Below are positions 1-26,172 of a stretch of 26,172 bases of DNA, piece by piece. This stretch comes from a virus. The translations under genes and the position numbers were made by a program. How positions within the stretch are numbered: position 1 is the stretch's first letter; every line of letters starts with the position of its first letter. The stretch covers positions 1 through 26,172 of IMG/VR virus record IMGVR_UViG_3300008110_000447; one strand, 5' to 3'. The notes beneath the pieces were generated by a model. It searched no databases. It had not been told where the DNA came from and worked only from the letters and a program-made list of their open reading frames with translations.

Positions 1-27
1 TAGGAGTATGACATTGATCCATTCACG

Positions 28-546
28 TTGGCCTTCACTGCTCTGGCAGCAATTAAACAAGGGGTTGCTTTTTATAAAGATGCAAAAGCAGCGGGTAATG
101 ATGTTACTAAAATAGCAAGAGAAATATCTAGTTGTATAGCAAATTTCTTTAGTGCACAAGAACAAGTTAAACAAGTAATTGAAGAAGAGAAGAAGAAGCC
201 TGTAAAGAGTTTAAAGGCACAAGCTCTAGATAACATATTAAACCAAATAGAGCTAGAGAGACAGGCAGTAGAACTTAGAGAGTTTCTAATCTACCATGTA
301 GACCCAGAACTAGGGGCAGTGTGGAGTAGGTTTGAAGAGGAATATGCAAGACTACAAGACGAACAAGAACAGGAAAGGCTAATAGCGGAACACAAAGCAA
401 GGGAGGCAGCATGGCAACGAAGACAGTTAATAAGCTCCCTGCAAGACAAAGCTCTACAGATAGGAGCAGTGGCTCTGATTACTATATACCTCCTCCTCCT
501 GTTCTGGTTAATAACAATAGACAGGAAACTTCGATGGGGTTTTTAA
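28..546 (+). CDS. small phage membrane protein, C-terminal TM
   Basis: About 172 residues. The N-terminal part is amphipathic (alanine-rich, motif YKDAKAAGND), followed by a long charged Glu/Lys/Arg helix that is probably coiled coil. One hydrophobic segment lies near the C-terminus (about residues 145-165, GAVALITIYLLLLFWLI). I recognise the general type from other podoviruses but know no function. It sits just upstream of holin and endolysin, so a role in lysis or membranes is possible. The start is uncertain. The TTG at 28 has no Shine-Dalgarno at the right distance. A good AGGAG at 2-6 is 6 nt before an in-frame ATT at 13, which would give Met-Asp-Pro-Phe-Thr. An in-frame TAG at 1-3 limits any upstream extension. 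No lipobox is visible, which argues against an Rz1-like outer spanin. Confidence 0.75.
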   Translation: MAFTALAAIKQGVAFYKDAKAAGNDVTKIAREISSCIANFFSAQEQVKQVIEEEKKKPVKSLKAQALDNILNQIELERQAVELREFLIYHVDPELGAVWSRFEEEYARLQDEQEQERLIAEHKAREAAWQRRQLISSLQDKALQIGAVALITIYLLLLFWLITIDRKLRWGF

Positions 547-698
547 TAGGTCTAATTGCTCTAGTCTTTGCGTTTGTACTTATTCTTCCTGTGTTAGGTT
601 TTATGTTATTTGATATTAACGCTGCTAAACAAGAAGTACGATATGAAGTACAGAAGGTAGAGCAGCTTCGTAAACAAATTGAGAAAGAGAAAAAATGA
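411..698 (+). CDS. small membrane protein with coiled-coil tail, two possible starts
   Basis: Single-TM protein. The hydrophobic segment is residues 42-67 (from MGFLIGLIALVFAF), followed by a charged coiled coil (VEQLRKQIEKEKK). The long form starts at 411 after a strong GGGAGG (401-406, 4 nt spacing) and overlaps the preceding gene by 136 nt. A second in-frame ATG at 534 has AGGA at 523-526 (7 nt spacing) and gives a 54-residue form that starts exactly at the TM segment and overlaps by only 13 nt. The extra N-terminus, including IPPPP, may be partly a shadow of the upstream gene. The topology (TM then coiled coil) beside a holin would fit a short inner-membrane spanin or a holin accessory protein. 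This is inference from position and shape only. It ends in an ATGA overlap with the holin gene. Confidence 0.6.
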   Translation: MATKTVNKLPARQSSTDRSSGSDYYIPPPPVLVNNNRQETSMGFLIGLIALVFAFVLILPVLGFMLFDINAAKQEVRYEVQKVEQLRKQIEKEKK

Positions 699-1207
699 TT
701 CCAATCTTAGGAGCCTTGCTAGGAACACTAGCTGAGAATGGCCTTGGTCTTCTGTCCTCTGCCATTCAAGCCAAGGGCAAGGAAGTTGTAGAGAAGACAC
801 TGGGTGTCAAGATTGCTGACAATCCAACACCAGCAGATGTAGCAGCCTTACGCCAGCTTCAGTATGACCACGAAGAGCGTCTCTTAGAGCTTGGCATTGA
901 GAAGGCCAAGATGGAACTGGCTGAACTTGAGTTGTTTGCTAAGGCAGCACAGAGCGAAGAAGACAACATCTCCTCTCGCTGGAATGCAGACATGAGCAGT
1001 GACTCTTGGCTGTCCAAGAACATACGCCCTATGTCCCTCATAGCCATCTTTACAGGTTACTTTGTGTTTGCTATGATGAGTGCTTATGGGTACAATGCTA
1101 ACGAGAGCTACGTAACCCTGCTAGGAAATTGGGGAATGCTTATTATGGGAGCCTACTTTGGTGGTAGGACAGTAGAGAAACTAGCTGACTTAAGGAGTAA
1201 GAAATGA
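695..1207 (+). CDS. holin, GTA-type 3TM family
   Basis: 170-residue holin. It permeabilises the inner membrane so that the downstream endolysin reaches the peptidoglycan. The sequence has the hallmarks of the 'holin of 3TMs, for gene-transfer release' family: a hydrophobic glycine-rich N-terminus (about 2-24), a long Glu/Ala/Lys helix, then the typical block W-N-A-D-M-x-S-D-S-W-L-S-K-N-I-R-P (about 97-113). Two membrane segments follow, at about 113-131 and 141-158, ending in GGRTVEKL. The length is typical. It begins in an ATGA overlap with the previous gene and ends in an ATGA overlap with the endolysin, so a lysis operon is clear. Assignment is from remembered family motifs; no search was run. 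Confidence 0.85.
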   Translation: MIPILGALLGTLAENGLGLLSSAIQAKGKEVVEKTLGVKIADNPTPADVAALRQLQYDHEERLLELGIEKAKMELAELELFAKAAQSEEDNISSRWNADMSSDSWLSKNIRPMSLIAIFTGYFVFAMMSAYGYNANESYVTLLGNWGMLIMGAYFGGRTVEKLADLRSKK

Positions 1208-1542
1208 GCCTATCAGACCATCAAGCAGCTTTCCTGTTAGACATGTGTAAGCTCATTCAATATGCCACAGAGCAAGGCTTCAAGGTGACAGGCGGGGAGC
1301 TTGCACGTACACCAGAACAACAGGCCATCTATGTCAAGACAGGCCGTAGCAAGACAATGAACTCCATCCACTTGAAGCGATGTGCAATGGACTTGAACTT
1401 CTTCAAGGATGGAAAGATTTGCTGGAACAAAGAAACCCTTGCACCACTAGGGGCTTATTGGGAAAGCCTCCATGTTAAGAATAGATGGGGAGGCAACTTT
1501 AAGTCTCTCGTAGATTGTCCACACTTTGAGCGTAATGTATAA
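1204..1542 (+). CDS. endolysin, M15 family D-Ala-D-Ala carboxypeptidase-like
   Basis: 112-residue zinc peptidase of the M15/VanY type, predicted to cut peptide bonds in peptidoglycan at the end of infection. The zinc ligands fit the family pattern: S-I-H (His56), then A-M-D (Asp63), and the C-terminal D-C-P-H-F-E (His107, followed by Glu109). WGG near residue 95 is also typical. It is a single catalytic domain with no cell-wall-binding module and no signal peptide, so it depends on the holin encoded immediately upstream. The gene overlaps the holin stop (ATGA), and its own TAA overlaps the next start (TAATG). Confidence 0.88.
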   Translation: MSLSDHQAAFLLDMCKLIQYATEQGFKVTGGELARTPEQQAIYVKTGRSKTMNSIHLKRCAMDLNFFKDGKICWNKETLAPLGAYWESLHVKNRWGGNFKSLVDCPHFERNV

Positions 1543-1721
1543 TGAAAACAAAGTCTACAGTTAATAGTGCTGGTGTCTATACCAAACCAACAATGCGTAA
1601 GACATTGTTTAACAAGATTAAAGCTGGCTCATCAGGTGGTGATCCGGGTGAATGGAGTGCTCGTAAGGCACAACTACTGGCTAAACAATATAAAGCAAAA
1701 GGTGGAGGATACAAATCATGA
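1542..1721 (+). CDS. small basic phage protein, SARKAQLLA/GGGYK type
   Basis: 59 residues: MKTKSTVNSAGVYTKP at the start, then MRKTLFNKIKAG, a Gly/Ser hinge, EWSARKAQLLAKQYKAKGGGY and KS. Eleven Lys and two Arg against two acidic residues make it very basic. I remember the pattern T-K-P-x-M/L-R-K...GSxGGxPGxWSARKAQ...YKxxGGGY from many phage and some algal-virus genomes, where it stays uncharacterised. It is too short for most gene-calling cut-offs. Reality is supported by a TAATG overlap with the endolysin stop and an ATGA overlap with the next gene. A nucleic-acid-binding or virion role would fit the charge but is speculation. Confidence 0.85.
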   Translation: MKTKSTVNSAGVYTKPTMRKTLFNKIKAGSSGGDPGEWSARKAQLLAKQYKAKGGGYKS

Positions 1722-1864
1722 GCAAAAGCCAAACACATTACTTGCCAGATGGTAAGATATACAAGGGCGAGACACATAAGTCTGGCAGTGTTTTGATGAC
1801 AGGTAAGCAGCACACAGCCACAAGCAAGAAACTAACACATACACCTCCAAAGAAAAAGAAATGA
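1718..1864 (+). CDS. small basic phage protein, second of five
   Basis: 48 residues beginning MSKSQTHYLPDGKIYKGETH and ending in PPKKKK. It contains the pattern LPDGKIYKGETHK...LMTGKQHTATSK, which I recall from other phages as a conserved small protein without function. It has eleven Lys and only two acidic residues. It starts in an ATGA overlap with the 59-residue gene and ends in an ATGA overlap with the next, so it is firmly inside a coupled operon. Confidence 0.8.
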   Translation: MSKSQTHYLPDGKIYKGETHKSGSVLMTGKQHTATSKKLTHTPPKKKK

Positions 1865-2091
1865 AGAAGCCACAGGAATCTCTGAAAGAGTGGACAAAGC
1901 AAAAGTGGACAACTAGTGATGGTAGTCCTTCAAAGGGAAAGAAGCGTTATCTACCAGAAGCGGCATGGAAAGCTCTCAGTCCTGCTGAGAAAGCTGCCAC
2001 TAACAAGGCCAAAGCTGCTGGTAACGCCAAAGGCAAACAGTTCGTAGCTCAACCCAAAAAGATTGCTGACAAAGCATCTAAATATAGATAA
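1861..2091 (+). CDS. small Lys/Ala-rich protein, third of five
   Basis: 76 residues. The N-terminal motif is SLKEWTKQKWTTSDGSPSKG, followed by KKRYLPEAAWKALSPAEKAATN and a Lys/Ala tail ending in KYR. Eighteen Lys and two Arg against about six acidic residues. The W-x3-KWxTxDGxPSxGKxRYLPxxAW arrangement is one I remember from small phage proteins and from C-terminal parts of some large eukaryotic-virus proteins; I do not know a function. It starts in an ATGA overlap with the previous gene and is followed after 8 nt (AAGGA as the Shine-Dalgarno) by the next mini-gene. Confidence 0.85.
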   Translation: MKKPQESLKEWTKQKWTTSDGSPSKGKKRYLPEAAWKALSPAEKAATNKAKAAGNAKGKQFVAQPKKIADKASKYR

Positions 2092-2099
2092 GGAAATAT

Positions 2100-2252
2100 A
2101 TGAAAGACTCAATGAAACAAACATCTAAGATGGGTAAAATGATGGGTGGCTACACTGCCTCTCCCATGTATAGCACCAAGGCTCCCAAGAAGGCCAAGCC
2201 AATGCCCATGAGAGGCCAGAGAACAGCCACTAACAAGGCTAAAAAGAAATGA
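2100..2252 (+). CDS. 50-residue Met/Lys-rich protein, fourth of five
   Basis: MKDSMKQTSKMGKMMGGYTA followed by a Met/Pro/Lys-rich tail ending NKAKKK. Twelve Lys, two Arg, one Asp and about nine Met, so extremely basic and probably unstructured. It has AAGGA 8 bases before the ATG and an ATGA overlap with the next gene. I recognise no family. The MGGY and NKAKKK segments echo neighbouring proteins, so it may have arisen by duplication within the cassette, though I cannot show that. Confidence 0.7.
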   Translation: MKDSMKQTSKMGKMMGGYTASPMYSTKAPKKAKPMPMRGQRTATNKAKKK

Positions 2253-2527
2253 AGGATAGTAGACTAGCCAAGGTGGGCGTAAGCGGCTATAACAAGCCTA
2301 AAGCAACCCCTAGTCATCCCACCAAAAGCCACGTTGTTGTAGCCAAGGAGGGTGATCAGGTCAAGACCATCCGCTTTGGACAACAAGGGGTGTCAGGGAG
2401 TCCCAAGAAAGACAACGAATCTGAGAGCTATAAGAACCGAAGAGAGAGCTTTAAAGCCAGACATGCTTCTAACATAGCTAAAGGTAAGATGTCTGCTGCT
2501 TATTGGGCTGATAAAGTTAAGTGGTAG
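2249..2527 (+). CDS. small conserved phage protein, YWADKVKW type
   Basis: 92 residues. Recognisable blocks are SGYNKPKATPSHPTKSHVVV, IRFGQQGVSGSPKK, and the C-terminal ARHASNIAKGKMSAAYWADK followed by VKW. The order RFGQ-x-GVSGSP...F-x-ARHxxNIxxGKxSAAYWAxKxKW is a widespread small phage family of unknown function; I think it is, or is close to, DUF5754, but cannot verify this. It is last in the run of basic mini-genes, starts by ATGA overlap, and is followed within 5 bp by the -35 box of the tail-operon promoter. Confidence 0.85.
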   Translation: MKDSRLAKVGVSGYNKPKATPSHPTKSHVVVAKEGDQVKTIRFGQQGVSGSPKKDNESESYKNRRESFKARHASNIAKGKMSAAYWADKVKW

Positions 2528-2531
2528 CCCC

Positions 2532-2560
2532 TTGACAAATATAACAAACCATGTTATAAT
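2532..2560 (+). promoter_or_regulatory. sigma70 promoter of tail and internal-protein operon
   Basis: TTGACA at 2532-2537, a 17-bp spacer, TATAAT at 2555-2560, with TG at 2552-2553 giving an extended -10. Both hexamers are perfect consensus. The expected start near 2567 leaves a short leader with AAGGA before the ATG at 2582. An inverted repeat (ATAACA 2541-2546 / TGTTAT 2552-2557) lies in the spacer and overlaps the -10. Confidence 0.9.
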
Positions 2561-2581
2561 ATATACATATAAGGAAATAGT

Positions 2582-3229
2582 ATGACATATTTAGAAATAG
2601 TCAATAGTGTACTACGGAGACTTAGGGAGAGAGAAGTTCTTTCTGTCTCTGAAAGTTCCTATAGTAAACTCATTGGCGACTTTGTAAATGATGCTCGCAA
2701 TGAAGTGGAGACAGCTTGGGGCTGGTCTGCTCTCAGAACAACCTTAACCCTTACAACAACTGCCAGTGTGTTCAACTATGAGTTGAATGGTAGTCAGAAC
2801 AACTTCACTGTGCTTGATGTCATCAATGACACAGATGATCAGTTTATGGAGTATCGTCCCGGTGCTTGGTTTGATAATGCCTATCTAAATCAGGGGCCTG
2901 TTACAGGCTCTCCTACCTATTACAACTTCAACGGTGTTGCTAATGATGGTGATACACAGGTTGACATTTACCCCATTCCTGATGGTGTGTACACAGTTCG
3001 CTTCAATGTTATCTTACGTAATGTAAATATGACAGGGGATGGTGATGATCTCTATGTTCCTTCACGTCCTGTTATCCTTCTAGCCACTGCCAAGGCCATT
3101 GAAGAACGTGGTGAGGATGGTGGTAATGCCAGCATGAATGCATACGCTGCTGGTCGTTCTAGCTTGGCTGATGAGATTGCCCTTGATGCTGCTCGTAGGC
3201 CTGATGAAACTATCTGGTATCCAGTATGA
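2582..3229 (+). CDS. head-tail adaptor, tail tubular protein A-like
   Basis: 215 residues. The N-terminal helix bundle carries MTYLEIVNSVLRRLRERE and KLIGDFVNDARNEVETAWGW, the pattern I associate with podoviral adaptor / tail tubular A proteins (T7 gp11-like and SU10-type adaptors) that join the portal ring to the nozzle. A beta-rich middle follows and then an alpha-helical end (ILLATAKAIEERGEDGG). It is the first gene after the strong promoter at 2532-2560, has AAGGA at 2571-2575, and overlaps the nozzle gene by ATGA. The function is confident as a class; the exact family was not checked. Confidence 0.8.
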   Translation: MTYLEIVNSVLRRLREREVLSVSESSYSKLIGDFVNDARNEVETAWGWSALRTTLTLTTTASVFNYELNGSQNNFTVLDVINDTDDQFMEYRPGAWFDNAYLNQGPVTGSPTYYNFNGVANDGDTQVDIYPIPDGVYTVRFNVILRNVNMTGDGDDLYVPSRPVILLATAKAIEERGEDGGNASMNAYAAGRSSLADEIALDAARRPDETIWYPV

Positions 3230-4809
3230 AACAACTCTCTAGTGCTGCTGTTGCTGCTCCCGGTTTCTTTGGGCTTAACACCCAAGAGAGTGGAGCAATG
3301 CTGTCAGATGGCTTTGCACTTGTAGCTTCTAATTGTGTCATTGATAAGTATGGACGTTTAGGTGCACGTAAGGGTTGGGTACAGAAGACTACAACAACTG
3401 CTGGACTTAGTGGTGCAAACATCTTTAGCCTCTTTGAATACTTGAATGCTGATGGCACATTTGATTACATCAGTGCTGGTAATAATAAAATCTGGAGAGG
3501 TGGCATTGGTGCTACGCTCACAAACATGACACCAACAATGACCATTACAGACAACCATTGGCAGATGGCTTCTTTAAATGACCATTGCTTGATGACACAG
3601 AAGAGCCATGAGCCTGTGTTATTCACAAGAGACACAGGAAGTCCTATATGTGAACGGCTTGTATCACACTCAGTTCCCGGTGTAGATTTCACTGCTCCTG
3701 TGTTTGGTACTGGTACAGCTAATGGCCCTAATGCTTGCTTGGCTGCTTATGGACGCTTCTGGGTGGCAGGAAGTACAGCTTTCCCAACTACAGTGTTCTG
3801 GTCTACAGACATTGCTGATACTCATTTTCCTACATTTAATACTGGTGGCTCACGTACCTCTGGTAGTATTAACATAGCTTCTAAGCTTCCTAATAACACA
3901 GATGAAATTGTAGCTCTTGCTGCACACAATGGTTTCCTCATTATCTTCTGTAAACAAAACATTGTCATTCTAAGTGGTGCTGAGACACCAGCTACAGCAA
4001 TGACCATCTCTGATGTAATTCCCGGCATTGGCTGCATTGCTAGAGACAGCGTTCAGAAGACAGGTAATGACTTGTTGTTCTTGAGTTCTTCTGGTGTGCG
4101 TAGCCTTGGACGTACCATTCAAGAAAAGAGTATGCCCATGCGTGACATCTCTAAGAATGTACGTGATGACTTGTTTGATAATATAGCAAACACAGAAGCT
4201 AAGCTTATTAAGAGTTGTTATTCAGAGAAGTATGGCTTCTATCTATTAAGCTTCCCTTCAACAGCCTCTCCTCTTGTCTATTGTTTTGATTTGAAACAAG
4301 CCCTACCAGATGGGGCAGCTAGAGTTACTACATGGAATGCCTATCCTGCTTATTCTTTCTCTGCTAACAGGGATGGTACTTTGTACATAGGAAAGCCAGC
4401 AGGAATTGGTGAATACTTTGGCTACCAAGATAATGGTAGTGGTTACACCTTCATCTATTATACCAACTACTTTGACTTTGGACAACCAACAATTAATAAG
4501 ATTGCTAAGAAGATAGGCTTTGTTCTTATTGGTGGTGGTGGTCAACGCTTTGTTGCTAAGCTTGGGTTTGATTATTCAAATCAATACAGTAGCTATCCTG
4601 TTATTATGGATACAGGCGCATACGCTGAGTACAATATAGCAGAGTATAACATAGCAGAATACTCCTCTGGCATTGTCATTGATGATGCTTATGTTTCTGT
4701 TGGTGGGCAAGGAAAGATTATTCAAATGGGCTTTGAGGCTCAAGTGTCTGGCTCTCCTCTAAGTGTACAGAAGATGGACATCTTTATTAAACAAGGAAAG
4801 ATTTACTAA
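3226..4809 (+). CDS. tail nozzle, tail tubular protein B-like
   Basis: 527 residues, rich in beta strands. It begins with the block APGFFGLNTQES...LSDGFALVASNCVIDKYGRLGARKGW, which I recognise from podoviral nozzle or 'stabilisation' proteins related in role to T7 gp12. Repeated short beta motifs follow (WSTDIADTHFPTFN, IGCIARDSVQ, DLLFLSSSGVRSLG), consistent with a propeller-like fold. It forms the distal tube of the short tail. An unusual in-frame tandem repeat, AEYNI-AEYNI-AEYSS, is at residues 467-480. Start and stop are fixed by ATGA (3226) and TAATG (4807-4811) overlaps with its neighbours. Confidence 0.8.
   Translation: MKQLSSAAVAAPGFFGLNTQESGAMLSDGFALVASNCVIDKYGRLGARKGWVQKTTTTAGLSGANIFSLFEYLNADGTFDYISAGNNKIWRGGIGATLTNMTPTMTITDNHWQMASLNDHCLMTQKSHEPVLFTRDTGSPICERLVSHSVPGVDFTAPVFGTGTANGPNACLAAYGRFWVAGSTAFPTTVFWSTDIADTHFPTFNTGGSRTSGSINIASKLPNNTDEIVALAAHNGFLIIFCKQNIVILSGAETPATAMTISDVIPGIGCIARDSVQKTGNDLLFLSSSGVRSLGRTIQEKSMPMRDISKNVRDDLFDNIANTEAKLIKSCYSEKYGFYLLSFPSTASPLVYCFDLKQALPDGAARVTTWNAYPAYSFSANRDGTLYIGKPAGIGEYFGYQDNGSGYTFIYYTNYFDFGQPTINKIAKKIGFVLIGGGGQRFVAKLGFDYSNQYSSYPVIMDTGAYAEYNIAEYNIAEYSSGIVIDDAYVSVGGQGKIIQMGFEAQVSGSPLSVQKMDIFIKQGKIY
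4624..4665 (+). repeat. 15-bp in-frame tandem repeat in nozzle gene
   Basis: Units at 4624-4638, 4639-4653 and a partial unit at 4654-4665, each reading Ala-Glu-Tyr-Asn-Ile or a close variant. Units differ at synonymous positions, so the duplication is not brand new or the peptide is under selection. Confidence 0.85.
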
Positions 4810-5474
4810 TGAGTGACTACACCAAACTAACAGCATATGATACGAAGGATAGTTTAACAACTGGTGATCCTTTGAAGCGTATTAAAGGCACTGAACTTGA
4901 TGACGAGTTTGATGCCATCTCTACAGCCATTGCAACTAAAGCAAACCTTGCAAGTCCAGCCCTCACTGGTACACCAACAGCTCCTACTGCTTCTGTTGGA
5001 ACAAACACAACTCAAGTAGCTTCCACTGCCTTTGTACAGGCAGCATTGGCTGCTACATTGTATCCAGTTGGCTCCATCTATATTAATGCTACAAGTGCTA
5101 TAAACCCTGCAACCTTGTTAGGTTTTGGCACATGGACAGCCTTTGGTGCTGGTCGTGTCATGGTTGGCTTTAACTCAGCCAATGCGTTGTTTGACACTGC
5201 TGAAGAAACTGGTGGTAGTGCAGATGCAATTGTTGTTAGCCACACCCATACAGCAACAGTCACAGACCCCGGACACACTCACCAATATACCAGCTATGGC
5301 AGTCAAGCTCCACAATCAGGTAGCGCAACAAACTGTTTAACACAACCTACAACTCGCACAACCGACAGTGCATTAACTAATATCACTGTTTCAAACAGCA
5401 CCACTGGTTCAAGTGGAACCAATGCCAACTATCAACCATACATCACTGTCTATATGTGGAAACGGACTGCGTAA
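4809..5474 (+). CDS. tail fibre / receptor-binding protein
   Basis: 221 residues. The N-terminus (about 1-45) is a short attachment region. It is followed by the fibre linker type ALTGTPTAPTASVGTNTTQV then ASTAFVQAAL (about 50-80), seen in many tail fibres. The C-terminal part has the collar-type block YPVGSIYINATSAINPATLLGFGTWTAFGAGRVMVG (about 85-120) and two His-x-His pairs, SHTHT (His145, His147) and GHTHQ (His156, His158), that in T4 gp12/gp37-like fibres coordinate metal along the trimer axis. It ends with PYITVYMWKRTA, a common fibre tip ending. It is small for a fibre, so another host-binding protein may lie outside the window. It overlaps the nozzle by TAATG. Confidence 0.82.
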   Translation: MSDYTKLTAYDTKDSLTTGDPLKRIKGTELDDEFDAISTAIATKANLASPALTGTPTAPTASVGTNTTQVASTAFVQAALAATLYPVGSIYINATSAINPATLLGFGTWTAFGAGRVMVGFNSANALFDTAEETGGSADAIVVSHTHTATVTDPGHTHQYTSYGSQAPQSGSATNCLTQPTTRTTDSALTNITVSNSTTGSSGTNANYQPYITVYMWKRTA

Positions 5475-5542
5475 TGTCTTTTAAATCTATAACAAATGAA
5501 CAGAGCAATCTGTATATCTTTACAACAGGAGAATTGATATGA
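5474..5542 (+). CDS. possible 22-residue mini-gene after tail fibre
   Basis: Would encode MSFKSITNEQSNLYIFTTGE then LI. The ATG overlaps the fibre TAA (TAATG at 5472-5476) and its TGA overlaps the ATG of the next gene (ATGA at 5539-5542), so it exactly bridges the two genes. This is typical of translational coupling in this genome. There is no separate Shine-Dalgarno, and the peptide matches nothing I know. It may be a real peptide or only a coupling device. Confidence 0.4.
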   Translation: MSFKSITNEQSNLYIFTTGELI

Positions 5543-6486
5543 TTCCTGCACTGATTGCTGGTGGAGCAACCCTGCTTGGTGGCTATCTGAGTGCTAAGGC
5601 TACTAAAGATTCAGCCAATACTTCATTACAAGCTGGACGAGAAGCCAATGCAGCCAACCTTGAAGCAGCACGTATAGCTGCTGAGGCAGCGAAATTTAAA
5701 CCATACAGTATTACATCTGGCTTTGGTCGGGGCTTCTTTGATACAGAGAAGGGCACTGCTGGCTACGAGATTGATCCTCGTTTAGCTTCCTTTAGAGACA
5801 CCCTCTATGGACAAGCTGAGCAGACAATGGGAGGCATTGGTACTCCTGAAGAAGTAGCTCAGCAATATTACCAACAGCAGATGGGCTTGCTTGCTCCTCA
5901 AAGGACACAAGAAGACATCATGGCACGTGAGCGTAGCCTACAAACAGGACGTATAGGCCTTGGTGTTTCTGCTGGCTATGGTGGTGCAGGAGATGTCTCT
6001 GGTATGTTGAACCCAGATGACTTTGCACGTATGCGAGCACGTGAGCTTTCTAATGCACAGATTGCTAATGAGAGTACAACGTATGGACAAAATCTAATTG
6101 ATAAACTTATTGCTCGTGGAACAGGTTTGTTCACTGCTGGCGCTGGTGTTGAACAACTTGGTATGTCGCCAATGACTATGGGTGCTGACATTGGTAATAA
6201 GGCTTCTATTTCTCAAGGCCAACAAGCTAATGCTTTGTTGCAGGGAGGCATGGCTGGCTCTAGAGCTATGTTAGACGCAGGAACCAATGCTGCACAATAT
6301 AATCTTGCTGGTAACTTAGCACTAGCAGGAGGCATCCAGCAAGCTGGTAAAACCATTGGTGGTATGTTTACACAACAACCACAACAGCCAGTATCCACTC
6401 CCTTTTCAGATTATTGGAACTATGGAGGTTCTTCTTCAGACCCAACTCAACCAAATAATCCAATGTCTGGCATACGTTTTAGATAA
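5539..6486 (+). CDS. internal virion / DNA-ejection protein candidate
   Basis: 315 residues. The N-terminus is a hydrophobic glycine-rich segment (MIPALIAGGATLLGGYLSAKA), followed by an alanine-rich helix. A region rich in Gln, Gly and Ala comes next (QTMGGIGTPEEVAQQYYQQQ), then another glycine/alanine region (QQANALLQGGMAGSRAMLDA) and a polar C-terminal tail. The composition and the position directly after the fibre and before three more large proteins match the ejection-protein set of podoviruses, analogous in place to T7 gp14-gp16. The glycine-spaced N-terminus could insert in a membrane. No catalytic motif is visible. The Shine-Dalgarno AGGAG lies at 5527-5531, 7 nt before the ATG. Confidence 0.65.
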   Translation: MIPALIAGGATLLGGYLSAKATKDSANTSLQAGREANAANLEAARIAAEAAKFKPYSITSGFGRGFFDTEKGTAGYEIDPRLASFRDTLYGQAEQTMGGIGTPEEVAQQYYQQQMGLLAPQRTQEDIMARERSLQTGRIGLGVSAGYGGAGDVSGMLNPDDFARMRARELSNAQIANESTTYGQNLIDKLIARGTGLFTAGAGVEQLGMSPMTMGADIGNKASISQGQQANALLQGGMAGSRAMLDAGTNAAQYNLAGNLALAGGIQQAGKTIGGMFTQQPQQPVSTPFSDYWNYGGSSSDPTQPNNPMSGIRFR

Positions 6487-6495
6487 GGAATAAAG

Positions 6496-7629
6496 ATGGC
6501 AACAACAGTTGAAGGACTATTTAATTTACCAACAGCAGCACAGGCTGGTCAGCAATACCTTGAAGGTATGATGTCCTCTCCTGCCCAACTGAACCAGCTT
6601 AGCTTGTTACAACAGGCAGTGGCAATGGGACGTGATGCTGGTGCTGGTGTAGGCTATGTTGGTGGACGTTTGTTAGGTGGTAAAGCTCCTGATGAGATTC
6701 GCATTGAGGGTGTGAACCAAGCAATGGCAGAAGCTACTAGAATTGGTGGCACAGATGCAGAGATATATGCCAATCTAGCTAAGGGCTTGGCTGCTCGTGG
6801 GCTTACACAAGATGCTATGGCTGCAACAGAACGTGCTCGTACTGCTAAGCGTGATGAGCAAGCAATGACATTGGCAGCAAGCCAAGAAGCTCGTGCTGTT
6901 AAGGGTGAAGATCGTGCTGTCTCTGCTGAGCAACGTGCTCTGTTAGAAGAGGAACGTAGAGTACTTGCTGCTAGACAAGCATCAGAAGAATATAAACAAC
7001 GCATGAAAATATATCCTCTTGAGATTCAAGCGAAAGACTTGGCTCTCAGGAAAGCTGAGCAAGACCTTAATGGTGCTATGGGTGAGGCTACTATGGCTCA
7101 AGAAGCTTTGACCAAGGGAGTAAATCCAAAGACTGGTCAGCCATTAACAGCGGAAGAGGAAAGAGCTTTAAGAGCACGCCTTGCACAGGCACTTCTGGCA
7201 ATCAATGCTGAGGCTACTAGAATTACTCAAGAGAGAGCAGAGCATGAGCTTAAGATGAAGAAGTATGAAGCAGATATTAATCAAAGCAATGCAGCAGCAG
7301 CAGCGTCTAAGACAGCTAGTGGCATGGGCGCATTTAAACAGAAGGCTACTATTCAAGTTCCCGGATTTACTCCAATGGACAAGCCTACAACCTACGAGGT
7401 TGGTACAATGAATGGTTATGGACAGGTGAGAGGGAAGGATGGTAATCTGTATAACAACGTAAATGAAGCCGCACGTGCACAAGGCATTGGTGGTGCTGCC
7501 GAAGCCCCTGCTGCTTCTCCTGCTTCTCCTGCTGCTACTCCTGCTGCTAAACCTACTAAGAAACCTGATCCAAAGTCTTTCTTTAGAAGCTCAGAGCCCG
7601 GAGCTTATACAGACCCAATGGGAAATTAA
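6496..7629 (+). CDS. internal virion protein candidate, long coiled coil
   Basis: 377 residues. The short N-terminal region (about 1-110) is Ala/Gly-rich. A very long Glu/Arg/Ala/Gln coiled coil follows, from about 110 to 270 (AVSAEQRALLEEERRVLAAR and on). A small domain comes next (FKQKATIQVPGFTPMDKPTT, YGQVRGKDGNLYNN), then a Pro/Ala/Ser low-complexity linker (about 335-355) and a polar tail. I do not recognise a named family. Its place between two ejection-type proteins suggests a virion-internal or scaffolding-like structural role. The Shine-Dalgarno AAGGA lies at 6486-6490. It stops immediately before the next ATG. Confidence 0.65.
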   Translation: MATTVEGLFNLPTAAQAGQQYLEGMMSSPAQLNQLSLLQQAVAMGRDAGAGVGYVGGRLLGGKAPDEIRIEGVNQAMAEATRIGGTDAEIYANLAKGLAARGLTQDAMAATERARTAKRDEQAMTLAASQEARAVKGEDRAVSAEQRALLEEERRVLAARQASEEYKQRMKIYPLEIQAKDLALRKAEQDLNGAMGEATMAQEALTKGVNPKTGQPLTAEEERALRARLAQALLAINAEATRITQERAEHELKMKKYEADINQSNAAAAASKTASGMGAFKQKATIQVPGFTPMDKPTTYEVGTMNGYGQVRGKDGNLYNNVNEAARAQGIGGAAEAPAASPASPAATPAAKPTKKPDPKSFFRSSEPGAYTDPMGN

Positions 7630-9654
7630 ATGGCAGACTATTATGCCTTAGAAGATGCTCTTGCTGCTGGTCTTACTCCAGCAGAAATTGTTCCTGCCTT
7701 AGCAGATAGGAACAACTATGACTATCAGGCTGCTCGTCAAGCAGGAGTTACTGATGATCAAATTATTGCTACCCTGATGGGAGAAACTTCTTTTACAGCA
7801 GCCATGAAGCGTTTCATCAATGCTGGTGGCAGCAGTATTAAAGGGGCAGTAGACCTCTTCGGTGGCCTTGATAAAGAGAGAGCTTTAGCAGAACGAACAG
7901 CAGCACAGATTGCTTCTGCCAATGCTCCTGTTTCTGGCATGGTTGGTGAGTTTGCTGGCGCTATTGCAGACCCTGTTACAGCCCCTGCCTTTGCTCTTAA
8001 AGCCTTGAAGGGTGCAACCCTTGTTGGCACTATGGCTAAGCAAGGCGCAGTGCAAGGAGCCACTGGTGGCTTCTTAGAGCCTGTCCTCACACCAGAAGAA
8101 AGCCGCTTGAAGAATACCATTGTTGGTACTGCTGTCGGTACTGTCTTTGGTGCTGGCCTTGGTAAGGCAAGTGATGAGGTTATTAAGTTTCTTGATAACA
8201 GAGCCATCAAAGCAGCAAACACAGACACCACTAAAGCTGCCATTGATGATGTGGCTAAGTTTATTGATAACCCACCAAGCAAACAAGCAGCAGAGCTACA
8301 GGCACAAGCAGTTGATTATAGTGTTCCTGCCTACTTACGTAAAGCAGAAGCTGAAGGCACTCCTGTTCCTGCTGTGCGTGAGCCTCTTGACCCTGTGCAA
8401 GCCAAGCTTGTTGAAGACCGCATTGCTAAGACAGAGGCTGAGATTGCTAAGCATGAGGCAGACCTTGCCAATGTACAGAAGCAACAACCAGAGAAAGAGG
8501 TTGGTGACTTCCTTGGTTTAAAAAACCCAACTAAAAGACCAACAGAGAAGCAAGTAGCTGCTTTGTTCAAGGCTCCAGAAGGACAAGACCTTCCTGCTAA
8601 GTTTGGCCTTGTTGCTCCAACACCAGAAGCCCCTGCTAAGCAAGTGGCTGCTTTGTTTAAGAGTGCAGCCCCTAGTGAAGTTCCTGTTATCAAACAACAA
8701 ATCGTTGAAGCTGCAAAGCAAGGAACAGCACAGCAATATTTAATTAGACAAATTGAAACCAAGAAGGCCGAGGTTGAAAGACTTAAGGCTGCTGTGTCCC
8801 CTGCCCCTAGAGAATTCCCAATACAAGTCGAGACAAGACAAGGAGTTTTGCCACAACAAGTGGCTGCTCGTGATGCTCGTGTACAACAAGTGTTGGAACG
8901 TACAGGCAGAGCAAAACCAATGCCTCCAGAAGCCCCTAGAATGGCTCAGGAAGCCCCTGTTCAAGGGGTTCCTATGCCAACCCCTACGGAAGTACCTACT
9001 GCTCCTACAAGAGGCTTCCAAAGTGGTGGCTCTGCTGCCACCCCTAGAGAGCTTCTGTATGCTGAGAGCGTTCCTTTCCCTACCAATGCAGAGAAGCTGC
9101 TTACTGGTGGACAAACACGTGGTGCTAACGTAGCCCCTGTCTCAGACAATGAACAATTGAATGATCTGTTCTCTAAGGCTGTTGGTGTCCTTGGTGCTAA
9201 GGGCAGACAACTGCGTGGACGTGGTGAGTTTGGTGGTAGCCTTGAAGGAACAGTGAAGGCTGGTCAGAAGGCTGCTGCTCGAATGGAAAGAGAAGAAGGC
9301 TCAATAGAAGATTGGGTATTTAAACAGAATGATGATGGTACATTCCCTAACATCGACAAGAGTTGGAACAGGGCTGAAGTCGAAGCTTTCCGTCCTGTCT
9401 ATGAAGAAGCTAGAGCCACACTATCTGCAAACCTCGCTGAGATTAATCGCTTGCGTGATGCAGGAGAACTTACTGACGATGCTTTACAAACACTAACATA
9501 CAGAAGCCAGCTACCAATTGGTATTCTTGGTATCTATCAGGGACAGAGAACAAAAGCTTCTGACACCCTTAATGCTTTCAAGCTGGCTAAGTCACAGTTT
9601 GAAGATGGCAAAGAAGTTAAAGGACTATTTCAACCCGGTGTTGATTGTCAATAA
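7630..9654 (+). CDS. large internal virion protein
   Basis: 674 residues. The N-terminal motifs LEDALAAGLTPAEIVPALAD and ARQAGVTDDQIIATLMGE are typical of large phage internal or polyvalent proteins. A hydrophobic Ala/Gly region covers about residues 95-180, including GTAVGTVFGAGLG (166-178), glycine-zipper-like and able to insert in membranes. The middle is a Pro/Ala/Glu-rich coiled region with a duplicated octapeptide KQVAALFK (307-314 and 337-344). The C-terminal third is better ordered (EDWVFKQNDDGTFPNIDKSW, YRSQLPIGILGIYQGQRT). No enzyme motif is evident. It probably forms part of the ejectosome. The ATG follows the previous stop directly, with only a weak GGGA upstream, so coupling is likely. 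Confidence 0.7.
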   Translation: MADYYALEDALAAGLTPAEIVPALADRNNYDYQAARQAGVTDDQIIATLMGETSFTAAMKRFINAGGSSIKGAVDLFGGLDKERALAERTAAQIASANAPVSGMVGEFAGAIADPVTAPAFALKALKGATLVGTMAKQGAVQGATGGFLEPVLTPEESRLKNTIVGTAVGTVFGAGLGKASDEVIKFLDNRAIKAANTDTTKAAIDDVAKFIDNPPSKQAAELQAQAVDYSVPAYLRKAEAEGTPVPAVREPLDPVQAKLVEDRIAKTEAEIAKHEADLANVQKQQPEKEVGDFLGLKNPTKRPTEKQVAALFKAPEGQDLPAKFGLVAPTPEAPAKQVAALFKSAAPSEVPVIKQQIVEAAKQGTAQQYLIRQIETKKAEVERLKAAVSPAPREFPIQVETRQGVLPQQVAARDARVQQVLERTGRAKPMPPEAPRMAQEAPVQGVPMPTPTEVPTAPTRGFQSGGSAATPRELLYAESVPFPTNAEKLLTGGQTRGANVAPVSDNEQLNDLFSKAVGVLGAKGRQLRGRGEFGGSLEGTVKAGQKAAARMEREEGSIEDWVFKQNDDGTFPNIDKSWNRAEVEAFRPVYEEARATLSANLAEINRLRDAGELTDDALQTLTYRSQLPIGILGIYQGQRTKASDTLNAFKLAKSQFEDGKEVKGLFQPGVDCQ

Positions 9655-9662
9655 GGAAAACT

Positions 9663-11681
9663 ATGGCTGGTAAATTTGATCCAAAGTGCACATTGAACAT
9701 CCTTGAGATGGCTGATATGCACAAGCTTGTTGATGACATTGTAAAGAATGGTCAGCTAACACAAGCAGAAGCTAACGCTTTGAAGAGTGAACTAACAGGA
9801 CGCATCATTAAAGAAGGTGCAAGCTTTAAGAAGATTAGAGCAATGACTGCTGAGTATATTATCAATGGCTACCTCACTGCCCCTACAAACATCTCAACCA
9901 ACATTATGTCTGGTGCTGGGCAAGTGCTATTCAGTCCATTGTTACGAGAGATGGAAGCCATTGCTGGTAAGGTGACAGCAAACAAAGCTGACCAACGTAA
10001 GATGGGTGAAGGCCTTGTTATGCTCAAGGGAATGCTCCAAGGCTTTAGTGAAGGCATGGACTTTGCTAAGGCTGGTTGGGTTACAGGCAAGCCCCTCGAC
10101 TTGAAGATTGATGCTGCCTCCTTTGGCATGACAGCTAAAGAGTTTAAAGATGCTCAAGTTAAATTTGGCTTCGATGATATTAGAGGAGAGGCTCTTAAGG
10201 AAGTGTTGTATGACCAAGCAAACCAAGCCATCCCCGGCACAATAGGCAAGGTGCTACGAGTTGGCTCCAAGGCTGGTGTGGCTATTGATGAGTTCTGGAA
10301 GGCCACTCTGCGTAGAATGGAATTTAATGCTAAGGCTTACAGAGATGCTGACCTCTTGGCTGAGAAGTTTGGTGTGTCTAAAGAAGAAGCCTATGCTAAG
10401 GCAATAGAGAATCGCATGAGTCCAGATAACTGGAATGAACGTATGCGTGAGACATTCGGTGTTAAGGGAACAACAGACATTGCCAACTTTGCCAAAGAGA
10501 AAGTGTTCCAAGAAAACCTTGGTGGTCTTGCTCGTACAGTACAAGAACTCAGAGCTAAGAATCCCCTTGTTGGTGCGTTGATTATTCCTTTTGTTAAAAC
10601 ACCATACAACATTCTTAAAGAAGGTGCAGCATACATGCCGGGCATTGGAGCCTTGGCACGTAAAGAAATAATTGATCCACTGGTAGGCAGAGGAACAGGG
10701 AAGTTTGATTGGGCATTGGCTCAGCCTGTGCAGAGAGAGCGTCTCATTGCTAAACAAATGATGGGCATGGCTGCAACCCTATATGTCAATGCTCTTGTAG
10801 AGGAAGGGGCTATAACAGGCTCAAGCCCTAAAGGAGATTTGCCTAAGTTCTCTGTAAAGATTGGAGACTCTTGGTATAGCTATGCTCGTATTGAGCCACT
10901 AGCCACTATGTTTGGTTTGGTTGCTGACATGCATCAAACATACAATGATTATAGAGCAGACCCCAAGTGGAATAAAGAAACAGCAGATAAGATAGCTGGA
11001 CACTTTGCTAAAGAAACTGCACAAAGCGTAGCTGATAACATCTTAAACAAATCTTTTGTTGAAGGTATTGCTAAAGTTATTTCTGCTGCTTTGAACCCAG
11101 AGAGATATGGTAATGCTTTCATAGAAGCCTATTCAACTACAGCTATTCCTGCTGGTGTGGCTGCTATTGCACGAGGCTTTGACCCCTATGAGCGACAAGT
11201 AGTGGGCTTCCTTGATAAGCTTAAGGGACGAATTCCTGGCCTTAGAGACACGCTGCCTGTGCGCTATGACAACATGGGACAACCTATTCAGACAAGCATT
11301 AGTGAAGTGCTTGCTGGTGTTAAAGTGTTTACACCTACAGAGCTACAGAAGCGTTTGAATGCAGTTGATGTAGACATCAAAGGTATTGGTAAGAAGGTGG
11401 GTAGGGTTGAGCTTTCAGCAGAACAACTGTCACGATATGGACAGCTTGCTGGTGGGTACTTCTCTGCTGGTCTTGAGAAGACAATGAACAGCCCACAGTG
11501 GGGAAAGCTTGATTCCTTCCAACAAGAATATTATATTAAATCAATTCTTGAGAAGAGTAGAAGTGCTGCTGCAAGACGCTTTGCTGGAGAACTATATAAA
11601 ACAGACCCTCAGTTTGCTGCTGACTTCTATAATGCTATCTTAGAACAACGAGGCTTACAGGGAAAATATGAAATGAAGTAA
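9663..11681 (+). CDS. large internal virion protein, last gene of operon
   Basis: 672 residues from the ATG at 9663, chosen because AAGGA at 9653-9657 sits 5 nt before it; an in-frame TTG at 9645 has no such signal. The protein is mostly helical. The N-terminal part carries TAEYIINGYLTAPTNISTNI, and the middle has NPLVGALIIPFVKTPYNILK (about residue 300), then DWALAQPVQRERLIAKQMMG, GAITGSSPKGDLPKFSVKIG and YSYARIEPLATMFGLVAD. I remember this PFVKTPxNILKxG...ITGSxP...YSYxRxEP pattern from very large phage internal or polyvalent proteins, where no enzyme activity is established. It is the last right-going gene. Its stop lies inside an 18-bp near-palindrome just before the terminator. Confidence 0.72.
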   Translation: MAGKFDPKCTLNILEMADMHKLVDDIVKNGQLTQAEANALKSELTGRIIKEGASFKKIRAMTAEYIINGYLTAPTNISTNIMSGAGQVLFSPLLREMEAIAGKVTANKADQRKMGEGLVMLKGMLQGFSEGMDFAKAGWVTGKPLDLKIDAASFGMTAKEFKDAQVKFGFDDIRGEALKEVLYDQANQAIPGTIGKVLRVGSKAGVAIDEFWKATLRRMEFNAKAYRDADLLAEKFGVSKEEAYAKAIENRMSPDNWNERMRETFGVKGTTDIANFAKEKVFQENLGGLARTVQELRAKNPLVGALIIPFVKTPYNILKEGAAYMPGIGALARKEIIDPLVGRGTGKFDWALAQPVQRERLIAKQMMGMAATLYVNALVEEGAITGSSPKGDLPKFSVKIGDSWYSYARIEPLATMFGLVADMHQTYNDYRADPKWNKETADKIAGHFAKETAQSVADNILNKSFVEGIAKVISAALNPERYGNAFIEAYSTTAIPAGVAAIARGFDPYERQVVGFLDKLKGRIPGLRDTLPVRYDNMGQPIQTSISEVLAGVKVFTPTELQKRLNAVDVDIKGIGKKVGRVELSAEQLSRYGQLAGGYFSAGLEKTMNSPQWGKLDSFQQEYYIKSILEKSRSAAARRFAGELYKTDPQFAADFYNAILEQRGLQGKYEMK

Positions 11682-11694
11682 CTTGCTAGTTACC
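11677..11694. repeat. near-palindrome copy 1, GTWACTNNNTAGTWAC family
   Basis: AGTAACTTGCTAGTTACC, overlapping the stop of the last virion gene and lying directly before the convergent terminator. Arms GTAACT/AGTTAC around TGCT. One of seven copies in the window. Confidence 0.8.
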
Positions 11695-11695
11695 A

Positions 11696-11727
11696 AAAAG
11701 AAAGGGGACTTAATAGTCCCCTTTTTT
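11696..11727. terminator. bidirectional rho-independent terminator
   Basis: Perfect 10-bp stem AAAGGGGACT (11701-11710) / AGTCCCCTTT (11715-11724) with TAAT loop, an A-run before it and a T-run after it, so it can stop both the right-going virion operon and the left-going replication operon, whose genes converge here. Confidence 0.92.
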
Positions 11728-11728
11728 G

Positions 11729-11914
11729 TTATTTCACAGGTTCATCTTCTAGATCGTAGAAGTCTCCAATGTAAACAGTAACGAATGGTAGCTTGATAAG
11801 TACACCAGCGAAGGCTACTACATTCTCCTCTTCACCGTTGGTAACGATGTGGCAGATGTCTTCGTTGTATTCAATATCGAAGCCAATGCCCTGACGGAAT
11901 TTAAACATAATCAT
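11729..11914 (-). CDS. small conserved phage protein downstream of RNR
   Basis: 61 residues starting MIMFKFRQGIGFDIEYNEDI, then a hydrophobic beta-rich stretch VVAFAGVLIKLPFVTVYIGD and an acidic end FYDLEDEPVK. The pattern FRxGxGFxIEYNEDICHxVT...VAFxGVLIKLPF is one I have seen in several podoviruses next to nucleotide-metabolism genes. No function is known to me. The Shine-Dalgarno AAGGAG precedes the ATG by 6 nt, just after the reductase stop. It is the last gene of the left-going operon, ending right at the terminator. Confidence 0.82.
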   Translation of the reverse strand: MIMFKFRQGIGFDIEYNEDICHIVTNGEEENVVAFAGVLIKLPFVTVYIGDFYDLEDEPVK

Positions 11915-11923
11915 AATTTCTCC

Positions 11924-13828
11924 TTAGATTTCACAAACACCAGACACACATGCAAGCATCTGTGTACCTTCAACATTGTCATCCACTTCAACTAAGCTGT
12001 CCCAATCAATCTCTTGTGGGGTTATAGCCATCAAAGCATCGTATTGCTCTTTAGTGCAATCCTCATAAGGAGCCTGTCGATACGAGCCACCATCATAGGG
12101 CAAGAAGGACACGCCACTCATCTCATCAAAATACTCCCACACAAAAGCTCCAACTTCCATCCACTCATGTTCCTTAACAGAGATGGTGACAGAGGGCTTA
12201 TGCTCACACCAGTGACGCTGGAAGATGAGCCACAAACGCAGATGCTCAAGGGCTGTTAAATCATCCCGCAACAAGGCTCCCTCTGGGGCTTTCTTAGGGA
12301 AGGTGAACACCATTGTCTGGTCAGGTTTCATCACACAAGGCTCTGCTTGAACCCCTGCTGCAATCAAGTGTTGCGTAAGAGGGTCTTTAATGTCTGCACG
12401 AACTCTACGATAATAATAGGAAGCATGACGAGCATGAATACCAGAAGCACTATCGGTAAGCTGACTGACAGTGCCAGAAGGTTTAACACATGTGATAGCT
12501 GCGGATTGTGGTATACCCAATTCTTTAGCCAGTAGTTCATTTGTCGCAATACAGACATTCTTAATTTGCTCCAGTAAAACACCCACACCCATATCATTAG
12601 GGTTATTCAGTCGTGGGTTGTCCATGATGCCTGTCATTGATACACCCAGCAGACGCTCTTCCTCTGTGTTCTTTTGCCACACCTTACGCAGATAAGGGAA
12701 GTGGGTCAAGGTGCTCTGGAATGTACCTAAGATTGTGGCTAAACGTGCCTTACGTTTCAAGCTATCAACAGTGTCATCAGAACGAACTACAATCTCAGAC
12801 AGGTTACAGAACTGATATGGTCTAAGAATAATCTCAGAACATGGATTAGTTCCAAAGTCAAAGTCAGGAGAACGTCTTCCATTTTTCTTTACAATATTTT
12901 TAGCTGCTTCACGATTGAACACACCACGCTCACCACTCTTGCTCTCATACAGGCTAGTCCATTCTTGCATGAAGATGCCCATGTCAGGACGCTCTGTGTA
13001 GCAAGCACTGTTATTAGCCAATGCACGTTGTCCATCTTTCTCCCACCATGCACCACTCTTAGCATGACGCATACGGTCATCAGACAAGTTGGACAAGCTA
13101 ATCATAGCACTGCGTCTGACACCACCAACAACTACAACCTCACCAATCTTACACATGATGTCATGGCACTCAAGGCTGTTGAGCTTACGTCCCTTGGCAT
13201 TCTTGAAGATGTTTGTTACAAAGGCAAAGAGTTCCTTCAGGGGTTCCGGGCCACTAGCACGTCCACCAAATACCTTCAGACGAGCGCCAGCAGGACGCAC
13301 CTTAGACACATCGAACTTAGGAATCTCACCTGAGTAGAGCAAGGCAATGCACTGACGCAGAGCCTTAGCCCAACCTTCTTTGCTGTCTGACACTACAATT
13401 GTGGTATCGCTGTTGAAGAGTTGTTCAGGAATCTCAGGAAGCTTCTGTATAAACTGACGTTCAACAGAGAAGCCAACCCCTGTGCCACACAGCAGGATGT
13501 ACATAGCCTCATCGAAACTCTTAGGGTCATCTACAGGAAGATAAGAACAATTGTAGCCAGCAGTGTTGTCACGATCTAAGGCCTTACCAGCAGTCATCAC
13601 ACTACGCATAGAAGGCATAACCTCCATGTTGTAGATGGCATTGTACAATTCTTTGTACATCCCATCAGCAATAGTGTAGTCATGTTCCTTCTTTAAATGG
13701 TCTGCCATGAAAGACAAGTAACGAGCTACTGTCTCATCCCAATTCTCACGTCTTTGTTCACTATCCAAGTAACGAGCATATCGACTCTTAGCTATGAACT
13801 GCTCATAACTTCCCATATATGTCTTCAT
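11924..13828 (-). CDS. nrdJ: class II (B12-dependent) ribonucleotide reductase
   Basis: 634 residues. It reduces ribonucleotides to deoxyribonucleotides with adenosylcobalamin as radical source, supplying dNTPs for phage replication. The sequence follows monomeric class II reductases (Lactobacillus leichmannii RTPR type). Cys94 (GYNCSYLP) would be the first redox cysteine. NPCSE gives Asn328, Cys330 (thiyl radical site) and Glu332. Cys341 is 11 residues after Cys330, as in RTPR. CVKPSGTVSQLTDSASGIH is the phosphate-binding region. The C-terminus ends in a CVSGVC tail (Cys627, Cys632) for re-reduction. It is about 100 residues shorter than RTPR. Being O2-independent, it needs no NrdB partner and none is present. 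The host or medium must supply cobalamin. It starts in an ATGA overlap with a 52-residue gene. Confidence 0.93.
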   Translation of the reverse strand: MKTYMGSYEQFIAKSRYARYLDSEQRRENWDETVARYLSFMADHLKKEHDYTIADGMYKELYNAIYNMEVMPSMRSVMTAGKALDRDNTAGYNCSYLPVDDPKSFDEAMYILLCGTGVGFSVERQFIQKLPEIPEQLFNSDTTIVVSDSKEGWAKALRQCIALLYSGEIPKFDVSKVRPAGARLKVFGGRASGPEPLKELFAFVTNIFKNAKGRKLNSLECHDIMCKIGEVVVVGGVRRSAMISLSNLSDDRMRHAKSGAWWEKDGQRALANNSACYTERPDMGIFMQEWTSLYESKSGERGVFNREAAKNIVKKNGRRSPDFDFGTNPCSEIILRPYQFCNLSEIVVRSDDTVDSLKRKARLATILGTFQSTLTHFPYLRKVWQKNTEEERLLGVSMTGIMDNPRLNNPNDMGVGVLLEQIKNVCIATNELLAKELGIPQSAAITCVKPSGTVSQLTDSASGIHARHASYYYRRVRADIKDPLTQHLIAAGVQAEPCVMKPDQTMVFTFPKKAPEGALLRDDLTALEHLRLWLIFQRHWCEHKPSVTISVKEHEWMEVGAFVWEYFDEMSGVSFLPYDGGSYRQAPYEDCTKEQYDALMAITPQEIDWDSLVEVDDNVEGTQMLACVSGVCEI

Positions 13829-13983
13829 TTATTTCCTTCATTGTTTTGTAATATTCTTAGCACTGAATTGATAGCCTGAATAAGAATAAGCTGCTCTTGT
13901 AGTTCAATCTTATTTAGTGGAAGCACAGGTACAGGCCACCTTGCTCTTAAAGCATCCCAGAATTTTGTTACATCATCTGTCAT
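13825..13983 (-). CDS. small protein upstream of RNR
   Basis: 52 residues: MTDDVTKFWDALRARWPVPV, then LPLNKIELQEQLILIQAINS and VLRILQNNEGNK. It is probably a short helical protein. Not recognised by function. Support comes from ATGA overlaps at both ends (with the 51-residue gene upstream and nrdJ downstream), so it is held tightly within the operon. The ATG rides on the previous stop without a clear separate ribosome site. Confidence 0.72.
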   Translation of the reverse strand: MTDDVTKFWDALRARWPVPVLPLNKIELQEQLILIQAINSVLRILQNNEGNK

Positions 13984-14135
13984 CCGAGTTCCTTTTCGAG
14001 CTTGTCGGCCTTGTCCTCTAGTAAATCCATAAACCTATCAACAAGATCATCGCTGCTGATGTCCAACAATTCTAATATTGTAACACAGTCTTCTCTTCTT
14101 AGCAAGTCAGCGATGTCATACAGGGTGAGGCTCAT
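13980..14135 (-). CDS. small acidic phage protein, ELLDISSDDLVDRF type
   Basis: 51 residues, MSLTLYDIADLLRREDCVTI followed by LELLDISSDDLVDRFMDLLE and a charged end. The segment TxLELLxIxSxDLVDRFxDxxEDxxDxLExEL is a recurring small phage protein I remember from T7-like phages, with no function assigned. It is helical and acidic. It shares ATGA overlaps with both the phosphoesterase gene upstream and the 52-residue gene downstream. Confidence 0.8.
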   Translation of the reverse strand: MSLTLYDIADLLRREDCVTILELLDISSDDLVDRFMDLLEDKADKLEKELG

Positions 14136-14893
14136 GCGTAAGTCTCACGTAGGTAGTTAAGACTCACTGGCAGTTCATCGAAGCTACCTTCTACCACCTC
14201 ATTGAACATCCACACACCAGACCATGAGCCATTGGTTTGAGGAGTTAGATACTTCTCATCATGTTGGTAGCAGATGCCAGCAAACAAGCCTGTCATACGC
14301 TTACCATCAGCCCTACGAGCATAGGCAATGCCTCTGTCCTGTACGTGCCCCATGACACAACTCATATGCTTCTTAGCAAGCATCAACGAAGGCGAGCTAA
14401 CAGGCCTTCCCATAACACCAGAAGTAAAGTAATGACAATAAGCAATGCCGTCCAGCACCACAGGCTGAAGAAAATCATAACACTCCCAGCCATAAGAAGC
14501 GAGTTTAAGATCGTGATAGCCAATGAGGCCATCCAACTTTCTGTCGCTCTCAATAGCTCTTTGAATGCGTTCCTCATGGTTTCCCAATAGAAAGACAAGA
14601 CGTGGGTTCCACTGTTTGTCTTTATTTCTTTTAAGACGCTCCTGTTCAGTTTTAATCGGAGCAAGAAGAAGTTCCATTCCAGCATGCCCTGCTTCAATAT
14701 CCGCTTGATAAGTTCTGCCTTCAAAGCTTTTCTTCCCTATATCATAAATTGAAAGACTTGGCATATCCCAATGATCGCCAAGGTGAATGATTACATCTGG
14801 TTTCTTTTCTGCTGCATACTTGCCAACCCATTCCAGATGTTCAAGAGATACTCCGGGTTTGCATTGTGTGTCAGGAATAACTAAGTGTCTCAT
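14132..14893 (-). CDS. calcineurin-like metallophosphoesterase
   Basis: 253 residues. The phosphoesterase blocks are in order: D-T-Q at Asp8, GDHWD (Asp40, Asp43), GNHE (Asn105, His106), His154 (AYCHYF) and GHVQ (His183). These build a dinuclear metal site. Two usual histidines are replaced by glutamine: D-x-H is D-T-Q, and the closing G-H-x-H is G-H-V-Q. This looks like the phage-type branch of the family, whose substrates (RNA/DNA phosphates, cyclic or di-nucleotides) are mostly unknown. It sits between two small genes in the replication operon, overlapping both by ATGA. Family confident, substrate unknown. Confidence 0.85.
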   Translation of the reverse strand: MRHLVIPDTQCKPGVSLEHLEWVGKYAAEKKPDVIIHLGDHWDMPSLSIYDIGKKSFEGRTYQADIEAGHAGMELLLAPIKTEQERLKRNKDKQWNPRLVFLLGNHEERIQRAIESDRKLDGLIGYHDLKLASYGWECYDFLQPVVLDGIAYCHYFTSGVMGRPVSSPSLMLAKKHMSCVMGHVQDRGIAYARRADGKRMTGLFAGICYQHDEKYLTPQTNGSWSGVWMFNEVVEGSFDELPVSLNYLRETYA

Positions 14894-15147
14894 TGGTCTG
14901 TTAGGTTTTCTTTAATGTAGGTAGCCAAAGGGTCATCAAACTGTTCATTGAATTTTGCTTCAATATCATAGCCATAGACATGACCCAAGAAGCGAGCAAA
15001 GGAACGCAGCACATCAGGCCATCGTTCATTACCATCGAAGCTGGCATACTCTGTTAAAATTGTATCAGGGTATGTGCGATGATCAATTTCACAATTGTAT
15101 CCTTTTGTTTCTACATGAAACATGTAACGTGTCTTATCATTGTCCAT
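14890..15147 (-). CDS. hypothetical phage protein, 85 aa
   Basis: MDNDKTRYMFHVETKGYNCE at the start; the middle is RWPDVLRSFARFLGHVYGYD and the end KENLTDQ. The WPDVLxxFxxFLxxVYGYDI part looks like a small alpha/beta phage protein seen in other podoviruses; no function known. The start overlaps the previous gene by 11 nt, with GGAG 6 nt upstream of the ATG. It ends in ATGA with the phosphoesterase. Confidence 0.82.
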   Translation of the reverse strand: MDNDKTRYMFHVETKGYNCEIDHRTYPDTILTEYASFDGNERWPDVLRSFARFLGHVYGYDIEAKFNEQFDDPLATYIKENLTDQ

Positions 15148-15319
15148 CTTTATTCTCCGTTTCTGGTACTGCTAATGACTGTCCCTGTGCAATGGCTTCC
15201 TTCAGCAAAGCAACCAAGCCAAAACGAAGCAGGGCTTCTTTGCCCTCCTTGTCTGCTTCAAAGGCGCAGTCTGCTGAGCCATCTTCATTCTCATTAAACT
15301 TTGTAACTGTAATATTCAT
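15137..15319 (-). CDS. hypothetical phage protein, 60 aa
   Basis: MNITVTKFNENEDGSADCAF then EADKEGKEALLRFGLVALLK and a polar tail. The pattern of an acidic N-terminal strand pair followed by one amphipathic helix is seen in many small phage proteins. The Shine-Dalgarno AAGGAG is 8 nt before the ATG. It overlaps the 100-residue gene by ATGA. Confidence 0.8.
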   Translation of the reverse strand: MNITVTKFNENEDGSADCAFEADKEGKEALLRFGLVALLKEAIAQGQSLAVPETENKDGQ

Positions 15320-15618
15320 GTTTCAAAACTCCTTACTATATGAGGGTCACCATAACTACCGATAACAGGAAATACTTCTGCTTTGTTAACACGAGCCTCA
15401 ATGCGTTCATCAGCATCTTTGAAAGAGTTAACCATGAAGTCTCCTGCGTCTTCCTTAATTACTTCCTTGGCTTCTTCTTTAGTACGTGCTAAGACGCACT
15501 GTAAGCCACCATACTCGCTGCTTGGGAAGGGAACCCAATAACCAACAAGATACATATACCACTGTTCATTAGTGCTTGGCTCTACTTGCTCTGTTTGTAT
15601 TTTCTTTGGTTTGCCCAT
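15316..15618 (-). CDS. hypothetical phage protein, 100 aa
   Basis: A short basic and polar N-terminus (MGKPKKIQTEQVEPSTNEQW), then a compact alpha/beta-looking domain (YMYLVGYWVPFPSSEYGGLQ, ARTKEEAKEVIKED). Function unknown. AAGGA is 8 nt upstream of the ATG. The gene start overlaps the end of the HNH gene by 50 nt in another frame, a larger overlap than the usual 4 nt here. Confidence 0.8.
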   Translation of the reverse strand: MGKPKKIQTEQVEPSTNEQWYMYLVGYWVPFPSSEYGGLQCVLARTKEEAKEVIKEDAGDFMVNSFKDADERIEARVNKAEVFPVIGSYGDPHIVRSFET

Positions 15619-16039
15619 TATTTTTCCTTTGTAATTTCTCTAAAGCTGTCTTCTCTACATGGCAGGGTTTACATAACACCTGTAAGTTTTCTTTCTCACA
15701 GAACAACCTACTGATGTATGTTTCCCAATCAACAAAGCCTGTCCTTGGATCAACAACAGGAAAGATGTGGTCAACCTGTACATCCTTGGCAACAAAATGG
15801 TTGCAGCAACTAGCGCAAGCGTAGTGCATTGCCAGCTTGTTTGTCTTCTGGTTAACCTGTCTTCCAATGTAAGCAGCCTTCAAAGCCTTAAACTTTGGAG
15901 GCCACCTACGTGTTGCTGTCCTTAGTGCTGAAACAACAAAGCTTCTAAACCTTGCTGCTGTCCACTCTGCATCGTTATACCTTAGTTCTGTACCACTGAC
16001 AGAGGAGATTGGCAAAGCCCTCGACTTCTTTCTCGTCAT
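15569..16039 (-). CDS. HNH endonuclease
   Basis: 156 residues. A basic N-terminal half (FRSFVVSALRTATRRWPPKF) is followed by an HNH-type zinc-finger nuclease: Cys75-x2-Cys78, VDHIFPVVDP with Asp90-His91, Asn118 (ENLQVLC) and Cys123-x2-Cys126-His127 (CKPCHVEKT). This nicks or cuts DNA. The spacing is that of a common phage HNH protein which may be either a free-standing homing endonuclease or a phage DNA-processing nuclease. It sits inside the operon, overlapping the upstream metallopeptidase-like gene by 65 nt and the downstream gene by 50 nt, so it looks integrated rather than freshly inserted. Confidence 0.88.
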   Translation of the reverse strand: MTRKKSRALPISSVSGTELRYNDAEWTAARFRSFVVSALRTATRRWPPKFKALKAAYIGRQVNQKTNKLAMHYACASCCNHFVAKDVQVDHIFPVVDPRTGFVDWETYISRLFCEKENLQVLCKPCHVEKTALEKLQRKNNGQTKENTNRASRAKH

Positions 16040-16262
16040 GGCCTACTTCTCCCATTGTGAATTTAATTGCATGTACAAGCTCGTGAAAGAATGTAGCCCT
16101 TGTTGCTTGTTCGTTCATGTTAGAGCGTATTAATATTTCATACTTGCCCGGATCACATGTACCAAAGTCTTGGAACTCATCAACATAAATTACTGTCCAT
16201 TCACAACCTCCGAGCCAGAAACTGGAGGGAACCACATCTGATTTGGGAATCTTCTTAGCCAT
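15975..16262 (-). CDS. putative zinc metallopeptidase, HExxH
   Basis: 95 residues with FFHELVHAIK (His60, Glu61, His64), the HExxH zinc-peptidase signature, and a possible third ligand in HDEKEVEGFANLL (Glu81 or nearby). The layout, a short beta region then the HExxH helix and a second helix with a glutamate, resembles minimal SprT / ImmA-like domains often found in phages. The substrate is unknown. It overlaps the exonuclease gene by 73 nt and the HNH gene by 65 nt. The start at 16262 has only a weak AGAG upstream, so translation may depend on coupling. Confidence 0.78.
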   Translation of the reverse strand: MAKKIPKSDVVPSSFWLGGCEWTVIYVDEFQDFGTCDPGKYEILIRSNMNEQATRATFFHELVHAIKFTMGEVGHDEKEVEGFANLLCQWYRTKV

Positions 16263-16885
16263 AATAAAAGTCCATTCTCTTTAACCCTCTCTTCGCCCAG
16301 AGCCTCCAAGCAAACGGCAAGCATCTCGCTTTCTGTCTGCGCTTTGGCAAGCATCTTTGTTGCTTTCACCTCCCCTATTCCCTTGATACCCACAATGTTG
16401 TCTGCCCTGTCGCCCATCAACATCTGCTTGTAAAAGAAGCGGAGTCCTTGTTCCTCTGAGACAAAGTACTTGTCTTGCTTCACAAAATTGTAATGCCATC
16501 CTGCCACCTGATTGAAGTCTTTGTCTACTGAAACAATGATACAATCATCTTGAAGCTCTGTTGCTCTGATTGCTATCAGGTCATCAGCTTCTTCATCAAT
16601 GCTCATCGTTGCGCCCCATGCGGTAACTAGGTAGTTACGTAACATCTCTAAGTGTGCTGGCTTCTCTTGTGTTCTGTTCCCTTTGTAAGGGGCAGTGACA
16701 GCTATGTCTTTCCTGAAGTTTGTTTTCCCTGTGAGGAATACTTCCCAACTTTCAAGACCTAGCTGTGTCATAAGGATGTCCTCAAGAAAGTTAGCCATCG
16801 TTGTAATGGCTTGGCTTTCTGAGTCATCCTTACAAGAGAAGGCAATGCGATAGCACATCACATCACCATCTACGAGAGCAATCAC
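16190..16885 (-). CDS. 5'-3' exonuclease, FEN/PIN-like
   Basis: 231 residues. It removes 5' ends and RNA primers, and may degrade host DNA. Acidic metal-binding sites are visible in family order: Asp6/Asp8 (LVDGDVM), Asp101/Asp102 (EADDLIAI), Asp121/Asp123 (SVDKDFNQ), Asp159/Asp162 (GDRADNI). A helix-hairpin-helix GIKGIGEVKA follows at about 166-175. These match the 5'-3' exonuclease domain of Pol I and phage flap nucleases. It starts with GTG at 16885, overlapping the SSB stop (GTGA), with no strong Shine-Dalgarno. Residues around Asn84-Ala89 are encoded within one of the 18-bp near-palindromes. The C-terminus overlaps the next gene by 73 nt. Confidence 0.9.
   Translation of the reverse strand: MIALVDGDVMCYRIAFSCKDDSESQAITTMANFLEDILMTQLGLESWEVFLTGKTNFRKDIAVTAPYKGNRTQEKPAHLEMLRNYLVTAWGATMSIDEEADDLIAIRATELQDDCIIVSVDKDFNQVAGWHYNFVKQDKYFVSEEQGLRFFYKQMLMGDRADNIVGIKGIGEVKATKMLAKAQTESEMLAVCLEALGEERVKENGLLLWLRRFPNQMWFPPVSGSEVVNGQ
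16622..16639. repeat. near-palindrome copy 2, inside exonuclease gene
   Basis: GGTAACTAGGTAGTTACG. Arms GTAACT/AGTTAC around AGGT. Intragenic, roughly 250 bp into the exonuclease coding sequence. Confidence 0.75.
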
Positions 16886-17322
16886 AGAACTACTTCAGCT
16901 TCTTCTTCCTGTCCAACAGGAGCAAGAATAAGTTCTTTGATACGCAGAGCAGGGTTGTCCTTGCTATGCAGCAATGAAGGAGCATTACCATGCATAGCTG
17001 ACATCTTGTGTGTGTAGCTGCTGATGGTTGCTTCTGCAACAGTACCATTACCAATCATGTCAGGAGAGACAAGACCGTTATTTTCATCAATAGCCTTGAT
17101 GACATAGTTACTCTTGACGATGATGTATTTACCACGTCCATACTTGTCATCTGGTTTCTCTTTCACCTTAACACCAAGCTCTGATGTAAGGCGTTGTGCA
17201 ATGGAATCACTCAGGCCACCGATACAAATCTCAAAGCGATTGTTATCTGCATTGAACTCCCGATTTGGGACTTCCATGTGCTTAGCCCAAAACAATTTAC
17301 CCACTACTTTAACTTGGTTCAT
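16882..17322 (-). CDS. single-stranded DNA-binding protein, gp2.5-like
   Basis: 146 residues from the ATG at 17322, chosen because AAGGA lies 7-8 nt before it; the open frame runs further upstream but without signals and across the promoter. The fold blocks (MNQVKVVGKLFWAKHMEVPN, NRFEICIGGLSDSIAQRL, GVKVKEKPDDKYGRGKYIIV, IGNGTVAEATISSYTHK) match T7 gp2.5-type SSBs as I remember them. The acidic tail (GQEEEAEVV, ending in Leu instead of the usual Phe) would contact polymerase and helicase. It is transcribed from its own promoter at 17348-17376 and followed directly by the exonuclease. Confidence 0.85.
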   Translation of the reverse strand: MNQVKVVGKLFWAKHMEVPNREFNADNNRFEICIGGLSDSIAQRLTSELGVKVKEKPDDKYGRGKYIIVKSNYVIKAIDENNGLVSPDMIGNGTVAEATISSYTHKMSAMHGNAPSLLHSKDNPALRIKELILAPVGQEEEAEVVL

Positions 17323-17347
17323 TCTTTTTCCTTTGTATAAAAACAAT

Positions 17348-17376
17348 ATTATAACACATTTTTCAATGTGTGTCAC
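17348..17376 (-). promoter_or_regulatory. sigma70 promoter for SSB gene
   Basis: On the minus strand: GTGACA (17376-17371), 17-bp spacer, TATAAT (17353-17348) with TG for an extended -10. The spacer is an inverted repeat, ACACATT-GAAA-AATGTGT (17354-17371), which also contains the polymerase stop codon. It shares TGTTATAATAT with the tail-operon promoter. Confidence 0.82.
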
Positions 17377-19066
17377 GCCATGTCTTGCCTGTATTAAACT
17401 CTCCAGATACAGGGCAACGCAAGCCAAGAAGCTCTCCTGCCTCTTGTATGCTCTGCACTGCGAGTTGTCCTACAAGCTCGCCATCTTTTTCTTTTGTTTC
17501 AATCTGCCACTCATCATGGACATTGACACAAAAGCCATACCAAATCTTCTTCTTCCTAAGTGCTTCATCTAACAAGACTAAAGCCTGTTTCATTACGATT
17601 GCGCCAGCGCCTTGCAATAGGCTGTTAACTGCTGAGTGCTCAGAACGAACCCAAATTTTTCTACCATCCAACCCCGGTACAAAGCCCTTGCTTGCATACT
17701 TGGATACGTTATTGCGTAATGTCTTGAGTGCGGGAGTGTTGGAAAGAAAACTTTCGATAAGCTTTTGTCCATCACGAGCATTACCACCGACAATTTTACC
17801 AATCTTCTCCGACCCTGCACCATAGAGAAAGGCGTAGATGAACGTCTTCGCTTCATCCCTTGTCGCAAGTCCTGCTGCCTTTTGATTTTGCGTATGTACA
17901 TCCGTTCCATCTTTTGAACTTCCTTCACAAACAGTTTTGATATAGGCATCATCCTTCATGTAGTGAGCCAGCATTCGTAGCTCAAGGCCACTGGCATCAG
18001 CGCCAACAAGAACATTGCCTTCATCCACAGTCCACAACTCACGACAGTCCTCACCATAGGGGCTTCCCTTGTTGGGAACCTGTGCCATGTTGGGGCTGCT
18101 GTGTGTCATCCTACCAGTGACAGCACCATTGGTTATCACACTACCATGCACCCTGCCTGTATCTCTCACTTCCTCAAGCCAGCTACCAACCTGAGCCACA
18201 CGCTTTTGCAGCATGAGGTATTCAGAGAGAAGCTTAGCCTCTGGTAAGTCAATTGATGCAAGCACTACCTCATCAACAATCACTGCTCCCTTGTCTGTCT
18301 TCTTGGTAAACTTAACACCAAGCTTCTCAAGGCGCTCAGCAATTTGTTGTCTACTTCCAGGATTAAAAGGAGTAACAATATCTTTTAGTGGTGCTCCTGT
18401 CCTCTTGTTCTTCCTTCCTGTTTCAACGTATGGAGGGAAGACAAGTTGCATGGTGTTCTCAATGCCCACCATCTTACCTTGAAGCATAGCCAACAAGCCC
18501 TGAGCTTTCTTAATATCCAGTTTAAAACCATGTTCTTTCTGCCTCTGAATAATTATTGCAACGTCATGCTCAAGCTTTATGCTTTGCTCTGAGAACTGTT
18601 CCTTCTCCAGCATCTTAGTAACCATCTCGTATGTTGCAACCAAAGCAGCAACATCATCCTTACAATATTCATAGAGAAGCTCAAGGTCTGGATTGTCCCA
18701 TCGGTTACTAGCTAGTAACCCAGTTTTATCTACATACGCTTCAGCATAGTCAGTCTTCTTTTGTCCTGTCCTCTCTCCCCATGCTGCTAAACTGTGGCCT
18801 CCTTCTAAATTTGGATTGTATAGTCTGGATAGTATCAATGTATCTATCGCCTTCTTCGCTGGTATCTTCACTCCCCAACATCTCTTCAAGACTCCAGCAT
18901 CGAAGCCTATCAAGTTGTGTCCTATCACTTTGTCTGAGTTTTCTATTAAGGGAATGAGTGTAGTTGCTTCTGTGTGACATACATATCCATCTTCATTGTA
19001 CGTGTAACAGCACCATATGTGGTCGTGTGTGCTGTTTGTTTCTGTGTCTAGAAAGAGCCTCCGCAT
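17363..19066 (-). CDS. DNA polymerase, family A, with 3'-5' exonuclease
   Basis: 567 residues, the replicative polymerase. The exonuclease domain (about 1-150) keeps its DEDDy residues: Asp7 and Glu9 (LDTET), Asp56 (NLIGFD), and Tyr134 with Asp138 (YCKDD), so proofreading should work. The polymerase motifs are motif A VGADASGLELR with Asp357; motif B RDEAKTFIYAFLYG with Arg403, Lys407 and Tyr411; and motif C NVHDEW with Asp518. The residue equivalent to E. coli Phe762 is Tyr411, as in T7. There is no 5' nuclease domain; that is the separate gene downstream. It is shorter than T7 gp5 (704 aa). AAGGA precedes the ATG. It contains a perfect 18-bp palindrome at 18703-18720. Confidence 0.95.
   Translation of the reverse strand: MRRLFLDTETNSTHDHIWCCYTYNEDGYVCHTEATTLIPLIENSDKVIGHNLIGFDAGVLKRCWGVKIPAKKAIDTLILSRLYNPNLEGGHSLAAWGERTGQKKTDYAEAYVDKTGLLASNRWDNPDLELLYEYCKDDVAALVATYEMVTKMLEKEQFSEQSIKLEHDVAIIIQRQKEHGFKLDIKKAQGLLAMLQGKMVGIENTMQLVFPPYVETGRKNKRTGAPLKDIVTPFNPGSRQQIAERLEKLGVKFTKKTDKGAVIVDEVVLASIDLPEAKLLSEYLMLQKRVAQVGSWLEEVRDTGRVHGSVITNGAVTGRMTHSSPNMAQVPNKGSPYGEDCRELWTVDEGNVLVGADASGLELRMLAHYMKDDAYIKTVCEGSSKDGTDVHTQNQKAAGLATRDEAKTFIYAFLYGAGSEKIGKIVGGNARDGQKLIESFLSNTPALKTLRNNVSKYASKGFVPGLDGRKIWVRSEHSAVNSLLQGAGAIVMKQALVLLDEALRKKKIWYGFCVNVHDEWQIETKEKDGELVGQLAVQSIQEAGELLGLRCPVSGEFNTGKTWRDTH
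18703..18720. repeat. near-palindrome copy 3, perfect palindrome in polymerase gene
   Basis: GGTTACTAGCTAGTAACC, a perfect 18-bp palindrome, the most symmetric copy of the seven. It encodes part of Leu-Leu-Ala-Ser-Asn-Arg between exonuclease motifs. Confidence 0.85.
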
Positions 19067-19075
19067 TTGGTTTCC

Positions 19076-19342
19076 TTATTCATATTCTAGTTCCTTCACC
19101 ACAAGTGTAGCATACCCTGAGATGTCATGCCAACTGTCTGCATAGTATGGGTTGCCGTTAAGAATGCGAGCCATCTTATTACAAATCATGTCCAAGCTTT
19201 CTTGCATGGGAGGAGACAAGTCATGCCAGTTACCACGTGTACGCACAACTCTCTTCAGTTCTTGTGCCGTGAGAGATACATCTCTGTAGTCACCATAGGT
19301 GTCTTGACGCTGTGCCAATGTACCTTCAATTGTTAATGTCAT
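19076..19342 (-). CDS. DUF6378-like phage protein
   Basis: 88 residues, with TLAQRQDTYGDYRDVSLTAQ at the start and ARILNGNPYYADSWHDISGY then ATLVVKELEYE at the end. The combination 'xRxxxYGDYxxV...KMARILxGxPxxxDSWxDIxGYATL' is a very common phage protein (DUF6378 as far as I recall) usually found beside nucleotide or replication genes; its function is unknown to me. It starts in ATGA overlap with the upstream gene and ends 9 nt before the polymerase ATG. Confidence 0.85.
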   Translation of the reverse strand: MTLTIEGTLAQRQDTYGDYRDVSLTAQELKRVVRTRGNWHDLSPPMQESLDMICNKMARILNGNPYYADSWHDISGYATLVVKELEYE

Positions 19343-19527
19343 ACCTTTGTTCCTAGTTCAATATTAATACATGTGCCATCAACTTTAAAACCATTAGCCC
19401 TTCCCTCTTCTATCTGTCGTTCAACTGATTTAATACATTCTTGTTTGTTAGTTGTATATGCTGATGATTGATAGAACTCACACTCGAGTCCCATGCAAGC
19501 ATATAAAACAACGAGGTATATTGTCAT
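19339..19527 (-). CDS. small Cys-containing protein, possibly exported
   Basis: 62 residues, MTIYLVVLYACMGLECEFYQ at the start, then a polar helix and GTCINIELGTKV. The hydrophobic start with LYAC resembles a very short signal or lipobox, but the N-terminus has no positive charge, so export is doubtful. The four cysteines (positions 11, 16, about 31 and about 53) could form disulfides. AAGGAG lies 8 nt before the ATG; it shares ATGA overlaps with both neighbours. Function unknown. Confidence 0.8.
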   Translation of the reverse strand: MTIYLVVLYACMGLECEFYQSSAYTTNKQECIKSVERQIEEGRANGFKVDGTCINIELGTKV

Positions 19528-19823
19528 GTGTTCTTCTCCTTGAGCTTGGCTTCAATGTCTTTGATTATTGGATAGTAATACTCGCTGGTCGAGTATCCAT
19601 GATCTTCAAAGTATGAATCAATCTCCTGATTTGTCAGCCCTACCCATGTGCGCTGCTTTAAATAATCGTACATTGCCATCATTGCGTTCGAAAACCAACC
19701 CAGCATCAATGACTCATCAATATCTTCAATCTGCCAGCTTGTCTTTTCTTTTGTCTGAATGAAAAACTTTGCCCACGCTTGTGCGTCTGGGTTGCTATGA
19801 ATTTTCATGTCGTAATCACTCAT
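19524..19823 (-). CDS. hypothetical phage protein, 99 aa
   Basis: MSDYDMKIHSNPDAQAWAKF at the start, then FIQTKEKTSWQIEDIDESLM, LGWFSNAMMAMYDYLKQRT and a charged C-terminus. It is helical and acidic. The NPDAQAWAxFFxxT...MxGWFxNAMMAMxD pattern recurs in podoviruses near the helicase and polymerase genes, without assigned function. It has ATGA overlaps at both ends. Confidence 0.82.
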   Translation of the reverse strand: MSDYDMKIHSNPDAQAWAKFFIQTKEKTSWQIEDIDESLMLGWFSNAMMAMYDYLKQRTWVGLTNQEIDSYFEDHGYSTSEYYYPIIKDIEAKLKEKNT

Positions 19824-19972
19824 GGCTGTACCTTTGCTGCTATATAAAGCCCAACATTACCTAAACTATAGCCAACAAAGGCTATGCCTAGTCCTGTGTT
19901 TCCTTTTAGGAAGAGGTCTATAGCCACCACCAAATACACCACACCAACTATTGCTATCAACCATGTACTCAT
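19820..19972 (-). CDS. small two-TM membrane protein
   Basis: 50 residues: MSTWLIAIVGVVYLVVAIDL, a short loop FLKGNTG, then LGIAFVGYSLGNVGLYIAAK and VQP. Two hydrophobic helices with a tight polar turn, so a hairpin membrane protein. I recall very similar small proteins from other phages (start STWLxxVxGxxYxxVA). Its role is unknown. ATGA overlaps with both neighbours support it despite the length. Confidence 0.82.
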   Translation of the reverse strand: MSTWLIAIVGVVYLVVAIDLFLKGNTGLGIAFVGYSLGNVGLYIAAKVQP

Positions 19973-20223
19973 GCGTAAGCCTCATTGTATGAACGTAAAG
20001 AATCATCAACAAACTTGGTGTCTTTGTAAGACATAAAGTGTGTAACGTCTTCACCCTTAACAAAAGCATTCCAGTAATAGCCACCAATAAACCCAACAGA
20101 ATAGTCAGGCTCTTCCCAATGAAACTCAATTAAAACTTCATCGGCATCTGGATGTTCCTCAAAGAAGTCTTGACGAAGACACAGAGAGGGAAAGTCACAA
20201 ACACCTAGCAATATGTTGTCCAT
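19969..20223 (-). CDS. hypothetical phage protein, 84 aa
   Basis: The chosen start is the ATG at 20223, 5 nt after AAGGA. An adjacent ATG at 20226 and a GTG at 20253 that overlaps the helicase stop (GTGA) are alternatives, the latter giving 94 residues. The sequence begins MDNILLGVCDFPSLCLRQDF and has acidic and aromatic stretches (ADEVLIEFHWEEPDYSVGFI, GGYYWNAFVKGEDVTHFMSY). No family recognised. It follows the primase-helicase directly. Confidence 0.75.
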   Translation of the reverse strand: MDNILLGVCDFPSLCLRQDFFEEHPDADEVLIEFHWEEPDYSVGFIGGYYWNAFVKGEDVTHFMSYKDTKFVDDSLRSYNEAYA

Positions 20224-20249
20224 CATGTTCCTTAAAATTTGTCGTTTTC

Positions 20250-21854
20250 TCACAGCTTCTCATCCTCTGTTTCCACCATACGTCCTGTGTATTTACTATA
20301 CACAAGGTTACACGCATGTCCTGTTAAGCCAGCAAACCGATTCTTCAACACACGCACCTTGGTGGTGTTGCGTTCCTTCTCATCGTCTGCCTGACCATTA
20401 CGCTCAAGGCCAAGCACCATGTCAGAGAGTTGAGCAATGGAGCCTGAGCCACGTAGCTGAGCCAAGGTGGTAGCTACCCCTTCCTCATGCCCTTTGCCCC
20501 CATCAGGACGCTTCAGGTGGCTCACCAGCACTAGGCTGATACCTGTCCTCTGCACCAAGGTACGAAGCTCAGTCATTATACTGTCCAAAGCTTTGCGCTC
20601 GTCACCATTCTGTTGTGAACTTACAACAATTGATACATGGTCAAGGAAGATGTAGCCACAGCCAAAGGCCTTAGCAAACTCTTCTGTCCTGTTCACAATG
20701 TTCTGGATGTCTGTGCTGCCGAAGTGGTCAAACATATACAGCCTGTCTGTCCCAAGGGTGGCATCAAAAGCTGCCTTCTTCTCCTCCATTGTAGCATCAC
20801 AGTCAGGTAAATGCAAGGGCTTGTTTGCAGCCAGAGACATGATGGATGTTCCTGTCTTACGCACACTCTCCTCCAAGAACATCAAGCCAATGTTGTCTTG
20901 TGTCTTGCAAAGGATGTGCCAGATAAGTTCACGCAAGAACTGACTCTTGCCTAAGCCTGAGCCAGCAGTGACAGTTACAAGCTCTCCCTTACGTATGCCA
21001 TAGGTGAGCTTGTTAAGCCCCTCAAAGGGATAGGACACCTCTGCCTTCTCCAAGGGCTTGGACACCTGTTCCCACAACGTAGAGCCAGCAACAATGCCAT
21101 CAGGCATGTGCTTCTCAGCAGCCCACCAGCGGTCAATAAACTCCTTCTCCTTCCCTGCCAAGAGCCAATCGCACCCATCCTTGAGGCCATCAACTCCCTT
21201 CATCACCTTCACCTTTGAGCCAAGGATGGAACACAATTGGTTGGCTCCCTGCTTTCCGGGTTCATCGTTATCAAAGCAGACAACAATGTTCTCAAAGCTA
21301 TTGAGCCACTCGTAATGTTCCTTGGCATCCTTTGCTGCACCCCCTGCACCATTACGCACAGAGACAACAGGCCACTTGGAGCCAAGCATTTGGAAGACAG
21401 CAAGGGCATCATACTCCCCTTCAACAATGGTTAGATACTTGCCTCCCTTGGTGAACAGTTGCTGACCAAACAAACAGGTAGCTTTCCAATCCCCCTCAGT
21501 AACAAACTTCTTCTCCTTGATGCTTCGCTTCTTTGCTGCAAACAGCTTTCCATCATTGTCGTAGTAGGGAAACCATACGTGTGTGGTGTCTGATACCACT
21601 CCATACTTCTCGACAGTGCTTCTGCTTATACGTCTGCTTCCAATGGCTGGTGTAGCCAAGGTTTGGAATGCAACCCTGATGTCGTTTATAGCCCCATCAT
21701 TAGGCTTTACTGGCACACTCTGCATATATCCTTCATTCGTTGGCTTGGTGTGTGTGTTACACACGAAGCAATAGGTTGACCCATCTTCATTAACTGACAT
21801 GCCATCACTGCTGTCACAAGACAAGCAGGGCTGGTGAGTTTTAACAAAAGCCAT
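20250..21854 (-). CDS. bifunctional DNA primase-helicase, T7 gp4-like
   Basis: 534 residues from the ATG at 21854, which overlaps the previous stop (TAATG); the open frame also has a TTG 12 nt upstream. Primase half: zinc-binding Cys10, Cys13, Cys29, Cys32 with the same 3-16-3 spacing as T7 gp4. The TOPRIM motifs are EGEYDAL (Glu145) and CFDNDEPG (Asp195, Asp197). Helicase half: Walker A AGSGLGKS (297-304), Walker B FLDH with Asp405, the SHLKRP segment (about 445-450) and LRGSGSIAQLSD (about 467-478), as in DnaB/gp4-type hexameric helicases. It unwinds the fork and lays primers for the family A polymerase downstream in the same operon. Confidence 0.95.
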   Translation of the reverse strand: MAFVKTHQPCLSCDSSDGMSVNEDGSTYCFVCNTHTKPTNEGYMQSVPVKPNDGAINDIRVAFQTLATPAIGSRRISRSTVEKYGVVSDTTHVWFPYYDNDGKLFAAKKRSIKEKKFVTEGDWKATCLFGQQLFTKGGKYLTIVEGEYDALAVFQMLGSKWPVVSVRNGAGGAAKDAKEHYEWLNSFENIVVCFDNDEPGKQGANQLCSILGSKVKVMKGVDGLKDGCDWLLAGKEKEFIDRWWAAEKHMPDGIVAGSTLWEQVSKPLEKAEVSYPFEGLNKLTYGIRKGELVTVTAGSGLGKSQFLRELIWHILCKTQDNIGLMFLEESVRKTGTSIMSLAANKPLHLPDCDATMEEKKAAFDATLGTDRLYMFDHFGSTDIQNIVNRTEEFAKAFGCGYIFLDHVSIVVSSQQNGDERKALDSIMTELRTLVQRTGISLVLVSHLKRPDGGKGHEEGVATTLAQLRGSGSIAQLSDMVLGLERNGQADDEKERNTTKVRVLKNRFAGLTGHACNLVYSKYTGRMVETEDEKL

Positions 21855-22054
21855 TAGTACTTCCAATCATTCCATAGGGTTTGTTGTCTTACCTCAAGCT
21901 CTTCTTGTGACAAAGGAAGGGATTCTTTTTTTGTTAAGAGAGCTGTCTGGAAAGCTTCCATGAATTTAACATAACCAATCAAGGTTACAAGCTCCACACA
22001 ATCTGCAATTGTGAAGGCCATAAACCTTTCTATCCTCTCGTCACTGTTCATCAT
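21854..22054 (-). CDS. small helical protein upstream of primase-helicase
   Basis: 66 residues from the ATG at 22054 (a second ATG follows directly), 8 nt after AAGG. An ATG at 22081 in the same frame is possible but lies within the upstream gene without a site. The sequence is MMNSDERIERFMAFTIADCV then helical stretches and LEVRQQTLWNDWKY. Function unknown. It overlaps the end of the zinc-ribbon gene by 14 nt and links to the helicase by TAATG. Confidence 0.75.
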   Translation of the reverse strand: MMNSDERIERFMAFTIADCVELVTLIGYVKFMEAFQTALLTKKESLPLSQEELEVRQQTLWNDWKY

Positions 22055-22229
22055 CTTCAAACCCTTCTTCATCTGAAACATGTTGTAAGTCTTGCCTCTC
22101 TACAACATCAATGTCTTCTTTGACATGAGAGAAACAACCATTACACATGTCTACAAAATCACCACTCTGAACACTCTTACGTGTAGCTTCAAAGTCAGAC
22201 AACACAGCATTACAACAATAACATCTCAT
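22041..22229 (-). CDS. small zinc-ribbon protein
   Basis: 62 residues with Cys3-x2-Cys6 and Cys29-x2-Cys32, spaced as a small zinc ribbon (MRCYCCNAVLSD, DMCNGCFSHV), and a very acidic C-terminus. I recall similar small phage proteins beside primase-helicase genes. Its role is unknown; a protein- or nucleic-acid-binding adaptor is likely. It is the first gene after the promoter at 22275-22303 and has AAGGA before the ATG. Confidence 0.83.
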   Translation of the reverse strand: MRCYCCNAVLSDFEATRKSVQSGDFVDMCNGCFSHVKEDIDVVERQDLQHVSDEEGFEDDEQ

Positions 22230-22252
22230 ATGTATTCCTTAATATAATTAAC

Positions 22253-22264
22253 TAGAAGCTTCTA
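22253..22264. repeat. 12-bp perfect palindrome at promoter start region
   Basis: TAGAAGCTTCTA, lying just downstream of the expected transcription start of the minus-strand promoter at 22275-22303. Candidate operator. The half AGAAGCT recurs between the -35 and -10 boxes. Confidence 0.55.
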
Positions 22265-22274
22265 ATATGTATTT

Positions 22275-22303
22275 ATTGTACGATACATACAAGAAGCTGT
22301 CAA
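22275..22303 (-). promoter_or_regulatory. sigma70 promoter for zinc-ribbon / helicase genes
   Basis: Minus strand: TTGACA (22303-22298), 17-bp spacer, TACAAT (22280-22275). It sits in one of the few true intergenic gaps, with near-palindrome copy 4 ten bp upstream of the -35 and a 12-bp palindrome at the start site. Confidence 0.85.
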
Positions 22304-22313
22304 GGGCATCATA

Positions 22314-22331
22314 GGTAACTGGCTAGTTACC
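22314..22331. repeat. near-palindrome copy 4, upstream of helicase promoter
   Basis: GGTAACTGGCTAGTTACC, arms of 7 bp around GGCT. It begins 10 bp upstream of the -35 box and slightly overlaps the end of the upstream 147-residue gene. Confidence 0.85.
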
Positions 22332-22770
22332 ATGAAGAACTGTAGTATATATCATACTTACGTAAGTCTGGCATTGACAAGACGTTCTCTATTATAGCCT
22401 TTGTATGGATTAAATCATCATAATAGCCATCATCATACAGGCCACTGCCAAAGAAGAAACCGTTGCTTGTAGGCAACAAGTCCTTTGCCTTCTTTGTATG
22501 TGCAAGCACTTCATTAACCAAAGCAAGCAGCTTCTCTAGGTCTGCAACAGACACAAGGTATTCGGCACAGTTGTCCACACCACCTTGGACGTTATCAACA
22601 AACCACTTGTGGATGTGGTTAGCCTTGCGCCAATAGCCAGCCTCATATGAAAGTTCTTTGACTGTCATACCGTTAACCTTCAGGTCTTCAAGCTGGTCAC
22701 GCAAAGCCTTGCCTCCATCATCGTAGTCATAGATGTACCGCTTAGCGGTCAAGTACATGTCTAGTCCCAT
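22327..22770 (-). CDS. conserved phage protein, MGLDMYL type
   Basis: 147 residues with MGLDMYLTAKRYIYDYDDGG, EAGYWRKANHIHKWFVDNVQ, GGVDNCAEYLVSVADLEKLL, LLPTSNGFFFGSGLYDDGYY. This is a widespread family in phages and prophages (MGLDMYL...GYWRKANxIHxWFV...C.EYxVS...GFFFG) with no experimentally assigned role that I know. The AGGGG in AAAAGGGGAAATGAA serves as ribosome site. The stop falls inside near-palindrome copy 4, after which the next promoter region begins. Confidence 0.88.
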   Translation of the reverse strand: MGLDMYLTAKRYIYDYDDGGKALRDQLEDLKVNGMTVKELSYEAGYWRKANHIHKWFVDNVQGGVDNCAEYLVSVADLEKLLALVNEVLAHTKKAKDLLPTSNGFFFGSGLYDDGYYDDLIHTKAIIENVLSMPDLRKYDIYYSSSW

Positions 22771-22771
22771 T

Positions 22772-23104
22772 TCATTTCCCCTTTTGTTTAAAGAATTTAA
22801 TTACAAGCAACCCAATTATAAACCCAATTACATACACAACGTATGGATTGTACAACACAGAAGTCCATTTCACCTCTTCCTTAGTCCAATCATAAGAGGA
22901 TGTCAGGAAACCGACAACCCCTGCATGTACGTTCTTGCGTCTCTCACGCACCACACGCTGTCTTCCAGCCTCTGACACCTTGAAGACAGGGCTGTCTATA
23001 GCCAGCATTGTTCTGTGCCCTATAACCCTACCCTTGTCCTTACCTTCCAATGCCTTCACAGAGAAGACACGCTTGTGCAAATTGAAATATACAAACACTT
23101 TCAT
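22772..23104 (-). CDS. conserved phage protein with C-terminal TM
   Basis: 110 residues: MKVFVYFNLHKRVFSVKALE, then GKDKGRVIGH, VFKVSEAGRQRVVRERRKNV, HAGVVGF and a C-terminal membrane segment (about 86-105, PYVVYVIGFIIGLLVIKFF). The block VFVYFNLHKxxxSVKALEGxxKGRVIxH...VSEAGRQRVxxxxRKNVHAGVVG is common in phages of many types; function unknown. Here the usual soluble domain carries an added membrane anchor. The ATG overlaps the previous stop. Confidence 0.85.
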   Translation of the reverse strand: MKVFVYFNLHKRVFSVKALEGKDKGRVIGHRTMLAIDSPVFKVSEAGRQRVVRERRKNVHAGVVGFLTSSYDWTKEEVKWTSVLYNPYVVYVIGFIIGLLVIKFFKQKGK

Positions 23105-23304
23105 TCCTTCTCTCCTATAAGGTCTTGCCTGATTGCATCAAGCTCTGCTAACACTTTCTTTCTTGAGCCTGTAAAACCCTCTCGCTTGAGGATGGCATAC
23201 GCAGTTGTACCCTTGACAACTTTGATGCCCTGCATCTCTAGCTTAAGGGCTGTGCGAAGGGTTAACAAACGTGCTGCCCCTATCTGATTACCTGTGAATA
23301 TCAT
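23101..23304 (-). CDS. small conserved phage protein, 67 aa
   Basis: MIFTGNQIGAARLLTLRTAL then KLEMQGIKVVKGTTAYAILK, REGFTGSRKKVLAELDAIRQ and a short end. The pattern GNQIxxARLLTLRxALKLExxGxK...AYxILKxExFxGxxxxVLxxL is frequent in phages. It is helical and may bind nucleic acid, but nothing is assigned. ATGA overlaps with both neighbours. Confidence 0.84.
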   Translation of the reverse strand: MIFTGNQIGAARLLTLRTALKLEMQGIKVVKGTTAYAILKREGFTGSRKKVLAELDAIRQDLIGEKE

Positions 23305-23579
23305 GCTGCTTTCCTCATCAAAATCTCTAGGAAGTTCTCCCCAATGTAGGGAAGCTTAACCCAAACCTTACCCTGCCGCTTACCCTGAAAATCATACATG
23401 ACTTCTTCATAGCCAGCAATGTCGTGGGCATAGATGCTGCCCATCTCTGTATACGTGCCAAAGACTGTAGCCATGCGTATGCTGCCACGCTTGTTGTCTT
23501 CAAGCACAGCCTCCCATCCATTACGCAGGACAACACGTGTCCCCTTCTTCAATGCATTTGTTTGTACATACTTGCTCAT
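23301..23579 (-). CDS. hypothetical phage protein, 92 aa
   Basis: MSKYVQTNALKKGTRVVLRN at the start, then GWEAVLEDNKRGSIRMATVF, GTYTEMGSIYAHDIAGYEEV and a basic end. It looks like a small beta-barrel (SH3-like) fold from its alternating hydrophobic pattern. I recall homologous sequences in other podoviruses without function. AAGGAG lies 5 nt before the ATG. Confidence 0.82.
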   Translation of the reverse strand: MSKYVQTNALKKGTRVVLRNGWEAVLEDNKRGSIRMATVFGTYTEMGSIYAHDIAGYEEVMYDFQGKRQGKVWVKLPYIGENFLEILMRKAA

Positions 23580-24208
23580 ACCATCTCCTTGATTTGAAAA
23601 ACCTTAGCCATCTTACGTGAATGTGCCACATATGCAACAACCTTCACATCCTTATTCCAACAGGCAGTGCATGTGTCACACTTGCCAGCTTGCAAACTAC
23701 TAGGGCATACGTGCACACCACGTCTATGCTCATGCGTTTTGATAACCATTGATGTGGTTGTCCCTGCTATCTGCTCTTCTACATTGTCGGCACTGAGGCG
23801 CACGACAACATTAGGCAAACTGTCCAAAGCCCCTAAGACATGGGCATACTTGTCAAACTTGTGCATACGTGTGGGCAGCCAATGCTTGACATGCGGGGTG
23901 AGCCTACAAACTTCATGGATTTTCCATGCCAAGTCAACAGAATAAATATCTCCGCTGTCAAACCATCGAAATTTCTTCTGCTTTGACAAAGCCTTGACCA
24001 TGCGAGCCACCCAATCATCTTCTTGCCAGTCTTCTTTGTTGTTTTTACGCAACGAAATAGCATCAGGCATGTGATAAAACCCCTGTGTGGCATAACAACC
24101 TTGACAAACCTCGACAAGCTTGCCATCTTTGCCAATGCTCCCTTGACAAGTCTCAAGGGCTTGCAAGCTCCAGCTAAAACAGCCGAGCTTTGATGTACGA
24201 CTAAGCAT
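23576..24208 (-). CDS. GP88-like cysteine-rich phage protein
   Basis: 210 residues. It has nine cysteines, including Cys35-x2-Cys38 (EVCQGCYATQGFY) and Cys177-x2-Cys180-x2-Cys183 (KCDTCTACW), plus RWFDSGDIYS (81-90) and HVKHWLPTR (106-114). The order matches the 'gene product 88' family (GP88) first described in mycobacteriophages, present in many phages and plasmids. The cysteine pattern suggests a metal or Fe-S centre, and the family has been noted for weak likeness to radical or nucleotide enzymes, but no activity is established to my knowledge. GGAGG lies 7 nt before the ATG; the start overlaps the 28-residue gene by 8 nt. Confidence 0.82.
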   Translation of the reverse strand: MLSRTSKLGCFSWSLQALETCQGSIGKDGKLVEVCQGCYATQGFYHMPDAISLRKNNKEDWQEDDWVARMVKALSKQKKFRWFDSGDIYSVDLAWKIHEVCRLTPHVKHWLPTRMHKFDKYAHVLGALDSLPNVVVRLSADNVEEQIAGTTTSMVIKTHEHRRGVHVCPSSLQAGKCDTCTACWNKDVKVVAYVAHSRKMAKVFQIKEMV

Positions 24209-24287
24209 AATATGCCTCCAAAAATAACATTGTCCAAACCAGCACCAATAAAACGGTGCATGTAACTGTGAATTGTCTATCTGTCAT
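24201..24287 (-). CDS. 28-residue single-TM peptide
   Basis: MTDRQFTVTCTVLLVLVWTM then LFLEAYYA: a short charged N-terminus followed by one hydrophobic helix, so a small membrane peptide. AAGGAG is 6 nt before the ATG. It is preceded by tandem-hairpin element R1, which fills the gap to the previous gene. The frame stays open further upstream through the hairpin element, but that part has no start signal and is not conserved as protein in the third copy. Function unknown. Confidence 0.72.
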   Translation of the reverse strand: MTDRQFTVTCTVLLVLVWTMLFLEAYYA

Positions 24288-24301
24288 TTGATGCTCCTTG
24301 C

Positions 24302-24342
24302 TGGCAGGATTGCCACATAAACCCACCATTGATGGGCTTATG
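24302..24342 (-). promoter_or_regulatory. tandem-hairpin leader element R1
   Basis: On the minus-strand RNA: stem CAUAAGCCCA / UGGGUUUAUG (24342-24333 with 24325-24316; one G-U pair), loop with AAUG, directly followed by UGGCAAUCCUGCCA (24315-24302), a 5-bp hairpin. The Shine-Dalgarno and start of the 28-residue gene follow about 9 nt later. Confidence 0.8.
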
Positions 24343-24349
24343 AAGTTTC

Positions 24350-24457
24350 CTACGACATACGCTCTACTAGATAGCCCTCTTCCTTGAAAACAACAGCCTC
24401 GGTGACAGGAACATTTTCTATCCAACGATTTAGGTTAGGCATAAATACACGATACAT
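24350..24457 (-). CDS. 35-residue phage protein
   Basis: MYRVFMPNLNRWIENVPVTE then AVVFKEEGYLVERMS. The start at 24457 was chosen because GGAG lies 7 nt upstream; the frame is open to 24580 but that would translate through hairpin element R2. Small, soluble, unknown function. Flanked on both sides by the tandem-hairpin elements (R2 upstream, R1 downstream). Confidence 0.72.
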   Translation of the reverse strand: MYRVFMPNLNRWIENVPVTEAVVFKEEGYLVERMS

Positions 24458-24471
24458 AATGGTCTCCAAAC

Positions 24472-24515
24472 TGGCAGGATTGCCACATATAAGCCCACAT
24501 TGTAGACCTATATGT
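24472..24515 (-). promoter_or_regulatory. tandem-hairpin leader element R2
   Basis: Minus-strand RNA: a 13-bp stem, ACAUAUAGGUCUA / UGGGCUUAUAUGU (24515-24503 with 24497-24485; three G-U pairs), loop CAAUG, then UGGCAAUCCUGCCA (24485-24472), identical to that in R1. The stem is longer than in R1 by paired changes. It lies between the 82- and 35-residue genes. Confidence 0.82.
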
Positions 24516-24524
24516 AACTCCCTA

Positions 24525-24773
24525 TCAAATTGCAATTGCTTGCTTCTGTACTGACAGGCGCTTTCTGTCACGATGAACATGCACCACAGCAGAAGGGCTA
24601 ACCTTTACAATCTGCCCACCACGTGCCAGCTTAACTGACACCTTGAAAAACCCACGACTGACAATCTGCCCATTGTGGCGATGTCCCTTCATGTCATAAA
24701 CCGTCAAAAATCTATTGCCATGGTTAGCAACAAATTGCTTCGCTACAAAAAAAGCCTTGATTGAATCAAACAT
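24525..24773 (-). CDS. hypothetical basic phage protein, 82 aa
   Basis: MFDSIKAFFVAKQFVANHGN at the start, then RFLTVYDMKGHRHNGQIVSR, GFFKVSVKLARGGQIVKVSP and a basic end with HVHRDRKRLSV. It is strongly basic, and the strand-rich pattern would suit a small nucleic-acid-binding barrel, though that is a guess. AAGGGAG lies 5 nt before the ATG. It is the first gene after the promoter at 24855-24882, with near-palindrome copy 5 in its leader. Confidence 0.8.
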   Translation of the reverse strand: MFDSIKAFFVAKQFVANHGNRFLTVYDMKGHRHNGQIVSRGFFKVSVKLARGGQIVKVSPSAVVHVHRDRKRLSVQKQAIAI

Positions 24774-24789
24774 AAAAACTCCCTTAAAA

Positions 24790-24807
24790 AGTTACTAACA
24801 AGTTACC
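24790..24807. repeat. near-palindrome copy 5, in leader of 82-aa gene
   Basis: Reads GGTAACTTGTTAGTAACT on the minus strand, between the promoter (24855-24882) and the ribosome site, about 40-58 nt into the transcript. Confidence 0.75.
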
Positions 24808-24854
24808 TACAAAGCGTAGGGAAAACCCTGGTTTTTCTCTATGCTCTGAAGACC

Positions 24855-24882
24855 ATTATACAGGCATCGAAGGGGCTGTCAA
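24855..24882 (-). promoter_or_regulatory. sigma70 promoter for right small-gene cluster
   Basis: Minus strand: TTGACA (24882-24877), 16-bp spacer, TATAAT (24860-24855), both perfect. The -35 lies inside an inverted repeat AGGGG-CTGTCAA-CCCCT (plus-strand 24871-24887), which could be an operator or a weak terminator for the 185-residue gene just upstream. Confidence 0.88.
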
Positions 24883-24901
24883 CCCCTCCGATTCTGTCTC
24901 A

Positions 24902-25459
24902 TTATACCTTCTCGTTGATTTTAGCCATCGCTTGAAGAATCAATTCTGAGGCCATCTTATAACCCTTCTCATAGCAGAGCTGTTGAATTATCTCTAGGTT
25001 ATTTAACATTTTATCTTCATCGGAGAATGTAACCTCTTCGATACCCTCTTCTCCCTCTTCGCTATCCTCTTTTGGGGCTTTGGTTACGTTACCCTCTTCA
25101 TCGATAACCTTTGAACCTGATTCTAGGCCTCTTAAATCTTTGACTAGGCTTTGCACTGACTCATAATTGTCTATGATATTGAACAGGGTTTGGCGTGTTG
25201 CCGATTCGCTGGCATGGTCGCATATCTTCTTAAATTCGCTTTTTCTTACTTTTGCAGTATTCGCATTGTAGAGCGATTTTGCTTGAGTACCATATCCTTC
25301 AATCATTGCTTGGTACTCTGCCTTATTTTCTACAGTGAAGACCCCTATAGTTTCTTTAAGGGTCTTAAGAAGCTTACCGTTTACGTTAGCCTGTTCACAT
25401 GCGAAGGCCGCGCCTAGTGCTTCAGGGCTTGTGCCCGCTGTTGTCTTTGTCTTTGCCAT
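24902..25459 (-). CDS. hypothetical acidic phage protein, 185 aa
   Basis: The start at 25459 was chosen because GGAG lies 8 nt upstream; an in-frame start at 25501 would lie in the hairpin element. MAKTKTTAGTSPEALGAAFA, then helices (LLKTLKETIGVFTVENKAEY, VRKSEFKKICDHASESATRQ, TLFNIIDNYESVQSLVKDLR), an acidic linker (EDSEEGEEGIEEV) and a final helix (LNNLEIIQQLCYEKGYKMAS). All-helical and acidic. The type is common as an early podovirus protein but I cannot name it. Preceded by element R3. Confidence 0.82.
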   Translation of the reverse strand: MAKTKTTAGTSPEALGAAFACEQANVNGKLLKTLKETIGVFTVENKAEYQAMIEGYGTQAKSLYNANTAKVRKSEFKKICDHASESATRQTLFNIIDNYESVQSLVKDLRGLESGSKVIDEEGNVTKAPKEDSEEGEEGIEEVTFSDEDKMLNNLEIIQQLCYEKGYKMASELILQAMAKINEKV

Positions 25460-25484
25460 TGTGTTTCTCCGTTTAGGTTGGTTT

Positions 25485-25527
25485 TGGCAGTATCGCCACA
25501 TAAGCCCTCATTCAAGGGCTTATATAG
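25485..25527 (-). promoter_or_regulatory. tandem-hairpin leader element R3
   Basis: Minus-strand RNA: stem AUAAGCCCU / AGGGCUUAU (25523-25515 with 25508-25500), perfect over 9 bp and extendable to 13 bp with two G-U pairs, loop UGAAUG, then UGGCGAUACUGCCA (25498-25485). It fills the gap between the 57- and 185-residue genes. Confidence 0.82.
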
Positions 25528-25528
25528 T

Positions 25529-25702
25529 TTACTGAGGTTTATTTGCTTTTACAGCGAAATATTCAATTATGAATTGTGGTGCCTCTACTTCTTGTGCAAG
25601 GGTAACAGTTGCCCAGTATTCCTCGGTTGTCATGGATGCAGTTGTTTTATGCTCCATTCGAATAAGTGCTGCCAGTATTTGCTCTTTCTGCTCTTTCGTC
25701 AT
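25529..25702 (-). CDS. 57-residue phage protein, first of left-going operon
   Basis: MTKEQKEQILAALIRMEHKT then TASMTTEEYWATVTLAQEVE and APQFIIEYFAVKANKPQ. Probably two or three helices; function unknown. AAGGAG lies 8 nt before the ATG. It is the first gene of the left-going region, behind the promoter at 25764-25794, with near-palindrome copy 6 in the short leader. Confidence 0.78.
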   Translation of the reverse strand: MTKEQKEQILAALIRMEHKTTASMTTEEYWATVTLAQEVEAPQFIIEYFAVKANKPQ

Positions 25703-25718
25703 TCTCGTTTCTCCTTGT

Positions 25719-25736
25719 GGTTACTTGCTAGTTACC
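25719..25736. repeat. near-palindrome copy 6, leader of first left-going gene
   Basis: GGTTACTTGCTAGTTACC, between the expected transcription start (near 25757) and the ribosome site of the 57-residue gene. Confidence 0.85.
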
Positions 25737-25763
25737 GAGAACCATTCTCTGCAACATGTCTTC

Positions 25764-25794
25764 ATTCTAGCAGAGTATCGGTGCTACGTGTCAA
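25764..25794 (-). promoter_or_regulatory. probable sigma70 promoter of left-going operon
   Basis: Minus strand: TTGACA (25794-25789), TAGAAT (25769-25764) with TGC before it (extended -10). The spacer is 19 bp, longer than ideal, so strength is uncertain; the extended -10 compensates. A small hairpin GAGAA-CCA-TTCTC (25737-25749) follows. Confidence 0.65.
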
Positions 25795-25823
25795 CGTGTC
25801 ATTAATACCCTACTGCTTTGAAG

Positions 25824-25841
25824 GGTTACTTAGTAGTTACC
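25824..25841. repeat. near-palindrome copy 7, upstream of rightmost promoter
   Basis: GGTTACTTAGTAGTTACC, 29 bp upstream of the -35 box at 25789-25794. With copy 6 it brackets that promoter. Confidence 0.82.
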
Positions 25842-25994
25842 TACCGCTTCCCCTACACCTATATACATGCAAGGGCTGTGCCATGTATACTTAAGTAGTC
25901 ATGTCGTTAATACCTTTGTTTGCAGACATGAGACAGTTGTAATGCTTACGTATTAACTTTATGTAAACACGTACTAAAGGCTTACATGATTTAT

Positions 25995-26039
25995 GCACCA
26001 TGTCAGTGCATTTTAGGTGTGTGTGCACTGTGTTGGTGC
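25995..26039. repeat. long imperfect inverted repeat
   Basis: GCACCA-TGT-CAGTGCA (25995-26010) pairs with TGCACTG-TGT-TGGTGC (26024-26039): 6 + 7 bp around a symmetric 3-nt mismatch and a 13-nt loop. GCACCAT recurs at 26056-26062. It has no T-run, so it is not a normal terminator. Confidence 0.6.
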
Positions 26040-26077
26040 TTCATGTGCGAGCTTTGCACCATAGTGGGGCATATTGT

Positions 26078-26105
26078 GTGACAGTTAACCCATAGGTACT
26101 ATATT
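26078..26105 (+). promoter_or_regulatory. possible right-going sigma70 promoter
   Basis: GTGACA (26078-26083), 16-bp spacer, TATATT (26100-26105), each 5 of 6 to consensus. It would drive transcription out of the window to the right, divergent from the left-going operon. Weak evidence alone. Confidence 0.35.
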
Positions 26106-26172
26106 AGGTGTTTACCCTGTAACTCTTAGGTATTACTTTCTGGCTGTTATTCCTGGCCTTGTAGTACTTAGG

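What the first reader, a model, noticed from the sequence alone, without database searches (positions are those of the whole stretch)
1542..2527. Cassette of five consecutive tiny lysine-rich proteins
Five genes of 59, 48, 76, 50 and 92 codons, all strongly basic, are strung together by TAATG/ATGA overlaps between the endolysin and the tail promoter. Several have sequence patterns I remember from phages and also from large algal viruses. Basic, mostly disordered small proteins made with lysis genes could be packaged with DNA, bind host nucleic acid late in infection, or modulate lysis. A set of five in tandem is unusual, and most fall below usual gene-calling limits.
Basis: partly seen in the sequence, partly recalled or inferred. 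Interest (0 to 1): 0.55.

Follow-up and report, generated by a model that had tools for sequence, protein, structure and literature searches.

The report
Phage cassette of small basic proteins
Five tiny positively charged phage proteins are real genes: two form an inseparable pair, and a third is a stand-alone copy of a folded domain that other phages attach to proteins building their heads, so the set probably helps assemble or fill the virus head, although no experiment yet shows this.

Summary
Five small basic genes (P1-P5, 1542-2527) run head to tail between a holin/endolysin pair and a perfect sigma-70-type promoter before the head-tail adaptor gene. A chain of five compact ORFs compares with at most two in 2000 shuffles.

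They are not mostly disordered. P5 is predicted as a compact domain (mean pLDDT 93.9), as is a P1-P3 fusion from a relative (90.4, pTM 0.60). P1, P3 and P5 are strongly constrained (median dN/dS 0.16-0.18) and belong to catalogued phage families of unknown function (phrog_17747, 14910, 7595). P2 and P4 are variable.

(1) P1 and P3 are an apparently obligate pair: together in 105 of 107 P3 loci, fused with a divergent P1 half in the other two; nine loci in all carry a fusion, which resembles giant-virus DUF5872. (2) The P5 domain occurs inside a portal-MuF head protein (CL131) and on either end of XkdF-type prohead proteases (ICP1 Gp125 and relatives), and connects to the uncharacterised Tlr6F/DUF5754 family.

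Best explanation: late head-assembly/packaging accessories that enter the procapsid and contact DNA or scaffold (0.45). Virion location and DNA binding are inferred, not shown.

The parts
695..1207 (+). holin-like gene upstream (context)
   Evidence: phrog_3427 holin 1.5e-13
1204..1542 (+). endolysin, M15 peptidase type (context)
   Evidence: PF13539 2.3e-8, phrog_465 3.3e-19
1542..1721 (+). P1, 59 aa, partner of P3; N-terminal half of the P1-P3 fusions
   Evidence: phrog_17747 1.9e-35; with P3 in 105 of 107 P3 loci; median dN/dS 0.164 over 499 pairs
1718..1864 (+). P2, 48 aa, small His/Gly-patterned family, variable in presence and place
   Evidence: 9 loci by HMM, window included; invariant M1 H7 Y8 G12 G17 H20 G29 H32 S36 L39 H41 K45 in 8 aligned sequences; no Pfam, PHROG or NCBIfam match
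1861..2091 (+). P3, 76 aa, C-terminal half of the P1-P3 fusions
   Evidence: phrog_14910 3.6e-35; 17 synonymous and 0 non-synonymous changes against L089
2100..2252 (+). P4, 50 aa, variant of a DUF6496-type protein with its middle replaced
   Evidence: L089 and L149 counterparts hit PF20106 at 37.6 and 38.0 bits, cut-off 24; the window's own P4 does not; alignment
2249..2527 (+). P5, 92 aa, folded domain (beta hairpin plus helices), found elsewhere fused to head proteins
   Evidence: phrog_7595 3.8e-40; AF2 pLDDT 93.9; homologous domain in ICP1 ORF125 and in the CL131 portal-MuF protein
2532..2560 (+). sigma-70-type promoter, 12 of 12 consensus, closing the cassette
   Evidence: exact copy also in L089, L090, L149 and L009 at the same place
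2582..3229 (+). head-tail adaptor (context)
   Evidence: PF24175 SU10_adaptor 4.5e-15

Best explanation
The cassette is a late-expressed set of small, folded, basic accessory proteins of head assembly and DNA packaging. P5 is the free-standing form of a domain that other phages graft onto a portal/minor-head protein and onto the prohead protease, so it most likely enters the procapsid near the portal vertex, contacts scaffold or incoming DNA through its basic surface, and may stay in the virion. P1 and P3 act as one unit, two chains of what is a single protein in other phages, probably a nucleic-acid-binding complex made alongside P5. P2 and P4 are exchangeable fillers. Shown: conservation and constraint of P1, P3 and P5, P1-P3 linkage and fusion, predicted folds, P5-domain fusions, late-gene context. 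Inferred: late expression, entry into the procapsid, DNA or scaffold contact, a physical P1-P3 complex.
For: P5's own family profile phrog_7595 matches residues 534-604 of the 1393-aa CL131 'portal' protein (2.6e-7), between Phage_portal_3 (60-419) and Phage_Mu_F (991-1103), with an InPase domain at 631-752. The P5 profile matches residues 188-261 of ICP1 ORF125 (26.4 bits), whose N-terminus is Peptidase_S78_2 XkdF (6.6e-10) and which the ICP1 literature predicts to be the procapsid protease Gp125 (PMC9040626, PMC7567579, passages). Of 87 IMG/VR loci fetched with three such domains, 7 carry it in one ORF with portal and InPase, 4 with the protease and 76 with neither; in two of the four the order is protease-domain (L184, which has ICP1's record length, and L185), in the other two domain-protease (L186, L187). 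Structure search finds the P5 fold in ICP1 ORF125 and in proteins named XkdF and ChaB. Stand-alone P5 lies between head-morphogenesis and major-head genes in KBS-S-2A and MED4-184, beside scaffold and coat in S-H1, and just before a stabilisation-protein gene in ct3Oc712. A labelled head, packaging or connector gene lies on the same strand within 5 kb in 84 of 130 P5 loci and 59 of 107 P3 loci. P1-P3 directly precede the large terminase gene in MEP402. All 61 P1, 57 P3 and 74 P5 non-redundant homologues have net charge above +5.
Against: No virion or expression data were found: listings gave no virion proteome that I could tie to these proteins, but most listed papers were not opened and supplementary tables could not be read; the Cobavirus paper never says 'mass spectrometry'. 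In CRP-9, HMO-2011 and ICBM2 P5 sits beside lysis or unknown genes, not head genes, and in NCTB a DUF5754 copy follows a transcription elongation factor gene, near thymidylate kinase. 46 of 130 P5 loci and 48 of 107 P3 loci have no labelled head gene nearby; only nine head-type clusters were labelled, each from one representative, and many contigs are short. One of the nine (the window's 3226-4809 cluster) has a PHROG annotated 'amidase' as its best hit (6.4e-35) ahead of head-closure and virion-structural families; leaving it out gives 83 of 130 and 59 of 107. 30 of 60 P5 relatives also hit a putative tail-tube-initiator model weakly (best 2.6e-4). No solved fold matches, so DNA binding rests on charge alone. 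The fusions concern P5 only; for P1 and P3 the head link is only neighbourhood. In the IMG/VR portal fusions the MuF part lies in the next ORF where seen (3 loci), not in the same one.
Confidence: 0.45

Rival explanations
1. Late nucleic-acid-binding or host-takeover proteins: they coat host or phage DNA/RNA in the cell (nucleoid remodelling, late transcription control) and are not head components.
For: All sampled non-redundant homologues are strongly basic; the stand-alone NCTB copy follows a transcription elongation factor gene; KBS-S-2A carries a TUDOR-domain protein next to P5.
Against: The P5 domain's recognised fusion partners are portal/minor head and prohead protease; 84 of 130 P5 loci have a labelled head, packaging or connector gene within 5 kb.
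Confidence: 0.25
2. Ejection (internal virion core) proteins: they are packaged and injected with the DNA, like small podophage core proteins.
For: The window encodes internal virion proteins (phrog_342 and phrog_6651) and the cassette lies in the late half; a basic charge suits travel with DNA.
Against: The same domain is fused to a portal and to proteases, which are not known to be ejected (recalled), and it occurs in phages that are not podophages (ICP1, siphocyanophages; morphology recalled).
Confidence: 0.13
3. Lysis modulators made with holin and endolysin.
For: The cassette starts directly after the endolysin in the window and in L089, and P4 does so in L149; 25 of 130 P5 loci have a labelled holin or endolysin within 5 kb.
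Against: Head-gene context without annotated lysis genes in siphocyanophages; only 3 of 130 P5 loci have a labelled lysis gene without a labelled head gene; fusions are to head proteins.
Confidence: 0.07
4. P1-P3 is a toxin-antitoxin-like pair kept together by addiction.
For: Two tiny genes, together in 105 of 107 P3 loci and directly adjacent in 81 of 105.
Against: Nine loci carry both halves as one polypeptide, which is unusual for such pairs; both halves are basic; no match at all for P1 and only a weak release-factor hit for P3 in Pfam (0.1), with unknown-function PHROGs otherwise.
Confidence: 0.04
5. Chance or non-coding ORFs.
For: P4 has weaker constraint (median dN/dS 0.333 over 24 pairs; above 1 in three of the window's six closest comparisons by dS) and P2 is poorly sampled (0.499 over 9 pairs, dS saturated against the window for all but the identical L090 copy shown).
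Against: Shuffle test; profile matches and constraint for P1, P3 and P5.
Confidence: 0.01

Closest known systems
phrog_7595 / phrog_14910 / phrog_17747 (PHROGs v4, unknown function)
   Same: P5, P3 and P1 match over nearly their full length (E 1e-35 to 1e-40).
DUF5754 / Tlr6F (PF19058), polinton-like viruses, giant viruses and phages
   Same: 37 of 60 P5 relatives hit it at E up to 1, best 3.8e-4; NCTB gp177 is a full member (43.8 bits) and a tblastn relative of P5 homologues; small stand-alone protein; a Tunisvirus protein has a similar predicted fold (E 0.017).
   Different: The window's P5 scores 11.9 bits against a cut-off of 27.4, over profile positions 19-31 of 49.
DUF5872 (PF19197)
   Same: P1-P3 fusion L033 aligns collinearly, 6-104 to 4-99 of 116, E 3.4e-5; listed for the haptophyte virus CpV-BQ1.
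   Different: 24.9 bits is below the 27.5 cut-off; in the window the two halves are separate genes with P2 between them.
Portal-InPase-MuF head protein of Aphanizomenon phage CL131 (phrog_220)
   Same: Contains a P5-type domain at 534-604.
   Different: 1393-aa protein; P5 is that domain alone.
ICP1 Gp125 prohead protease (XkdF / Peptidase_S78_2)
   Same: C-terminal P5-type domain, 188-261.
   Different: P5 has no protease part.
DUF6496 (PF20106)
   Same: P4 counterparts in L089 and L149 are members and share P4's N- and C-terminal stretches.
   Different: The window's P4 lacks the conserved middle and does not match.
DUF6321 (PF19846)
   Same: 28 of 60 P5 relatives hit it at E up to 1, best 0.0019.
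   Different: The window's P5 scores 16.1 bits against a cut-off of 28.5, over residues 50-82 only.

Membership tests
phrog_7595 (P5) | profile match over the full length | tested here: met
   3.8e-40, residues 2-92 to 5-96 of 96
phrog_14910 (P3) | profile match over the full length | tested here: met
   3.6e-35, 1-76 to 3-79 of 80
phrog_17747 (P1) | profile match over the full length | tested here: met
   1.9e-35, 2-58 to 7-63 of 63
DUF5754 / Tlr6F (P5) | Pfam gathering score 27.4 bits | tested here: not met
   11.9 bits for the window's P5
DUF5754 / Tlr6F (P5) | sequence continuity with a true member | tested here: met
   NCTB gp177 (43.8 bits) finds P5 homologues such as MW202701 (2e-7), KBS-S-2A (3e-5) and HMO-2011 (8e-5) by tblastn; the window's P5 finds NCTB gp177 at 5e-5
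DUF6321 (P5) | Pfam gathering score 28.5 bits | tested here: not met
   16.1 bits
DUF5872 (P1+P3) | Pfam gathering score 27.5 bits | tested here: not met
   fused relative L033 24.9 bits; the window's P1 and P3 alone, none; 9 of 68 aligned members hit at E up to 1, best 4e-6
DUF6496 (P4) | Pfam gathering score 24 bits | tested here: not met
   no match for the window's P4; L089 37.6 and L149 38.0 bits
phrog_220 minor head protein and DNA pilot (P5) | portal and MuF parts present | tested here: not met
   P5 covers only columns 533-604 of 1338
XkdF prohead protease (P5) | Peptidase_S78_2 domain | tested here: not met
   absent in P5, present in ICP1 ORF125
Phage_tail_tube_init PF23980 (P5) | Pfam match above the cut-off | tested here: inconclusive
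   30 of 60 relatives hit at E up to 1, best 2.6e-4, bits not shown; the window's own P5 no hit; a solved baseplate protein, not shown to belong to this family, aligns in part, E 0.11
head or virion component | presence in procapsid or virion | not testable with these tools
   needs mass spectrometry

The most novel reading that the evidence does not exclude
The cassette is a shared toolkit of small basic head-filling or vertex proteins used both by tailed phages (HK97-type capsids) and by giant and polinton-like viruses of algae and other protists (double-jelly-roll capsids). The Tlr6F/DUF5754 and DUF5872 families would then be capsid-interior nucleoprotein or packaging factors that moved between capsid architectures that are not homologous, with phages using them free, in an obligate pair, or grafted onto portal and protease.
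Probability: 0.2. Interest if true: 0.8.

Novelty: new member of a known kind. Interest (0 to 1): 0.5.

Why it matters
Tlr6F/DUF5754 has been described as conserved in nearly all polinton-like viruses, numerous giant viruses and some phages, with no known function (PMC4642659 and PMC12220804, passages). Finding a related domain between portal and MuF and on either end of a prohead protease, and as a free protein in marine phage groups, turns that into a direct, testable head-assembly hypothesis. The P1-P3 pair gives a second handle on DUF5872, another family without a recorded function.

Tried and rejected
Disorder: not supported for P5 and the fused P1-P3 relative L033; the window's own P1 and P3 were not modelled apart, and P2 and P4 not at all.

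Known fold: Foldseek and VIA-align 2 against PDB gave nothing convincing for P5 (no E <= 0.001; 0 of 275 chains with Z >= 2) or for the fusion (no E <= 0.001; best shown Z 2.2); this excludes nothing. Profile search of PDB sequences at E up to 1 gave five sequences for P5 (a phage baseplate protein 0.11, four chloroplast ribosomal L24 0.17-0.81) and none for the P1-P3 alignment.

Toxin-antitoxin: considered because of the tight P1-P3 link; set aside because nine loci fuse the halves. Lysis modulation: considered because of position; head-gene contexts elsewhere argue against it.

Nucleotide relatives: megablast of window 1-25000 against phages found only pieces within the ribonucleotide reductase region, 7 records. 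NCBIfam: no match for any of the five.

Literature: searches were seen as listings; passages were read in PMC12085832, PMC12220804, PMC4642659, PMC3671162, PMC9040626, PMC7567579, PMC10945586, PMC6775973, PMC3281028 and PMC9038755. PMC10945586 used a mass-spectrometry database of E. coli proteins with ICP1 coat, scaffold and decoration and PLE TcaP, so it does not bear on Gp125. PMC9038755 reports ten HMO-2011-type core genes, several without known function; whether any is P1, P3 or P5 was not checked.

Biases: loci were fetched with P3 (80) or P5 (80), best matches only, plus 8 annotated records and the window, so counts are not a census. A check of the P1-P3 link that does not select for it is the P5 set: 21 of 80 have P3, 19 of these have P1 by HMM, and the other two, L078 and L079, carry a divergent P1 half fused to P3 (read; P1 profile 21.6 and 18.4 bits). 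Leaving out the seven HMM-detected fusions, 74 of 98 loci have P1 within 60 bases of P3. dN/dS pairs are not independent; loci with N or hits under 20 residues were dropped before that count, and the 90th percentile for P3 is 0.488. The E-value is for one sequence only; the 26.4 bits are what count. P1 tblastn matches cover only about 56-64% of P1.
Full report
What is there. Five ORFs lie on the + strand at 1542-1721 (P1, 59 aa), 1718-1864 (P2, 48), 1861-2091 (P3, 76), 2100-2252 (P4, 50) and 2249-2527 (P5, 92). They follow a holin-like gene and an M15-type endolysin and end just before an exact TTGACA-17-TATAAT promoter at 2532-2560 that precedes a head-tail adaptor gene (PF24175, 4.5e-15). 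Four of the five junctions from the endolysin onward overlap; P3 to P4 has an 8-base gap. pI is 10.2-10.75 and net charge +8.8 to +13.5. A chain of five such ORFs was not approached in 2000 shuffles (maximum 2). The window is a 26,172-base virus record with ribonucleotide reductase, DNA polymerase, primase-helicase and internal virion protein genes; I read it as a podophage near the Cobavirinae/HMO-2011-type groups. DNA matches in the phage collection were limited to the reductase region (7 records).

The genes are real, and three are strongly conserved. P1, P3 and P5 match phrog_17747, phrog_14910 and phrog_7595 at 1e-35 to 1e-40, all of unknown function; P2 and P4 match nothing. Median dN/dS over pairs with dS 0.1-1.5 is 0.164 (P1, 499 pairs), 0.155 (P3, 382) and 0.177 (P5, 409). 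It is weaker or poorly sampled for P4 (0.333, 24) and P2 (0.499, 9). Between the window and L089, P3 shows 17 synonymous and no amino-acid changes.

P1 and P3 are one unit. Among 169 sequences (160 fetched loci, 8 annotated records, the window), 107 have P3 by HMM and 105 of these also have P1; no P1 was found without P3; in 81 of 105 P1 ends within 60 bases upstream of P3. Seven ORFs hold both halves in one frame by HMM (L007, L018, L024, L033, L048, L052, L054). L078 and L079, the two P3 loci without a called P1, are further fusions with a divergent first half (P1 profile 21.6 and 18.4 bits). In the set fetched with P5, which does not select for the link, 21 of 80 loci have P3 and all 21 have P1 if these two fusions are counted. 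The fused form aligns collinearly with Pfam DUF5872 (L033: 6-104 to 4-99 of 116, E 3.4e-5, 24.9 bits against a cut-off of 27.5; 9 of 68 members hit at E up to 1). AlphaFold2 gives L033's fusion a mean pLDDT of 90.4 and pTM 0.60.

P5 is a folded domain shared with head proteins. AlphaFold2 on 60 aligned relatives gives pLDDT 93.9, pTM 0.81: a short N-terminal helix, a beta hairpin and three helices. Seventeen positions are invariant across the 60, among them S82, A83, Y85, W86, K91 and W92 near the C-terminus. In Aphanizomenon phage CL131 the same domain (phrog_7595, residues 534-604, 2.6e-7) lies between the portal domain (60-419) and the MuF minor-head domain (991-1103) of a 1393-aa protein. 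In Vibrio phage ICP1 it is in the C-terminal part (188-261, 26.4 bits) of ORF125, whose N-terminus is an XkdF-type protease (6.6e-10) and which is described as the predicted procapsid protease Gp125 (PMC9040626 and PMC7567579, passages). Of 87 IMG/VR loci fetched with three versions of the domain, 7 carry it in one ORF with portal and InPase, 4 with the protease, 75 as a short ORF alone and 1 as a longer ORF without a recognised partner. The protease fusions come in both orders: protease then domain in L184 (same length as the ICP1 record) and L185, domain then protease in L186 and L187; in three of the portal loci MuF lies in the next ORF. One short stand-alone ORF (L239) links the groups by tblastn: it matches P5 of CRP-207 (1e-20), Aeromonas phage proteins (4e-23), the CL131 portal (2e-16) and the ICP1 protease (4e-13). 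The structure library of viral proteins gives the same picture: ICP1 ORF125 (1.6e-3), proteins named ChaB (2.8e-3) and XkdF (3.7e-3), an unnamed 1393-aa protein (1.0e-3; the length of CL131 gp012, identity not checked) and a Tunisvirus protein (0.017).

Relation to Tlr6F. Pfam DUF5754 is hit weakly by 37 of 60 P5 relatives (best 3.8e-4) and DUF6321 by 28 (best 0.0019); the window's P5 scores 11.9 bits against 27.4 and 16.1 against 28.5, so it is filed under neither. NCTB gp177 is a clear DUF5754 member (43.8 bits) and is linked to P5 by tblastn in both directions, so the families are connected. Tlr6F is reported as conserved in nearly all polinton-like viruses, numerous giant viruses and some phages with no known function (PMC4642659, passage).

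P2 and P4. In L089 the P2 slot holds a different 35-aa Cys-rich ORF and P4 is a full DUF6496 protein; in L149 the order is endolysin-P4-P1-P3-P5. The window's P4 keeps the ends of that protein but not its middle. P2 is a small family with invariant His and Gly positions; L057's copy finds two Roseobacter phages by tblastn.

Context. P5 lies in head modules of siphocyanophages and just before a stabilisation-protein gene in ct3Oc712, a record with P22-type genes. In ICBM2, CRP-9 and HMO-2011 it is near lysis or unknown genes; in CRP-1 and CRP-603 the terminase genes follow some kilobases on. P1-P3 sit directly before the large terminase in MEP402. Within 5 kb on the same strand, 84 of 130 P5 loci and 59 of 107 P3 loci have a labelled head, packaging or connector gene (labels from one representative per cluster); without the one cluster whose best PHROG is annotated 'amidase' the counts are 83 and 59. 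The closing promoter is exact at the same place in L089, L090, L149 and L009 and near-consensus in L097; in L022 the adaptor follows P5 after 9 bases without one.

Reading. The best-supported account is that these are late head-assembly or packaging accessories: P5 a free form of a head-protein domain, P1-P3 a two-chain protein. Late expression, entry into the procapsid and DNA or scaffold binding are inferred from fusion partners, neighbourhood and charge; no proteomic or genetic data were found. Against it stand neighbourhoods without head genes, a DUF5754 copy after a transcription elongation factor gene in NCTB, and weak hits to a tail-tube-initiator model. That giant viruses carry these families is taken from CpV-BQ1's gene table, PMC4642659 and one structural match; wider statements about their distribution are recalled.

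Noticed in passing
L181:4405-8586 (Aphanizomenon phage CL131 gp012): A single 1393-aa protein joins portal, P5-type domain, an InPase-type domain and MuF minor-head protein; an HU-family gene lies nearby on the other strand.
   Followed up: partly
L186 (ORF 2800-3813) and L187 (ORF 2785-3807): The P5-type domain precedes the XkdF-type protease instead of following it as in ICP1.
   Followed up: partly
L146:3291-3560 and its cluster of 16, upstream of P3 in 13 loci: Another small family, which by its sequence pattern I recall as DUF6321-like (not tested). A representative (L111) also matches the C-termini of several larger unknown phage families, and L146's copy has relatives in 182 phage records, mostly cyanophages and pelagiphages.
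   Followed up: partly
L172:2747-2971 (cyanophage KBS-S-2A): A Hva1 TUDOR-domain protein (1.4e-9) directly precedes the P5 homologue.
   Followed up: no
L089:2143-2250: A 35-aa Cys-rich ORF replaces P2 between P1 and P3 in a close relative.
   Followed up: no
window 28-546 and 411-698: Two overlapping ORFs upstream of the holin, each with a hydrophobic stretch; possibly spanin-like by reading alone, no convincing family match.
   Followed up: no
L001:3566-4048 (CRP-9 gp66), L106-L108: P3 extended by a Cys-rich, zinc-ribbon-like tail.
   Followed up: no
L003:6667-7026 (HMO-2011 gp63): The P1 homologue carries an extra basic N-terminal segment not seen in most relatives.
   Followed up: no
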